Part shown: positions 1 to 64,000 of the stretch, in pieces
Numbering within the stretch: position 1 is the first letter of the stretch
How the letters are laid out: every line of letters starts with the position of its first letter
Assembly: GCF_011039075.1 (NCBI RefSeq)
Contig: NZ_JAAKEG010000011.1
Span: 1 to 64,000, forward strand
DNA length: 64,000 nt
DNA from: Adlercreutzia sp. ZJ304
GTDB lineage: Bacteria > Actinomycetota > Coriobacteriia > Coriobacteriales > Eggerthellaceae
Direction of reading: 5' to 3'
Position numbers and translations under genes: made by a program
The notes under the pieces: generated by a model
The model's database searches: none
Told to the model about the DNA's origin: nothing
Seen by the model: the letters and a program-made list of their open reading frames with translations, nothing else

Positions 1-41
1 TGGTAAACACGTCTGAAATTGGAGGCAAGCAACGATGGGTT

Positions 42-77
42 ATCGCCTAGCCTGTCCGGCCAGACAGGCTAGGCGAT
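42..77 (+). terminator. Perfect 15-bp hairpin, likely terminator of a gene left of the window
   Basis: The arms 42-56 and 63-77 are perfectly complementary (ATCGCCTAGCCTGTC and its reverse complement) around a 6-nt loop. A T-rich run (TTATTTGTCCTT) follows on the + strand. The upstream transcript must begin outside the window; the 41 bases before the hairpin are too few to identify. Terminator is the simplest reading. Confidence 0.6.
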
Positions 78-126
78 TATTTGTCCTTGACAAGAAAACT
101 GGTCATATGAATGTTCTACTCATATT

Positions 127-155
127 AAAAGACCCGCATAATAAACATGCGGGTC
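127..155 (-). terminator. Rho-independent terminator of the NlpC/P60 gene
   Basis: Complementary arms GACCCGCAT (131-139) and ATGCGGGTC (147-155) are followed on the minus strand by TTTT (130-127). It lies 24 bases past the stop codon of the leftward NlpC/P60 gene. Confidence 0.75.
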
Positions 156-179
156 AAAATATTAACTTGATATCTAGCA

Positions 180-1262
180 CTATCCGGTATAGCGACGGAA
201 GATCATTCCTTTTTGTACTGAAGCAACCTTCACCACATCTCCACGTTGCGGAGCGTGAATCATTTGACCACCGCCAATGTATAAACCAACATGACCGCTC
301 TTCCAACAAATATCGCCGGGCTGCGGATTTGAAACCTGCGGATACTTCGCCATAGTGCCAGTAGTACCCAATTCACGATTATAATTCCCAGTAAGACAAT
401 AACTCACAAAACCAGAACAATCAAAAGAATCTGGTCCACCAGCGCCCCATACATATGGGCACCCTAACTTGCTATATGCACGCCCTACAGCACCACTAAC
501 AGATGCAGCCTGTGTAGCATTATTATTCACATTGCTGCCATTGTTGCTATTTCCGCCATAATGACCAGTGACTTGCTGTTGTTGTGCCGCTGCAGCAGCC
601 GCTCTTGCTGCAGCTGCTTCACGCGCAGCTTCTTCTTGACGTATTAACTCTTGTACTTCCGCATTTAGCGAATCGTAGAGTGCTTGATGTTGTGCAACCA
701 CCGTTTCAGCCTCAGCCTTTGTGGCAGCCGCCTCTTCAGAAGCTTTCTTCGCAGCTTCTTCTTGCTGCACCAAAATAACTTTTTCTTCCTCGACCTGAGC
801 CTTCAAGTCTTTGGTCTGCTGCACCATTTCGGCATCGTTCTCATTCATGCTATTAAGAACGCCCCAATTAGTGGTAAATGCTTGGAATGTAGTAGCACCC
901 AATAGAAGATCGATAAATGTAGACGAACCGCTGCGGTACATACTGCGAGCACGAACGCCAAGCTGCTCTTGCAACTCGGCTATTTGGGCTGTAGCTTCAT
1001 CGATACGTTTTTGCGCCTCTTCAACACGTGCCTCAGCTTCCTGCTGAGCCTCAAGCGCAGTGTAGTACGTGTCAGATGCGGCATCCAGCTTGTCCTGCAT
1101 GGCATTTAAGCTGTCAAGCGCAGCAGCGGCTTCTGCTTTTTTCTCAGCTGACGTTACTGCAAACGCATCTAAAGGATTAGTTGCAATAAAACAAGATGCA
1201 CCCGCTATGGCAGCGGCACCTATGAAAGTTCGTCTGCTTAGTGCGATAGAATGCTCACTCAT
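180..1262 (-). CDS. Tat-exported coiled-coil NlpC/P60 peptidoglycan hydrolase
   Basis: This is a 360-residue secreted cell-wall hydrolase, probably an endopeptidase that cuts peptide stems of peptidoglycan. Residues 1-35 form a signal peptide with a twin-arginine motif (SRRTFIG) followed by an Ala-rich hydrophobic stretch, so export by the Tat system is likely. Residues about 37-230 are a long Ala/Glu/Gln-rich coiled coil of the CwlO/RipA type. A Gln/Asn-rich linker follows. The last ~110 residues are the NlpC/P60 domain, with the catalytic Cys in DSFDCSGFVSY and the His in KSGHVGLYIG. A strong AAGGAGG lies upstream of the ATG. The coiled coil suggests control by a partner such as FtsX, as known for CwlO and RipC; no ftsEX is in the window. 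The general class is clear, the exact cleavage site is not. Confidence 0.9.
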   Translation of the reverse strand: MSEHSIALSRRTFIGAAAIAGASCFIATNPLDAFAVTSAEKKAEAAAALDSLNAMQDKLDAASDTYYTALEAQQEAEARVEEAQKRIDEATAQIAELQEQLGVRARSMYRSGSSTFIDLLLGATTFQAFTTNWGVLNSMNENDAEMVQQTKDLKAQVEEEKVILVQQEEAAKKASEEAAATKAEAETVVAQHQALYDSLNAEVQELIRQEEAAREAAAARAAAAAAQQQQVTGHYGGNSNNGSNVNNNATQAASVSGAVGRAYSKLGCPYVWGAGGPDSFDCSGFVSYCLTGNYNRELGTTGTMAKYPQVSNPQPGDICWKSGHVGLYIGGGQMIHAPQRGDVVKVASVQKGMIFRRYTG

Positions 1263-1415
1263 AAGTTAGAGTCCTCCTTGATTGAGCATGTAGTATATTC
1301 GGCAAACATTCGCAATATAATATCACTATAAACGAGATTAACGGTTAAGTATCTTTTTCTCCACATTTTAGTGCCAATTAATTTACAAACACACAAACGC
1401 CGTCTATTCGATAAA

Positions 1416-3047
1416 TTAGTCCTGAATTGCCTGCACGGTAGCCTTTTCTACAGCTATAGATTCCTCTGCAGCACGCTTCTCTAATTCCGGATCGTCGTCC
1501 ATATAATGATCAAATTCATACAAAACTTCCGCGGGCGGCTCTGGTGAAAGTTTGCTAACTATGTAAATACATAGAAGCGAAACTAAGAATGCCGGCAGCA
1601 ATTCATATATCCCAAAAATACCACCAAGCGGCGACAAAAGGTTATGCCAGATAAGAACCGTAGCAGTACCACCTATCATTCCAGCAATTGCACCTTGCAT
1701 GGTAAGACGACGCCAATATAGCGCACATAAAGTTAGCGGACCAAACGATGCGCCAAGACCAGCCCAAGCATAGCTAACAACAAAGAAAATGACAGAATTT
1801 TCATCGGATGCAATTAGGATTCCGATGAGGAACACAACAATAAGCGTTATGCGAGCTACTATCATTACCTGCGCATCGGTAGCGTCTTTCTTTATAACCC
1901 CGCGGAAAATATTTTCCGCAACACTGGAGCCAGCGATAAGCAGATAGGACGAGCTGCTAGACATGCTGGCAGCCAAAATGCCCGACACAACAATGCCGCA
2001 CATAAACGACGGAAGCATTATCTGAGATAAAACAATAAACACGTTTTCAGCCGCAGAATTTGTTGCAAACATTGTAGGTAGCGCTGCGCGCCCCACAAGA
2101 CCGATGCATATAGCACAGAAAAGCGACACCACAACCCATGTAACCGCTATAACACGACTGCGCTTTATTTCGTCAGCTGAGCGAATACCCAGAAAACGCA
2201 CAAGCACCTGCGGCATACCAAAATAGCCAAGTCCCCATGCCATCATAGATATGATGGAAAGCAAACCGTATTCGGCAGGCATGCCGAATACAGGCGAATC
2301 GTTATTCACTACCTGAAGCCCATTAGCATCTGTAACAGGCACCGCTATTTCCACACCAGACAGAAAACCGGGAATGCTTTGCAAAAACGCTACTACATTC
2401 TCTACTCCACCCGCCATAGTAACAGAGCCAATTAGCACAACTAACAAAGCAAAAAACATTAGGCAGCCCTGAACAAAATCGGTCGCCACAACCGAGAGAT
2501 AGCCTCCAACCAGCGTATAGAGAAATACGATTATGGCACCAAGGCACATCATGGGCAGATAATCCAACCCAAATAGCGTATTAAATAGCTTTCCGCACGT
2601 AACAAAGCAGCTGCCCACATAAACACAGAAAAACACAAGGATAATAAGCGCCGCTATAGTAGACACTATGTTCTTTTCGTCGTGGAAACGATTACTATAA
2701 AAGCCCGGTAACGTTATAGCATTGCCAGCCACAACGGAATAGCGGCGAAGACGACGCGCGACCAATTTCCAATTTAGATAAGTGCCAATAGCTAAGCCAA
2801 CAGCTGTCCAGCCAGCATCGGATGCACCGGTAAAATATGCCAAACCCGGCAAACCCATAAGCAGATAGCCCGACATGTCGGAAGCCTCCGCAGAAAGCGC
2901 CGTTAGCCACGGTCCCACTTTGCGACCGCCTATGAAATACTCAGACGTAGATGAATTTGAGCGCTTTGCGTATATAAAACCTATAGTGAGAACCACGATG
3001 AAATAGAGCAACATCGCGAAAAGAACCCAAAAATCTCCTTGTGTCAT
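1416..3047 (-). CDS. putP: Sodium/proline symporter, SSS family
   Basis: A 543-residue inner-membrane secondary transporter of the sodium:solute symporter family, with about 13 hydrophobic segments across residues 5-500. The N-terminal half matches PutP closely: EYFIGGRKVGPW, then SAEASDMSGYLLMGLPG, then GGYLSVVATDFVQG. These regions carry the sodium- and proline-binding residues in PutP. The last ~45 residues are a charged cytoplasmic tail. A GGGGG Shine-Dalgarno is 7 bases before the ATG. The gene diverges from the aminotransferase gene across a 108-bp gap that holds a TATAAT box and a palindrome. Proline is the best substrate guess; pantothenate or another amino acid is possible. Confidence 0.82.
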   Translation of the reverse strand: MTQGDFWVLFAMLLYFIVVLTIGFIYAKRSNSSTSEYFIGGRKVGPWLTALSAEASDMSGYLLMGLPGLAYFTGASDAGWTAVGLAIGTYLNWKLVARRLRRYSVVAGNAITLPGFYSNRFHDEKNIVSTIAALIILVFFCVYVGSCFVTCGKLFNTLFGLDYLPMMCLGAIIVFLYTLVGGYLSVVATDFVQGCLMFFALLVVLIGSVTMAGGVENVVAFLQSIPGFLSGVEIAVPVTDANGLQVVNNDSPVFGMPAEYGLLSIISMMAWGLGYFGMPQVLVRFLGIRSADEIKRSRVIAVTWVVVSLFCAICIGLVGRAALPTMFATNSAAENVFIVLSQIMLPSFMCGIVVSGILAASMSSSSSYLLIAGSSVAENIFRGVIKKDATDAQVMIVARITLIVVFLIGILIASDENSVIFFVVSYAWAGLGASFGPLTLCALYWRRLTMQGAIAGMIGGTATVLIWHNLLSPLGGIFGIYELLPAFLVSLLCIYIVSKLSPEPPAEVLYEFDHYMDDDPELEKRAAEESIAVEKATVQAIQD

Positions 3048-3080
3048 TTTTTATCCCCCATGTAAGATGAATGTTTAGCG

Positions 3081-3113
3081 ATTATACTTTATCGCAGTAA
3101 AGTGTAACCAAAT
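3081..3113 (-). promoter_or_regulatory. putP promoter with overlapping near-palindrome
   Basis: On the minus strand TATAAT (3086-3081) lies 33 bases before the putP start. It is embedded in a 26-bp near-palindrome: TTATACTTTA (3082-3091) and TAAAGTGTAA (3098-3107), with one mismatch. A palindrome over a -10 box between divergent genes suggests a repressor site. This is inferred from sequence only. Confidence 0.45.
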
Positions 3114-3155
3114 TTTTACCGCACCTGCCGGCGACTGAACGAAGGGAAGCATTCG

Positions 3156-4436
3156 ATGGACATTCGAGAAATGAGCCGAAATCAAATTACAGACGAATTG
3201 GCGCACCTGAAAAGCAGTTTTGAAAAATATGCCGCAGCGGGACTTAAATTGGATATGTCACGCGGAAAGCCATGCGCAGAGCAGCTGGATTTGTCCCTTC
3301 CAATGTTGAATTTGTTGCAAACCGCAGACGATTGCATAGACGAAAATGGACTAGACTGCCGCAATTACGGCGTAATAGATGGAATCCCGGAAGCAAAGCG
3401 TCTAATGGCTTATATGTTAGATGATAAGCCGGAAAATGTTTTTGTATTCGGCAATTCCAGCCTTACGGTTATGTACGACACGATTGCACGCTGTCTCGAT
3501 TTTGGATGTTTAGGAAGCCTGCCGTGGGCACAGTTACCATGCGTCAAGTTCATATGTCCAACACCGGGATACGATAGGCATTTCTCAATTTTAGAGCAGT
3601 TCGGCATAGAAATGTTGCCTGTAGCGATGCTTGAAGATGGTCCCGATATGGATGAAGTTGAAAAACTGGTTGCAACAGACGCATACATTAAAGGAATTTG
3701 GTGTGTGCCAAAATACGCCAACCCTACAGGCGCTGTATATTCAGATGAAACTGTACGCAGGTTATCTTCTATGAAATGCGCCGCAGAAGATTTCCGCATA
3801 TTCTGGGATAACGCCTACTGTATACACGCACTAAGTGAAGACGCGCAGCAAAATGATGTTTTGCTGGACATAGGAGCAGCGTGTTGCGAAGCGAACAACC
3901 CAAACCGTTACTTCAAATTCGCCAGTACATCTAAGATAACATTTCCGGGCGCAGGCGTGGCAGCTATGGCTGCATCAGCAGAAAACATAGCCGAAACCAA
4001 ACGTCTATGCGGTGCGCAAATGATAGGGCACGATAAATTGAATCAGCTTAGGCATGTGCGATTTTTCCCAAACAAAGATGCACTTCTAGAACACATGCAA
4101 AAACATGCCGCAATATTGAGTCCAAAGTTCGATTTGGTACAACAAAAGTTAGAAGCAGGTCTTAGCGGCAGCGGAGTAGCCAGCTGGACACAGCCGCGCG
4201 GTGGCTATTTCGTATCGTTTGACGGACTTCCCGGAACAGCAAAACGCACAGTAGAATTGGCTCGCGAAGCAGGAGTTGTACTTACAGGTGCGGGAGCAAC
4301 ATGGCCGCACGGCAGCGACCCTCAAGACAAAAACATTCGCATAGCGCCCACAATGCCTTCGCTAGACGATTTAAGTCAAGCGCTAGACATATTTGTGTGC
4401 TGCGCAAAAATTGCCGCCTTAGAAACCTTAATGTAA
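3156..4436 (+). CDS. PLP-dependent aspartate aminotransferase (Asp_aminotransf, class Ic)
   Basis: A 426-residue fold-type I aminotransferase of the group described from Corynebacterium aspartate aminotransferase (Pfam Asp_aminotransf). It likely interconverts aspartate + 2-oxoglutarate with oxaloacetate + glutamate in the cytoplasm. Visible landmarks are LDMSRGKP near the N terminus (substrate contact), NSSLTVMYD, the Asn of KYANPTGAVYS, the Asp-Asn-Ala-Tyr segment WDNAYC, and the PLP-binding lysine in STSKITFPG. The length suits the family. GAAGGGAAG lies 8 bases before the ATG. The gene converges on yebC, and the 168-bp gap holds two copies of an unusual hairpin element. Confidence 0.85.
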   Translation: MDIREMSRNQITDELAHLKSSFEKYAAAGLKLDMSRGKPCAEQLDLSLPMLNLLQTADDCIDENGLDCRNYGVIDGIPEAKRLMAYMLDDKPENVFVFGNSSLTVMYDTIARCLDFGCLGSLPWAQLPCVKFICPTPGYDRHFSILEQFGIEMLPVAMLEDGPDMDEVEKLVATDAYIKGIWCVPKYANPTGAVYSDETVRRLSSMKCAAEDFRIFWDNAYCIHALSEDAQQNDVLLDIGAACCEANNPNRYFKFASTSKITFPGAGVAAMAASAENIAETKRLCGAQMIGHDKLNQLRHVRFFPNKDALLEHMQKHAAILSPKFDLVQQKLEAGLSGSGVASWTQPRGGYFVSFDGLPGTAKRTVELAREAGVVLTGAGATWPHGSDPQDKNIRIAPTMPSLDDLSQALDIFVCCAKIAALETLM

Positions 4437-4446
4437 ATCCAACAGT

Positions 4447-4504
4447 GAAACCGGGAAAGCAGAGTGAAGGCTGCGAAGCTTCTGAACGTAGCTTTCCCGG
4501 TTTC
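4447..4504 (+). repeat. Long-loop hairpin element, copy A1
   Basis: A perfect 14-bp stem (4447-4460 with 4491-4504) encloses a 30-nt loop (4461-4490). The loop carries the conserved core AGTGAAGGCTGCGAAGCTTC followed by TGAACGTA. The same loop recurs at 4543-4572, 53118-53147 and 53191-53220 on stems of different sequence. It lies ten bases past the stop codon of the aminotransferase gene, in the sense of that gene. Function is unknown; it may act as an elaborate terminator or an RNA-binding-protein target. Confidence 0.8.
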
Positions 4505-4526
4505 GCAACTGATGCATGCTACATCA

Positions 4527-4588
4527 GCAAAATCGGGGAGACGGAGTGAAGGCTGCGAAGCTTCTGAACGTAGTCTTCCCGATTTTGC
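4527..4588 (+). repeat. Long-loop hairpin element, copy A2
   Basis: A 16-bp stem (4527-4542 with 4573-4588) contains one G-T opposition (4538/4577), which would be a G-U pair in RNA read from the + strand but a C-A mismatch in RNA from the minus strand. The 30-nt loop (4543-4572) differs from that of A1 at one position. The spacer between A1 and A2 has a small hairpin (TGATG 4510-4514, CATCA 4522-4526). A2 ends 17 bases before the 3' end of yebC. Confidence 0.8.
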
Positions 4589-4604
4589 ACATTAGATATA
4601 CGAC

Positions 4605-5405
4605 CTACTCGTCTAGCTGGTCAGCTATTTCATCGGTTATATCTGCTGTGTGGTAAACGTTTTGCAAATCTTCAAGCTCTTCTAGCTTGTCTATAAGACG
4701 CATTACCTTCTTCGCATCGGATAGGCTTACCTCTGTAGGGTTGGTAGCTATCATGGTAAGCTCGGCACCCTTAGTTTCAACACCCGCCTCTTCCAAAGCT
4801 TTTTTCACAGCCATCAAATCGGATGGACCGGTGTATACAATCCATTCATCTTCGGCATCTTCGTAATCGTCGCCACCCGCTTCGGCTACAGCAAGCATGA
4901 ATTCTTCCTCATCAGCTGCAGCGCCATTAGGTCCAATCGGGTTTTTCTTATCGCCAGTCTCAACCTCTTTTGGCACAACGATCTGACCTTTACGCTCGAA
5001 CTGGAACGCAACGCTGCCCGAGGTGCCCAAGCTACCACCTGCGTGGCTAAATGTACTGCGCACATCGGCAGCTGTACGATTGCGATTGTCGGTAAGGGCT
5101 TCGCAGTACACCGCAATACCAGCAGGACCGTAACCCTCATACACAACCGTCTCGTAATTCGCAGCATCTTTGCCGGAACCAAATGCCTTATCTATTGCAG
5201 TCTTTATCTTATCCTTCGGAAGCGAATAGCCTTTCGCTTTCTCGATAGCCGCAGCCAGAGACGCATTGTTATCGGGATTAGGATCGCCGCCTTCCTTAGC
5301 CGCCACAGTTATGTTACGCGACAGTTTAGAAAACAGCGCTGAGCGCTTGGCGTCCTGCGCAGCTTTACGATGCTTGGTTGTTGCCCATTTAGAATGCCCT
5401 GACAT
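4605..5405 (-). CDS. yebC: YebC/PmpR family protein (TACO1-like)
   Basis: A 266-residue member of the YebC/TACO1 family, whose members act on ribosomes at difficult proline stretches or as DNA-binding regulators. The family N terminus is plain: MSGHSKWATTKHRKAAQDAK, then a helical domain, then YEGYGPAGIAVYCEALTDN in the central domain. The acidic C-terminal part ends in ADQLDE. The protein is slightly longer than the usual ~245 residues because of a short insertion around residues 145-165 (DKKNPIGPNGAAAD). Shine-Dalgarno GGAAGG precedes the ATG. No ruvC or ruvAB neighbours are present. Confidence 0.92.
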   Translation of the reverse strand: MSGHSKWATTKHRKAAQDAKRSALFSKLSRNITVAAKEGGDPNPDNNASLAAAIEKAKGYSLPKDKIKTAIDKAFGSGKDAANYETVVYEGYGPAGIAVYCEALTDNRNRTAADVRSTFSHAGGSLGTSGSVAFQFERKGQIVVPKEVETGDKKNPIGPNGAAADEEEFMLAVAEAGGDDYEDAEDEWIVYTGPSDLMAVKKALEEAGVETKGAELTMIATNPTEVSLSDAKKVMRLIDKLEELEDLQNVYHTADITDEIADQLDE

Positions 5406-5478
5406 ACATCTACCTTCCGTTTTAAATCTTTAGCGGTGAAGATATTAGCACACGCAGGTGGCATATGCTCGCTTGTAT

Positions 5479-7026
5479 TTAATTGGACGGGCTATCGGTT
5501 TCGAAAAACGAACGAGACATAAGTACATCTGATGTACGATTTCCTAAAGCCTCTTCCACATCTCGCTCATGAATCTGCACAACATGCATCACATTAGCAG
5601 GTGCAAACCGTTCGGGGCGACCATCGGCAGTACGCTTCACAGGACTTGTAAATCTATCTCCTACAGTAAAAACTGCTATATCGCCTGCTTGCAAGAATCC
5701 GTGTTCCACAACTATATCGCGCGCGGTATCAATAACATGGCTCATACCGCCTTGAACATCACCAAGAAGCGGATGTACTCCCCAATAAATCTGCATGCTT
5801 CGCACAACACGCATGTCAACAGCCACAGCATATATAGGTATGACGGGGCGTAAACTCGACATAAGTCTAGCTGACCTACCCGTCATAGTTGGACACACTA
5901 AACAACGAGCACCTATATCAAGCGCCGTTTGTACGGCTGCTGTACCTACAGCATGCGATACGCTTTTTTGCCCGTCAAAGGCGCACTTAGCAATGTGCAT
6001 ATTCTCGACATAATGCTCTTCGCTGGTACACGCTATTTCAGCCATGGTGCGCACAGCTTCTAGCGGATAGTTTCCTGCCGCCGTCTCGCCAGATAGCATT
6101 ACACAATCTGAACCATCGTATATTGCATTGGCTACATCAGCCGCTTCCGCACGCGTCGGACGCGGCATATTCGTCATGCTTTCCAACATTTGCGTAGCAG
6201 TAATAACCGGTTTATGGGCGCAATTACAAGCATGAATTATGCTCTTTTGCAAATGGGGCACCTCTTGCGCGGGAACCTCTACACCTAAATCGCCCCTAGC
6301 AACCATTACGCCATCGGCAACTTCTATAATTTCGTGAATATTATTCACAGCATCGCGGTTTTCAATCTTTGCAATAACTCCGATGTGCATGTCGGTATTC
6401 TGGCGAATAAACGTTTTTGCCTCGCGTACAGCTTCGGCATCGCGCACAAAAGATAGCGCTACAAAATCTATTTTGTTTTCTATACCAAAAAGAATATCGC
6501 GCTTATCTTGATCGGTAATGGATGGCATCGGCAAACTTACATCCGGAACATTAAGGCTTTTGCGCTGCGCCAATATACCTGTGTTCATAACGGTACATAC
6601 TATATCGCGCTGGCGCACATCAGATACCCGTAGGTTAATTTTGCCATCGTCTAGCAAAATCTTCGTACCGCGACTTACATACTTAAACAAATCAGGATAC
6701 GACTGATAAACCATGTTGGCATCGCCTAGAACATCGTTATTCGTAAGTACGACTTCCGACCCTTCAACCAGCTCAACAGGCGAATTTTCAACAAGCAAAC
6801 CCGTGCGTATCTCAGGACCTTTAGTATCTAGAAGAATAGCTATGGGTTTGCCAAGTTCCTCTCTAATCTGCTTAAGACTGTCTATTCGTCGCTGATGTTC
6901 TTCATGCGTTCCGTGGCTCAAATTCAATCGAGCGATATCCATACCGCCCTTTATAAGCCCCACCAACAATTTATCGTTGTCTACAGCAGGACCTAATGTG
7001 CAAATTATTTTCGTGCGCTTTTCCAT
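5479..7026 (-). CDS. pyk: Pyruvate kinase
   Basis: A 515-residue cytoplasmic glycolytic enzyme converting phosphoenolpyruvate + ADP to pyruvate + ATP. Motifs: the N-terminal KIICTLGPA and NLSHGTHEEH, TKGPEIRTG, the catalytic lysine region IAKIENRDAVNNI, MVARGDLGVEVP, and the substrate loop TATQMLESM. The C-terminal ~150 residues are the allosteric domain with TMTGRSARLMSSLRP. Length is slightly above the usual 470-480 because of a C-terminal tail. The gene starts 15 bases past the moaC stop codon on the same strand, so it may be read together with the molybdenum genes; GAGG precedes the ATG. Confidence 0.95.
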   Translation of the reverse strand: MEKRTKIICTLGPAVDNDKLLVGLIKGGMDIARLNLSHGTHEEHQRRIDSLKQIREELGKPIAILLDTKGPEIRTGLLVENSPVELVEGSEVVLTNNDVLGDANMVYQSYPDLFKYVSRGTKILLDDGKINLRVSDVRQRDIVCTVMNTGILAQRKSLNVPDVSLPMPSITDQDKRDILFGIENKIDFVALSFVRDAEAVREAKTFIRQNTDMHIGVIAKIENRDAVNNIHEIIEVADGVMVARGDLGVEVPAQEVPHLQKSIIHACNCAHKPVITATQMLESMTNMPRPTRAEAADVANAIYDGSDCVMLSGETAAGNYPLEAVRTMAEIACTSEEHYVENMHIAKCAFDGQKSVSHAVGTAAVQTALDIGARCLVCPTMTGRSARLMSSLRPVIPIYAVAVDMRVVRSMQIYWGVHPLLGDVQGGMSHVIDTARDIVVEHGFLQAGDIAVFTVGDRFTSPVKRTADGRPERFAPANVMHVVQIHERDVEEALGNRTSDVLMSRSFFETDSPSN

Positions 7027-7041
7027 AGCGCCTCGCCATCT

Positions 7042-7542
7042 TTAAGATTCGCGTGTCCAAAGTCCGGTTTTGCCGCCATCTTTGCGAAGAAGGCGCACGT
7101 CCATTATCTCCATACCTCGGTCTACCGCCTTACACATATCATAAATTGTAAGACAAGCGATACTTGCCGCAGTTAACGCTTCCATTTCTATGCCAGTTTT
7201 ACCAGTAACCCCACAAGTAGTTGTAACGTGAATACCTACACGTCCATCTTCTCGTTGCCCAGCGCACACCGGTTCGCATTCCACCTTTGCTTTTGTAATG
7301 TTTAAAGGATGGCACATTGGAATCAAATCGCTAGTTCGTTTGGCTGCCATAACACCGCCCACACGCGCGCATGCCAAAACATCGCCCTTCGCGGCTTGCC
7401 CAGTAGTTATTAAATCGAGCGTCTCCTGATGCATAGAAATGAACCCTTCCGCCACAGCCACCCTTTCTGTATCGGGCTTAGCGGAAACATCCACCATTCG
7501 CACATCGCCTTTTTCATCTATATGCGTAAGTTGATCGGTCAT
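7042..7542 (-). CDS. moaC: Cyclic pyranopterin monophosphate synthase MoaC
   Basis: A 166-residue enzyme that carries out the second half of the first step of molybdenum cofactor synthesis, turning the MoaA product into cyclic pyranopterin monophosphate. The family pattern is seen in [37 protein letters not shown] and [26 protein letters not shown]. The ATG follows a strong AGGGGGG that overlaps the moaA stop region. It is directly downstream of moaA. Confidence 0.95.
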
Positions 7543-7543
7543 T

Positions 7544-8548
7544 CTACCCCCCTATTGCAGACATACTGCGCTCAGTACCAACCTTGTCATGATGTTCATC
7601 TGGCTTTGCGCCTAGTGCCATCAACAATACATCGCGCACATCATCGTCGCTACCGTTGCGCAGCGCTTCGCGTATATCAAATTCATTGTCGCTAAAAAGA
7701 CAAGGTCGAACTTTTCCGTCAGCAGTTATGCGCAACCTGTTGCATTCTGCGCAAAAGTGTCTCGACAGCGGGGATATAAAACCAACTGTTCCTTTTGCTC
7801 CCGGGAACTCATAATACTTCGCAGGTCCCCAACCCACCGGTTTGTCATCCGCAGGTTTAAGCGCAGGCATACCTGCCCTAGCTGCACGTTCATTAATTAT
7901 TTGTAAAAGTTCATCACTGGGAATAACATCTTGCTTTCCCCAACCCACGCCATTAATACCCGTGCTATCGCTATCACCAATTGGCATAAACTCGATAAAG
8001 CGCACATGTAAAGGTCTATCCACTGAAAGTTTTGCAAACTCTAGAAAATCTTGATCTAAGCTGCGCACGGTAACAGCATTCACTTTTACGGGGTTGAAGC
8101 CAACTTCTAAAGCTGCATCTATGCCGGCAAGTGTATCTTCTAACTTCCCAACACGTGTAACAAGATGAAATTTTTCAGCATCTAAAGTATCAAGCGATAT
8201 GTTCACACGGCTTAAACCAGCACGTTTCAAATCGTCAGCCATCTGGGGCAGCAGTACACCATTTGTAGTCATCGACACATTCTGAATACCATGAATGTTG
8301 GTGACAGCTTCAACAAGGCTAGTTACGCCCTTTCTTACCAAAGGCTCGCCCCCAGTTAGACGCACGCTTTTTATACCCAGCGATGCAGCCACACGTATAA
8401 GACGCTCAATTTCTTCTAATGAAAGTATATCTTCGTGACTAAGTTGACATACGCCATCTTCCGGCATGCAATAAATGCAACGAAAATTGCACCTATCAGT
8501 AAGCGAAATACGTAAATAATCTATTACGCGTCCGTGACTATCTTTCAA
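7544..8548 (-). CDS. moaA: GTP 3',8-cyclase MoaA (radical SAM)
   Basis: A 334-residue radical-SAM enzyme converting GTP to 3',8-cyclo-7,8-dihydro-GTP, the first step of molybdenum cofactor synthesis. The N-terminal cluster is CNFRCIYC (SAM-binding 4Fe-4S). The C-terminal cluster ligands are [18 protein letters not shown], which bind the GTP-site 4Fe-4S. The C-terminal Gly-Gly tail (SAIGG) is the MoaA activation element. The likely start is TTG at 8548, with AGGG upstream; [20 protein letters not shown] is the standard N terminus. It follows modC by 23 bp. Confidence 0.95.
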
Positions 8549-8571
8549 ATCAAATCCCTAATAACTATGAA

Positions 8572-9684
8572 TTATCTTGCAACCAAGTATATCTTATCCT
8601 TAGGTAAGTGAATCCATAGTTCATCTCCGATTTCTGGAAGATTACCACCGTCTAACGCCAATTTATTTACGCGCCAAAATAGATGCTGATGCAAATATCG
8701 CATCTCATCATCTTGGCGCATAACTACTTGCTGCGCCCGCTCGTCTCGATCGATAAATCCCAGCAATACTGAACGATCGAAACGCGAATCGCTAATGCGG
8801 TCTACTCGAACACGGTAATTATTTTCACCCGGACCGTCTGCGCTCTCTACATAAAACGCGCGAATGCCGATATATTTAACATCGCGCGGAACTATTCGTT
8901 GCGTTTCTACCGTAATACCCCATTTGGGAACCCAAACACTATAGTCGCTGCAATACTCTGCCCGCGGAGCGTTTTTACATCCCGAAAGCTTCAATGCCGC
9001 TTCCGACTTAGGATTGTTAACCAAATCGTCAGACGTATCTAGCTCTTGAATTCGACCCGCCTCAACAACAGCTATACGATCGCAAAATCGTATAGCTTCA
9101 TCTATGTCGTGACTAACGTACAAAATAGTGCCCTCATAGGCATTGAATAAATCTACGAGATTTTGCTCTAACACGCCTTTCAGGTGCGCATCTAGCGCAC
9201 TGAATGGCTCGTCTAGCATCAAAATGCCGGGCTTTGCCGCCAACATGCGCGCTAGCGCTACACGCTGCTGCTGACCACCTGAGAGCTGCGCGGGATAGCG
9301 CTTCTCAAAACCCGAAAGTCCAAACCGTGAAAGTTCGCGCGCTACAATACGCGCGCTTTCGTCTTTCGGTGTCTCTTTTCCAATGCCAGCTGCCACATTC
9401 TGCTCAACCGTTAAATTAGGGAACAGCATGTAATTTTGAAATAGTAGTGCAGTCTTGCGTTCTTGCGGCTTCAAGTTAATATGGTGTTGCGAATCAAAAA
9501 ACACCTTATCGTTTACAACTATGCGCCCTTCATCTGGCGCTTCGATACCAGCAATGCAGCGCATTGTAAGCGATTTTCCGCAGCCACTAGCCCCCAAAAA
9601 ACCAAGCGTTTCGTTTCCAGCCTGAAAATCTACATCCAACGTAAAATCGCGGAATTGCTTTTTTATACGCACTTCAAGACTCAT
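8572..9684 (-). CDS. modC: Molybdate ABC transporter ATPase ModC
   Basis: A 370-residue ABC ATPase energising molybdate import. Walker A is GASGCGKS, the Q-loop is LFQNYMLFP, the signature is LSGGQQQRVALARM, and Walker B is ILMLDEPFSALD followed by the H-loop YVSHD. Residues from about 240 form a C-terminal regulatory domain in the TOBE/MOP position. The ATG overlaps the modB stop as ATGA, implying translational coupling. Confidence 0.92.
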   Translation of the reverse strand: MSLEVRIKKQFRDFTLDVDFQAGNETLGFLGASGCGKSLTMRCIAGIEAPDEGRIVVNDKVFFDSQHHINLKPQERKTALLFQNYMLFPNLTVEQNVAAGIGKETPKDESARIVARELSRFGLSGFEKRYPAQLSGGQQQRVALARMLAAKPGILMLDEPFSALDAHLKGVLEQNLVDLFNAYEGTILYVSHDIDEAIRFCDRIAVVEAGRIQELDTSDDLVNNPKSEAALKLSGCKNAPRAEYCSDYSVWVPKWGITVETQRIVPRDVKYIGIRAFYVESADGPGENNYRVRVDRISDSRFDRSVLLGFIDRDERAQQVVMRQDDEMRYLHQHLFWRVNKLALDGGNLPEIGDELWIHLPKDKIYLVAR

Positions 9685-11063
9685 TTACTGCCACTCTCCT
9701 GTGCGATATCGTTATGCGATATGTGCGACTTATCAGTTAATGCGCTGCTGCTCTTCGAAGAATCGTCGCTAGAACTGCGCCTACGATAACGAGTAGTGCG
9801 GTGTCCCAATAAGTTAATAATAAGTATTACAAGGAAACTGAATACTAATATTACAGCGGTCCAGAACCAAGCCACTTCCACATTTCCTCCCATCCACTCA
9901 AAGTAGATGGCAATTGGAATAGTTCGCGTTATACCAACGTAATTTCCCGCCAAGAACAGCGTAGCGCCAAATTCACCCAAAGCGCGAGCAAATGCAAGCA
10001 CCGTAGCAGCAGCAATAGAACTCCAAGATAGCGGAATCATTAAGCGGAAAAATATGCGTAAATTTGACCAGCCCAATGTACGCGCAGCGTCTAGCATATT
10101 GGCATCCAAATTTTCAAACGCACCGCGACTGCTTCTATACATTAGAGGAAAAGCTACCACAGTGGCAGCTATAACCGTAGCCGGCCAGCTAAATATTAGT
10201 GGGAAACCTATGTCTATAAACCATTGACCAAGTGCGGTATTGCGCCCCAAGCACCATAGCAAAATGAAACCGCATACCGTAGGCGGCAAAACCATTGGTA
10301 TAGTGAAAATGGTGTCAAAAATATCTTGAGCACGTTTCGGTATGCGCATGGTAAAGTACGCCGCTGCAAGCCCCAATACAAATATGAAAACGATAGCCAC
10401 ACCGGTGGTGCGCAGCGTAACCCACAAAGGCGACATATCTATTCCGGCAAGGAATTGCGTAAACGCTTCAAAGCCAGTGGCCTCTGGCACAATATTTACA
10501 GCACTAGGCGTTTTTACGCGACCAAAATCTACATGGGTTGGAAGTTGCGCGCTTTCTGGATTGGCTATACAAACATAACGCTTGCCTTCGCCAATTTCCA
10601 CACCGAACAAGATTCTAAGCCCATTAAATTCGAGATCATTTTCGCTAGTAAATTGCCAATCAGAATTAGGACTTAAAACTACACCACCATTTACAGCAGA
10701 AGCATCCAAAGCGCAGAAGTATTGCTTCAACTGTTCTGTAGAAGTTTTGTCTTCAATATCGCATAGTGCGTGCACAGATTCGGGAACATAAGCCAACACA
10801 GCGTCTTCCATAGCCACAACTATAACCATATCGTCGCTAGAGCCCTGATAGTAGCTATACACCTCACCAATGCCGGGCGCTTCTCGCACAGCGCCTTTCT
10901 GAGCGCGCGAAAAATCGCCAATGGCGAATGACGAACCATTTATATACGCTGCATCTTTATCGGCGGAAACAGAAACAGCATCAGTTGTGGTTTCGTCAGC
11001 AAAAGCTATATCACACGACAGTAGCGCTGCCATAAGCAGCGCTACTATAAATTTTCTTACCAT
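9681..11063 (-). CDS. modB: Molybdate ABC permease ModB with large N-terminal extracytoplasmic domain
   Basis: The last ~250 residues (208-460) are a normal ModB permease with about five membrane segments and the coupling motif ARALGEFGATLFLAGN. The unusual part is in front. Residues 1-22 look like a signal peptide (hydrophobic, ending AFA). Residues ~23-207 form a polar domain that I do not recognise and that would lie outside the membrane. ModB is usually about 225 residues, so this protein is double length. The C-terminal tail after residue 430 is Ser/Arg-rich. The gene lies 23 bp after modA and overlaps modC by 4 bp. The permease call is firm; the role of the N-terminal domain is unknown and may be to dock ModA or sense substrate. 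Confidence 0.88.
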   Translation of the reverse strand: MVRKFIVALLMAALLSCDIAFADETTTDAVSVSADKDAAYINGSSFAIGDFSRAQKGAVREAPGIGEVYSYYQGSSDDMVIVVAMEDAVLAYVPESVHALCDIEDKTSTEQLKQYFCALDASAVNGGVVLSPNSDWQFTSENDLEFNGLRILFGVEIGEGKRYVCIANPESAQLPTHVDFGRVKTPSAVNIVPEATGFEAFTQFLAGIDMSPLWVTLRTTGVAIVFIFVLGLAAAYFTMRIPKRAQDIFDTIFTIPMVLPPTVCGFILLWCLGRNTALGQWFIDIGFPLIFSWPATVIAATVVAFPLMYRSSRGAFENLDANMLDAARTLGWSNLRIFFRLMIPLSWSSIAAATVLAFARALGEFGATLFLAGNYVGITRTIPIAIYFEWMGGNVEVAWFWTAVILVFSFLVILIINLLGHRTTRYRRRSSSDDSSKSSSALTDKSHISHNDIAQESGSK

Positions 11064-11086
11064 GATACGATTATTCTACTTTATAG

Positions 11087-11983
11087 CTATTTTGCGGCTA
11101 TTTCAAAGCCCCACTCTTGCCAGATTTTTATAGCGTCCTCACTTGTGAAAGCCCAATCCAAAAATGCCTTCGTTTCGTCAGCGTATTCAGAATTAGCGCA
11201 CACAGCGGCAGGATAAACAATATTCTTGTGACTATCTGCAGGAGCTACACCCACATTTTTCACATTACCAAAGCGGAATACATCGGAGCTATAAACCATA
11301 GCTAAGTCAACATCGCCCGAGTTAGCATATTGGCAAACATTACCCACAGAAGAACCCTCTGTTACTTTACCCTCTAAGGGTGTGCCATCAAATGTGCCTT
11401 CTTTGCCGGAGCAATCGGCACCTACTGTGCCATCAGCAGATATCCAGCACTGTGGATTAGTGGTAGTTAGCGACTGCTTAGCATAATTGCCCGCAGGAAC
11501 ATTTGCATCTCCTACAGCAAGTGTATAGTTGCCTGAAGCAATATCTTCCAAAGTTGCTGTCTCTATATCGGAATTCAAGCCAGCCACAATAACAAGGTCG
11601 TTCGTAAACATGTTAAAACGACTTGCAGGATCAATATAGCCAGAGCTTTCTGCTGTATCCATAGTAGCTTTAGAAGCGGTAATTAGAGCATCGGCATATG
11701 CGCCACCGGCAAGCATTTCATTCAGCGTGCCAGAAGCCTCATACTGAGTGTCAGCAAACTGTACACCTGTCTGCTCTGTATACAGCGATTGGACTTCATT
11801 CATAGCCTTTTCAAGTGAATTTGCAGCAAATACTTGCAGCTCTACAGAACTCTTAGACGCAGCACTGCTGCTTGCGCTGCTAGAACTAGAGCTAGCGCCA
11901 CCAGCACATCCACTTAAACCTACAGCAGCCACCAATGCACACGATGCTGCTGCCGCTACAATTTTTGTAAATTTACCCTTCAT
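11087..11983 (-). CDS. modA: Molybdate-binding lipoprotein ModA
   Basis: A 298-residue extracellular binding protein that captures molybdate (or tungstate) for ModBC. Residues 1-26 are a lipoprotein signal with lipobox LSGC, followed by a Ser-rich linker. The mature protein has the ModA signature blocks LQVFAANSLEKAMNEV, SGTLNEMLAGGAYADALITA and the late VYPAAVCAN and AFLDWAF. First gene of the leftward modA-modB-modC-moaA-moaC block. Two palindromes lie in its upstream region, so it is likely the regulated point. Confidence 0.92.
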   Translation of the reverse strand: MKGKFTKIVAAAASCALVAAVGLSGCAGGASSSSSSASSSAASKSSVELQVFAANSLEKAMNEVQSLYTEQTGVQFADTQYEASGTLNEMLAGGAYADALITASKATMDTAESSGYIDPASRFNMFTNDLVIVAGLNSDIETATLEDIASGNYTLAVGDANVPAGNYAKQSLTTTNPQCWISADGTVGADCSGKEGTFDGTPLEGKVTEGSSVGNVCQYANSGDVDLAMVYSSDVFRFGNVKNVGVAPADSHKNIVYPAAVCANSEYADETKAFLDWAFTSEDAIKIWQEWGFEIAAK

Positions 11984-12037
11984 TTCCCCTCCAGATTGTG
12001 TTCGATCTGATTGCCGACACTTTGTATAGCCTTATCT

Positions 12038-12084
12038 ACTTATATCTAAATACGAGAATATTATTCTCAAATTTAGATATAAGT
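12038..12084. promoter_or_regulatory. 47-bp nested palindrome upstream of modA, candidate operator
   Basis: Perfect 14-bp arms (ACTTATATCTAAAT 12038-12051 and its complement 12071-12084) enclose a second perfect inverted repeat, GAGAAT (12054-12059) and ATTCTC (12063-12068). It ends 55 bp upstream of the modA ATG. It is A+T-rich with no T-run, so it looks like a protein-binding site or the mod promoter rather than a terminator. A molybdate-responsive regulator is a reasonable guess. Confidence 0.6.
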
Positions 12085-12154
12085 GATGTTAGCTTTCAAA
12101 CGTATTATTGTCAACACAAATATATTCATATTTGAGATATATTGAATCGCTACT

Positions 12155-12166
12155 TGTTACGTAACA
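12155..12166. promoter_or_regulatory. Perfect 12-bp palindrome TGTTACGTAACA
   Basis: This exact palindrome lies between the LCP gene's 3' end and modA, 70 bp further upstream of modA than the 47-bp palindrome. It could be a second operator or an unrelated site. Confidence 0.4.
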
Positions 12167-12196
12167 CAAATCCAGAAAGGGATTAAACTTATTTAA

Positions 12197-13855
12197 CTAA
12201 GAAAAGTCTTTTCCTAGAACCACAAGAATATCTTCATCAAATAAGTAAACGTCGTTGTCGGGTATTGGGGCATCCACCCCTAGTTGCTGCGCTATAAGTT
12301 CGGCATCTTGCTTGTCAGAAGTGCCTTTGTAAACGATCACAGTTTTTTCGTAATCAAACGAATCGGCATTGCGAGAATTAATCTTTCGATAACCCATCTT
12401 CTCTAAAATTTCTTGCGCCTTGGTACATGTACCATCTATACCGTTGCCGTTTCTAAGACCAATCTCTTCAGAGCGATTAGCTGCATGCACCGAATTTAGC
12501 GAATCAGCATATGCGCTTCCTCCCGCAGTAGATAAAATTGTACCGGTAAGTGGGTCGATAACCTCTTCTTCAACCGGAGGAAGACCAGCATCTACACGCG
12601 CCATCATTTCTTCCCATGCGTCTTCATCCAAAATATCCCACCATACATTGTTGACATATTCAGATGTGGCAGGTGCTTTAGCTGAATAAATACTATCCGC
12701 TGTCATACCAGACATACTTTGTGCCACGGCAATAATAGATGCTACGTCCATATCTGTTAGTACATATTCCGACATAGCTGAAATTGTATTTGCCATAGTT
12801 ACAGGATCTGATGCCAGCAGCTTTTGCGCAATCGCCGACAGCACCATACGCTGGTTTGCCGCTCTATAATCGTCGCCCGAACCATAATTATCGTAGGAAT
12901 GCCTGCTGCGACACAGTATAAGCGCTTGATCGCCATTAAGTGTTTGCACGCCAGCATCTAAATGACCGCCAGCCTGCGGATCGTCAATTTCTATAGGCAC
13001 ATCAACTTCAACGCCACCCAAAACATCTACAGCCTCTTTGAAGCCGTCGAAGTTGATTTCGGCATAATGTGCAATAGGTACCCCAGCTAGTTCAGACACA
13101 GTTTTTACAGAAAGCGCCGGACCGCCAAAAGCATGAGCCGCATTAATCTTTTGCGGACCATGACCGTCCAAATTGTCAATCTTTAAGTCGCGCGGAATAG
13201 AAACAAGTGTTATCTGCGCTTTTTTCGGATCTATACGCGCAAGCATCATAGAATCACTTCGGAAATTGGTGCCCATGTCTTTTTCGCGCTCAATCGATCC
13301 GTCTATACCCAAAAGCAATGCGTAAAACGGATCTTCTGGCTTATCTACAGTAGAAAGCATTGCCAAAAGATCGTCATCAACACCGTCCTGCAAATTCCTA
13401 TTGATATTCGAAATATAGGCAAACGCAGCAGCACCTGTGCCCAAGATTAATATTAAAACTGCACTTAGCACACCTATAAGGATTTTTTTGCGCTTACGTT
13501 TTTTCCTTACAGCGGCTAACGCTTCGGAGTCGTGCCTGATAGATTGGCTAAAACGATCAGCTGTTGTGCGTGTATCTCGCTCAGAGTTTTCCCCCAAAGA
13601 AGCGCTGCGTGCTGTAGCTCTCTTATGATTTGCAGCAGATGGTCTAGTTCTGTGTCGCGGATTACTAGAACCAGACGATCTACTAGAAGTGCTCGAACTT
13701 ACAGGAGGTTCGTTCAATATGTCTTTACTAAGGGAAAATGGCGCGAATTGACTCACAGACGAACTAGCCGCACCCGTATTTGATGCAGCTTTATCGTGAC
13801 CGTACTCGGTGGCGGAACCGTGCTGGTGCCGCGGATTGCCTTTCCTATAAGCCAT
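12197..13855 (-). CDS. LytR-CpsA-Psr (LCP) family cell-wall glycopolymer ligase with LytR_C domain
   Basis: A 552-residue membrane-anchored enzyme of the LCP family, which attaches wall polymers from lipid carriers to peptidoglycan. Residues 1-120 are a long polar, Ser/Arg-rich cytoplasmic tail. One membrane segment (KKILIGVLSAVLILILG) lies around 125-147. The LCP domain follows, with LLLGIDG, FRSDSMMLARIDP, SIPRDLKI, KINAAHAFGG and LCRSRHSYDNYG, including the arginines and aspartates that bind the pyrophosphate lipid. Residues ~460-552 match the LytR_C domain (LRNGNGIDGTCTKAQEILEK). No clear Shine-Dalgarno precedes the ATG, so the exact start is less certain. Confidence 0.88.
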   Translation of the reverse strand: MAYRKGNPRHQHGSATEYGHDKAASNTGAASSSVSQFAPFSLSKDILNEPPVSSSTSSRSSGSSNPRHRTRPSAANHKRATARSASLGENSERDTRTTADRFSQSIRHDSEALAAVRKKRKRKKILIGVLSAVLILILGTGAAAFAYISNINRNLQDGVDDDLLAMLSTVDKPEDPFYALLLGIDGSIEREKDMGTNFRSDSMMLARIDPKKAQITLVSIPRDLKIDNLDGHGPQKINAAHAFGGPALSVKTVSELAGVPIAHYAEINFDGFKEAVDVLGGVEVDVPIEIDDPQAGGHLDAGVQTLNGDQALILCRSRHSYDNYGSGDDYRAANQRMVLSAIAQKLLASDPVTMANTISAMSEYVLTDMDVASIIAVAQSMSGMTADSIYSAKAPATSEYVNNVWWDILDEDAWEEMMARVDAGLPPVEEEVIDPLTGTILSTAGGSAYADSLNSVHAANRSEEIGLRNGNGIDGTCTKAQEILEKMGYRKINSRNADSFDYEKTVIVYKGTSDKQDAELIAQQLGVDAPIPDNDVYLFDEDILVVLGKDFS

Positions 13856-13926
13856 AACGTATATTTTGCCATGTATTTCGCAATTGTGCCATTTTATAGC
13901 AAAAAGAACACATTGATTAACCGCTA

Positions 13927-16062
<2,136 letters not shown>

Positions 16063-16155
16063 CTAAGGACTCTCCTTCTACGGTAGATAAGTGTTTTCCA
16101 TGTTAACAGTTATTCTTTTTTGCCGACCAAGTCTTTTCTTACGCAAATAAATGTA

Positions 16156-16161
16156 TATAAT
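16156..16161 (+). promoter_or_regulatory. Probable -10 box of the Phd-like gene
   Basis: TATAAT lies 66 bp upstream of the start codon at 16227 in an A+T-rich stretch. No convincing -35 box is seen at 17-bp spacing. Confidence 0.4.
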
Positions 16162-16226
16162 CATAGGAGTTGCTGGCTAGCTAACAAGCCGGTTAAGGTT
16201 TAATTAAGTTGAAAAGGAGCTTTTTC

Positions 16227-16460
16227 ATGAATGAGGGCTTGAATCTGCCGCGCTTGCAGAGCCTGAACGACTGGATGATCACCAAAGACGATATCAGCAG
16301 CATGTCTGAGTCGCAGTTGATTGATGTTGTGAAGGATCAAAAGGTAAAAGTTATGATCACTGATGGTCAGGTTTCTACCGTTCTTATTTCACCCGATCTT
16401 TACAACACATTTGTAAGCACTGTTGAGAAATTGGCTGCCTCTGGCGGAGCATCCATCTAG
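16227..16460 (+). CDS. Small protein resembling Phd/YefM-type antitoxins, no partner
   Basis: A 77-residue protein. The middle (VKVMITDGQVSTVLISPDLY) resembles the beta-hairpin region of Phd/YefM antitoxins, where a short 'make it unavailable, value VLISPxxY' pattern is common; the tail is a short helix (NTFVSTVEKLAAS). The resemblance is weak and no toxin gene follows: a strong terminator starts 22 bases after the stop. The ATG at 16227 is preferred because AAAGGAG sits just ahead of it; an upstream TTG in the same frame overlaps that site. It is a real, separately transcribed gene by its signals, but its role is not established. Confidence 0.7.
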   Translation: MNEGLNLPRLQSLNDWMITKDDISSMSESQLIDVVKDQKVKVMITDGQVSTVLISPDLYNTFVSTVEKLAASGGASI

Positions 16461-16481
16461 GTTTATCAACGATGGCTAAAA

Positions 16482-16508
16482 GACCCGCTGAAAAGCGGGT
16501 CTTTTTTT
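16482..16508 (+). terminator. Rho-independent terminator
   Basis: Arms GACCCGCT (16482-16489) and AGCGGGTC (16494-16501) close on a GAAA tetraloop and are followed by seven T (16502-16508). It terminates the Phd-like gene. Confidence 0.93.
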
Positions 16509-16663
16509 ATTCATAGCTATATTATTAACTTTGGCATATAGGCAGAAAAGTGTGTAAGAATTCATGCTGTTTTCCCTGTTCAGATACCAAATAGATGCCT
16601 CTGAAGTCGATGCCACTCGACTTTCATATAGGCAAAAGTGCGCCTAATTCTCACTTGATATGT

Positions 16664-16708
16664 CTGTCCATAACTGACTTTTTCCAAGAAAAAGTCAGTT
16701 ATGGACAG
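16664..16708 (+). repeat. Perfect 20-bp hairpin inside the miniature element
   Basis: Arms 16664-16683 and 16689-16708 are perfectly complementary (the left arm begins CTGTCCATAACTGAC) with a 5-nt loop. It sits just before the transposase start, where such hairpins are known to block read-through from outside. The matching site in copy 2 has lost part of the pairing. Confidence 0.75.
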
Positions 16709-16717
16709 GGGTGAGCG

Positions 16718-16900
16718 GTGTCTATCTCAAAATGCAGCATTTGCGGCAGCAAAATGTCAAAGAACAAATTCACTAAAGCCGGAAGGCAGAGGTGGAGATG
16801 TAGCTTATGCGGAGGCTCTAGTGTTAGGAGAAACGATACCTCTGCAAGATGTCTTAAAGTGTTTGTTGAATGGCTTTTGGGTAAGCTCTCTCAAAGCTGA
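16718..16900 (+). pseudogene. Remnant of IS1249-like transposase N terminus
   Basis: From the GTG at 16718 the frame encodes 60 residues with a zinc-ribbon pattern: CSICGSK ... RQRWRCSLCGGSS, then RRNDTSARCLKVFVEWLLG. This is the N-terminal DNA-binding part of IS1249-like (IS256 family) transposases; the DDE catalytic domain is missing and the frame stops at TGA. A second in-frame stretch just downstream (about 16895-17000) may be a fragment of the transposase's later part. Confidence 0.75.
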
Positions 16901-17267
16901 CGCTAGATTACGATTCAACTCATCCGCATACTAGTTCAAAAAAGTTAGAAAAATGGTCAAAACTTCCGGCTTTCCATGGTCATAGCGCCACATAGCTAAC
17001 TTGAATTGTGGAGAACACTGGGCAAACAGGGTTCTTCAATTCAATTTTGATTAGTAATTGGCGCAATTTGGCATTATAGACTGTGGAAAGTTGGAAGTTT
17101 TGACCATTTTTCACCTAAAAAGTGACGAATACAACACACGGTCTGGTTTGATCAGAGTTCCATCACAGCGCGCCCTATCCATATGCAATCGACTGAGCCT
17201 TACACACCTTTCTGCCTCCATGCCTTAACTTTAGCAAAACGCATTGAGTGAGCCTTAGCCTGACGTA

Positions 17268-18992
17268 TTAAGCCTTAGCGCTAGCCCCAGTTTCTACTAC
17301 TCGAAATTCTGCCATATTTGATGAAAGTAGTTCAGTATAGGCATCTACATCTAAATCGTCTCTTTTTATATTTATGGACAGATATACTTCCCCATTTCGA
17401 ATGCCGGAATCTACTACTGAATCCGCAAAATCAGCCTTAAGCTGATCGAGAAGACCTTGCGCCTGCGTTTCATCGGTAGCATCTATAACAATATCGCTTT
17501 TTTGCAACCGACCCTCTGCATTAAATGTAGCTGTCTCTGTAGCTCGATGCGTGCTCCCATCGGCTCCGCGAACCGCATATTGATAAACAGCATAGCTTTC
17601 AGTAGTTTCACTTTCCGCGCTGCTACTAGATGCCGCAGCAGCAGAACTGACTTCTTCTTGCGACTTGTCGGCATTTGAAGCCATATTCGAGAAAGTAGCC
17701 GCATCTATAGTGCCCGTAAGAAGCATAACTGTAAGAATAGCGCATATTAAAGCAACTACTAAAAGAAGGACGCCCACGACATTGCCCTTATTAACGCCAT
17801 GCTTTTCCTTTTCAGGCGCAACAGTAATCTTCTTAGGCTGAGCTGAAGGACGCGGGTCGGACGATACTATACTTCTTTCAAGTTGAGCATTTGTAGATTG
17901 CGGAGTTTCAGGCAGCGGTTGAACGGGCGAAGGTGCAACATTATCAGTAGATGGCGTTTGTGTTGGCGCTTGCTCAGGCGCAACATCTAGCGGCTTTATG
18001 GTGCCCGTTACTCGGTTTAGATTGCGCGTGCTTTCTACGGCAGGCGTTTTGGGCATCTCGGTAGCCGATATAGCTTCAGATTCAGAAATTGGCTGTATAA
18101 CACCAGTAGACGCAGCGGTAGATGCAGCGCCCTCGCTATGTTGACTATCAGAAATCGGAATAGTAGCTTGCTCGGAAGGTTCTATAGCTGCCTGCGCTGG
18201 CGCGGTACTAGGCACCTGTATTTCAGCAGTAGGCTGAGTATCGCTTCGAGAAACCGGCGTAGCAGATTCAGGCGAAGGTGCGGAACTATCCGCAACAACC
18301 TTAGTATCTTTTGCGGGCAACTGCTCGATCGAAGCTTTCGAAGTAGCTGGAATTTGCTCGGACATACGCTCGGATGCCGCAGATGCCTGACCCATCGGAG
18401 CAGCGGAATACGGAACCGTATCCGCAGTTTCACGCTTATTCAAAAATGATGGCTCGGCAATGCGTGTCTGATCTTCAGCAAAGCCGCGCACCACCTGCGC
18501 AGTTTTTGGCTGCGAGATGCCTTCTTCTGCATCTGAATTTTCAGCCTGCTTTTGCGCCTCGGCTTGCATGCGACGACGTTTCTGTTGTTCTTCTAATTCG
18601 CGCCGCCATTGCTGAGAGCGAATCTGCTGCTCTCTGATTTGCTCTTCGCGCTCTGAATTGCGTTTAGCGTGTTCTTGGCTCTTGGCAGCAGACGCGCGCA
18701 CCGTACTTGATGGAACAATTCCTAACGCAGCCATAACGTCCATAACATCAGCATCTGCTGCAATGTCGGCAGCTGCTTGATCGGAAGATTGCTTTGATTC
18801 CGCAGATGTCTTTAACGGCGTAGTTATTGAAGCAGAATCGGCAGGCGATGCCTTAGACTTTTTAGATGCACCACCCTTAGACCCTTTGGATTTTTTCGAA
18901 GAACTTTCCTTACTTTTATTTGGCGTAGAGGAGGCACCTAGCGCCTCAAATAGATCGTCAATAGATATAGAGTCGTTCGTAGCGTCACTCAT
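17268..18992 (-). CDS. Single-pass membrane protein with long disordered cytoplasmic region, function unknown
   Basis: A 574-residue protein I do not recognise. Residues 1-400 are low complexity: Lys/Ser-rich at the start, a Gln/Arg/Glu-rich helical patch (QQWRRELEEQQKRRRMQAEA), then Pro/Ser/Thr/Ala-rich sequence. One membrane segment lies at about 405-427. After a Ser/Ala/Glu linker, residues ~460-574 form a compact domain outside the cell (YQYAVRGADGSTHRATETA, then ILD/VIDATDE-like alternation), similar in outline to small extracytoplasmic lipoprotein domains of the DUF1307 kind. AGGGG precedes the ATG. It follows another membrane protein gene by 29 bp, so the two probably form an operon. 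Confidence 0.8.
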   Translation of the reverse strand: MSDATNDSISIDDLFEALGASSTPNKSKESSSKKSKGSKGGASKKSKASPADSASITTPLKTSAESKQSSDQAAADIAADADVMDVMAALGIVPSSTVRASAAKSQEHAKRNSEREEQIREQQIRSQQWRRELEEQQKRRRMQAEAQKQAENSDAEEGISQPKTAQVVRGFAEDQTRIAEPSFLNKRETADTVPYSAAPMGQASAASERMSEQIPATSKASIEQLPAKDTKVVADSSAPSPESATPVSRSDTQPTAEIQVPSTAPAQAAIEPSEQATIPISDSQHSEGAASTAASTGVIQPISESEAISATEMPKTPAVESTRNLNRVTGTIKPLDVAPEQAPTQTPSTDNVAPSPVQPLPETPQSTNAQLERSIVSSDPRPSAQPKKITVAPEKEKHGVNKGNVVGVLLLVVALICAILTVMLLTGTIDAATFSNMASNADKSQEEVSSAAAASSSSAESETTESYAVYQYAVRGADGSTHRATETATFNAEGRLQKSDIVIDATDETQAQGLLDQLKADFADSVVDSGIRNGEVYLSINIKRDDLDVDAYTELLSSNMAEFRVVETGASAKA

Positions 18993-19021
18993 TCTTTTCC
19001 CCTACCCAAACGCTTAGCAGC

Positions 19022-19594
19022 CTAGCAAGCACGTAAAGCGCTGCAGTACTCAGCTGTTATACGCCTTCCTAGCATTTGTCTGCTGTGTGTAATCATGCGT
19101 ATACCGAGAATAGCACAAACCATTGACAACACAAATGCCACAATTGCTGGAAAGACATTTATCGTTGGTTTTTCAACTGTCTGCTGTGGAGCAGCTTTTG
19201 CCGTTACCATAGTGCTTTGCGTGGATGTAACCACCTTCATAGCCTCTGCGCGCTTTTTAGCGGAATCAACTGCTGTGTCGTTAGCCAACATAGCTGGTCC
19301 CACAGTTTCACTCATCAAATTACTGTTGGCAGCCAAATTGGCGCTCTCGCCAGAAACGGCTAACTCGGTAGTGGCAGATTCGGTTGTATTAGCATGATCG
19401 CTGATAGCGTCAGAAAAAACAGTACCAGAAAATAGCTGATCGTCATAATCGAACACGCTAGCAGCAAAACAAGGAATAGCATAGAACATAAGCGCGACAG
19501 AAAGTGCTATTAAAAACAAACCACGCATGCGCTGCGCCCGCTGCTTCTTCTTGATAATAGAGCGGTAATGATGCGCATCGCCTTGATACAGCAT
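19022..19594 (-). CDS. Membrane protein of unknown function
   Basis: A 190-residue protein with a basic N terminus (IIKKKQRAQRMRG), a hydrophobic segment at ~25-44 that may be a membrane anchor or signal peptide (ending CFAAS), a Ser/Thr/Ala-rich exported region, and a second membrane segment at ~146-168. It therefore looks like a two-pass protein with an external loop. No family is recognised. AAGGAG lies 6 bases before the ATG. It is the first gene of a pair with the larger membrane protein downstream. Confidence 0.75.
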   Translation of the reverse strand: MLYQGDAHHYRSIIKKKQRAQRMRGLFLIALSVALMFYAIPCFAASVFDYDDQLFSGTVFSDAISDHANTTESATTELAVSGESANLAANSNLMSETVGPAMLANDTAVDSAKKRAEAMKVVTSTQSTMVTAKAAPQQTVEKPTINVFPAIVAFVLSMVCAILGIRMITHSRQMLGRRITAEYCSALRAC

Positions 19595-19737
19595 CGTATT
19601 CTCCTTAATCGTTTAAAGTGCATTTTGAGAACATTCATATGATATCAAATTGCAGAGAATATACGCAAATTTCACAATTCGGCAAATGGCTTTTAGGAGC
19701 CGGCAACCACATGGGCAACCACATGTAATCTCAAAAT

Positions 19738-19766
19738 TTAACCTGCACAACAATGCGGTGTAGAAT
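19738..19766 (+). promoter_or_regulatory. Probable map promoter
   Basis: TTAACC (19738-19743) and TAGAAT (19761-19766) are separated by 17 bp and lie 35 bp upstream of the map ATG. A tandem 12-bp direct repeat (GGCAACCACATG, about 19702-19725) lies just before it. Confidence 0.4.
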
Positions 19767-19800
19767 AATAGCAATGAAAATCTAGCGAATTTGGAGAGAT

Positions 19801-20685
19801 ATGTACGACGGAATGCCCAATATAGGTCGCAACGACGAGTGCTGGTGTGGAAGTGGTAAAAAATACAAGAAATGCCATGCCGATTTTGATGAAAAACTAC
19901 AAGCTCTAGCAAATGCGGGTGAAGAAGTACCACCTAGAAAGCTTCTCAAAATGCCAACCGACATAGAAGGGGTAAAGCGCTCGGCAGAGGTAAACGTGGG
20001 CGTACTAGACTATATTAGCGAGAAAATAGAGCCGGGAATTACTACTGAACAAATAGATAAATGGGTGCACGATTACACATTTGAACATGGCGCAATACCC
20101 GCCCCGCTAGATTACGAAGGCTTCCCAAAAAGCGTTTGCACAAGCGTTGATGAAGTTGTTTGTCACGGCATACCCAGCGAAGATGAAATTTTACAAGAAG
20201 GCAGCATAGTTAATGTGGACTGCTCTACCATAAAGGACGGATATTTCAGCGACTCTTCACGCATGTTTATGATAGGGGACGTGTCTCCCGAAAAAGCCGA
20301 GCTTGTGCGCGTTACCAAAGAGGCTGTAGATGTAGGTCTTGCAGCTGTGAAACCATGGGGGCACTTAGGCGATATTGGCGCGGCAATCAACCGGTTTGCC
20401 AAAGACCACGGGTATAGTGTTGTGCGCGAATTCGGCGGACATGGTATTGGATTAGAATTTCACGAAGAACCATTTGTTAGTTTTGTTACACGCCCAAATA
20501 CTGGTCCTATATTGGTTCCGGGATTAATGTTTACAATAGAGCCAATGATAAATATGGGCAAACATAAAATAGATATGTCTGACCCGAACGGCTGGACAGT
20601 GCGCACAGCAGATGGCAAGCCAACCGCGCAATGGGAAGTGCAGATAGTTATAACTGAAGACGGATACGAATTATTAAGTTGGTAG
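19801..20685 (+). CDS. map: Methionine aminopeptidase, type I, with SEC-C zinc motif
   Basis: A 294-residue enzyme that removes the initiator methionine from new proteins. Residues 8-30 carry a SEC-C zinc motif (NDECWCGSGKKYKKCH), thought to help at the ribosome. The catalytic domain has the metal ligands in NVDCSTIKDGYFSDSS (two Asp), GGHGIG (His), TIEPM (Glu) and WEVQIVI (Glu), and the substrate His in VCHGIPSE. GGAG precedes the ATG. It converges on the M24 peptidase gene. A weak hairpin (CTTCAT ... ATGAAG) follows the stop. Confidence 0.95.
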   Translation: MYDGMPNIGRNDECWCGSGKKYKKCHADFDEKLQALANAGEEVPPRKLLKMPTDIEGVKRSAEVNVGVLDYISEKIEPGITTEQIDKWVHDYTFEHGAIPAPLDYEGFPKSVCTSVDEVVCHGIPSEDEILQEGSIVNVDCSTIKDGYFSDSSRMFMIGDVSPEKAELVRVTKEAVDVGLAAVKPWGHLGDIGAAINRFAKDHGYSVVREFGGHGIGLEFHEEPFVSFVTRPNTGPILVPGLMFTIEPMINMGKHKIDMSDPNGWTVRTADGKPTAQWEVQIVITEDGYELLSW

Positions 20686-20729
20686 CACAACTAAACTTCA
20701 TCCGTAAAACTGCATAAATGAAGCGAAGG

Positions 20730-21830
20730 CTACAAAACTACCATTTCGTGCGGCGTGGCTGTAAGCACATCAAAACCGTCTGTGCCTATAACGCCCATAT
20801 CTTCTAAGCGCATGCCGAATTCGCCCGGTATATAAATGCCGGGTTCAACCGTTACTACATTGCCCGAGCAAAGCGGACGGTTGTTTCTTATACTTAAAAC
20901 TGGCAACTCGTGAATGTCGAGCCCGACACCGTGCCCTAGCGCATGACCCATGCATCCCTTAAAGCCGCCGGCGGCAAGTATATCTTCAGCTAGTTCATGG
21001 GCTTGTTTGCCCGTAACACCCGCTTTTAGCATAGATTCAACTTGCTCATTGGCGCTGCGTAGCACCTCCCACGCACGCAACATTTTTCCGCTGGGCTGCC
21101 CCAGAAATACAGTCCGCGTCATATCGGAACAGTAACCGTGCTTTTTGGCTCCGAAATCCATAACAACACACATACCAGCTTCCAGCTTTGTATTGCCGGG
21201 TTGCGCATGCGGACTTGCACCATTTTCACCACATGCAACTATAGTTGGAAATGCAAGAGCATCGGCTCCAAGTTTAAACATAATATCGTCGAGAAGCCGC
21301 GCAACTTCTATCTCTGTCATGCCCGGTGCCATCTGATCAACAATCAGCTGAAAGGCTTCATCTGTTATAGATTGCGCTTCGCGCATATATGCCAATTCGC
21401 TATTATCTTTTACGGAACGTAATTCAAGTATTACATCGTGCGTTTCTCGCAAATACTTATGACCTATGGTGCGCTCTATCTTTCTGTATTCTTCTAAACT
21501 TATAGAATCTTCAATACCAAGGTGACTGTTTTTTATTGCACCAGCTTTCTTCCAACGGCGATTTGCCCATTCTGAAAAACTTATACGCTTGGCATCTATC
21601 TTGAAACCGCTTTTTGCTTGCTGTTTTTTCGCAGCAAGCAAATACCGAGTATCGGTATGCAGATGCGCCTTTTTGTCCGAAGTGGAAATAAATGCGGCAT
21701 GAGCACGCTCGTCGTCAAATACCCCCTGAAAGCCCGTTAACCAAGCTATGTTAGATGTGTCGCGAACATAAAAGGCATCCAGATGCTGTTTGCGGCAAAT
21801 TTTTTGAAGCTTTTTTATGCGCTTTTTCAC
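20730..21830 (-). CDS. Xaa-Pro aminopeptidase/dipeptidase-like M24B peptidase
   Basis: A 366-residue cytoplasmic metallopeptidase. The N-terminal creatinase-like domain (VRDTSNIAWLTGFQGVFDD) is followed by the pita-bread domain with metal ligands in MDFGAKKHGYCSDMTRT (two Asp), ALGHGVGLDIHE (His), VEPGIY (Glu) and RLEDMGVI (Glu). It cuts before or after proline in short peptides; aminopeptidase P versus prolidase cannot be told apart here. GTG at 21830 is the best start: GGAGGACAA lies directly upstream, it overlaps the aroQ stop as GTGA, and the upstream extension has no family similarity. Often sits next to aroQ and efp in other bacteria; efp is not seen here. Confidence 0.9.
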   Translation of the reverse strand: MKKRIKKLQKICRKQHLDAFYVRDTSNIAWLTGFQGVFDDERAHAAFISTSDKKAHLHTDTRYLLAAKKQQAKSGFKIDAKRISFSEWANRRWKKAGAIKNSHLGIEDSISLEEYRKIERTIGHKYLRETHDVILELRSVKDNSELAYMREAQSITDEAFQLIVDQMAPGMTEIEVARLLDDIMFKLGADALAFPTIVACGENGASPHAQPGNTKLEAGMCVVMDFGAKKHGYCSDMTRTVFLGQPSGKMLRAWEVLRSANEQVESMLKAGVTGKQAHELAEDILAAGGFKGCMGHALGHGVGLDIHELPVLSIRNNRPLCSGNVVTVEPGIYIPGEFGMRLEDMGVIGTDGFDVLTATPHEMVVL

Positions 21831-22258
21831 TTGTCCTCCAGAAGAATATCTATTGCGTCCAAATAGCCCTGACGACCGCGACCACTTATCTGAGCTATAC
21901 ATTCAGGTTCGATAACTGAAACTTTTCGAAAATCTTCCCTAGAGTTGATGTCGGATATATGCACTTCAACCACCGGCACATCTATGCTGGCAACAGCATC
22001 GCGTAAAGCATATGAATAGTGAGTATGCGCTCCCGGGTTATAAACTATGCCATCGAATTTTCCGTAAGCAGAATGCATCTTATCTATTAGTGCCCCTTCA
22101 TGATTAGATTGAAAACACTCTGCCACCGCACCGCGCGATTTAGCATATTCACAAAACTCATTCTCTATCGATTTGAGCGTATCGGTTCCATATATTTCTG
22201 GCTCACGAACCCCAAGCATATTTAAGTTTGGCCCGTTCAATAGCAACAATTTTTTCAT
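21827..22258 (-). CDS. aroQ: 3-dehydroquinate dehydratase, type II
   Basis: A 143-residue dodecameric-type dehydroquinase making 3-dehydroshikimate in the shikimate pathway. Landmarks: LLLNGPNLNMLGVREPEIYG with the catalytic Tyr and Arg, FQSNHEGALIDKMH, NPGAHTHYSYALRDA and VEVHISDINSREDFR. Start at ATG 22258, 8 nt past the aroB stop, with AGGGG upstream; the longer frame overlaps aroB without added similarity. Confidence 0.95.
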   Translation of the reverse strand: MKKLLLLNGPNLNMLGVREPEIYGTDTLKSIENEFCEYAKSRGAVAECFQSNHEGALIDKMHSAYGKFDGIVYNPGAHTHYSYALRDAVASIDVPVVEVHISDINSREDFRKVSVIEPECIAQISGRGRQGYLDAIDILLEDK

Positions 22259-22266
22259 TTTTGCCC

Positions 22267-23373
22267 CTATTCGCGCATCCACTTATCTAAAGCATCAATT
22301 ATTGCAGCATCGTCAACATCCATCAGCTTCCACTTGCCTACATCAAGCGGCAGCACGAACCTTACCTGACCCCCACGCGCTTTCTTGTCGCGTTTCATCA
22401 CATTTAGCACTTCTTCAGGATTTGCCTTCCATCCAAGGCGCACAAGACCCAATTCATCTAAAAGTTGTGCCTGTGTATCGGCGAATTCTTTACTTGTGCC
22501 AAGCATCTCGCTTGCCATTTGCATAGCAAATCGCATACCTTCTGCCACAGCAGCACCATGAGAATAAACCCCGTAACCCGACATTTTCTCTATTGCGTGC
22601 GCTAATGTGTGTCCGTAGTTCAAACATTCGCGAACGCCTTTGCTTTCAGTTTTATCCTGCGCAACAATATCGGCCTTAAACACAACGCAACGCGCAATAG
22701 CCTCTGTCACAACCGCTTCATCACGCGCTGCCATAGCACCAGCTTGGTCCAATAGCCAGAAAAAGAAATCGTCTGAACATATAGCGGCAGATTTTGCTAC
22801 CTCGGCACAACCGCAACGCCATTCGCGCTCTGGAAGAGTATGCAGAGTATCTGTGCTTGCACATACGTATGACGGCTGGCAAAAAGTACCCACTAAATTC
22901 TTGCCTGCACTAAGGTTTATTCCTGTTTTGCCCCCAACAGACGAATCGACCATTGAAAGCAAAGTAGTAGGCACTTGAACAACTTTAATACCGCGCATGA
23001 AGGTGGAAGCAACAAACCCCGCCAAATCGCCCACAACTCCGCCTCCTAGCGCAACCACAAAGCAATCGCGCGTAAGACCAAGACCAGCCATGGCTTCCCA
23101 TATCTCGGAAGCTACATCTATACACTTCGATGCTTCTCCTGCGCCTATAACTACATCGCTTGTTTTGTATCCTGCCCGCACAAGCGAGTCTTTCGCGCGC
23201 GCCAGATATAGAGGCTCTACATTCGAATCGGTTATAACAAGCGCTTGCGGAGCTTGAGTTATTGATGGAATTCTGCAGCACCAATCTCCCAGATTGTCTA
23301 GAACTTGCGACCCTATGCGCACATCGTAGGGCTTTTCGTCCGCAATGTTTACCTCTATGCGTGTTGCTGGCAT
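22267..23373 (-). CDS. aroB: 3-dehydroquinate synthase
   Basis: A 368-residue NAD- and metal-dependent enzyme converting DAHP to 3-dehydroquinate. NAD site: ALGGGVVGDLAGFVAS; then QVPTTLLSMVDSSVGGKTGIN; metal ligands in LNYGHTLAHAIE and SHGAAVAEGM. Start ATG at 23373 (MPATRIEV), with AAGGATG upstream and an 11-bp gap from the aroK stop. Member of the aroE-aroC-aroK-aroB-aroQ run. Confidence 0.95.
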   Translation of the reverse strand: MPATRIEVNIADEKPYDVRIGSQVLDNLGDWCCRIPSITQAPQALVITDSNVEPLYLARAKDSLVRAGYKTSDVVIGAGEASKCIDVASEIWEAMAGLGLTRDCFVVALGGGVVGDLAGFVASTFMRGIKVVQVPTTLLSMVDSSVGGKTGINLSAGKNLVGTFCQPSYVCASTDTLHTLPEREWRCGCAEVAKSAAICSDDFFFWLLDQAGAMAARDEAVVTEAIARCVVFKADIVAQDKTESKGVRECLNYGHTLAHAIEKMSGYGVYSHGAAVAEGMRFAMQMASEMLGTSKEFADTQAQLLDELGLVRLGWKANPEEVLNVMKRDKKARGGQVRFVLPLDVGKWKLMDVDDAAIIDALDKWMRE

Positions 23374-23383
23374 GTTTTCATCC

Positions 23384-23950
23384 TTAACTATTTCGGCAAT
23401 TACTTGATTCGGACGCATCGACAAGCACACCTGCATGTTGCAGGCAGCGACGCAAATCGTGCGTTATTGCATTAGTATTCTTATCAAACGTGTCCACCGT
23501 AAAATCGCTTGCAGCTTCATAGATTGGAAGGCGCTGAGCAAATCTTGTTCGAGCCGCATCTAAATCTTGAAATAGCGGACGGCTAGACTTATCGGTTATA
23601 CGAGATGCTGCTTCATCAACATCTACCAACAAATGGACAACAACGCCTGCTTGCTTCATTATTTCGATATTTATAGGTGTTGTAACTACTCCGCCGCCGC
23701 ACGAAACAATCATCGGTTCGTCTTGCGACACAATATCGCGCAACGCCTGCGTTTCTGTTTCGCGAAATACTCGCTCACCAGAGTCCGCAAATATTTCACT
23801 AATTGACATCCCAGCCATGCGCTCTATATACGAATCTAAATCGATAGATGTTAAGCCGCACAAACGCGACAAACGCCTAGATATAGTGGTCTTGCCCGCG
23901 CCCATAAAACCTATCAGAAACACGTATTTTGAAAGATTGAAACGCTTCAT
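23384..23950 (-). CDS. aroK: Shikimate kinase
   Basis: A 188-residue enzyme phosphorylating shikimate at the 3-position. P-loop GFMGAGKT at residues 14-21, then the shikimate-binding LDSYIERMAGMSISEIF (Asp) and SCGGGVVTT, and the lid arginine in KSSRPLF. Start ATG at 23950, with TTGGAG upstream; the frame extends further but without similarity. The C-terminal ~25 residues run slightly beyond the usual length. Confidence 0.93.
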   Translation of the reverse strand: MKRFNLSKYVFLIGFMGAGKTTISRRLSRLCGLTSIDLDSYIERMAGMSISEIFADSGERVFRETETQALRDIVSQDEPMIVSCGGGVVTTPINIEIMKQAGVVVHLLVDVDEAASRITDKSSRPLFQDLDAARTRFAQRLPIYEAASDFTVDTFDKNTNAITHDLRRCLQHAGVLVDASESSNCRNS

Positions 23951-23991
23951 AACAACTCCAATATGACCTGTCTGCAAAATTCGCGAGACAA

Positions 23992-25161
23992 TTAGCGCCC
24001 CATTGTCTTCAAACGACTCTTGTAGCTGGCTATATTAGACTTTATGTCCGCCATGCACGTACTTCCAAATGCCTGCATATATGCATCAGCCAAAACAAAT
24101 GCTGTTTCTGCCTCTGCAACTACAGCAGCAGCGGGCACAGCGCACACATCGCTTCTCTCGCGCGATGCCATATCAACTTCAAGAGTATCCAAGTTCACAG
24201 TCTGAAGCGGATTCATTAGTGTAGGTATAGGTTTCATAGCTGCCGAGATTACCAAAGGTTGCCCGGTGGTCATGCCGCCTTCCAACCCACCTGCATTATT
24301 GCTTGTGCGTGTAAAATCGCTCCCGTCAAGCAATATGCCGTCGTGCACTTTCGACCCGGGCAATTCAGCAGCGCGAAAGCCAAGACCAAATTCCACCCCT
24401 TTTATTGCAGGAATAGAAAATATAGCCGCGCCCAACTTCGATGTAAGCCGCTCGGATGCAGACGCATAAGTTCCAAGCCCCGGAATTAAGCCTGTAGCCA
24501 CAACGCGAAAGACTCCACCCAAGCTCTCGCCTGCGGATTTAGCAGCATCTATGGTAGATTTCATGGCTTCTGTCGTAGCCGGATCGGGGCAACGTGTAGC
24601 AGATAATTCTATTTCCATTTGCATTTGCGATAAGTCAAGCGACTTTTCTACAGATTCAGGCAGATGCGCATCTCCAATAGAAACCACGTAGCTGTAAACC
24701 TCAACCCCCAGTTCAGCCAAAAATTCGCGTGCTATACCAGCAGCAGCCACACGCGCAGCAGTTTCCCTAGCACTAGAGCGCTCAAGAATATCTCTGCAAT
24801 CGTCAGAATTGGTACGAAGAACACCTACTAAATCGGCATGACCCGGTCTGGGAGTAACTTCGCGCTTTAAATCGGCTGGCGCAGATCCAAAATGAGCCAT
24901 GCGCGCACTCCAATTATCCCAGTCGCGATTCTGTACAGTAATGCTGATGGGTGCCCCAGTAGTACAGCCGAAACGCACACCAGCGGTTACTATAGCTTTA
25001 TCTTGTTCAATCTGCTGACGAGCACCTCTACCATAGCCAGATTGGCGGCGGCGCAAATCATAATTGATATTCTTTATATCTATGGGTATGCCCGCCGGCA
25101 CGCCGCTAACAATGGCGGTAAGTTCCGGTCCATGGCTTTCCCCAGCTGTAACGTAATGCAT
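23992..25161 (-). CDS. aroC: Chorismate synthase
   Basis: A 389-residue FMN-dependent enzyme that makes chorismate from EPSP. Family motifs: TAGESHGPELTAIVSGVPAG (N-terminal signature), RRQSGYGRGARQQIE, RPGHADLVG, RSSARETAARVAAAGIAREFL, and SNNAGGLEGGMTTGQPL. Length fits. The ATG at 25161 lacks a strong Shine-Dalgarno but fits the family start (MHYVTAGESHG). The EPSP synthase gene aroA is not in the window. Confidence 0.96.
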   Translation of the reverse strand: MHYVTAGESHGPELTAIVSGVPAGIPIDIKNINYDLRRRQSGYGRGARQQIEQDKAIVTAGVRFGCTTGAPISITVQNRDWDNWSARMAHFGSAPADLKREVTPRPGHADLVGVLRTNSDDCRDILERSSARETAARVAAAGIAREFLAELGVEVYSYVVSIGDAHLPESVEKSLDLSQMQMEIELSATRCPDPATTEAMKSTIDAAKSAGESLGGVFRVVATGLIPGLGTYASASERLTSKLGAAIFSIPAIKGVEFGLGFRAAELPGSKVHDGILLDGSDFTRTSNNAGGLEGGMTTGQPLVISAAMKPIPTLMNPLQTVNLDTLEVDMASRERSDVCAVPAAAVVAEAETAFVLADAYMQAFGSTCMADIKSNIASYKSRLKTMGR

Positions 25162-25215
25162 TTATGCCCGCTTTCGAAAACCGTTAGAAGATATAAATAG
25201 TATTCTACACTGAAC

Positions 25216-26139
25216 TTAAAGATCGAAATTAGCAGCTTTAGCCATTATGTCGAATAGCTCATTGTTAGAGAACGGAATTTGCACTTCCTCTATGTCGCAT
25301 ACTATACCAACGGTTGCCACAGCTTGCGACACCAGCATTCCCTGACCGTTTAGAGCTTTTGCTCCTGCATCTTTGGCAGCGCGCAGCAACTCGCTTACCC
25401 CATGACCATATACAGTATCAAATATCAACTGGCGCTTATGTATCAAAGATGTATCTATTGGAGACGGATCGTCGGGCTTCATACCTAGTGGAGTAGCATC
25501 TATTATTATGTCAGCATCTGCAATAGCTTGTTTGGAAGTGCTGTACGAACCAAACATAAATTCGGTATTCTTGTATGCATCGGAAAACGACACACGACGC
25601 GCACCAGCACCCGGCAGGGTTATAGCTGTAGACAGCAAATTGCGATATTCGTCTAAATAACGATTCACTGTATCTTGTGCTTTGTCTTTGCTGCGACTAA
25701 GCATTATTACTTTTGCGCAACCAGCCTGCGCGCATTCATGCATAATACTAAGCGCCGTTGGACCGGTACCACAAATAACAACACTAGCCCCCAAAAAAGC
25801 AGCTCCCGCGCGCTCTAAATACGAAACACAACCTTGACCGTCAACATTGTAGGCTAATAGGTTTTTGTCTTTGCAGACAACTAAGTTCGCCCCTTGCGCC
25901 AACTTCGCTGTAGCTGCCGAGATATCTGCGAAACGAAAAGCCAAAGGTTTCCAAGGTGTAGTTATGTTCATTGATAAAAATTCACGAGAATTCACAAAAG
26001 CGCTAGCATCTTCGCTGTTAGGAATATCCATGAAGCCATATTCCCAATTAAGCCCCATCTTTTGATAAAGCGCGTTATACATAGCCGGCGATTTCGAATG
26101 AGCCACCGGATGACCTAGTATGTATAAGTTATTATTCAA
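25216..26139 (-). CDS. aroE: Shikimate dehydrogenase
   Basis: A 307-residue NADP-dependent enzyme reducing 3-dehydroshikimate. Substrate site HSKSPAMYNALY and NITTPWK (catalytic Lys), then AYNVDGQG, and the nucleotide-binding glycine loop VICGTGPTALSI. C-terminal GQGMLVSQA is also typical. The likely start codon is TTG at 26139. It has an unusual NVDG in place of the more common NTDG. It heads the aro part of the leftward block. Confidence 0.93.
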   Translation of the reverse strand: MNNNLYILGHPVAHSKSPAMYNALYQKMGLNWEYGFMDIPNSEDASAFVNSREFLSMNITTPWKPLAFRFADISAATAKLAQGANLVVCKDKNLLAYNVDGQGCVSYLERAGAAFLGASVVICGTGPTALSIMHECAQAGCAKVIMLSRSKDKAQDTVNRYLDEYRNLLSTAITLPGAGARRVSFSDAYKNTEFMFGSYSTSKQAIADADIIIDATPLGMKPDDPSPIDTSLIHKRQLIFDTVYGHGVSELLRAAKDAGAKALNGQGMLVSQAVATVGIVCDIEEVQIPFSNNELFDIMAKAANFDL

Positions 26140-26165
26140 TTAATGCAAACCTTCTAAGATGCTAA

Positions 26166-27284
26166 TCAGCTGTACGTTTTTTGATGGTCTTCATAACTAA
26201 CGCTGAAAGTGTAACCATTTTCGTCAGAGTAGAAATACATATAGTCGGTTTGCTCAGGATTGCATATAGCCTGCAGTGCCTCTAAAGACGGATTACAAAT
26301 AGGCGTAGGTGGCAACCCGGGATTAGAATAGGTGCTATACGGCGTATCGGCATGCACTTCTTCGCCCGACGGATCGTGACCGACCTCATAGGCTGTAGTT
26401 GCATCAGATTCTAGATACGGACGCTCTGACGCTAGGCGGTTATAGAAAACCGATGCCACAGTAGCACGATTATCTGGAGCAGATTCCTTTTCAACAATTG
26501 ATGCCAATATAAGCGCTTCGTAGTGATTTAATCCCTGAGATTCTGGATAAGTCCAATCGATTGCTGCTGTGTCGGTTTCATATTGGCGCAGCATAGTGCG
26601 TACAAGCGATTCGGCATCATCGGTAGCTGTTATCGTGTAGGTCTTCGGGAACAAGAAGCCTTCTAAATTATTATCGCCAGCATCGGCTAAAAACGGGAAT
26701 TCTTCGACATACCAACTGGCAACACGAGAAGCCTCCAAGAATGACTCGTATGTTATACGACCACCAGTAGCCTCCTGTACTGCCTGAGCTATAGCTTGGC
26801 GAGTATAGCCCTCGGGAACCGTAAGAGTGTCCCCCGTGGCAGTTGGTCCCACCACTAAAGCCTCAATTATGTCTTCCATAGAAGTTTTCCCATTAAAGAC
26901 ATAATCGCCGGGAATTAGAGATGCCGCAGCGTCTTGCTCTTTAAGCAGGTTTAAGAAAGCCCCAGCATCACCTATTAGTCCAGCGTCAACTAAAGAGTCA
27001 GCTACTTCTGTAGCCGACTGACCCGGTTCAACTGTAATAATAGCTTGCTGATCGGCAGGCAGAGAGCCTTCGGGCTTTGGCTGACAGCCAAATATTACCA
27101 GCGCCACCGCTAGTGCCACCACCACAAGAATAATTACCAAAAATACGTATGGCAGTTTTGACTTTTTGGGCTGTATAGCACTGGTATCGTATGTTTTAAA
27201 CTCTTGCCGTGCACGTGCATGGGCGCTACGAGCAGCACGACTATTTGTTGACGAAATAGGTACTTGCTTCTGGCGGAGGGGCAT
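26166..27284 (-). CDS. mltG: Endolytic murein transglycosylase MltG (YceG-like)
   Basis: A 372-residue membrane-anchored enzyme that cuts nascent glycan strands and ends their growth. Basic cytoplasmic tail at 1-45, one membrane segment at ~46-66 (VFLVIILVVVALAVALVIFG), a LysM-like region (ITVEPGQSATEVADSL), then the YceG core with catalytic Glu in ASIVEKESA and the closing SNPGLPPTPICNPS. Placed directly after ruvX, as is common in bacteria. Confidence 0.93.
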   Translation of the reverse strand: MPLRQKQVPISSTNSRAARSAHARARQEFKTYDTSAIQPKKSKLPYVFLVIILVVVALAVALVIFGCQPKPEGSLPADQQAIITVEPGQSATEVADSLVDAGLIGDAGAFLNLLKEQDAAASLIPGDYVFNGKTSMEDIIEALVVGPTATGDTLTVPEGYTRQAIAQAVQEATGGRITYESFLEASRVASWYVEEFPFLADAGDNNLEGFLFPKTYTITATDDAESLVRTMLRQYETDTAAIDWTYPESQGLNHYEALILASIVEKESAPDNRATVASVFYNRLASERPYLESDATTAYEVGHDPSGEEVHADTPYSTYSNPGLPPTPICNPSLEALQAICNPEQTDYMYFYSDENGYTFSVSYEDHQKTYS

Positions 27285-27287
27285 ATG

Positions 27288-27713
27288 CTACCTTTCTTGC
27301 TGCGTTTTATGCGAATCCAGCCAAGACTGCAAAAACAGACTAGCTGCTATCATGTCGATTTTACCGCGCATTGCGGCTTCATCATACCCTAAATCCCGCA
27401 AACTTCGTTTTGCTTCGACAGAGCTTAGCCTCTCATCGGTAAATTCCAGCGGCAATGCGCAATTTTTAGCTATTTGTTCGGCAGCATCACATACGCGCTT
27501 TGCCTGCGCTCCACGCTGACCCGATAGCGTAAGAGGAAGACCGCACACCAACAACTCAGGTTCCCAGTCTTCCAGAATGCGTCGCCAAGCCTTTCCATTT
27601 GTTATTACTTCCTGATAAGGGACAACGCAAACGGGAGAAGCTACATTTTCGGCAGGATCGCTAATAGCAACTCCGATACGCTTTTCGCCTATGTCAAGTG
27701 CCATTATTCTCAT
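27288..27713 (-). CDS. ruvX: Putative pre-16S rRNA nuclease / Holliday junction resolvase-like YqgF
   Basis: A 141-residue RNase H-fold protein of the YqgF family, linked to 16S rRNA 5'-end maturation. Acidic residues of the active site are in ALDIGEKRIGVAISD, VCGLPLTLSG and FTDERLSSVEAKR. It lies between alaS and mltG, a very common order in Gram-positive and actinobacterial genomes. Confidence 0.93.
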   Translation of the reverse strand: MRIMALDIGEKRIGVAISDPAENVASPVCVVPYQEVITNGKAWRRILEDWEPELLVCGLPLTLSGQRGAQAKRVCDAAEQIAKNCALPLEFTDERLSSVEAKRSLRDLGYDEAAMRGKIDMIAASLFLQSWLDSHKTQQER

Positions 27714-27741
27714 ATGAAATAATATAGCAGACTATTGCAAG

Positions 27742-27787
27742 GCGCTAACACTAGATAGGTACAACAAGCCAAATCTGGTGTTAGCGC
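27742..27787. repeat. 15-bp inverted repeat between alaS and ruvX
   Basis: GCGCTAACACTAGAT (27742-27756) is complementary to 27773-27787 except at one position, with a 16-nt loop. No T-run follows on either strand. It fills most of the alaS-ruvX gap and may be an RNA processing or partial termination point. Confidence 0.5.
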
Positions 27788-27798
27788 TCTTACACTGG

Positions 27799-30435
27799 CT
27801 ACAAAATCATATCGCGCGCAATATTGAGCGCGTCCTCTATGCCAGCAGGATTCTTTCCTCCAGCTTGCGCCATAGAAGGCTTACCTCCCCCACCGCCACC
27901 TATGGCTGGCGCAATAGCCTTTATTATCTGGGAAGCGTCGAAGCCCCGAGCAACCGCCTCATCGGTGCCAGCTGCCATCAAAATAACCTTGCCCTCATTT
28001 TCGCCCGCAATAACAATAGCGCCGGGTTCGTCCATACGTGCACGCATAACATCCCAAAGTTGACGCTGACCGCCAGCCTCAATTGCCGGAGCCTTCGCAA
28101 TAATAACAGGGTATCCCGCACTAGATAGCTTAATCGTTGCAAGCAATTCGGTAATGCCATCGTCAGATACAGCCTCTTTACCGCGCTTGGCAGCTTGTTG
28201 TAATTCTTTGAAGCTCTTTAGGTTGGATGCGGTACGTTCGCTAACATCAAACATTGGAACTTTCAATTCGGCTGCTGCTTCACGCAATTCCGCTTCTATC
28301 TTGTTAACGTACTCTAGTGCGCCGTAACTGGTAACAGCTTCTATACGCCGCGTATTCGCACCCACACTAGTCTCGCCAGTAACTTTTATAAAGCCTATTT
28401 CGGCAGTGTTTCCAACATGACAACCACCGCATAGCTCACGCGAGAAATCTCCCGCTTCCACAACCCGGACATCGGAATCGTACTTTTCGCCAAAAAGCGC
28501 CGTTACACCATTCGCGCGCGCCTCGTCTAGCGTTGTTTCGTAAATATTGGTAGGCACAGCCTCCATAACAGCCATATTGGCTACATGTTCCACTTCAGCC
28601 ACTTGCTTTGCACTAAGCGCTTCAAAATGCGTAAAATCGAAACGCAGCCGGTCTGGTCCAACATAGCTTCCAGCCTGCCGCACATGCTCTCCCAAAACCT
28701 TGCGCAGAGCTGAATGAAGAATATGAGTAGCTGTGTGGTTACGTTCAATAGATGCGCGACGCTTTGCATCAACTGTTGCCTCTACCGCATCTCCTACAGA
28801 AATGCTGCCACTTTCAACTTTAACGCTGTGCCTGACCAAACCCTTTTCTGGCGCAGTTGTATCGAGCACACGCGCACACATATTAGCGCCTTGAATATAG
28901 CCGGTGTCGCCCACTTCGCCGCCCATTTCCGCATAGAAAGGCGTACTGTCTAAAATAACGTCGCCGCTGGTGCCCTCAGAAATAGTGTTAACTAGCTGCC
29001 CATCGGACACAAGCGCTACAACTTTGGCATCGAAGCAAATATTGTTGTAGCCAACAAAATTCGTAGGTCCTAGCTCCTTTAAGATATCGGCATAAATTCC
29101 GCCATATGTAGACCAAGCAGCCTCGGCATCTTTTGCACCAGCACTTCTAGCCCTCTCGCGCTGAGCTGCCATCTCGGCATCGAAGGCATCCATATCAATA
29201 TCTATTCCGCGCTCAGCGGCTATTTCGCTAGTTATTTCTACAGGGAAACCATAGGTGTCGTGCAACACAAAGGCAGTCTTGCCGGAAAGTGTATTTCCTT
29301 CCAAACTAGACAACGCATCCTCTAAATAAGCTTGCCCGTGGTTTAAGGTAGCACCAAAGCGCTCTTCTTCTGCAAGAATAAGTTTGCGTTCAAGTTCCCT
29401 ATTTTCCACTATTTCGGGGTAAACGTCTCCCATGAGACGCACGATTTCATCGACATAATCGTTGAGGAACGGTCCTTCTATGCCTATCAAATGAGCCTTC
29501 ATGATGGCACGGCGCAGCAGGCGGCGAAGCACATAGCCTCTACCTTCGTTACTGGGAAGTATGCCATCGGCAATCATAAATGTAACCGCACGGCTGTGGT
29601 CCGCCATTATTCGCAGCGCCAAATCGGTAGCTTGATCTTCGCCGTACTTAACGCCTGCAAGACGCTCACCCACAGCAACCAAGCTGCGCAACACATCTGT
29701 CTCATAGTTGCTTTGTACACCTTGCATTATGGCAGCAATGCGCTCTAGCCCCATGCCGGTATCAATGTTTTTCTTCGGCAGCTCAACAAACGAGCCGTCT
29801 TCTTGACCGTCGAATTGAGTAAACACGCAATTCCAATATTCCAAGAAACGATCGCAGTCGCATCCGGGGGCGCAATCTGGCTTTCCGCAGCCAAAACTTG
29901 GACCTTGGTCAAAGTAAAGTTCAGAACACGGTCCACAAGGTCCTGTTGGACCAGCACGCCAAAAATTGTCATCTTCGCCGAGACGAGAAATATGGCTGTC
30001 GGGCACTCCTAAATTCTTCCAAATCTGAATAGTTTCATCGTCATCCTCAAACACAGTAAAGTAGAGCTTCTCTATTGGCAGACCCAAGATATTCACGCTG
30101 AAGTCTAGTGCCATTGAGCACATTTCCTGTTTGAAATACTTACCAAAACTGAAGTTTCCAAGCATTTCAAAGAAACTAAGATGGCGACCTGTAGTGCCAA
30201 TAATGTCAATGTCGTTCGTGCGGACGCATTTTTGCACAGTAGTGGTTCCCACATACGGCTCTTCCAACTGCTTTTGCTGTAGAAAGTATGGCTTGAATTG
30301 AACCATACCGGCGCTGGTAAGCAACAACGACGGATCGTCTGGTATCAAGGAAGAAGAGGGCATGCGTTTGTTGCCTTTTTCTTCAAAATAATTCAGATAC
30401 GCTTCACGTATCTGGGCAGTTGTCATATATTTCAT
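27799..30435 (-). CDS. alaS: Alanyl-tRNA synthetase
   Basis: An 878-residue class II synthetase charging tRNA-Ala. The N-terminal catalytic core has YLNYFEEKGN, MVQFKPYFL and RWWRAGPTGPCGPCSE-like sequence (NFWRAGPTGPCGPCSE). The editing domain has zinc ligands HTATHILH and CGGCHVGNTAEIG. The C-terminal oligomerisation/DHHA1-type domain ends in GGGGGGKPSMAQAGG. Length fits. It heads the long leftward block to the M24 peptidase. The upstream gap is only ~96 bp, too short for a T-box. Confidence 0.97.
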   Translation of the reverse strand: MKYMTTAQIREAYLNYFEEKGNKRMPSSSLIPDDPSLLLTSAGMVQFKPYFLQQKQLEEPYVGTTTVQKCVRTNDIDIIGTTGRHLSFFEMLGNFSFGKYFKQEMCSMALDFSVNILGLPIEKLYFTVFEDDDETIQIWKNLGVPDSHISRLGEDDNFWRAGPTGPCGPCSELYFDQGPSFGCGKPDCAPGCDCDRFLEYWNCVFTQFDGQEDGSFVELPKKNIDTGMGLERIAAIMQGVQSNYETDVLRSLVAVGERLAGVKYGEDQATDLALRIMADHSRAVTFMIADGILPSNEGRGYVLRRLLRRAIMKAHLIGIEGPFLNDYVDEIVRLMGDVYPEIVENRELERKLILAEEERFGATLNHGQAYLEDALSSLEGNTLSGKTAFVLHDTYGFPVEITSEIAAERGIDIDMDAFDAEMAAQRERARSAGAKDAEAAWSTYGGIYADILKELGPTNFVGYNNICFDAKVVALVSDGQLVNTISEGTSGDVILDSTPFYAEMGGEVGDTGYIQGANMCARVLDTTAPEKGLVRHSVKVESGSISVGDAVEATVDAKRRASIERNHTATHILHSALRKVLGEHVRQAGSYVGPDRLRFDFTHFEALSAKQVAEVEHVANMAVMEAVPTNIYETTLDEARANGVTALFGEKYDSDVRVVEAGDFSRELCGGCHVGNTAEIGFIKVTGETSVGANTRRIEAVTSYGALEYVNKIEAELREAAAELKVPMFDVSERTASNLKSFKELQQAAKRGKEAVSDDGITELLATIKLSSAGYPVIIAKAPAIEAGGQRQLWDVMRARMDEPGAIVIAGENEGKVILMAAGTDEAVARGFDASQIIKAIAPAIGGGGGGKPSMAQAGGKNPAGIEDALNIARDMIL

Positions 30436-30531
30436 CGGCTATCTTTCATCGCGGAAGTATGTACGAAAGCATTATATTACCAGTGTATGAATATATGACA
30501 ACACACCAAATACCACTTCGGTAACGGCTAG

Positions 30532-31887
30532 CTATTTCTGTTTATCTTTTTTCTTTATAAGCCCTTTAAGCTTCGCCTTGAAGCTATCTTTGCTTTCGTC
30601 GTAGGGACGCGCAGATGTGGCATCGCTTAGAGGATGGGCTTCACCATCCACTTCATGCGGGGTTCCCCTAAAGAATACACCATCTGCCGAAACCGCTTGA
30701 CGACCAGTATGTTTCTCAAAATAGTAAACAAAGCACGCTTTTATTACGGCAACAGCGGGAATAGCCAAAAGCATTCCCACAAGCGATCCAAGAAGCCCGC
30801 TCATGGCACCACCAATAGCAGATCCAAACATCATTGCAACAAGCGTAAGAGCGGGATGCACATCTACTGAGCTAGACATTATTCTGGGACTAACGAACGT
30901 GTAGACAAACCACTGAATAATAACCAAACCCACTATTGCAACAACGGCGGTTAGCGGACTTACAAATATGGCTGGAATAGCAGCGATAATTCCGCCGATC
31001 CACGGACCTACAATAGGAACGATATTAGTTATGCCAGTAATAACACCCAAAGCCGGCGCATTAGGAATGCCCAACGCCGCAAACAAAAATCCGCAAGCAA
31101 CGCCAATAAGCAAGCATTGCAAAAACATTCCTTTTATATAGCCGCCAATTATGCGCGTAAATGTAATGTGTAGAAATTCTGCATCGTCGTAGAACTTCGG
31201 GCTTATAAGCCTTTTAGCTTCTCTTTTAATATCTGGCAATTCCATAAGAATCCAGAATGCAACTACCATGGCAAAACCTATAGCCATAAATGCGTTTGCA
31301 ACTGAAGCACCTATGTCAACTACAGTATTAGCGGCTCCAGATGCCATAGAAGATGCCCAGCTAGAAACCGATGTCCCTACACTCTCTACCATATTTCTAA
31401 CAGTATCGTTTTCCAGCCATGTCGAATACTTCGAATATGTTTCGCTTAGCCAACGCGTCAAGTCTGCTATATATACAGGAACACTTTCTAGTAAATTCAC
31501 AAATTGACTGTTCAAACCGAACATCGGCGAGAACATAAGAATTCCAACTATTGCAAGAAGAACGAACATAACTACATACGCAAGCGTGGTGGCAAGCGCT
31601 CTATTCATTTTTTGCCCGAATCCATTAACTAGACCTCTAAGACAGAAAATGAACACCAAAGTCCAAATAAGCATACTGACGGGCAGCGCCAATACATTTA
31701 GAAGGTAAACGATAACTCCGACTAAAATTATGGCACCTATAGCCGTCCATACGCCCATAAACCATTTACGCACTCTGTCACCCGAAAAATTAGGAAGCGA
31801 CTGCAGCTTCTTTGATTGAAGCCCAGTCGCTTTCAATTCTTCTATATGTCCAATATGCCCAGATGCGCCGTCGTTATTCTGATTCAT
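30532..31887 (-). CDS. AI-2E family transporter (YdiK/PerM-like)
   Basis: A 451-residue polytopic membrane protein of the AI-2E transporter family. It has an N-terminal cluster of hydrophobic segments, a long amphipathic middle region (residues ~105-165), and a C-terminal membrane half with the family feature GITNIVPIVGPWIGGI and the late PRIMSSSVDVHPALTLVAMM. Members have been linked to export of autoinducer-2 or to Na+/H+ exchange; the substrate is not known here. The tail is Lys-rich. It overlaps the upstream DUF948 gene by 14 bp, so the two are probably co-translated. Confidence 0.85.
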   Translation of the reverse strand: MNQNNDGASGHIGHIEELKATGLQSKKLQSLPNFSGDRVRKWFMGVWTAIGAIILVGVIVYLLNVLALPVSMLIWTLVFIFCLRGLVNGFGQKMNRALATTLAYVVMFVLLAIVGILMFSPMFGLNSQFVNLLESVPVYIADLTRWLSETYSKYSTWLENDTVRNMVESVGTSVSSWASSMASGAANTVVDIGASVANAFMAIGFAMVVAFWILMELPDIKREAKRLISPKFYDDAEFLHITFTRIIGGYIKGMFLQCLLIGVACGFLFAALGIPNAPALGVITGITNIVPIVGPWIGGIIAAIPAIFVSPLTAVVAIVGLVIIQWFVYTFVSPRIMSSSVDVHPALTLVAMMFGSAIGGAMSGLLGSLVGMLLAIPAVAVIKACFVYYFEKHTGRQAVSADGVFFRGTPHEVDGEAHPLSDATSARPYDESKDSFKAKLKGLIKKKDKQK

Positions 31888-32461
31888 CTAATGCCCCATC
31901 CGCAGATACATCTGCAACCGAAACATCCTCAGCTTTTTCTTCAGAATCAATTGGAACATAACCGCTGACCACAGGCTTTTCTGTAGTAACTTCTTTGGAG
32001 TTAGCAGATGCATCGGTATTCGCAGAAGTTGTATTGCAGGAATCGGCTTTAGCCTCCCCTATTTCTTTAGATATATCTGATGCGCGCTTTGGAGCGAATT
32101 TATCGCGAACCTTGTTCGTGAATGAACTAACAAGATCGAGTGGAGCACTGGTTACATTGTCTACCGCGGTGACAGTTTTCGATGCGGTGCCAGTTATGCT
32201 GCTAACATCTTGGAGAATTTCATCTACACGCATAATTTCCAAATTTGCAGCATCGACCGTAAGAGAAACGCGCTCTACAAGAGGTTTCGCATCACTTGTT
32301 AGTTGCTCAACATTCGCCAGCGTTGGCTCGATTTGTTTTTGCATATCTTCTACAGTGCTGCGAGTCTTTCTAATGGTCAGCGCCAGTTCCACAACAAACC
32401 AAATAAGCGCCACACCTACAACGATATAAACTATCGGTAGTATCATATTCAATATATCCAT
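31874..32461 (-). CDS. DUF948-like membrane-anchored coiled-coil protein
   Basis: A 195-residue protein with one N-terminal membrane segment (residues ~3-25), then a helical region (KTRSTVEDMQKQIEPTLANVEQLTSDAKPL) typical of DUF948 proteins, and a disordered acidic C terminus. Start ATG at 32461 with GAAGGAGGG upstream. Function unknown; homologues are often next to cell-envelope or stress genes. Confidence 0.75.
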   Translation of the reverse strand: MDILNMILPIVYIVVGVALIWFVVELALTIRKTRSTVEDMQKQIEPTLANVEQLTSDAKPLVERVSLTVDAANLEIMRVDEILQDVSSITGTASKTVTAVDNVTSAPLDLVSSFTNKVRDKFAPKRASDISKEIGEAKADSCNTTSANTDASANSKEVTTEKPVVSGYVPIDSEEKAEDVSVADVSADGALDESE

Positions 32462-32585
32462 TGCGCAGCCCTCCTTCACACATCAAACGCGCTTACTACA
32501 TTATTACATTCTATGCCTGCGCAGCTGGTTTTTATATCATATTCGACAGCAAGTTAAAATGTTGTAAAGAATATGACGAAAAATG

Positions 32586-33914
32586 TTAATCTTCGGTAAT
32601 ATCGCGATCTCTCAGTGTGGCTTCTGTGCGATAAGCCTCCCAGCCGCGATCTCCCGGATGCCAAAAAGCGCCTCGCTTTAGACCATCGGGCAAATATTGC
32701 TGGTCAACCCAGCCACCTGGATAATTGTGCGGATATTTATACTTCCCGTAGTTTTCAGAACCCGGACGATGCCTGTCGCGCAGATAATCAGGCACTTTAC
32801 GCAGCGGACCCTTGCGCACTTCGCTCAAAGCATCAAAAATGCCGCACGCTGCATTCGACTTCGGCGCAAGGGCCATATATGTAGCAGCCTGCGCCAGTAT
32901 TAACTGACATTCTGGATACCCTATAACCTCGGCAGAACGAAATGCAGCCTCAGCTATAAGCAACGCCTGAGGATCGGCGTTACCTATGTCTTCCGCAGCT
33001 AAAATAAATATGCGGCGCGCTATAAATTTAGGGTCTTCCCCGCCTTCTATCATGCGAGCCAACCAATACAGGGCAGCATCAGGATCGCTGCCGCGCATAG
33101 ACTTTATAAATGCAGATATTATGTCGTAGTGTTGATCTTTATTTTTATCGTAGGGAAGCCCACGATGCGGTGTTGCGCTGCAAACCATTTGCTCGGTTAT
33201 AAGAGCAGGTGTAGCCTTATTTTTGTTGGTGCTTAAAGCTAGCTGCGAGGCTAATTCTAGCGTGTTAAGTGCAGCCCGCCCATCGCCTGCAGCAAGAAGC
33301 GTTATGGCATCTTTGGCAGCATCGTCTATTGCAAACGCACTATTAAGTCCACGCTCATCAGTAAGCGCTAAATCTATAAGACTGCATATATCAGCATCGG
33401 AAAGCGAGTGCAATTCCACCACCCTGCTTCTAGAAAGAAGTGCGGAATTCACTTCGAAGTAAGGGTTTTCAGTAGTAGCGCCAACCAATACAACAGTACG
33501 GTCTTCTACAGCATGCAGCAAAGCGTCTTGCTGGCTGCGATTGAAACGATGTATCTCATCGACAAAAAGTATTGTACGCATGCCCCTAGAGCTTAAACGC
33601 TTTTGAGCTGCAGATATTTCGCGCCGCAAGTCGCTAACTGTGCCACCCACAGCAGAAACTTCCACAAATGTAGCTTGGGTGCTATTAGCAATAACATGCG
33701 CAATGGAAGTTTTACCAGTACCCGCCGGTCCAAACAATACAACAGAGCTAAGCGAATCGTTTTCTATGGCGCTGCGCAGCCAGCTTCCCGTACCAACCGC
33801 ATCTTGCTGACCGACAATATCTTCCAACGCACGCGGACGCATACGCACCGCAAGCGGAGCGACACTCATACGATTTGCATCTTCCATTTCTGTAAAAAGA
33901 CTAGCTGTTTCCAT
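32586..33914 (-). CDS. rarA: Replication-associated recombination protein A (RarA/MgsA) AAA+ ATPase
   Basis: A 442-residue AAA+ ATPase acting at stalled replication forks. PLAVRMRPRALEDIVGQ opens the ATPase domain, Walker A is GPAGTGKTS, Walker B is LFVDEIHRF, sensor 1 is VGATTENP, then the C-terminal tetramerisation region with SDPDAALYWLARMIEGGED and YKYPHNYPGGWVDQQYLP. Length fits the family. Confidence 0.93.
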   Translation of the reverse strand: METASLFTEMEDANRMSVAPLAVRMRPRALEDIVGQQDAVGTGSWLRSAIENDSLSSVVLFGPAGTGKTSIAHVIANSTQATFVEVSAVGGTVSDLRREISAAQKRLSSRGMRTILFVDEIHRFNRSQQDALLHAVEDRTVVLVGATTENPYFEVNSALLSRSRVVELHSLSDADICSLIDLALTDERGLNSAFAIDDAAKDAITLLAAGDGRAALNTLELASQLALSTNKNKATPALITEQMVCSATPHRGLPYDKNKDQHYDIISAFIKSMRGSDPDAALYWLARMIEGGEDPKFIARRIFILAAEDIGNADPQALLIAEAAFRSAEVIGYPECQLILAQAATYMALAPKSNAACGIFDALSEVRKGPLRKVPDYLRDRHRPGSENYGKYKYPHNYPGGWVDQQYLPDGLKRGAFWHPGDRGWEAYRTEATLRDRDITED

Positions 33915-34060
33915 ATGCTAGATGTTATCATTTATACCAAATTCGTACAAATGTTTTATCCCTTCAATAGCGCTTTAAGACATAGCCAAAAAAAACGGAA
34001 TCCACAATCTGTCCAGAAACCCATCATACGGAATTCAAATGAATTTCATATACTCATAGG

Positions 34061-34165
34061 CACGGTTACTTCAATTGCTTGGGCGCTTTACCCCTTGAAA
34101 GCGTGAGTTGAGGGTAACCGCATCATCCCCTCCTCAGGTGCCTCCATTTAGGGGGCACCACTTTT
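34061..34165 (+). ncRNA. Candidate small structured RNA ending in a terminator
   Basis: Two hairpins follow each other. The first (34064-34119) has a basal stem GGTTAC/GTAACC extended to 11 pairs with one bulge, and an inner stem CGCTTT/AAAGCG. The second (about 34138-34160, GGTGCC ... GGCACC with a 5-nt loop) is followed by ACTTTTACTT. Both stems need a U-G pair that works only in + strand RNA. TATACT at 34049-34054 would place a start at the first stem. The region lies past the 3' end of galU and antisense to nothing else annotated. Existence is inferred. Confidence 0.4.
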
Positions 34166-34970
34166 ACTTCCGATTAAAAAGCACGTTGTTGGTATCAAGC
34201 CAAGACGAAACGGTGCCTGTATCAAAACCATCTTTCGGATCTATAACTAAAGCATACATTTCTTCTTCAGCCAAAAGCGCATCTAGCGCATCTGTAAGTT
34301 GAATTTCACCACCAACGCCGGGCTTTACATCAGATAGAAGCTCCATCACACGTGGAGTAAGCAAGTAGCGCCCAAATACAGCCAGATTAGAAGGCGCATC
34401 TTCAAGCGCCGGCTTCTCAACAAGCGCGTCTATTTTCCAAACCCCGTCTGATACTTCTGCACCTGCTATAACTCCGAAGCGACTAACTTCTTCATCGGGA
34501 ACAGGCATAACAGCTATAACACTAGCTCCGCCGTGAGCATCTGATACTTCCTGCATGGCGGGAAGCATGTTGTTGTTAGGCACTAGTACATCACCAAGAA
34601 GTACATAGAAAGGCTCGCCTGCACAAGCATCAGCAGCGCACAATACGGCATGCCCAAGACCTAGCGCCTCGTCTTGATATACGTAAGTTACGTTCAAATT
34701 TCCAACATATTCAACAACATCGGCGTATTCATTTTTGCCACGCTCGCGCAGAAGCGCCACCAATTCTGGATTGGGCGAGAAATGCTCTTCTATCGCACGC
34801 TTTTCGCGTGAATTCACGATAACTACTTCATCTGCCGCACTTGCTAGCCCTTCTTCGACCACATACTGAATGGCAGGTCTATCTGCCACAAGCAACATTT
34901 CTTTCGGAACAGCTTTAGTGGCTGGCAAAAACCGAGTTCCAAGACCCGCGGCAGGAATTATCGCTTTCAT
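34164..34970 (-). CDS. galU: UTP-glucose-1-phosphate uridylyltransferase
   Basis: A 268-residue nucleotidyltransferase making UDP-glucose for wall and capsule sugars. N-terminal signature AAGLGTRFLPATKAVPKEM, then VEEGLASAADEVVIVNSREK, YVYQDEALGLGHAV and LLGDVLVPN, and KDGFDTGTVSSWLD at the end. It lacks ~20 residues compared with many family members but is complete at both ends. Confidence 0.93.
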   Translation of the reverse strand: MKAIIPAAGLGTRFLPATKAVPKEMLLVADRPAIQYVVEEGLASAADEVVIVNSREKRAIEEHFSPNPELVALLRERGKNEYADVVEYVGNLNVTYVYQDEALGLGHAVLCAADACAGEPFYVLLGDVLVPNNNMLPAMQEVSDAHGGASVIAVMPVPDEEVSRFGVIAGAEVSDGVWKIDALVEKPALEDAPSNLAVFGRYLLTPRVMELLSDVKPGVGGEIQLTDALDALLAEEEMYALVIDPKDGFDTGTVSSWLDTNNVLFNRK

Positions 34971-35177
34971 ATATACGATTCCTTTCTAATAGAGCGAATG
35001 CAACAATAATACAGCAGACGATAAACGAAATTAGACAACTAACATCGATTTATCCGCGTAAATAACGCGCCGTTAATTTGTGTTTAGCGCAACATTGTAA
35101 ATATCTACGTAAAAGTAGAATAAGCTGTATATGGGTTGTGTGGGAACAACACCCTCATAAATAAAGGAGATAGAGAA

Positions 35178-35741
35178 ATGAAGAAAGTTCTAGCGCTTAT
35201 CGCAGCAGGTATTTTGGCTGCAGGTGTGCTCTGTACGGTCGGATGTGCGGGGCAAAACAGCGAACAACTTATCCGGGATAGCCTGACAAAACAGCTAGAT
35301 AAGTATAAAAATGCTGATGAGGCGGCAATGACCGAACTGGCAACAGTAGCCGAAAGTGAAGGTTTAGACGAAATGGGCATAGATTCCCAAGAGTTCGCAG
35401 CTGCTGTTTTAGATGGATTTGATTACAGCATTGATAAAATAGTTGTTAATGGCAACAATGCCACAGCTTCTGTAAGCATAACTTCGAAAAGTTACACCGA
35501 TTTTGAAAATCGTATGAATGACGTTATTTCAGGCATTACAAGTGACCCTGCATTTGCAGAAATGACTGAAGAAGAAGCCACTACAGCGCTTGGAGAAAAG
35601 GTAATGCAAGCATTTGATGAATGCGAAATAATTACCGAGAATGCCGATATTGAATACACTCTTAAAGATAATGTATGGGAACCCGTAAAGGGCGATGCTT
35701 CTTTGGCTAGCTTAGACAGTATCGTATTTGCAAACGAATAA
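35178..35741 (+). CDS. DUF5105-like lipoprotein
   Basis: A 187-residue predicted lipoprotein: signal peptide with lipobox TVGC at about residue 23, then a helix-rich, acidic mature domain (SLTKQLDKYKNADEAAMTEL, DFENRMNDVISGI) and a late NVWEPVKGDASLASL. The pattern resembles small Gram-positive lipoproteins of the DUF5105 group. Start ATG at 35178 with AAAGGAG upstream. It diverges from galU, and a strong terminator follows. Function unknown. Confidence 0.8.
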   Translation: MKKVLALIAAGILAAGVLCTVGCAGQNSEQLIRDSLTKQLDKYKNADEAAMTELATVAESEGLDEMGIDSQEFAAAVLDGFDYSIDKIVVNGNNATASVSITSKSYTDFENRMNDVISGITSDPAFAEMTEEEATTALGEKVMQAFDECEIITENADIEYTLKDNVWEPVKGDASLASLDSIVFANE

Positions 35742-35786
35742 ACAACCTATATTAAAATTTGGGGTACCGCTGAGATAAACCTAGAT

Positions 35787-35825
35787 AGCGGGACTGGAAA
35801 CAAAAGTTCCAGTCCCGCTTGTTTT
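35787..35825 (+). terminator. Rho-independent terminator of the lipoprotein gene
   Basis: A perfect 13-bp stem (AGCGGGACTGGAA 35787-35799 with 35807-35819) is followed by TTGTTTTA. It lies between the converging lipoprotein and ribH genes. Confidence 0.92.
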
Positions 35826-35840
35826 AGGTAGCGCAATAAA

Positions 35841-36305
35841 TTATTCCATTGCACGCAAAAGATTGACCATCTCTATAGCGCCTTCCGCACATTCGCTACC
35901 CTTGTTGCCCGCTTTGCTGCCGGCGCGCTCTATGGCTTGCTCTATTGTGTCTGTAGTTAAAATGCCAAACATAACCGGCACATCCGATTCAAGAGAAACA
36001 TGAGCTATGCCCTTGCTGACCTCGGCACATACATAATCGTAATGGCTGGTAGCACCACGTATAACCGCACCTAAGCAAATTACCGCATCGTAATTACCGC
36101 TGTGCGCCATACGTTTTGCGATAAGTGGAATTTCGAAAGCGCCCGGCACCCAAGCTATATCTATGTCGGATTCTGCCACATCGTGTCGCACAAGCGAATC
36201 CATCGCACCACTAAGTAGTTTTGCGGTTATGAACTCGTTGAATCGCGATGCCACAATACCTACGCGCACACCTTGACTTACAACTTTCCCTTCAAATACA
36301 GCCAT
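35841..36305 (-). CDS. ribH: 6,7-dimethyl-8-ribityllumazine synthase
   Basis: A 154-residue enzyme condensing the ribityl-pyrimidine with dihydroxybutanone phosphate, the step before riboflavin. Landmarks: [39 protein letters not shown] with the catalytic His, and [27 protein letters not shown] precedes the ATG. Last gene of a ribD-ribE-ribH set; the GTP cyclohydrolase II/DHBP synthase gene is not in this window. Confidence 0.96.
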
Positions 36306-36320
36306 GCTGCTTTCCTTTCG

Positions 36321-36983
36321 CTAAAAGCCCATCTCGGCTAAAAATTCCTTACTTATACCGTTGCTATGTTGCGCCGAGCGATCCGCTTGACATTTGCTTG
36401 GCGCAATTAGTTTTTCGACGTATTTGCCAATAATATCGCACTCTATATTAAGTTTGTCGTTTACGCGCTTAGATGAAAGAGTGGTGTTTTCGAATGTGTG
36501 CGGAATAATAGAAACCTCAAACGACGAATCTGTGATTAATGCAACTGTTAGGCTTATTCCGTCTAGCGCAACGGAACCTTTTTCAACTACATATTTCATA
36601 GTTTGCGCATTGGCTGCAACGCGAATGCGCACCGCATTGTCATCTTGCGTAATGGACTTAATTTGTCCGGTAGAATCAATATGCCCAGAAACTATATGAC
36701 CACCCAATCTGTCCGCCAGCCGCAATGCGCGTTCCAAATTAACCGCATCGGCGCATCGGAGGGTACCTAAAGTGGATCGCGCACAAGTCTCGGGCATAAC
36801 ATCGGCTACAAAACCCGAAGCATCTAAACTGCGTACAGTTAGACACACGCCATTTACGGCAATACTATCGCCAATTTCTGTTCCAGAAAGCACACTTTGC
36901 GCCGCGATAGATATTGTGGCACCTCGCGCGCCAGTTTTTATGCTGCGCACAGACCCAACTTCTTCTATTATTCCCGTGAACAT
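36321..36983 (-). CDS. ribE: Riboflavin synthase alpha chain
   Basis: A 220-residue enzyme that dismutates two lumazines to riboflavin. It begins with the typical MFTGIIEEVGSV and has two repeated lumazine-binding domains (GDSIAVNGVCLTV and KGSVALDGISLTV). Start ATG at 36983 with AGGAGGG just upstream; the frame continues upstream into ribD without similarity. Confidence 0.95.
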   Translation of the reverse strand: MFTGIIEEVGSVRSIKTGARGATISIAAQSVLSGTEIGDSIAVNGVCLTVRSLDASGFVADVMPETCARSTLGTLRCADAVNLERALRLADRLGGHIVSGHIDSTGQIKSITQDDNAVRIRVAANAQTMKYVVEKGSVALDGISLTVALITDSSFEVSIIPHTFENTTLSSKRVNDKLNIECDIIGKYVEKLIAPSKCQADRSAQHSNGISKEFLAEMGF

Positions 36984-36991
36984 GCGCCCTC

Positions 36992-38119
36992 CTAGTTTTG
37001 GGTCTGATGCCGATTTGATACCACATCGCCTTCTATGAGGATATCGCATCCAAGGCTGGAAACTGAAATGTTTTTCAATTCGGTAGCGTCGGCGGGCAGT
37101 ATGCAACCTGTACCGCCTACAGGAGATGGCGCAAGAGAGCCGCCAAATATCTTTGGAGCAATGTATGCCTGTACCCTATCTACATAGCCACCATCGAACA
37201 TGGCGCCCATTAAAGTTGAACCCCCTTCGACAATGACACTATCAAGATTCATCTTGCCCAACTTGCACAAAAGATCGTCTAAGCAGATGTGGCCTTCTCG
37301 GTTTTGCGAAACATTTAAGATTGTGCAACCGAATTGCTTGTATTGTTCGTGCAAAAGCGCATCTTCATTGCATGTAGCTATGACAGTAGAAATACTATTG
37401 GCACTGCTAACAATATTGCTGTTTATTGGCGTGCGCAGGCGCGTGTCGCAAACAACTCTTGTCGGCTGGTGCGCATTGTTACCCGCACCGCGCGCATTCA
37501 GCATGGGATTATCGGCAAGAACTGTATTCACACCAACCATGACAGCAGCATATCTTGCGCGGTCAGTATGTACGCGCGCTCGTGCCTCAACTCCCGTAAT
37601 CCACTTTGATTCGCCCGTTAGCGTGGCTATTTTGCCATCTAGCGTAGTGGCGAATTTAGCAATAACAAGAGGCTTTCCAGTGGTTACAAAATGAAAGAAC
37701 GGCATGTTCAAAGCGTCACATTCGCTGCGCAGTACACCTTCGTCTACCTTTATGCCAGCGCTGCGCAATCTTGCAATGCCGCGCCCTGCAACAAGCGGAT
37801 TTGGATCGGACGAGCCCACAACTACGCGCGATATGCCCGCTTCTATAAGCGCATCGCAACAAGGTGGTTGCTTGCCAGTATGGCAACATGGTTCCAAAGT
37901 GACATACGCCGTAGCGCCAAGCGTGTCCTCTCCTGCCCGCTTGCATGAAAGAAGCGCCTCACGTTCTGCATGAAGCGCTCCGAATTTTGTGTGCCACCCT
38001 TGACCTATTATGCGATTGTCTTTCACAATAACACAGCCAACCTGCGGATTAGGATTAACCCAACCGCGACCATGCGCTGCCAATTCAATGGCAAGCAGCA
38101 TATATTTTTGGTCAGCCAT
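36992..38119 (-). CDS. ribD: Bifunctional diaminohydroxyphosphoribosylaminopyrimidine deaminase/reductase
   Basis: A 375-residue two-domain enzyme of riboflavin synthesis. The N-terminal deaminase has the zinc-site motifs HAEREAL and PCCHTGKQPPCCDALI. The C-terminal reductase has KFATTLDGKIATLTGESKWI and IVEGGSTLMGAMF. It heads the rib set, 9 bp ahead of ribE. The short upstream gap shows no FMN riboswitch. Confidence 0.95.
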   Translation of the reverse strand: MADQKYMLLAIELAAHGRGWVNPNPQVGCVIVKDNRIIGQGWHTKFGALHAEREALLSCKRAGEDTLGATAYVTLEPCCHTGKQPPCCDALIEAGISRVVVGSSDPNPLVAGRGIARLRSAGIKVDEGVLRSECDALNMPFFHFVTTGKPLVIAKFATTLDGKIATLTGESKWITGVEARARVHTDRARYAAVMVGVNTVLADNPMLNARGAGNNAHQPTRVVCDTRLRTPINSNIVSSANSISTVIATCNEDALLHEQYKQFGCTILNVSQNREGHICLDDLLCKLGKMNLDSVIVEGGSTLMGAMFDGGYVDRVQAYIAPKIFGGSLAPSPVGGTGCILPADATELKNISVSSLGCDILIEGDVVSNRHQTQN

Positions 38120-38156
38120 CTAAATTTCCTAAGTTAGCGCACAGACCAGCAAGCGA

Positions 38157-39041
38157 CTAATCGATTTCTATAAGGTCGTAATCTTTACTGCCGCATCCCA
38201 AACGCGCCGCATCGTCTATAATTTTGCGACCATTCTTGGAATCTATACGCTCAAGCAGATGATCGCGACCCGGATCGGTGGAATTCAGAACCGCATCAAT
38301 GCATGCCTGATCTATTGCTACAGGATCTGTCGAGGCAAAAATGCCAATATCTGCCATACATGGGTCTTCCGCCTTAGCGCAACAATCGCAATCGACCGAC
38401 AGGTTAACGGCTATGCTGACATATGCCAAATTGCCCGCAAAATGAGAAACTACCGTTTCGGCAGCCTCAGCCATACCTTCCAGAAAATCGTCCTGCTTGG
38501 CGTGCTTATCCCAGAATTCAGCCTGCAAAAGCGATGCGCCACCAGTATGAATATTCACCTTGCCAGCATTAGACGCACACCCGATAGACAGCTGTTTAAG
38601 CGCTCCGCCAAAACCACCCATAGGGTGCCCCTTAAAATGACTAAGCACCAACATAGATTCGTAATTCATTATGTGTTTGCCAACCAAGTTTTCCTTCAAC
38701 ACGCGCCCATTTTTTATGGGGAATACTACGTCGGGGCCTTCTGAATCCATAATGTCTACGTCAAAATATTTGCTCCAGCCATGCGCAGCCATAAGCTTTT
38801 CGTGCTTTTCGGTAGTGTCGCGCGCGCCGTCATATGCGGTGTTGCATTCCACTATGGTGCCATCTACAGCCTGAACCATAGGGCGCATAAATTCTGGGTG
38901 TAAGTAATTCTGGTTGCCCTCTTCGCCGGAGTGCACTTTTACAGCAACTTTACCGGGAAGCTGTACACCCAGCGCATCATAGGCTCTAATTACCGATTCC
39001 GGAGAGATATCTTTGGTGAAATAGACTTTGGATTTCGCCAT
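38157..39041 (-). CDS. DUF362 family iron-sulfur protein
   Basis: A 294-residue DUF362 protein with a Cys-rich site DCDCCAKAEDPCMADIG that could bind an iron-sulfur cluster. Other family blocks are KVHSGEEGNQNYLHP, HFKGHPMGGFGGALKQLSIGC and DPVAIDQACIDAV. Such proteins are found in many anaerobes; the reaction is unknown. Start ATG at 39041 with AAGGAG upstream. It precedes ribD by 37 bp and may be co-transcribed with the rib genes. Confidence 0.85.
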   Translation of the reverse strand: MAKSKVYFTKDISPESVIRAYDALGVQLPGKVAVKVHSGEEGNQNYLHPEFMRPMVQAVDGTIVECNTAYDGARDTTEKHEKLMAAHGWSKYFDVDIMDSEGPDVVFPIKNGRVLKENLVGKHIMNYESMLVLSHFKGHPMGGFGGALKQLSIGCASNAGKVNIHTGGASLLQAEFWDKHAKQDDFLEGMAEAAETVVSHFAGNLAYVSIAVNLSVDCDCCAKAEDPCMADIGIFASTDPVAIDQACIDAVLNSTDPGRDHLLERIDSKNGRKIIDDAARLGCGSKDYDLIEID

Positions 39042-39155
39042 ACTAGCGCTCCTTTCATATAAAATCTTATGCCTGAATGATACAACGTTTCGGCATGCGA
39101 AGTAATACAAGCGTATGCTGGTTTAGAACTACATAGCATACCTAAAGGAGCTTAT

Positions 39156-40223
39156 ATGATTTTGGGCAAGCTAAAAGGTGCAAGCATAGCGCTTGTATGT
39201 CTTATATTAGCTGCAGTAACAGGCTTATGCGTGCTTACCGGATGCGCAAGTTCAGGCACAGGCGGCACAAGTGCAGACATCGGCGAAACCGCGAGCGCCG
39301 ACGCAAATTCCCAAGTAGTTCGCGTGGGAACTATGCCAACTGAAGATATATTGCCACTTTGGGTAGCCGAGCAAGAGAATTTCACAACAGAAAATGGCAT
39401 GCGAGTAGAAGTGGTTACATTCGATTCCGCACAGGCTTTGTCTGCTGCCATTACATCAGGCGATGTAGACATGGCGATGACTGACATAATGCGCGCCGCT
39501 AAGTTAACTGAAAGCGGCATAGACACGACTCTTGAATGGGTAACGCTTGGAGAAACCGCCGATCAGGGGCGCTTTGGCGTACTGGCAGCGGCAGACGCAC
39601 CGTATAACAACTTGCAGGAACTTGCAGACTACACAGCTTCGGAAGGATCTGGCGATTCGCAAGGCGTAGGGGTTGGATCTAACACGGTTCCCGAATATGT
39701 ATTCGATAAATTATGCGAAGAAGCTGGTGTAGACGGTATTCCTGTACAAGAAGTAGCCAGCTTACCCGACAGATATAGCCTAGTAGCTTCCGGACAGTTA
39801 CTTGCAGCGGCACTTCCTGCTTCAATGCTGGCACTTGGAGAAGCAAGTGGAATGAAAGTAATAGCTGACGATACGCAGGGTGAAAATATATCGCAATCAG
39901 TTATGGTGGCGCGAACAAAATGGAGTGAAGCTAACGCTCAGGGAGTGCTAGATGTAGCACAGATATGGGATGCAGGAGTAAGCGCCTTGGCAGCTAACCC
40001 TAACCAATACCGAGCGCTGCTAGTGGAAAAAGCAAACTTGAATTCCGCCATAGCCGACACATATCCTATAAGTTCATACCCGATGGCGCTACACAATGGC
40101 GAACTTGCGCATCCTAGCGGCGACATGGTGCAACCCGTACTGGAGTGGATGGTTGCAAAAGGATACGGCGGTAAGGTGACATACGACGATGCTAGCGGCG
40201 TGCTAGAAGTAAAAGCAGCGTAA
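39156..40223 (+). CDS. ABC transporter substrate-binding lipoprotein (NMT1/SsuA-like)
   Basis: A 355-residue lipoprotein with signal peptide and lipobox LTGC, of the nitrate/sulfonate/taurine/thiamine-precursor binding class: RVGTMPTEDILPLWVAEQENF, then FDSAQALSAAITSGDVDMAMTD, and SYPMALHNGELAHPSGDMVQPVLEWM. The ligand cannot be decided. AAAGGAG precedes the ATG. The permease gene follows at 40250. Confidence 0.85.
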   Translation: MILGKLKGASIALVCLILAAVTGLCVLTGCASSGTGGTSADIGETASADANSQVVRVGTMPTEDILPLWVAEQENFTTENGMRVEVVTFDSAQALSAAITSGDVDMAMTDIMRAAKLTESGIDTTLEWVTLGETADQGRFGVLAAADAPYNNLQELADYTASEGSGDSQGVGVGSNTVPEYVFDKLCEEAGVDGIPVQEVASLPDRYSLVASGQLLAAALPASMLALGEASGMKVIADDTQGENISQSVMVARTKWSEANAQGVLDVAQIWDAGVSALAANPNQYRALLVEKANLNSAIADTYPISSYPMALHNGELAHPSGDMVQPVLEWMVAKGYGGKVTYDDASGVLEVKAA

Positions 40224-40249
40224 AGTCAGACGGACACAGCGTAAGCAAT

Positions 40250-40981
40250 TTGAGCAAGACACTTGGATATATCTGGGGCACTGTATTAGTTATAGCCATC
40301 TGGTGGCTTTTAGCTTTAGTTGTGCAATCGCCCGCGCTGCCCACCCCTATTGCCACAGTACCTGTTTTGGTCGAACAATTTGGCGCAATAATGCCGCAGT
40401 TTTGGCTAAGCCTTTGGCGCATACTGCTAGCTATGATTATAGGCACTTTACTAGGTGCACCCATAGGGCTTGCACTTGGGCGCTCAAAACGCGCCGATGC
40501 TGTTTTAGGACCGGTGTTGTATATCCTGTACCCTCTTCCGAAAATAGTGTTACTGCCTATATTGTTTGTTCTATTCGGAATAGGCGGCGAGGCAAAGGTA
40601 ATTCTTATAGCCATTGCGGTATTCTTCCAAATGATGGTAACTATGCGCGATGCCGCGCACGCCATACCAACTAGCGCTGTTGAATCGATGCGAACGCTTG
40701 GCGCAAACCGCTGCCGAGTGTTTGTGCATCTTGTAGTACCCGCCACTATGCCTGCCCTATTCACCGCACTTCGCATAACCACAGGCACCGCGGTAGCAAT
40801 TTTGTTCATAGCGGAATCGATGGCGGGCAATACGGGGCTTGGGTATTTTATTATGCACTCGTGGTCGCTTTTGGAATACACGCGCATGTTTGCCGGAATA
40901 ATAGCTATGGCACTTATGGGTGTTTTGCTTTACGAAGCATTCGATATTGCCGAGAAGCATTTCAGCAAGTGGAAAAACTAA
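40250..40981 (+). CDS. ABC transporter permease (SsuC/TauC-like)
   Basis: A 243-residue inner-membrane permease with about six membrane segments and the EAA coupling motif SMRTLGANRCRVFVHLVVPAT. It belongs with the binding protein upstream. The best start is TTG at 40250, 26 bp after the stop of that gene, but the Shine-Dalgarno is poor. No ATPase gene accompanies the pair: the next feature is tRNA-Ala. The ATPase may be shared or coded elsewhere. Confidence 0.85.
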   Translation: MSKTLGYIWGTVLVIAIWWLLALVVQSPALPTPIATVPVLVEQFGAIMPQFWLSLWRILLAMIIGTLLGAPIGLALGRSKRADAVLGPVLYILYPLPKIVLLPILFVLFGIGGEAKVILIAIAVFFQMMVTMRDAAHAIPTSAVESMRTLGANRCRVFVHLVVPATMPALFTALRITTGTAVAILFIAESMAGNTGLGYFIMHSWSLLEYTRMFAGIIAMALMGVLLYEAFDIAEKHFSKWKN

Positions 40982-41003
40982 CGCACAATGCGCGTCGTTA
41001 GGC

Positions 41004-41009
41004 TATAAT
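41004..41009 (+). promoter_or_regulatory. -10 box of tRNA-Ala
   Basis: A consensus TATAAT ends 31 bp before the first base of the tRNA. A good -35 box is not evident. Confidence 0.6.
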
Positions 41010-41039
41010 AGTGCGTCGCGAAAATGATTCGCAACATAC

Positions 41040-41115
41040 GGGGCATTAGCTCAGCTGGGAGAGCGCGTGGTTCGCAATCACGAGGTCGTGGGTTCGATCC
41101 CCATATGCTCCACCA
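41040..41115 (+). tRNA. tRNA-Ala (anticodon CGC)
   Basis: A complete 76-nt cloverleaf with CCA encoded. Acceptor stem GGGGCAT/ATGCTCC includes the G3-U70 pair that identifies alanine tRNAs. Anticodon loop TTCGCAA gives CGC, reading GCG. T-loop TTCGATC is standard. Its 3' 56 bases are duplicated at 42822-42877. Confidence 0.97.
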
Positions 41116-41125
41116 TAGGAAGATT

Positions 41126-41159
41126 CTCGAACCCGTCATCATTGGCGGGTTCGAGTTTT
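41126..41159 (+). terminator. Terminator of tRNA-Ala
   Basis: CTCGAACCCG (41126-41135) pairs with CGGGTTCGAG (41146-41155), followed by TTTT. The stem-loop starts 11 bases past the CCA end. Confidence 0.9.
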
Positions 41160-41242
41160 ATCTGCTTTACCCGCACAAACCTATCGCGTTATACTCTGCA
41201 ATCTAAATAACCGTCCAAACACTCGCGAACACATACTCCGCG

Positions 41243-41843
41243 GTATATGGGCAGAAAAGTGTGTCTGTTTTAGTCGATTGCATATGGATAGGGCGCGCTG
41301 TTGTGGAACTCTGACCAAACCAGACCGTGTGTTATCTTCGTCACTTTTTAGGCGAAAAATGGTCAAAACTTCCGACTTTCCACAGTCTATAATGCCAAAT
41401 TACACCAATTACGAATCAAAATGGAATTGAAGAACCCTGTTTGCCCAGTGTTCTCCACAATTCAAGTTATCTATGTGGCGCTATGACTATGGAAAGCCGG
41501 AAGTTTTGACCATTTTTCTAACTTTTTTGAACTAGTATGCGGATGAGTTGAATCGTAATCTAGCGTCAAGGTGTTGAGAGTTTACCCAAAAGCCATCCAA
41601 CAAACACTTTAAGCCATCTTGCGGAGGTATCGTTTTTCCTAACGCTAGAGCCTCCGCATAAGGTGCATCTCCACCTCTGCCTTTCTGCTTTAGTAAATTT
41701 GTTCTTTGACATTTTGCTGCCGCAAATGCTGCATTTTGAGATAGATACCGCTCATCCCTGCCCATAACTGACTTTTTCTTGGAAAAAGCTTGCCTGAACA
41801 GGGATGTCAAGTGAGAATTAGGCGCACTTTTTGCCTATATGCC
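41243..41843 (-). mobile_element. Miniature element derived from an IS256/IS1249-like insertion sequence, copy 2
   Basis: A 601-bp element with imperfect ~26-bp inverted ends (GGTATATGGGCAGAAA at the left; GGCATATAGGCAAAAA read inward from the right). It is flanked by an exact 9-bp target duplication TACTCCGCG (41234-41242, 41844-41852). The undisturbed target is preserved in the right-hand copy of the tRNA repeat at 42998-43006, so the insertion came after the 200-bp duplication. Same family as 16533-17224, opposite orientation. Confidence 0.92.
41566..41748 (-). pseudogene. Remnant of IS1249-like transposase N terminus, copy 2
   Basis: The frame matches the 60-residue remnant at 16718-16900 with a few substitutions (CSICGSK ... 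QRWRCTLCGGSS ... RKNDTSARWLKVFVGWLLG) and also ends in TGA. Here the GTG start has become GTA. No catalytic domain is present. Confidence 0.75.
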
Positions 41844-41931
41844 TACTCCGCGAGCAGTCAAATTAGGATAGGCTGTCTAGGAAATCGTCCGACCCTTCAA
41901 CCTGATTTGATGAACTGAACTCAGCATAAAC

Positions 41932-42612
41932 TTACGGATCAACAGATTTTCGTTCTAGCGGTTTGAGAAAATTCTTCTTCAGATTTCTCACATTCATGAA
42001 AAAATCCATTTCGGATTTGGTGAGATTATCGTTGCTTAACTTCTCCGCAATAAGCTCTAATGTACATATCATGTCAGCTGCTTGGAAAAGACAATAATCA
42101 GACGGTTTTGCCTTACGTATATCTGCATCAATAAGTGCATTGAAAACAGCATTGATTATGTTTGTAACTTCTTTTTGCCCGTTATCGTAATAGACGATAA
42201 CGCTATCGAATGACTGAAAGAACTCAAGATGTATCTTTACATATCCGCTTATCTCACGAGAAATTCTAGATACCATCTTGTCGTGAGTGGAGAACTCTTT
42301 CTTCCTGAAAAGGAATGTCTTATAACGAATATCCGACCGCCGAACGAAGCTAAACAGAGCCCTAAAAAGCTTCCTTCTATCAGCCATAGGCAGACTGATG
42401 TAATCAGACTCCCTTCTTATCAATGGCGCTGAGTGTATGTTGTGCGTCTTAGGAAATCCAGCTTCTGCAAGATGCTGCTTTAAATATGCAACCTGTTCAG
42501 AGATGCTCTTACTTTGGTCATGAAGAACAAGCGTAATCAGATAATATGGAGCATGCTTTTCGTAGACTCCGAAGTCGCCGGATTCATCTATGAACACGCT
42601 TAAATCTGCCAT
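41932..42612 (-). CDS. DUF3800 domain protein in tRNA-Ala insertion
   Basis: A 226-residue protein of the DUF3800 family, thought to have an RNase H-like fold. The N-terminal acidic motif is FIDESGDFG, and the C-terminal signature is YCLFQAADMICTLELIA. Members occur widely in phage, plasmid and genomic-island settings; activity is not well defined. Start ATG at 42612 is chosen over 42627 because TAAGGAG sits directly before it. It is the only gene in a 953-bp insertion between the two copies of the tRNA-Ala repeat. A GC-rich hairpin lies just upstream. Confidence 0.88.
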   Translation of the reverse strand: MADLSVFIDESGDFGVYEKHAPYYLITLVLHDQSKSISEQVAYLKQHLAEAGFPKTHNIHSAPLIRRESDYISLPMADRRKLFRALFSFVRRSDIRYKTFLFRKKEFSTHDKMVSRISREISGYVKIHLEFFQSFDSVIVYYDNGQKEVTNIINAVFNALIDADIRKAKPSDYCLFQAADMICTLELIAEKLSNDNLTKSEMDFFMNVRNLKKNFLKPLERKSVDP

Positions 42613-42633
42613 ATGCTCCTTATACATTAAAAT

Positions 42634-42653
42634 GGCGGGGAAATATCCCCGCC
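42634..42653 (-). terminator. Hairpin upstream of the DUF3800 gene
   Basis: GGCGGGG (42634-42640) pairs with CCCCGCC (42647-42653). On the minus strand ATTTTAATG follows. It lies 21 bp before the DUF3800 start, so it may be a terminator of incoming transcription or an attenuator. Confidence 0.5.
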
Positions 42654-42692
42654 TTAGGGTGGACCAGGGTCTTTCGACCAGCCCAGAATATG

Positions 42693-42800
42693 TCTAGTTT
42701 ATACCATGTTTTCAGTGAAACTTCAATCTCTTGGAATCTGTTTGAATCATTGTGTATCTGAATTGACCGATTGCCGTCGAAATTACTTTTATAAACTAGA
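42693..42800. repeat. 11-bp inverted repeat pair inside the tRNA-Ala insertion
   Basis: TCTAGTTTATA (42693-42703) and its exact complement TATAAACTAGA (42790-42800) are 86 bp apart, the second 22 bp from the right copy of the tRNA repeat. The 423-bp gap between the DUF3800 and ZIP genes otherwise holds the hairpin at 42634, the tRNA fragment and its terminator. Confidence 0.55.
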
Positions 42801-42821
42801 TACGTATGCAAATGACTTGGA

Positions 42822-42877
42822 AGAGCGCGTGGTTCGCAATCACGAGGTCGTGGGTTCGATCCCCATATGCTCCACCA
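42822..42877 (+). pseudogene. 3' fragment of tRNA-Ala (CGC)
   Basis: 56 bases identical in sequence to positions 41060-41115 of the intact tRNA, from the D-loop to CCA. The acceptor 5' strand and D-stem 5' half are missing, so it cannot fold into a tRNA. This is the right-hand part of the 200-bp direct repeat. Confidence 0.93.
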
Positions 42878-42887
42878 TAGAAAGATT

Positions 42888-42922
42888 CTCGAACCCGTCA
42901 TTGTTGGCGGGTTCGAGTTTTT
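42888..42922 (+). terminator. Duplicated tRNA-Ala terminator
   Basis: CTCGAACCCG (42888-42897) pairs with CGGGTTCGAG (42908-42917), followed by TTTTT. Copy of the hairpin at 41126. Confidence 0.85.
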
Positions 42923-43035
42923 ATCTGCTTTACCCGCACAAACCTATCGCGTTATACTCTGCAATCTAAATAACCGTCCAAACACTCGCGGACACATACT
43001 CCGCGAGCAGTCAAATTAGGAAGGAATAGCACGCA

Positions 43036-43896
43036 ATGATAGACCCGTTTTGGTTCGTCACCATTGTGACGTTGCTTTCCGGCGCAGGCGGCACGGGTAT
43101 CGGCGGGCTTATAGGCGCGCTGTTCAAGAACGGATCGAACCGCACCATCAGTCTGCTTTTGGCATTCGCTGGTGGTGTTATGACCGCCATGGTGTGCTTC
43201 GAGCTATTAGCTGAGGGCGTTGAAGCGGCAAACCAGCTCTTCAATATGGGAGTCTTGCTTGTTATTGTTTCCGTAGCGTTTGGCGTTGCAGTTGTATACG
43301 CACTCAACTACATTATTGACCGGCGCACCGTTCGGGAAGTGCAGCACACGGCGAATGAAGGTCATCCTCAGGCACATGACGACATCGATGAACTAGTGCA
43401 TGCCGATCACTATGCTGAGCACAAGCGTGCGGGCGATTCGCGCGGATCGCTCGTAGTGGCTGGCATTGTTATGGCATGCGCAATTGCATTACATAATATC
43501 CCGGAAGGTATGACAATTGGCGCAGGGTTTGTCATCTCGGATAATCTCATGCTCGGTACAGGCATGATCATGGCCGTCCTTATCGGTCTGCACAACATTC
43601 CCGAAGGCATGGCTGTCTCGGTGCCGCTTATCAGCGGCGGTATGAGTAGGCTGCGTGCGGTTCTGCTCACTGCGCTATGCGGTCTGCCAACACTCTTTGG
43701 TGCGTGGCTTGGCTTGTGGCTTGGCGACATAGGACCACTCGGTCTTACCATTAGTTTGGGATTTGCATCGGGCGCGATGCTATACGTCGTATTCGGCGAA
43801 ATTCTGCCCGAGGCATATCTCATGTACCGCTCACGCATTCCGGCATTCTCTTTTCTTGTTGGTCTTATGCTTGGTCTATTCATGATCTTTAGCTAG
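43036..43896 (+). CDS. ZIP family metal transporter
   Basis: A 286-residue membrane protein of the ZIP (zinc/iron permease) family, with eight hydrophobic segments. The paired metal-site motifs are ALHNIPEGMTIG and GLHNIPEGMAVS. A His/Asp-rich cytoplasmic loop lies at residues ~100-135 (HPQAHDDIDELVHADHYAEH). It probably imports zinc, iron or manganese. AAGGA precedes the ATG. Its codons are richer in C/G endings than those of the core genes, which may signal transfer. Confidence 0.92.
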   Translation: MIDPFWFVTIVTLLSGAGGTGIGGLIGALFKNGSNRTISLLLAFAGGVMTAMVCFELLAEGVEAANQLFNMGVLLVIVSVAFGVAVVYALNYIIDRRTVREVQHTANEGHPQAHDDIDELVHADHYAEHKRAGDSRGSLVVAGIVMACAIALHNIPEGMTIGAGFVISDNLMLGTGMIMAVLIGLHNIPEGMAVSVPLISGGMSRLRAVLLTALCGLPTLFGAWLGLWLGDIGPLGLTISLGFASGAMLYVVFGEILPEAYLMYRSRIPAFSFLVGLMLGLFMIFS

Positions 43897-44051
43897 TGAA
43901 CACTAAGACAGTTTCTAAGCCAGAAGGGGTTCTCGGCTAAACTATATATTCTTAAGTATTCATATTACCTGTTCGGGCAGATCAGGCAGCTTACGCGACG
44001 CTACACCCTTTTTCGCAAATCGCATAACAAACTGCTTTGAAGCCTTTAAGT

Positions 44052-44610
44052 CTACTTTAAAAGACTGCTGCTCTGACTAATGGTGACGCCTATTTCGTCT
44101 GCCCTCTGCACCGCAAGACCGGCTCTTTCCGCGAACTCGGACCAACTCTCCGCAATATCAACCATACGATCGATCCGCGCATACGGATCCGAGATACTGA
44201 AGCGCTCGGCCAACCGAAGCAAATCGCTGCGATCTATTCCTGTGAACTTTCCGTTAACAGACAAGAAATGCTGGGACAACCAAGGATTGTTCTCTGCATA
44301 CGCATAAGTCAGGTCGTAAGCAGGAGCAAGCTGCCAGCTGCCCCCTTCTGGAAGCAAAAACGACCAGTTCTTCGTATGGTCATCGTTGTTGGTCATACAC
44401 ACATTGAACACCACTCTGTCAAAAAGCTCATCGAGAGCATCCAAGTCAAGCTCCAAGTCAATTGCAGCCTCGAACAGCTGCACAGTACTGAACGTACCTA
44501 CCATATTGAAATCGAGGTTAGCAAGCGCGCCCAGATGGCTTGAACTCCAGCGCACCTACTCGTTTGCCCCAGCAGATAACATCAATCCCAAAAACAGGCT
44601 TATACGCCAT
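44052..44610 (-). pseudogene. Decayed HipA kinase toxin
   Basis: A start at 44610 with GGTGGAG upstream encodes a HipA-like beginning (MAYKPVFGIDVICWGKRVGA) and soon runs into a stop. The rest of the region, in another frame, encodes the C-terminal ~165 residues of HipA with the kinase motif NNDDHTKNWSFLL and PAYDLTYAY. An internal deletion of roughly 200 residues plus a frameshift joins the two. HipA normally has over 400 residues, so no active kinase is expected. Directly after the intact hipB. Confidence 0.85.
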
Positions 44611-44612
44611 AG

Positions 44613-44927
44613 CTACTCCACCTTTGTGTTTCCCTGTGCACCCTTGGATCTTGCGCGCTTCCTTTGCTTTCCATATTGCCTCAATTGAATCGGACTGATG
44701 GGTGTGGCAGGCGCGATCAGATCAAGCTGTTCCTCTATGCCAAGCACCTTCATCACTTTAATGAACGTCAAGAGACGCGAGCCGACACCTCTCTCGAGCT
44801 TTGCTATGGTCGCTTGCGTCAACCCCGAACGAGACGCGACCTCGTCTTGCGTCATATTCATATCGAGGCGATACCTCTTCAGGCGCTGACCAAGCGTCGT
44901 TTCCCAATCCCGTGCATTTCTTTCCAT
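44613..44927 (-). CDS. HipB-like Xre-family antitoxin
   Basis: A 104-residue protein with an Xre/Cro helix-turn-helix at residues ~10-65 (LGQRLKRYRLDMNMTQDEVA, SGLTQATIAKLERG) and a basic tail. It is placed just ahead of the hipA remnant, so it is the antitoxin and autorepressor of a former HipBA pair. Start ATG at 44927 (MERNARDW) is preferred by family length; the Shine-Dalgarno is poor. Confidence 0.82.
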   Translation of the reverse strand: MERNARDWETTLGQRLKRYRLDMNMTQDEVASRSGLTQATIAKLERGVGSRLLTFIKVMKVLGIEEQLDLIAPATPISPIQLRQYGKQRKRARSKGAQGNTKVE

Positions 44928-45087
44928 AATGTTAATCTTAATATTTCTATGGTTTATTAAGTATATATAACCATACCATATAATTTTATTATGTTTATTG
45001 TGCATACCTATTGTTGCTTCAATGCTGACATGTTCCATATTCAGCCCGTACACGCAAAGTTGGTGAAAGTGATTAGCGCTTTCTTTC

Positions 45088-45492
45088 TTAGAGGTCTTCG
45101 CCTAGCTCAGCCTTCCAATCGAAATCTGCAGGCGGCATAACGGGAAGTGAGCCGTCTTCTTCAATTCCATCGCGTCCGTTCCACTGGCACTTCTCCATAT
45201 CGACGTGGGTATCATCAACAAAGATCACACCCTCAGCCTCAAGCATCTTTTTCTGCTCGTTCGGTCCACCGAAGACGTAGCCCTCGCACAGCGCACCATC
45301 TTTAAATACCACGCGGTGACAGGGGATATCTTCTGGTCCTGTGCCGGGATGCGGGTTCGAATGCATGGCGAATCCGACGAAGCGCGACTTGCGCGGCTGC
45401 CCGATGAGCCGCGCGATCTGACCGTAACTAGCCACTTTCCCACGCGGAATACGAGACGTTATATCATAGACTTTGTCCGAGAAATCGCCCAC
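45088..45492 (-). CDS. MGMT-like alkyltransferase (6-O-methylguanine DNA methyltransferase family)
   Basis: A 134-residue protein with the DNA-binding domain of O6-alkylguanine-DNA alkyltransferases: GKVASYGQIARLIGQPRKSRFVG and the active-site motif PCHRVV. The N-terminal ribonuclease-like domain of Ogt is absent, as in single-domain MGMT family proteins. A C-terminal extension (DFDWKAELGEDL) carries several acidic residues. GTG at 45492 is chosen because GGAGAG lies upstream; an upstream ATG would add a hydrophobic leader of no known meaning. It diverges from hemH. Confidence 0.83.
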   Translation of the reverse strand: MGDFSDKVYDITSRIPRGKVASYGQIARLIGQPRKSRFVGFAMHSNPHPGTGPEDIPCHRVVFKDGALCEGYVFGGPNEQKKMLEAEGVIFVDDTHVDMEKCQWNGRDGIEEDGSLPVMPPADFDWKAELGEDL

Positions 45493-45629
45493 TACACACT
45501 CTCCGATCCCAGACGCACTGACCGAGATATTCCCCACAAGACACAACACGCAAATGCCTACTACATGATACCATCCTATTATCGACGGAAAACAATCTCT
45601 ACCCAACAGACCAATCTGCAAGGAGATGC

Positions 45630-46589
45630 ATGGACAAGCTTGGCATACTCATAGCAAACACTGGCAGCCCCAGCGCTCCCACGCCAGATGCCGTCCGCAT
45701 CTACCTGCGCGAGTTTTTGAACGACCCGAGAATCCGCCCTATGAACCCGATTCTGTGGAAGGCGATTCTTGGTGCGTTTATATTGCCGAAACGTTCAGTA
45801 GCGTCAGCCGAGAAATACCAGAGCATCTGGACTACTCAGGGGTCCCCTTTGTCTGCAAGTATGGCTTCTCTTGCCCGCAAGCTTGAGAACAATCTGGACG
45901 AATGTATTGTCAAGGAAACTATGAGCTACGGCTCGCCCTCTATGCCAGACACACTTCGCGAACTGCGCGATGCCGGCTGCGATCAGCTTATAGCAATACC
46001 CCTCTACCCGCAAAGCGCGTATTCCACCACAGGGGTTGTCAAAGACAAGCTCAATGCTGCGCTCGCCAAACTGAACTGGAACCCAAAGCTAACATTTGTT
46101 GAGAATTATTGGGAGCAGGAAGCTTATCTGGATGCTGTAGCCAACTCCGTACTAGCCGCCGGATTCTCCAAAAACGATAAGCTGATGATAGCTTTCCATT
46201 CCATTCCCATGCGCGACGTTACCGCAGGTGACACATACGCCGAACAGGCAAAAGTCACAGCAGCCGAAATCGCCAACAGGCTACATCTCGCACCTGATTG
46301 CTGGCGCATCGGGTTCCAATGTCGCTTCGACAGTCGCAAGTGGGTAGGCCCTTTCACTACCGAAGCACTACAGCACCTACAAAATAGCGTCGGGAAACTC
46401 TTCGTAGTGGCTCCGAACTTCTCAATTGATTGTCTCGAAACACTCCACGACATAGAAGTAACTCTCAGGCAGAATTACCTCAGAATCAACCAAGACGCAA
46501 GCCCTGACAGTTTCGTGTATGTGCCGTGTCTGAACGACTCCGATGCCCATGTACATATCTTAAAAACGCTCATATACCCCCAAGAATAA
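45630..46589 (+). CDS. hemH: Ferrochelatase
   Basis: A 319-residue cytoplasmic enzyme inserting Fe2+ into a porphyrin to make haem (or coproheme). The catalytic His is H190 in AFHSIPM, and the Glu is E270 in DCLETLHDIE, both in family context; FQCRFDSRKWVGPFT is also typical. AAGGAG lies 6 bases before the ATG. No other haem-synthesis genes are in the window. Codon use matches that of the neighbouring ZIP gene rather than the core genes. Confidence 0.9.
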   Translation: MDKLGILIANTGSPSAPTPDAVRIYLREFLNDPRIRPMNPILWKAILGAFILPKRSVASAEKYQSIWTTQGSPLSASMASLARKLENNLDECIVKETMSYGSPSMPDTLRELRDAGCDQLIAIPLYPQSAYSTTGVVKDKLNAALAKLNWNPKLTFVENYWEQEAYLDAVANSVLAAGFSKNDKLMIAFHSIPMRDVTAGDTYAEQAKVTAAEIANRLHLAPDCWRIGFQCRFDSRKWVGPFTTEALQHLQNSVGKLFVVAPNFSIDCLETLHDIEVTLRQNYLRINQDASPDSFVYVPCLNDSDAHVHILKTLIYPQE

Positions 46590-46617
46590 AAATGCACAAC
46601 GAACGAATGGAATAGCA

Positions 46618-46896
46618 ATGGCAGAAGTTTCATTAACAAGACAATTCATAGGTCAAGCTAGATTAGTGCGGCTTCTGCTTTGGCGCGTAGGAGATTCTAC
46701 AGATATAGACACGTGTTTTAGCGCAGCACGGGAAGCATCTATGCTAACTGAAGACGATGAATCATTCCTGCGTGCATGCTTAAAAGCCGAAGAATGCCAG
46801 CGAACCGACAACAAACAACTTACAGAAATTGACCAGTCCACAATTAAGCGTCTGCGCCGCTGCGCCGACAAGCTTAACCGCGCAGATGCCGCCTAA
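46618..46896 (+). CDS. Small hypothetical protein
   Basis: A 92-residue acidic, helix-rich frame (CFSAAREASMLTEDDESFLRAC, STIKRLRRCADKLN) 29 bp after hemH. No family recognised and the ribosome site is weak (GGAAT). It could be read from the hemH transcript. Coding status is uncertain. Confidence 0.45.
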   Translation: MAEVSLTRQFIGQARLVRLLLWRVGDSTDIDTCFSAAREASMLTEDDESFLRACLKAEECQRTDNKQLTEIDQSTIKRLRRCADKLNRADAA

Positions 46897-46980
46897 GCGC
46901 TATGGCTTTATCTGGCACAAAATTTCCCAACCAGAAAGCTAAACACCGCGCAAACAATTAATTAATCAGATCGGCATTCA

Positions 46981-47304
46981 TTATTCGTTACGTTTTTCCA
47001 ACACATATTTATCACGAATATCTATTACTTCTTGCTTAGAATTCACACCAAGCTTGCGATACATATGATAGTAATGAGACTTAACCGTATTCTTTGAAAT
47101 AAACAGCTTATCAGCGATTACAGACATAGTATGACCTGCAAGCAATAGATGTAATATTTCTTGCTCGCGCTTTGAAAGGTCATAATCTTCCGCAATTAGG
47201 GCTTCAATTTCGAAAGGAATTATATTCTTATTGCTATTCTCAGATTCAGCGCTGCCCGCTACCCCTGTCATTTCATGCGATTTATCAACCAGCTCTTCTG
47301 GCAT
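46981..47304 (-). CDS. LuxR-type DNA-binding domain, probably remnant of a larger regulator
   Basis: 107 residues with a standard LuxR C-terminal HTH (LSKREQEILHLLLAGHTMSV, then KLFISKNTVKSHYYHMYRKL). The family in Coriobacteriia usually has a long N-terminal membrane part that is missing here. There is no good Shine-Dalgarno before the ATG at 47304, and the frame is closed upstream by TGA. A truncated gene is the likely reading; a short free-standing regulator is possible. Confidence 0.6.
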   Translation of the reverse strand: MPEELVDKSHEMTGVAGSAESENSNKNIIPFEIEALIAEDYDLSKREQEILHLLLAGHTMSVIADKLFISKNTVKSHYYHMYRKLGVNSKQEVIDIRDKYVLEKRNE

Positions 47305-47446
47305 AAAGTCTGCTTTCGAACATGAAGCAGGGGCTCACAATGCTCTACTCATATCGTCTTGTTTCAAATCGTGCTTGTTGTAATAAGCTTGTTGCAATAA
47401 CTTACAAATTGGTTTCCAGTCAATAAATTAATCTTTCTATACACCC

Positions 47447-48565
47447 TTAATTCTTGTTACAGCAAACACCGCCACCAACAACGCAATCTCCAACATAAAA
47501 CACAATTGACTGCCCGGGCGCAGTACGAATATGGGGCGCGTCATAGTGAACATGCGCCGTTCTATCTTTCGCAATCTCTATACGCGCCGCCACTGGGGCT
47601 TGCCTATATCCCGCCTTAACTTCACCAACAAATGCTCTCTCAGTGTAATTGCCAGAAATTATGTTCACATCATTAAGATAAGCTTCACTCTCAAACAGTG
47701 CGCTTTGCGGCGCAACAACAAGCTGATTGTTGGCTAAATTCTTTTCCAAAACATATAACGGCTCTTTGCTTGCAATACCTATACCGCGCCGCTGTCCAAT
47801 CGTGTAATTTATAAGACCGTTGTGGCATCCAAGTTTTTTGCCTTCAACGTCCACTATATCGCCCTGTCGAAATAGCGAATCGCGCCCGTTTAATTCCTTA
47901 TATCGCTCAATAAAATCTTTATAGTTTCCATTTGGTATAAAACAAATGTCTTGGCTTTCGCTTTTATCTGCGTTATTGAACCTTTGTTCATGAGCAATTT
48001 CTCTAACTTGATTCTTAGTTAAATGACCAATGGGAAACAACATATGAGAAAGGTCATCTTGAGTTAAGTGGTACAACACATAACTCTGATCTTTGGTCTT
48101 GTCGGTGGCGCGCAAAAGTTGCCATTTCCCCGTTGCTTCATCAAAATGCCGGCGCGCATAATGGCCTGTTGCCACATAAGTAGCTCCCAGCTCCCGCCGT
48201 CGCTGCTGCAAAGCCTCAAATTTGAGATACCTATTGCAATCAATACATGGATTCGGAGTTAATCCCGAGATATACGCATCACAAAACCTGTCTACAACGT
48301 CGTGCTTGAAATGCTTTTTCATGTTGAATACAAAATGCTCAATACCAAGCTTTGTGCAGGCATTACGAGCGTCCATAACATCATCAAGCGAACAACAACC
48401 AGATTCTATATCTTCTCCAATTAATTGATCGTCAAACAACTTCATTGTAGCGCCTGCAGTCTTATAGCCCTCTTTGAGAAGAAGAAATGCGGCAACTGTG
48501 CTGTCCACGCCGCCGCTCATTGCCATAAGCACATCTGCTATTGGTACGAGATCATAATTGCTCAT
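47447..48565 (-). CDS. mnmA: tRNA-specific 2-thiouridylase MnmA
   Basis: A 372-residue ATP-dependent enzyme that adds sulfur to the wobble uridine of tRNA-Lys, -Glu and -Gln. PP-loop SGGVDSTVAAF at the start; catalytic cysteines C107 in TPNPCIDCNR and C208 in SQDICFI; tRNA-contact GQRRGIGIA. Family length. The C terminus ends in GGGVCCNKN. It is followed on the same strand upstream by the PAP gene, 15 bp away. Confidence 0.95.
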   Translation of the reverse strand: MSNYDLVPIADVLMAMSGGVDSTVAAFLLLKEGYKTAGATMKLFDDQLIGEDIESGCCSLDDVMDARNACTKLGIEHFVFNMKKHFKHDVVDRFCDAYISGLTPNPCIDCNRYLKFEALQQRRRELGATYVATGHYARRHFDEATGKWQLLRATDKTKDQSYVLYHLTQDDLSHMLFPIGHLTKNQVREIAHEQRFNNADKSESQDICFIPNGNYKDFIERYKELNGRDSLFRQGDIVDVEGKKLGCHNGLINYTIGQRRGIGIASKEPLYVLEKNLANNQLVVAPQSALFESEAYLNDVNIISGNYTERAFVGEVKAGYRQAPVAARIEIAKDRTAHVHYDAPHIRTAPGQSIVFYVGDCVVGGGVCCNKN

Positions 48566-48580
48566 ATTGGTTTGACACCA

Positions 48581-50248
48581 CTAATTAAGTCTCTCCTCTA
48601 ATGCGCCAACTATTATTCGCAGCGCCTTTACGCGAGCATAGCGCTTATCGTCGCTTTCCAGCACCGTCCACGGCGCATAACTTGTACTTGTTAGACGGAA
48701 CATGTCATCTATTGCGCTTTTGTATTGCGGATACTTTTCGCGGTTACGCCAATCGTCAGGCGTTATTTTCCACTGCTTTGCAGGGTCTGCCGCCCTAGCT
48801 TCAAAACGCGCTAGCTGCTCTTCGGGGCTTACATCCACCCAGAACTTCAACAAAATTGCGCCCCAATCAACCAGATCGTGTTCAAACTCGTTTATTTCAT
48901 CGTATCCGGCAGCCCATGCATCCGGCGGCGTTATTTCCTCTACTCGCTCAACTAGCACGCGCCCATACCACGAACGATCGTACATTCCCACATGCCCTGC
49001 CTTCGGAAGACGAGTCCAATAGCGCCACAAGTGCGGATGCGCCAATTCAGGCTTTGTAGGCGCGGGGCTTGGGAATATAGTGTAGGCACGCGCATCCAAA
49101 GCCTGAGCAACGCGCTTAATGTTGCCACCTTTACCCGCTGCATCCCATCCCTCGTACATTAAAATTAACGGAATACGCGCCTGAAACATAAGGTTTTCAA
49201 GTTTGAACAGCTTAGACTGCAAGTGCTTTAGCTCTTTTTTGTATTCGCTCTGAGGTAGCACTAAATTATGCTTCATAGTGTCTACTGTTGGATGATTTGC
49301 CACTATTTCGAAACGAGACTGCGCCGGCGCAAACGAATGTTGAGCTATAGCAATCGCTTCAGCATCTTTTTGGTTGACACCATTTTCTTCGGATTGCACA
49401 CCTGCCGATTGCGCATCCATTGCAGCTTTAGTTTTCGTTTTCAGCGCTTCTGTTTGCTCCGCCGCTTTATTTGCAGCCTCTTGTTTGCGGGCAAGTGCAT
49501 TCTCTAGTGCATCTACTAAAGTACGCGCAATTAGCAAATTCGCACTTCGCTTATCTTCGCCATTTACCAACACCCATGGCGCAAAATCGTAATTCGATCC
49601 TTCCAGAAGCCTATCGTATAGCTTATAGGCGCTCTCATAATCTTTCACACTTGCCAGCTTTTTATCAGGCACACGCCAACGAGTAGCTTTATCGTCATAC
49701 AATCTATCAAGGCGTTTCTTTTGTGCCTTTTTCGACACATGTACAAAGAATTTCACGACCACATAACCATCGCGCGTCAGTTGACGCTCAAAGTCGCTTA
49801 TAGACTCTAGATAATGCCGTGTGCCGCCCTGCGGAAGCAACAATTCAGCCTCTGATTTCGCCATCATTAGCTGCATTGCCTTTGTATACCAGCCGCGATC
49901 ATAAAATGTGATATGCCCGCGCTCGCCTAGCGCTTTCCAATATTCCTGCATCATAGGGAAAAAGCCAGAAACACCCTTATTATGTCCCACAAAATCTTTT
50001 ACTTCCTGAGAATTAATATCGGGAGAGACATATACACTAGTTGCACGTGCGTCTAAATTGTACATAAGGTCAGATATGCGTGAGCCTTTTCCGGCACCAT
50101 TCCAACCTTCGAACAGCACCACTAACCCAGCCCCTTCTGCAACTGCACGCTGTTGCAAAACCACAAGTTTATCCATTAATTCATCATGAGCATCCTTATA
50201 TTGCTGCTTATCAGGCTGCGGCATGTTGAAATCTACTGTATCAAGCAT
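48581..50248 (-). CDS. pap: Polyphosphate:AMP phosphotransferase, two-domain PPK2 (PAP)
   Basis: A 555-residue protein with two PPK2 domains in tandem. Each has a Walker A: FEGWNGAGKGSRI in the first and YEGWDAAGKGGNIKR in the second; each has a lid/arginine motif (DRGWYTKAM, DRSWYGRVLVER). Double-domain PPK2 enzymes use polyphosphate to turn AMP into ADP. An Ala/Lys/Glu-rich linker joins the domains (~residues 250-300). Start ATG at 50248, after GGAAGGAG. It diverges from ppk1, which makes polyphosphate: together they form a polyphosphate cycle. Confidence 0.9.
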   Translation of the reverse strand: MLDTVDFNMPQPDKQQYKDAHDELMDKLVVLQQRAVAEGAGLVVLFEGWNGAGKGSRISDLMYNLDARATSVYVSPDINSQEVKDFVGHNKGVSGFFPMMQEYWKALGERGHITFYDRGWYTKAMQLMMAKSEAELLLPQGGTRHYLESISDFERQLTRDGYVVVKFFVHVSKKAQKKRLDRLYDDKATRWRVPDKKLASVKDYESAYKLYDRLLEGSNYDFAPWVLVNGEDKRSANLLIARTLVDALENALARKQEAANKAAEQTEALKTKTKAAMDAQSAGVQSEENGVNQKDAEAIAIAQHSFAPAQSRFEIVANHPTVDTMKHNLVLPQSEYKKELKHLQSKLFKLENLMFQARIPLILMYEGWDAAGKGGNIKRVAQALDARAYTIFPSPAPTKPELAHPHLWRYWTRLPKAGHVGMYDRSWYGRVLVERVEEITPPDAWAAGYDEINEFEHDLVDWGAILLKFWVDVSPEEQLARFEARAADPAKQWKITPDDWRNREKYPQYKSAIDDMFRLTSTSYAPWTVLESDDKRYARVKALRIIVGALEERLN

Positions 50249-50420
50249 GAGTACTCCTTCCATTTTGCGCTAAACATATTAGCATTCAGGTTCCGCACAA
50301 TTCGGGCAGGAGTGTCTACTTATTTATGTATACACCTTTTTCTGATGCTCAATTTGCCGATTTCTGACGGCATGACGTTATACTTGTAGATATACACAAA
50401 ATCTAAATGGAGGCTTCAAA

Positions 50421-53081
50421 ATGAGTGAAGATGGCAAGTCACTATATGTAACAGCGCCCTATCTGCAAAACCGTGAGCTTTCATGGCTAGAATTTAACAA
50501 AAGAGTTCTAGACCAAGGGATTGACGATACCGTACCGCTGCTAGAAAGACTTAGCTTCATAAGTATTTTTTGGAGCAATCTGCAAGAGTTTTTCATGGTG
50601 CGCGTTGGCAGTCTTACCGACCTTTCACTTTTGAAAAAGACAATAATTGACCAAAAGTCAGGAATGACACCGGCAGAACAATTAAGCGCCATATATAAAA
50701 GATGCCACGAGTTATACCCCTATTACGAAGATTGCTTCAATAAACTTCAGCAATTGTTGCTTAAAGAAGGCATACTGAATGTTGAAAACCACGAAATTGA
50801 CGAAGAGCAACGCGCTTTTCTGGATGAGCATTTTCAAAATAACATTATGCCGTTTTTGTCTCCACAGATAATAAATGCTCACCATCCATTTCCGCATTTG
50901 GAAAATGGCGCATTGTATGTAGTGGTGCGGCTTGACGAACACGGAAGTAAGAAGAAAAGCAAGACAGAAAAGGGTGGCGCAGAAGGCGTTACACTTGGCA
51001 TAATTCCACTACCGCGTCAATGCGAACGCATCGTGAAATTGCCGGGTGCGGGATGCCAGTTCATGTTGCTAGAGTCGATTATAGAAATGAATGCTGCCGC
51101 AATTTTCAACATGTACAAGGTGAAGCACACAAACGTCATCTGCGTTACACGCAACGCCGATTTAGATGCCGCCGAAGGTAGTGAAGAGCAGGGTGAAGAT
51201 TATCGTGAGCAGATGAAGCGCATCCTAAAGAGGCGCGCTAGATTGGCTCCTGTGCGTCTGGAAAGCCACCGCGAATTGTCTACAACGGTAAAGCGCGAAT
51301 TACTAGAGCGCTTGCAACTAAAAAGCTATCAAACGTTTGTGTCGGCTGTACCGCTAGACATGAGTTATGTTTATGATTTGCGCAAATACATTGATAGCCA
51401 GAAACGCAGCCAACTTACATATGAGCCATTTACACCTGCATGGCCTGCTTGCCTAGACCGCAAACGCTCTGTAATCAACCAAATTGTCGAGCGCGATATA
51501 TTGGTTTCGTATCCATATGAAAGCATGGATTCGCTAGATATGTTGTTGCGCGAAGCGGCAGTTGATCCTGCAGTTGTTTCCATAAAAATAACGCTATACA
51601 GACTGGCAAAACAGTCGCGAATGGCAGAAGCGCTTATAGCCGCGGCTGAAGCAGGTAAAGAAGTAACCGCCGTATTCGAACTGCGCGCACGCTTCGACGA
51701 ATCGAACAATATAGAGTGGTCGCAGCGCTTTGAACAAGCTGGATGTAAAGTGCTATACGGCTTCCGTGAATTAAAAGTGCATTCAAAAATATGCTGCATA
51801 ACTCGTCAAACTCCAGATGGATTACAGCATATTACTCAACTTGGCACCGGCAACTACAACGAGAAAACCGCTGCGCTCTACACTGACTTCTCTTTCATGA
51901 CAGCCGATCCTCAAATCGGCGAAGACGCTACGATGTTCTTCCGCAACTTAGCCCTAGAGTGCTTAAGCGACGAGTATAAAACCTTATGGGTAGCGCCCCT
52001 AATGATAAAACAGCATATTTTAGACGGCATAGACGAGCAGATAGAACGCCACAAACAAGGATTGCCAAGTGGGCTATTTTTCAAGACCAATTCAATAACC
52101 GATTTGGAAGTAATTGAAAAAATAGTTGAAGCTTCACAGGCAGGCGTGAAATGCACTCTGCTGGTTAGAGGCATATCATGCATCGTACCCGGACTTGCCG
52201 ACTACACTGGAAATGTTTGCGTAGTAAGCATAGTTGGTCGTCTTTTAGAGCACAGCCGCATTTATTGCTTCGGACCGCTAGATGCAGATGCACGCATTTA
52301 TATGTCTAGTGCAGATCTTATGACGCGCAATATGGACAAACGAGTTGAGATAGCTTGGCCTATTACTAACGAGCGTCTACGCCAAGAAGTTATAGGTTAT
52401 ATTGGCACATGCATGGCTGATACTGCAAAATTACGCGACCTGCTACCCAACAAAGAATATACTCCTTTGCGCTTCTTTGCGCCCGAAGACCCGCAAACCG
52501 GAATGCCAGTTTTATTCGATGCGCAAGCATTCCTTATAGGAGAAGCACAAAAGATGAATTTGGCTACAGCCGAGTTAGATGCGTTTGCTAGAGCATCCAG
52601 TATTGCAGATAGCCCATGCATGACTGCACGGCAACACCAATCGAAAAAGAAAAAGAAATTAAAGCCGGAAGATTTGCCAGCAATAGAAACAACAGCACCA
52701 ATAGTGCCTAACCTACAAGATGCGCCCGTCTCCTCTGCCCAAACGAAAACTATCCCCGTTTTGCCCAAAGAGCAGGAGCAGGAACAGAAGCAAGAGCAAG
52801 CGTTTGGCTACGGAATAAAATCGCCCAATAAACAGGCGAACTCTACACAAGCTGCAACCACCATGCCTATAGATGCAGAGTTGCTTCAAAAGCTAGTTGA
52901 TAATACTCCGCGCCCCGAGCCTGTTGCGAAAGCTGTAGCGCGCCATGCAAAGGCGGCACACGACAAAGATAAAGTGCTTTATGATTCGCCGGAAACCTTC
53001 TTCGAGAAACCACAGGAAGACAATCAGATTGTTATTCCGACCGAAAAGACAGGCTTCTTTAGCAGATTATTCGGCAAATAA
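50421..53081 (+). CDS. ppk: Polyphosphate kinase 1 with C-terminal extension
   Basis: An 886-residue PPK1, transferring the gamma phosphate of ATP to polyphosphate. The N domain starts YLQNRELSWLEFNKRVL. The phosphorylated His is H454 in ELKVHSKICC, and the second active-site His is H611 in LLEHSRIYCFG; the spacing of 157 equals that in E. coli (435/592). The PPK core ends near residue 690. About 190 residues follow that are not in the usual 690-720-residue enzyme: a Lys-rich stretch (~740), Gln/Glu repeats (~784-793) and a mixed tail ending FFSRLFGK. GGAGG precedes the ATG. Confidence 0.93.
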   Translation: MSEDGKSLYVTAPYLQNRELSWLEFNKRVLDQGIDDTVPLLERLSFISIFWSNLQEFFMVRVGSLTDLSLLKKTIIDQKSGMTPAEQLSAIYKRCHELYPYYEDCFNKLQQLLLKEGILNVENHEIDEEQRAFLDEHFQNNIMPFLSPQIINAHHPFPHLENGALYVVVRLDEHGSKKKSKTEKGGAEGVTLGIIPLPRQCERIVKLPGAGCQFMLLESIIEMNAAAIFNMYKVKHTNVICVTRNADLDAAEGSEEQGEDYREQMKRILKRRARLAPVRLESHRELSTTVKRELLERLQLKSYQTFVSAVPLDMSYVYDLRKYIDSQKRSQLTYEPFTPAWPACLDRKRSVINQIVERDILVSYPYESMDSLDMLLREAAVDPAVVSIKITLYRLAKQSRMAEALIAAAEAGKEVTAVFELRARFDESNNIEWSQRFEQAGCKVLYGFRELKVHSKICCITRQTPDGLQHITQLGTGNYNEKTAALYTDFSFMTADPQIGEDATMFFRNLALECLSDEYKTLWVAPLMIKQHILDGIDEQIERHKQGLPSGLFFKTNSITDLEVIEKIVEASQAGVKCTLLVRGISCIVPGLADYTGNVCVVSIVGRLLEHSRIYCFGPLDADARIYMSSADLMTRNMDKRVEIAWPITNERLRQEVIGYIGTCMADTAKLRDLLPNKEYTPLRFFAPEDPQTGMPVLFDAQAFLIGEAQKMNLATAELDAFARASSIADSPCMTARQHQSKKKKKLKPEDLPAIETTAPIVPNLQDAPVSSAQTKTIPVLPKEQEQEQKQEQAFGYGIKSPNKQANSTQAATTMPIDAELLQKLVDNTPRPEPVAKAVARHAKAAHDKDKVLYDSPETFFEKPQEDNQIVIPTEKTGFFSRLFGK

Positions 53082-53103
53082 CACACTAGCTTTTCATATT
53101 AAT

Positions 53104-53161
53104 AATCGAAGGAGGGTGAAGTGAGGGCTGCGAAGCTTCTGAACGTAACCCTCCTTCGATT
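53104..53161 (+). repeat. Long-loop hairpin element, copy A3
   Basis: A perfect 14-bp stem (53104-53117 with 53148-53161) with the 30-nt loop 53118-53147. The stem sequence (AATCGAAGGAGGGT) differs from A1 and A2 on both arms but still pairs fully. In the loop, position 8 is G where the others have A; that base faces a U in the proposed inner hairpin, so G-U keeps the pair in + strand RNA. It starts 22 bp past the ppk1 stop. Confidence 0.8.
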
Positions 53162-53176
53162 CTATTTTGCATTAGT

Positions 53177-53234
53177 GAAATCGGAAAGACGGAGTGAAGG
53201 CTGCGTAGCTTCTGAACGTAACCTCTTCCGATTT
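53177..53234 (+). repeat. Long-loop hairpin element, copy A4
   Basis: The 30-nt loop 53191-53220 matches the family (one change, GCGTAG for GCGAAG, in the unpaired tip of the inner hairpin). The outer stem pairs perfectly over nine distal pairs (53178-53186 with 53226-53234), while the loop-proximal part is irregular. TTTTTAT follows, so A4 looks most like a working terminator. It ends 14 bp before the glmM stop, in the gap between ppk1 and the converging glmM. Confidence 0.72.
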
Positions 53235-53247
53235 TTATGCATCAGGA

Positions 53248-54615
53248 TTAAACCGCACGAACCGCCTGAGCAACTTGTTCAGCTATGTGCTTTGCAACCG
53301 ATTCATCTGCGGCCTCTACCATGACACGCACAACAGGTTCAGTACCGCTAGGACGCAGCAGCACTCGCCCATTGTCACCAAGTTCATCCTCAGCAATTTT
53401 CACAGCTGCAGCAACGCTTTCATCTGCGCTAACAGCATGTTTATCAGCAACATTAACGTTGATTAGTTCCTGAGGAAATTTTTTCATAACACTGACAGCT
53501 TCTTCAAAAGTACCACCAATGCGTTTTACAGCTGCAAGGAATTGTACTGCTGTCATAAGCCCATCGCCAGTTGAGTTGTGCTCAAGCAATATCATATGCC
53601 CCGACTGTTCGCCACCAATAGAGTACCCATTAGCGCGCATCTCTTCTAGCACATACCTATCGCCAACTTTTGTTTGAATGACATCTATACCTGCGTCGCG
53701 CATTGCATGAACGAAGCCAAGATTGCACATAACTGTACTAACCACTGTATTTTTAGCAAGAGCACCTCGACGCTTCATATCTAGCGCTATAACCGCTTCT
53801 ACAATATCGCCATCTATTTCGATACCTTTAGGCGTAACCATCATAACTCTGTCGGCATCTCCATCATGTGCAATACCAATGTCAGCGCCTGTGTCGCGTA
53901 CAAGCTGCTTTATCGGCTCTAAATGCGTAGATCCGCATTCAACATTTATATCGGTACCATCGTAATCATCGTTAATGACTATTACATCGGCACCAAGACG
54001 CTCAAGCGCAACAGGACTCGTAAGAGAAGAGGCACCATGACCCGTATCAAGAGCAATAGTCATGCCTTCAAAATTAATCCCCTGCTTTTCGATAGAGCGC
54101 ACTGCATGATCAATATAAATATCGCATGCATTTTCAACTTCTATAGCCACGCCTAACTCAGATCCTGACGGCATAGCCGCATCAGGGCTTCCTTCAGCAC
54201 ACGAAACTGCAATTTCGCCTTCAAGACCACCAGAAGTGATGAACTGCTCTATTTCGTCTTCCAATGCATCGGGCAACTTAAAGCCTTTTGCGTCGAAAAG
54301 TTTAATGCCGTTATACTCCGGAGGATTATGAGATGCAGAAATTACAGCACCACCTGCAGCATTAAGCTCTCGCACTAGAAGTGCCACACCCGGTGTAGGA
54401 ATAACGCCGGCTAGCAATGCACTACCCCCAGCGCTTGTTATGCCTGCTACCATAGCCGCTTCAAGCATATCACCAGAAAGGCGCGTATCCTTGCCGACAA
54501 CTATTGTCTTTCCTAAAAACTTAACAGCCGCCTGACCTAAATAATAGGCGATCTTATTAGTAAGTTCGACGTTAGCAACGCCTCGTACACCGTCGGTTCC
54601 AAATAACCTTGCCAT
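53248..54615 (-). CDS. glmM: Phosphoglucosamine mutase
   Basis: A 455-residue enzyme converting glucosamine-6-P to glucosamine-1-P for UDP-GlcNAc. LFGTDGVRG opens the protein; the phosphoserine loop is VISASHNPPEYNGIKLF; the metal loop is AHDGDADRVMMV; the sugar loop is GGEQSGHMI; the phosphate loop is RPSGTEPVVRVM. Start ATG at 54615 (MARLFGTDG), 1 nt past the hisE stop, with GAGGG in front. Confidence 0.96.
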   Translation of the reverse strand: MARLFGTDGVRGVANVELTNKIAYYLGQAAVKFLGKTIVVGKDTRLSGDMLEAAMVAGITSAGGSALLAGVIPTPGVALLVRELNAAGGAVISASHNPPEYNGIKLFDAKGFKLPDALEDEIEQFITSGGLEGEIAVSCAEGSPDAAMPSGSELGVAIEVENACDIYIDHAVRSIEKQGINFEGMTIALDTGHGASSLTSPVALERLGADVIVINDDYDGTDINVECGSTHLEPIKQLVRDTGADIGIAHDGDADRVMMVTPKGIEIDGDIVEAVIALDMKRRGALAKNTVVSTVMCNLGFVHAMRDAGIDVIQTKVGDRYVLEEMRANGYSIGGEQSGHMILLEHNSTGDGLMTAVQFLAAVKRIGGTFEEAVSVMKKFPQELINVNVADKHAVSADESVAAAVKIAEDELGDNGRVLLRPSGTEPVVRVMVEAADESVAKHIAEQVAQAVRAV

Positions 54616-54616
54616 A

Positions 54617-55057
54617 CTATTTCCCTCGCTTAATATGACCCTCAACAAGACGAGCTGCCCCACTAGGTCGCTCTTCGTCGGTCATGCGCTCGTTCAATTC
54701 CGCTGCAAATTCATCCATAGATATATTGAAGCGCGAAAGCAAAACCATTAGATGATACACAATATCAGCTGCCTCATAACGCAAATGATCCACAGCAAAG
54801 TCAATTATAGCCTCATCATTAGAATACACATTAAGCATCTCAGCTTCCTTGGCAGCAAGCCCCGCTTCTGCCGCTTCCTCAGATACTTTCTTGCATAAAT
54901 CGTCCAATTTCCCTTGAAGCAGTATTCGTGTATAGCTGCTTTCCCGACCTTCGCTTTTACGCGACTCTATGGTGGCAGCCAGACAATCAAGTGCCGCCCC
55001 TATCTGAGATAAGGGCGGCACCTCGCCTTCGGCAATATATATCTTGCTACTATTCAT
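54617..55057 (-). CDS. hisE: Phosphoribosyl-ATP pyrophosphatase
   Basis: A 146-residue MazG-like enzyme that hydrolyses PR-ATP in histidine synthesis. The acidic metal motifs are [14 protein letters not shown] and [15 protein letters not shown]. Start ATG at 55057 overlaps the end of rpoC by 8 bp; a longer upstream start would be inside rpoC. No other his genes are near. The rpoB-rpoC-hisE-glmM order suggests one transcript. Confidence 0.88.
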
Positions 55058-58000
55058 TATCGCCTTCATTATCGGCATCAGCACTATTAGCTTCAGCTTC
55101 GACATCGGTTATGCCAAATCCAAGCCCTTCAACAGCCCCGAGCAGCGCATCAAGCTCTTCAAGGTTTCGCTGATAACTGCGCGGCGGCAAAGCCTCGCCT
55201 AGCATTTCTTCGCCTTCATTGTTGAAACGCGGCGGCTCATCTCCACCTATCAGAATAGTATCGTCAGGGCTAAACACCATGTCTAGCAGCTGTGACATAT
55301 CATCGCTTGTGGCAGACAGGTCATCTTCTATCACGTGCATAAGCCCGCGCTCTTCTAGACCCTCTTTCAATTCCTCAATAGCCTTAACGCCTATTCCCTC
55401 TATGCGCAGAAGATCATCTTCGGTATGACCCAAAAGATCGGCAACTGTTTCTATACCGGCCTCGCTAAACTTATTAGCCCAGCGCTGAGACACTCCCAAA
55501 TCGTCAAATATATAAAGACGCGCCTGCTCGTCGGTCAGATTATGTCTGCGACTACCCATGCTTAAAGCATTCAGATAGCTACCGTAGCTGCCTGTAGTGT
55601 TAAAGAAACCATCGCCATCTAAAGACCAATCTTGAGGATGCGGCAGTAAGTCTTCTATTTCACGAAGCGCCTCTGGAGCATATTCTGGCAAAACATCGCC
55701 ATCTGCCGATTCAACAGGTTGCCCCTTATATGTAATTCCCACATTGCGATAACGCGTAAGTCCGGTACCAGCAGGTATGGGTTTGCCAATAATTACATTC
55801 TCTTTTAAGCCAGCCAAATGATCAGTCTTGCCCTCTATGGCAGCGTCGGTTAGAACCTTGGTAGTTTCTTGGAACGATGCAGCTGACAACCACGAATCAG
55901 TCGCCAGTGATGCCTTTGTAATACCGAGCAGAAGCGGCTGACCTATAGGCGGCTCTTTCCCTTCCGCAATAAGATCGTTTGCAACTTTCTCAAATTCAAA
56001 ACGATTAACTTGTCCGCCCGGCAATAGGTTAGAATCGCCCGCATCTAATACCGCTACCTTGCGAAGCATCTGGCGCGCAATAACTTCAATATGCTTGTCG
56101 TTAATATCAACGCCTTGGCTGACATAAACACCTTGAACCTGTCCGACAATATAGCGAAGCGTGGTATTCGGGTCGGTCAAACGCAGCAAGTCGTGCGGAT
56201 TAATAGAACCCTTTGTAAGCTGCTGCCCTATATGAACTTCACAACCATCTACCACACCGGGCATCATAGTAACGCGCGCTGATACTACGTATTCGCGCAG
56301 ATTACCCTCTTGGTCATGGATTGTAAGCACCTTAGATGACTTATCGCCACCTATTTGCAAAGTGCCGGATATTTCCGCAAGCACAGCCTGACCCTTAGGC
56401 TTACGCGCTTCGAAAAGCTCTTGAACACGGGGAAGACCATGGGTGATGTCTTCACCAGCAACGCCGCCGGTGTGGAACGTGCGCATCGTTAGCTGCGTAC
56501 CGGGCTCACCAATAGACTGCGCAGCAATAATGCCGACAGCAGTACCTATATTAACTGGACGACCAGTTGCCAAATCCCAACCATAGCATTTCTGGCAAAC
56601 GCCATGTTCAGCATGGCAAGTCATTATTGTGCGAATTATAACTTCTGTGATACCAGCGCTTTGCATATTGCGAAGCTGCTGCATGGAAGTTATATAGTCG
56701 CCAGCATCCATCAAAACTTCGCCATTTTTGCCAGTAACAGGTTCTAATATACAACGCCCAATCAGGTTCTCGTCAAGTTCGCCCTTTTCAGTCTCTAGCG
56801 CATAAGGTACACCCTCATGAGTATGGCAGTCTATTTCGCGAACAATAACATCTTGCGCAACGTCAACCAGACGGCGAGTCAGATAACCAGAGTCGGCAGT
56901 ACGAAGCGCCGTGTCAGCCAAACCCTTACGAGCGCCATGCGTAGAAATAAAGTACTCCAACACCGACAAGCCTTCGCGGAAGTTTGCCTTAATAGGACGG
57001 TCAATAATTTCGCCTTTCGGGTCAGACATAAGACCACGCATACCAGCCAACTGACGAATCTGCTTGATATTACCGCGGGCACCCGAGAAAGCCATCATGT
57101 AAATAGGATTAAACTTGTCAAAGTTTTCAGCCATGGCATCGCCAACTTCTTCGTTGGCTTCATTCCAAATGTCTACAACCTGCTTATGACGTTCCTCGTC
57201 GCTAACAAGACCTAGTTCGTAGTCTTCATCTATAGCAGCTACCTTAGCATCGGCCTTCGCAAGTATTTCACCTTTGTTAGGCGGGATAGTAGCGTCGTAC
57301 ACAGATACGGTAACACCAGCACGTGTAGCGTAGTGGAAACCAGCATCTTTCAAACCATCCAAAATTGGAGGCAACTCAGAAAGTTCATAGGTGTTACAAA
57401 CATCCTCTACCAGACGGCTAATTTCCTTCTTGTTCATTTCGTAGTTCAAGAAAGCGTAATCTGGCGGCAGAACATCATTGAAAATAATGCGTCCAACCGT
57501 GGTTTCTATACGATCGCCTGCCTTGTGTTCCTCATAAACACCATAGCTAGTAGCAACTTGGCAAGGTACACGAAGACGCACTTTAATCTTAGCCTGCAAA
57601 TCTAGGTCGGCACGCGCATCGTATGCACGCATTGCATCATCTATGTCGGTAAATACGCGCCCTTCGCCCTCAAAGCCATCACGTGCAGCTGTCAGGTAAT
57701 ACAAACCGATAATCATGTCCTGCGTAGGTACGGTAAGCGGGCGACCGTGTGCCGGAGACTTTATGTTGTTTGAAGACAGCATAAGAACGCGAGCCTCAGC
57801 CTGCGCCTCGGCACCAAGCGGCACATGTACAGCCATTTGGTCGCCGTCGAAGTCGGCATTAAACGCAGTACAAACAAGCGGGTGCAGACGAATTGCTTTA
57901 CCTTCAACAAGCACTGGCTCGAAAGCCTGAATGCCCAAGCGGTGCAGGGTTGGTGCGCGGTTCAAAAGTACCGGATGATCTGCGATAACTTCCTCAAGCA

Positions 58001-59471
58001 CGTCCCATACGCGGCTTGCTCCGCGATCTACCTTGCGCTTCGCATCTTTAATATTGTTCGCATATTCAAGCTCGACCAAACGCTTTATAACAAAAGGCTT
58101 GAACAGCTCTAATGCCATCTGACTAGGCAGACCACATTGATGCAGTTTCAGCTGCGGACCAACAACAATAACCGAACGACCTGAATAGTCAACGCGCTTG
58201 CCCAACAAGTTCTGGCGGAAACGACCTTGCTTGCCCTTTAGCATATCGCTAATCGACTTCAACGGACGATTACCGGGACCTGTAACCGGGCGACCACGAC
58301 GACCGTTATCAAACAAACTGTCAACCGCTTCCTGCAGCATGCGCTTTTCGTTGTTAACGATAATTTCAGGTGCGCCCAAATCGAGCAGACGCTTCAAACG
58401 ATTGTTGCGATTAATTACGCGACGATATAAATCGTTTAGGTCTGAAGTAGCGAAACGACCACCATCCAACTGCACCATTGGACGCAGATCGGGCGGTATA
58501 ACCGGCACTACATCTAAAATCATATCGGTGGGACTATTGTCGCTCTTCAGGAACGCATCTACCACCTTCAAGCGTTTTGTAGCCTTAACGCGCTTTTGAC
58601 CCTTACCGGTGCTTATAACTTCGCGCAACTCTTCTGCCGTGGCTTCCAAATCTATCTGATCTAGCAAATCGCGGACAGCCTCAGCACCCATGCCGCCAGT
58701 AAAGTAATCGCTATAGTTCGCGCGCATTTCGCGATAAAGAGCCTCATCTGGCACAAGCTGCTTCGGCTCTATACGCATAAATTCATCTAGCGCATCGGCA
58801 CGCAGCGCCTTGCGCTCGTTAAATTCCTCGTAAATGTCGGCAATTTCTTGATTAACCTCTTCGGGGGTTAAACGATCGTCATCGTCGGCATAGTCGATAA
58901 AATCGTCATCCTCGGGCACATAGTCGGTAGAAAGCTTACGTGTAGCCTCTATCAACCTGTCGCGCTCAGCGTCAATTTCCTCTAAGTCAGCCGCAAGTTC
59001 ATCACGCAGCTCATCTGCATCTTCTTCGCGCGCTTCCTTATCTACACTGGTAATAATTGAGCTAGCGAAATAAAGGACTTTCTCCAATTCCTTCGGCGGA
59101 ATGTCTAGAAGATAACCTAGACGCGAAGGGGACCCTTTGAAATACCAGATATGACTTACCGGCGCTGCCAGTTCTATATGACCCATGCGTTCGCGACGAA
59201 CCTTTGAACGCGTAACTTCAACACCGCAGCGTTCGCACACAATGCCGCGGAAACGAACGCGCTTGTATTTACCGCACGCGCATTCCCAGTCTTTCGTAGG
59301 ACCAAATATCTTCTCGCAGTAAAGACCATCTTTTTCAGGCTTCAAAGTACGATAGTTAATAGTCTCTGGCTTTTTAACTTCACCACGCGACCAGCTACGT
59401 ACATCTTCAGCACTTGCAAGGGATATGCGAAGCGCATCGAAATTGCGCACATCGTATTCGGTGTTCGCCAT
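55050..59471 (-). CDS. rpoC: RNA polymerase beta' subunit with extended C terminus
   Basis: A 1473-residue beta' subunit. The N-terminal zinc ribbon is [19 protein letters not shown]; the catalytic loop is [12 protein letters not shown]; the second zinc site is in [11 protein letters not shown]; the trigger-loop region and the closing block [23 protein letters not shown] are standard. Actinobacterial beta' normally ends soon after that block; here ~190 residues follow. Residues 1321-1377 of this tail ([20 protein letters not shown], then [20 protein letters not shown], then [15 protein letters not shown]) closely resemble the helix-hairpin-helix C-terminal domain of RpoA. The remainder is acidic. 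AAAGGAG precedes the ATG, which overlaps the rpoB stop (TAATG). Confidence 0.97.
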
Positions 59472-62400
59472 TATTCGGCTCCTTTCTCTTCATTGGAACC
59501 GATCAACTCATTAGCAAGGTTGTCCAATGCTTCTGCGGAATTATTGTTCACAGGTGCGCTGGTGCCTAAATCGGCGCCTATCAGCGTATCTCCATCATCA
59601 ATCAATAAATCGGCTGTGTTGTCGCGGTCGATATCACTCATAAGTTCACCAAGTTCAGCAGCTATATCGTCTATAGCGTTGCTCTCTTGCTTCTCGGTTT
59701 CGCGGGCACCCGATGCCAAAGCCTCGTAAATAGCACGATCTTCGTCGCCCTCGTCACCGTCAATATTTACATCGCTTGCGCCGAGCGCACCTTCAAGTTC
59801 AACATTCAAGCAAAGGCTCTTCATTTCCTTTACCAAAACCTTGAACGACTCAGGCACTTCAGGAGCCGGAATATTTTCGCCTTTCACAATGGCTTCGTAG
59901 CTCTTTACACGACCTGCCGTGTCGTCAGATTTCACAGTTAGAATCTCTTGCAACACATTGCTTGCGCCGTAAGCGTAGAGCGCCCACACTTCCATTTCGC
60001 CGAAGCGCTGACCGCCGAACTGCGCCTTGCCGCCTAGCGGCTGCTGGGTGATAAGACTGTAAGGACCAGTAGAGCGTGCATGAATCTTATCGTCAACCAT
60101 ATGACCGAGTTTAAGAATGTATGTAGCACCCACAGTAATAGGTTCGCGGAATTTCTCGCCTGTACGACCATCGTATAGCCAAGTCTTACCGGTAGGAGTA
60201 AGTTGCGGCACCATTTCGTCGCGCGCCATTTCGCCATACTTCTTATGGTTCATATTTATTAGGTTGCGATTAGCCTTCACAATAGCATCTGAAATTTCGT
60301 CTTCAGTGGCACCGTCAAACACAGGCGTGGCAACAAACATGGGACCTTCCACCACGTCATCGGTTTCAGCGTCGTCAGACCAGCCCCACTTCGCAGCCCA
60401 ACCCAAGTGATTCTCAAGCAGCTGACCCACATTCATACGGCTAGGAACGCCCAGCGGATTCAGGATTACGTCGATAGGCGTACCATCAGCCAAGTAAGGC
60501 ATGTCTTCCACAGGAAGCACGCGGCTGATAACACCCTTGTTACCGTGACGACCGGAAAGCTTGTCGCCCTGTTGCACCTTACGCTTTTGAGCAACATAGA
60601 CACGCACCAGATCTTTAACTTGCGGCGGCAAATCGTCGCCAGCTTCGCGGCTGAAACGCAAAATGCCAATAACGCGACCACCCGCACCGTGCGGCACCTT
60701 CAAAGATGTATCGCGCACTTCGCGTGCCTTTTCGCCAAATATAGCACGCAGCAGGCGCTCTTCAGCGGTAAGCTCGGTTTCACCCTTCGGAGTAACTTTG
60801 CCGACCAAGACATCGCCCGGACCAACCTCGGCACCTACGCGAATTATGCCGTCGGCATCAAGGTCGGTAATCATATCGTCAGAGATATTCGGTATTTCGC
60901 GCGTTATTTCCTCGTCGCCCAACTTTGTTTCGCGGGCATCAACCTCGTATTCGGCTATCTGAATGCTGGTAAGCAGGTCTTCGGAAACCACGCGCTCGGA
61001 TACGATAATAGCGTCCTCGTAGTTGTAACCTTCCCACGGCATGTAGGCAACCATCAGATTTGCGCCCAGCGCTAACTCGCCATGATCGCAGCTTGGACCA
61101 TCAGCTAAAACATCTCCCACTTCCACTCTGTCGCCGGGGCGAACAATGGGCTTATGGTTAATGCAGCCAGACTGGTTAGAGCGCTGGAATTTAGGAATTA
61201 GATATTCGTCGTATTCCCCATCGTCTGTCTCTATGATGATGGTCTGACCATCCACATAGTCAACCACGCCGGAATTCTGCGCGACTAATATCTCGCCAGA
61301 GTCAACCGCGATGCGATGCTCAATGCCAGTACCAACAAGCGGTGCTTCGGTACGCAGCAGCGGCACAGCCTGACGCTGCATGTTTGAACCCATCAACGCA
61401 CGGTTAGCATCGTCGTGTTCGAGGAATGGAATAAGAGACGTAGCCACACTAGTCATCTGGCGCGGAGAAACGTCCATATAATCAACTTGTGTAGGCGGAA
61501 CTTCATCAGGTTCGCCAAATTCACCAGCAGCATTCTTTGTACGACAGAGAATACGAGCGCTGGGATGCCAATTACCGTCTTTATCGTATGTGCCGAACTC
61601 GCGCGTTTTAGGATCGAATGGATCGTTAGCCTGCGCAATAACGTAGTTTTCTTCCTCGTCAGCCGTAAGATAATCTACATCATCTGTTACTTTGCCATCG
61701 ACCACACGGCGATACGGACTTTCAATAAAACCAAACGGATTAACGCGCGCATATGCCGCCAGCGAACCAATCAGACCAATGTTTGGACCTTCAGGCGTCT
61801 CAATTGGGCACATGCGACCATAGTGAGAAGTATGCACGTCGCGCACTTCAAAGCCTGCGCGTTCGCGCGACAAACCGCCCGGACCCAAAGCCGACAGGCG
61901 GCGCTTATGCGTAATGCCGGCAGCAGGATTTGTTTGATCCATGAACTGAGACAGCTGCGAAGATCCGAAAAACTCCTTGATAGCTGCCACAATTGGACGA
62001 ATATTCACAAGGCTTTGCGGAGTGATTTCTTCAGGCTCTTGCATGCTCATGCGCTCGCGCACCACGCGCTCCATGCGTGAAAGACCAATACGGAACTGAT
62101 TTTGAATCAGTTCGCCCACAGTGCGGATACGGCGGTTACCAAAATGGTCAATATCGTCAACCTGATAACCTTCTTCGCCTGCATGAAGCGCAATTATGTA
62201 GCGCATTGTGCGCACAATATCTTCGCGCGTAAGCGTGGAAGACTCAGCCGATTCAGGATTTTCGCCCAGCTTTTTATCTATCTTGTAGCGACCCACCTTC
62301 GCCAAATCGTAACGCTGCGGATTAAAGAACAAGCCATCTAACAGCGTGCGAGCTGAATCAATTGTAGGCGGCTCGCCCGGACGGAAGCGCTTGTAAAGCT

Positions 62401-63115
62401 CAATTAGGCTTTCCTCGCGGGTAGTAGCTGGGTCACGCTCTAGGGTGCGGCGCAGCATTTCAGAATCGCCAAGAAGATCGATTATCTCTTCGTTCGTCTC
62501 GGCTAGTCCAAGTGCGCGCACCAACAGCGTGGCAGGCTGCTTACGCTTACGGTCAATACGAACCGACAGCACATCGCGCTTATCGGTTTCAAATTCTAGC
62601 CAAGCACCGCGGCTAGGAATAACCTTAGCGTTATATATAGTCTTGTCAGAAGTCTTATCGCGCTCACTTCCAAAATAAACACCCGGGCTACGCACTAGCT
62701 GACTTACCACTACGCGCTCGGTGCCGTTTATGATGAACGTACCACGCGGAGTCATAAGCGGAAAATCGCCCATGAACACCTTTTGTTCTTCAATAACACC
62801 TGTTTCGCGATTAATGAAACGCACATTTGCGCGAAGAGCAGCTTGGTAGCTGACATCTTTTTCCTTGCATTCATCAACCGTATACTTCGGCTCTTCGAAC
62901 TCGTGTTCGCCGAATTCGAGCGCCATATCTTTAGTGCTGTTCTCAATTGGAGCAATATCGTTGAAAGCTTGCGTAATGCCTTCCGTTTGGAAATGCTTAA
63001 AACTTTCTGTTTGGATACCGATAAGATTCGGAAGATCCATTACATCTTGGATCTTTGCGAAACTGCGTCGATCTCTGTAATTGCTGGTAGTAGGTGATTT
63101 TTTTAGCTTTGCCAC
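59471..63115 (-). CDS. rpoB: RNA polymerase beta subunit
   Basis: A 1214-residue beta subunit. The rifampicin region reads [20 protein letters not shown] followed by [19 protein letters not shown], with Asp, His and Ser at the three classic resistance positions, so a sensitive sequence is predicted. The C-terminal core has [20 protein letters not shown], and an acidic ~100-residue tail follows. The start is GTG at 63115 with AAGGGGGA upstream. Unusually, no ribosomal protein genes precede it; the next gene diverges. Confidence 0.97.
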
Positions 63116-63169
63116 GAAGCTGATCCCCCTTCAAAATTCCTTTGGAACTGAAAATTGCAGCAACGCACT

Positions 63170-63198
63170 AAAATACTTAAAAGTACGCCCTTGGTCAA
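63170..63198 (-). promoter_or_regulatory. Probable rpoB promoter
   Basis: On the minus strand TTGACC (63198-63193) and TATTTT (63175-63170) have a 17-bp spacer and lie about 55 bp before the rpoB GTG. The 260-bp divergent gap shows no other clear structure. Confidence 0.55.
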
Positions 63199-63375
63199 GA
63201 AAAATTTTTTAGAAATATGTAGTTTTTGTGTTTTATATATAAACAACCACTAATAAGCAAACCAACAACGGATGCACTCAATCTTAACATTCATATAACC
63301 GATCAAACGTAAGCGATGCCTAACGATGTGTGATACGCTTTCAACATAACTTTCTAAACGGAAAAGGAGTTCGAA

Positions 63376-64000
63376 ATGGGCAATTGTTTGGTGGCGCAAT
63401 CTGGAGGACCAACTGCTGTTATAAATGCTTCACTGGCAGGCGTTGTGCGCGCAAATCAGCTAAACCCAATATATGACCACGTATATGGTGGCATTCACGG
63501 CATAGAGGGCGTGCTTGAAGAGAAACTTTACGATCTGACCAATCTTTCAGGAGCAGAAATTGAATTACTGCGCCAAACTCCATCAAGCGCGCTTGGTACT
63601 TGCCGCTATAAGTTAAAGCGCGACAATCCAGCCGATTTCGAGCGCCTGTTAACCATAATGGACAAAAATGATATAGACGTAATGTTTTATATCGGCGGCA
63701 ACGATTCTATGGACACAGTAGATGCACTTTCAGAATATGCCGCCGCGCACAACAGCAAGAAGCGCTTCGTTGGTATTCCGAAAACTGTTGATAACGACCT
63801 AGTGCCTGTAGACCACTGCCCCGGCTTCCCAAGTGCCGCTAAGCTGGCTTGTCTAGTAACGCATGCCACACGCTTAGATTATGATGCCTACACGCGCCCC
63901 GAGGTATTTGTGCTTGAAACCATGGGTCGCGATGCTGGCTGGTTAGCTGCAAGCTGCTGTTTAACTGGCGATGTAGATTTGTTGGTGCTGCCCGAAGTAG
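63376..64000 (+). CDS. PPi-type 6-phosphofructokinase, cut by the window edge
   Basis: The first 208 residues of a phosphofructokinase. NCLVAQSGGPTAVINASLAG binds the phosphoryl donor; GGNDSMDT carries the Asp that marks the pyrophosphate-dependent class in place of the GGDGS of ATP enzymes; PKTVDNDL holds the catalytic Asp. It would phosphorylate fructose-6-P with PPi, reversibly. AAAAGGAG precedes the ATG at 63376. The reading frame is open to the end of the window. Confidence 0.9.
   Translation, partial: MGNCLVAQSGGPTAVINASLAGVVRANQLNPIYDHVYGGIHGIEGVLEEKLYDLTNLSGAEIELLRQTPSSALGTCRYKLKRDNPADFERLLTIMDKNDIDVMFYIGGNDSMDTVDALSEYAAAHNSKKRFVGIPKTVDNDLVPVDHCPGFPSAAKLACLVTHATRLDYDAYTRPEVFVLETMGRDAGWLAASCCLTGDVDLLVLPEV

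Follow-up and report, generated by a model that had tools for sequence, protein, structure and literature searches.

Palindromic hairpins with a constant folded tip and variable paired stems in Adlercreutzia sp. ZJ304, probable copies of a dispersed element that behaves like Rickettsia palindromic elements

Palindromes inserted in frame in essential genes are known mainly from Rickettsia, where the Rickettsia palindromic elements (RPEs) occupy flexible parts of proteins. To our knowledge, neither an enzyme that mobilises RPEs nor the way in which they move has been described. RPEs are palindromic hairpins of about 100-150 nt that lie in frame in unrelated genes as well as between genes and that form several families in one lineage (PMC10969869, PMC6649704), and their arms are described as losing identity over time (PMC6649704). 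REPs are short palindromes at the 3' ends of genes, sometimes paired and sometimes intragenic; they carry a GTAG or CGTC tag, and members of one family share a conserved stem of 5-13 bp (PMC3733652). Two other kinds of palindrome are translated: the inverted repeats in mitochondrial genes of Nematomorpha, whose arms stay matched and for which template switching has been proposed as the cause (PMC6649704), and PARCELs, which are palindromic, translated and patchily distributed DNA (PMC2996958).

The tandem hairpins that we analysed in Adlercreutzia sp. ZJ304 belong, in our judgement, probably to a small palindromic element that has become dispersed over the genome and behaves like RPEs. As in Rickettsia, a palindromic hairpin is present in many dispersed copies in one genome and is inserted in frame in six unrelated protein genes, and orthologues without the insertion were found for LeuS, MurD and RsmB. 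The likeness is one of kind, drawn from behaviour and published descriptions, and not one of sequence family; the statement of an earlier, sequence-only reading of this DNA that no described family fits is correct for sequence but not for behaviour. For an RPE one would expect stems conserved in the family and decaying after insertion, whereas here the tip is the sole constant part, the stems vary from copy to copy with differences that are largely compensated, and the host belongs to another phylum. Across genera, mean between-copy identity is 0.87-0.89 for the tip compared with 0.42-0.47 for the arms, which are nevertheless 86-94% paired despite an identity of about 45%. With REP/BIME sequences (GTAG, CGTC) the hairpins share the form of short palindromes at gene 3' ends that are sometimes paired or intragenic, but their stems are hypervariable and 16-25 bp long, their constant tip is a structured 30-nt segment, and both the GTAG/CGTC tag and a conserved short stem are absent. 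The palindromes of Nematomorpha are likewise inverted repeats with matched arms inside translated genes; their arms, however, encode conserved parts of the proteins and enclose no constant tip, whereas here the whole hairpin is extra sequence. PARCELs resemble the hairpins in being translated palindromic DNA of patchy distribution, but they are tandem protein domains of 25 residues, many of them in membrane-targeted proteins, whereas the inserts that we find in housekeeping enzymes are single or few in number and use several reading frames and either orientation. A constant tip with renewable stems is thus unlike RPEs or REPs as they have been described, while the behaviour is of the RPE kind.

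Window copies and anatomy of the element

Each element consists of a 16-bp stem, extended to as much as 25 bp in some copies, and a constant 30-nt tip, GGAGTGAAGGCTGCGNAGCTTCTGAACGTA. In the folded tip a 3x3 internal loop comes first, then a 2-bp helix (columns 20-21/42-43) and, beyond the GA/CUGA internal loop that separates the two helices, a 5-bp helix with a GCGN tetraloop. The window, by which we mean the whole stretch of 64,000 nucleotides that was analysed, contains four copies of the tip core (at 4463, 4545, 53120 and 53193), compared with none in 100 shuffled sequences. They form two tandem pairs, A1 with A2 and B1 with B2, each of which fills one intergenic gap between convergent genes. 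The first gap, with its flanking genes, and the second pair are as follows.

3156..4436, + strand: aspartate aminotransferase type Ic (NF053594), flanking gene; NCBIfam 620 bits
4445..4460, + strand: A1 5' stem arm, 16 nt; fold -35.5 kcal/mol, z -6.0; covariance model 82.4 bits
4461..4490, + strand: A1 constant tip, with the 3x3 internal loop, 2-bp helix, GA/CUGA internal loop, 5-bp helix and GCGN tetraloop; exact core match; cross-genus covariation of the inner 2-bp helix
4491..4506, + strand: A1 3' stem arm; fold and covariance model
4527..4542, + strand: A2 5' stem arm; fold -34.4 kcal/mol, z -5.9; covariance model 83.9 bits
4543..4572, + strand: A2 constant tip; core match and covariance model
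4573..4588, + strand: A2 3' stem arm; fold and covariance model
4605..5405, - strand: YebC/PmpR regulator, convergent flanking gene; NCBIfam 314 bits
53102..53163, + strand: B1, arms 53102-53117 and 53148-53163, tip 53118-53147; fold -31 kcal/mol, z -5.6; covariance model 76.5 bits
53176..53236, + strand: B2, shifted imperfect stem, tip about 53191-53220; covariance model 60.2 bits; energy z -0.8

A1 begins 9 nt past the stop codon of the aminotransferase gene, and 17 nt separate the end of A2 from the stop codon of the YebC/PmpR gene on the opposite strand. On both strands A1, A2 and B1 are far more stable than shuffled sequence; the folding energy of B2 is unexceptional, yet the covariance model recognises it. 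The description with which this analysis began, tandem hairpins with a constant loop on variable but paired stems, therefore stands, and so do the two further copies that it had placed at 53104-53234. Some of its detail needs correction. The stems that it gave as 14-16 bp are indeed long and paired, but RNA folding extends the outer stems of A1 (4445-4506) and A2 (4527-4588) to 16 bp, and the stems begin slightly further out than it had placed them. The 30-nt loop is constant but it is not single-stranded, since the two helices and the tetraloop lie inside it. Finally, the stems had been taken to be conserved only in their capacity to pair. Their covariation is strong, but their sequence is partly constrained: a loose consensus, AAATCGGGAAGGC, is common to the intergenic copies, and subfamilies exist, the arm GATTCTGGCGATGCGGAAGRGC recurring in intergenic copies and in HypF.

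Several variants of this plan were seen. In two other genomes (G087 and G122) the element is shorter, its stem adjoining the GA/CUGA loop directly. This loop is nearly invariant, and we compared it with the kink-turn, taking tandem G-A pairs and a 3-nt bulge between helices as the criterion; its favoured register (A24-U37, G/A25-U36) leaves a bulge of 2 nt as opposed to the 3 nt of a kink-turn. Three copies (L020, L025 and C25:68266) are chimeric, with arms from two stem types, and fit recombination between adjacent tips. Elsewhere in the window, a DUF3800-XI RNA (RF02975, 70 bits) lies at 42638-42685 on the - strand, directly 5' of an open frame starting MADLSVFIDESGDFG that by inspection resembles a DUF3800 protein.

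Distribution and sites of insertion

A search of this genome (2.0 Mb) with the loop pattern, allowing up to 3 mismatches, gave 38 places, and the reversed control gave none. A covariance model built from 28 copies gave 41 matches, two of which are duplicates from the overlapping contigs C6 and C32, leaving about 39 distinct copies. These two contigs share flanking genes as well as element loci, so that part of the assembly is present twice. With the model the element was found in 17 of 138 Eggerthellaceae genomes and in 10 of 48 genera, in agreement with the expectation of the sequence-only reading that related genomes would hold further copies. Its spread over these genera is patchy: from 35 or more copies for this genome in that search the counts fall to 24, 11, 9, 8, 8 and 6 and then to singles, several relatives having one copy, and the other two genomes of the same genus have 2 copies and 1 copy. 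A sample of about 375 further genomes from the phylum gave no element; for these the first filter was coarse and sensitivity reduced. In a collection of named genomes, the exact-pattern matches with paired stems are Eggerthellaceae metagenome assemblies; pattern matches in Frankia, Roseovarius, Clostridiales and others had no paired stems where checked. A phage or plasmid origin was rejected, as there was no phage or plasmid match and two pattern matches in viral contigs lacked paired stems. Rfam gave no match at the gathering score, and the best weak hits were microRNA precursor models, far below threshold and at chance level. The open-access literature, of which coverage was incomplete, yielded no report of such elements in Coriobacteriia.

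Between genes, the element lies behind stop codons. Of the 27 intergenic copies in this genome, 15 are between convergent genes and 12 between codirectional genes, and none is between divergent genes, against a background in the window of 31 codirectional, 9 divergent and 8 convergent gene pairs. Among the 12, L101 would more correctly be counted as convergent, since the length cut excluded two small genes. Most of these copies begin no more than 40 nt past a stop codon, and some end in T runs (L015, L029). All this would be expected of an RNA that serves the host as a bidirectional terminator or as a stabiliser of mRNA 3' ends, its structure being selected on the transcript and the coding copies being accidental, and the highly structured tip with its covarying inner helix would also suit such a role. 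We nevertheless consider this explanation unlikely. A terminator scan, which permits loops of only 3-8, was empty at both window loci, where the GC-rich hairpin, short loop and U tract of an intrinsic terminator are not found, the T runs being confined to a few other copies. In addition, counts of 39, 2 and 1 within one genus are unlike those of a housekeeping terminator.

A further argument against a host RNA comes from the copies inside protein genes, 11 of which lie in frame in six genes of this genome (one in leuS, two in murD, one in rsmB, two in hypF, three in a P-type ATPase gene and two in an acyl-CoA dehydratase activase gene). The copies in LeuS, MurD, RsmB, HypF and the ATPase need transcription to pass through them. 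Since coding copies must be transcribed and translated through, the role of terminator or 3'-end protector, which the sequence-only reading had offered among its possibilities, cannot define the element, although a secondary role as a terminator or 3'-end hairpin is possible for the intergenic copies. Most coding copies translate as LRSEA(S/T/A)QPSLRS and two as QKLRSxHS. In the ATPase gene (L096, G000:C29:15380-15602), two of the three copies lie in a 90-nt direct tandem duplication that keeps the frame.

Alignment with orthologues showed that the coding copies are lineage-specific inserts, with empty sites in relatives for LeuS, MurD and RsmB. RsmB is longer here by 33 residues (99 nt), which lie between RKCG and KQIER and have no counterpart in any of the 26 other genomes aligned. 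The insert is the whole hairpin, cleanly inserted with both arms within the 33 residues, and the only sign of a target duplication is an imperfect GAAATGCGGC/GAATGCAAC. The sister species G002 has its own rsmB copy at another site, which is empty in this genome. Mapped onto Thermus LeuS (1h3n), the LeuS insert comes between residues 234 and 240; the MurD inserts, mapped onto 3lk7, come between residues 160 and 165. These structures hold almost nothing at those positions. Each of the three genomes in the genus has its own, different LeuS and MurD inserts at identical places, most of them palindromic (L104, L105, L112, L120, L121, L122), which indicates that these surface turns are permissive hot spots of insertion. 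In other genera, where open-frame calls in GC-rich genomes are uncurated, in-frame copies occur in rsmB, in dnaX (named by inspection), in the same activase and in other genes, in further registers and in both orientations. Two sister species, G022 and G096, share an orthologous copy (L067/L260), and G096 has an extra tandem unit in another gene (L259 vs L071).

Orientation relative to transcription is also far from random in this genome. Copies between codirectional genes and copies within genes are without exception antisense to the gene concerned. The sites that count as independent number about 17 (two-sided chance about 2e-5), and the coding copies of G080 are likewise antisense. The rule is not universal, as the sense orientation is frequent in the genera of G022 and G024. 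A link to replication was judged unlikely, given that all orientable sites here are antisense to transcription, and mobility alone does not explain the bias. At G000:C25:68174-71323 (L095), a segment of 3 kb lies between two inverted copies whose stems are nearly the same. A composite transposon formed by this pair (C25:68174/71262) was considered and rejected, as the 3 kb hold, by inspection, an AbiEi-like gene, a truncated partner and unrelated genes; because the inverted identity reaches past the elements, the arrangement looks like a local inverted duplication.

Change in the stems

Three routes could give stems that differ and yet pair: selection for a folded RNA, de novo formation of stems from the target, and copying between arms. 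That the stems covary, as the sequence-only reading had proposed, was confirmed in both data sets. Pairing in this genome stands at 89.3% of cells compared with 71.8% after shuffling, with 135 two-sided changes compared with 46; in 44 copies from other genomes the values are 95.2% against 67.0%, and 272 against 80. If the partner is shifted by 1-3 columns in the other-genome copies, pairing falls to some 40-50%. The inner 2-bp helix of the tip also changes on both sides in other genera (C-G/U-A, G-C/A-U), which supports the fold within the tip. Three outcomes had been named in advance as counting against the original description: absence of further copies, a match to Rfam or to a REP family, and stems that do not covary. 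None of them came about.

Covariation by itself cannot separate arm copying from selection on RNA. Among closely similar stems in this genome, one-sided and two-sided changes are similarly rich in transitions (189:52 and 105:19), which is what the copying of ordinary mutations from arm to arm would give. In other genomes the two-sided changes are rich in transversions (94:48) whereas the one-sided changes are not (24:57). Simple point mutation followed by copying does not predict this excess and is to that extent disfavoured; the excess suggests that whole stems are sometimes exchanged. Copying between arms is also favoured by single loci: in the orthologous copy L067/L260, G022 and G096 differ at two base pairs, each changed by a compensated transversion (C-G to G-C, A-T to C-G), and the tandem units of G096 share spacers and tip but have different stems. 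A strand-specific wobble preference, which would mark selection on an RNA, gave no case for a host transcript in this genome, where one-sided mismatches favour neither strand (G-T 24, A-C 18, p = 0.44), although there is a weak bias towards the plus strand in G080 (17 to 5, p = 0.017). More generally, strong stem covariation, which is usually taken as proof of a functional RNA, can come from copying between the arms of mobile palindromes.

Origin and spread of the hairpins

The sequence-only reading had also raised a recombinase that acts on folded single strands. Mobility is well supported, but one particular agent, a Y1 (IS200/IS605-like, RAYT) transposase moving a REP-type element through folded single strands, we regard as distinctly improbable. 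In its favour are the tandem hairpin pairs 50-120 bp apart, in intergenic DNA at gene 3' ends; REPs have intragenic copies too (PMC3733652), and this genome encodes one strong PF01797 protein. The distribution of that domain, however, does not track with the elements: it was not found in G080 (24 copies), G087 (11), G122 (8) or G022 (6), the first two of these genomes being only about 85% complete, and it is present in element-free genomes such as G014 and G044. Inspection of flanks and arms found no GTAG or CGTC tag beside the stem, and the short, family-conserved stems of REPs (5-13 bp; PMC3733652) are the reverse of what is seen here. An insertion of the tip alone, after which the stem would be built on site as an inverted copy of adjacent host sequence, an idea that arose from the LeuS of G002 and a first RsmB alignment, would account for stems that differ but pair and for another palindrome, in the G002 LeuS, with the host codons VPLA in its outer stem, but we think it very improbable, since in RsmB it is refuted by the orthologues, the 33-residue insert including both arms while the preceding host codons align with the 26 insert-free relatives, and since stems share the consensus AAATCGGGAAGGC and subfamilies such as that of GATTCTGGCGATGCGGAAGRGC.

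A mobile palindromic element of the RPE kind remains our preferred account. Weighing against it, no excision or transposition event was seen, no mobilising enzyme was found, target duplications are indistinct and several relatives have only one copy. A mechanism can be suggested for it. The folded tip would be the identity tag of the element, recognised in trans by a putative mobilising enzyme, and new copies would arise via, or pass through, a folded single strand. Arm might then be copied onto arm, by template switching during replication or by repair of the folded intermediate, so that complementarity is kept; mutations in one arm would in this way appear in both, and stems would drift fast while remaining paired. 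Template switching that creates or maintains hairpins is documented in other systems (PMC8794818, PMC8604942), and it has been discussed for coding palindromes as well (PMC6649704). Copies would survive only at harmless sites, that is, behind stop codons, where the hairpins may double as terminators, and in flexible surface loops of proteins if the frame stays open. We put forward more tentatively, as something that may possibly be true, that the hairpins represent a class of mobile DNA whose sole heritable identity is the folded 30-nt tip, the stem being rebuilt in each round by arm copying from a folded single strand, and which invades housekeeping genes in frame. The tip, which is constant and structured, could be used as bait for the mobilising enzyme. 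The system is independent and active-looking, in gut Actinomycetota, with several genera and with sister species that have both orthologous and extra copies.

A second family of palindromes was noticed in Eggerthellaceae, with the core CGAGGACTGTYTGAGCGAATC, variable outer stems and often another palindrome nested in the tip. Among the 138 Eggerthellaceae genomes, 55 have its pattern, and most of those in genus g6 carry some 20-40 copies. In leuS of G001 (L112/L281) two copies lie in tandem and in frame, and others include L272-L290. This family may work in the same way, with identity held by the tip and stems maintained by arm copying.
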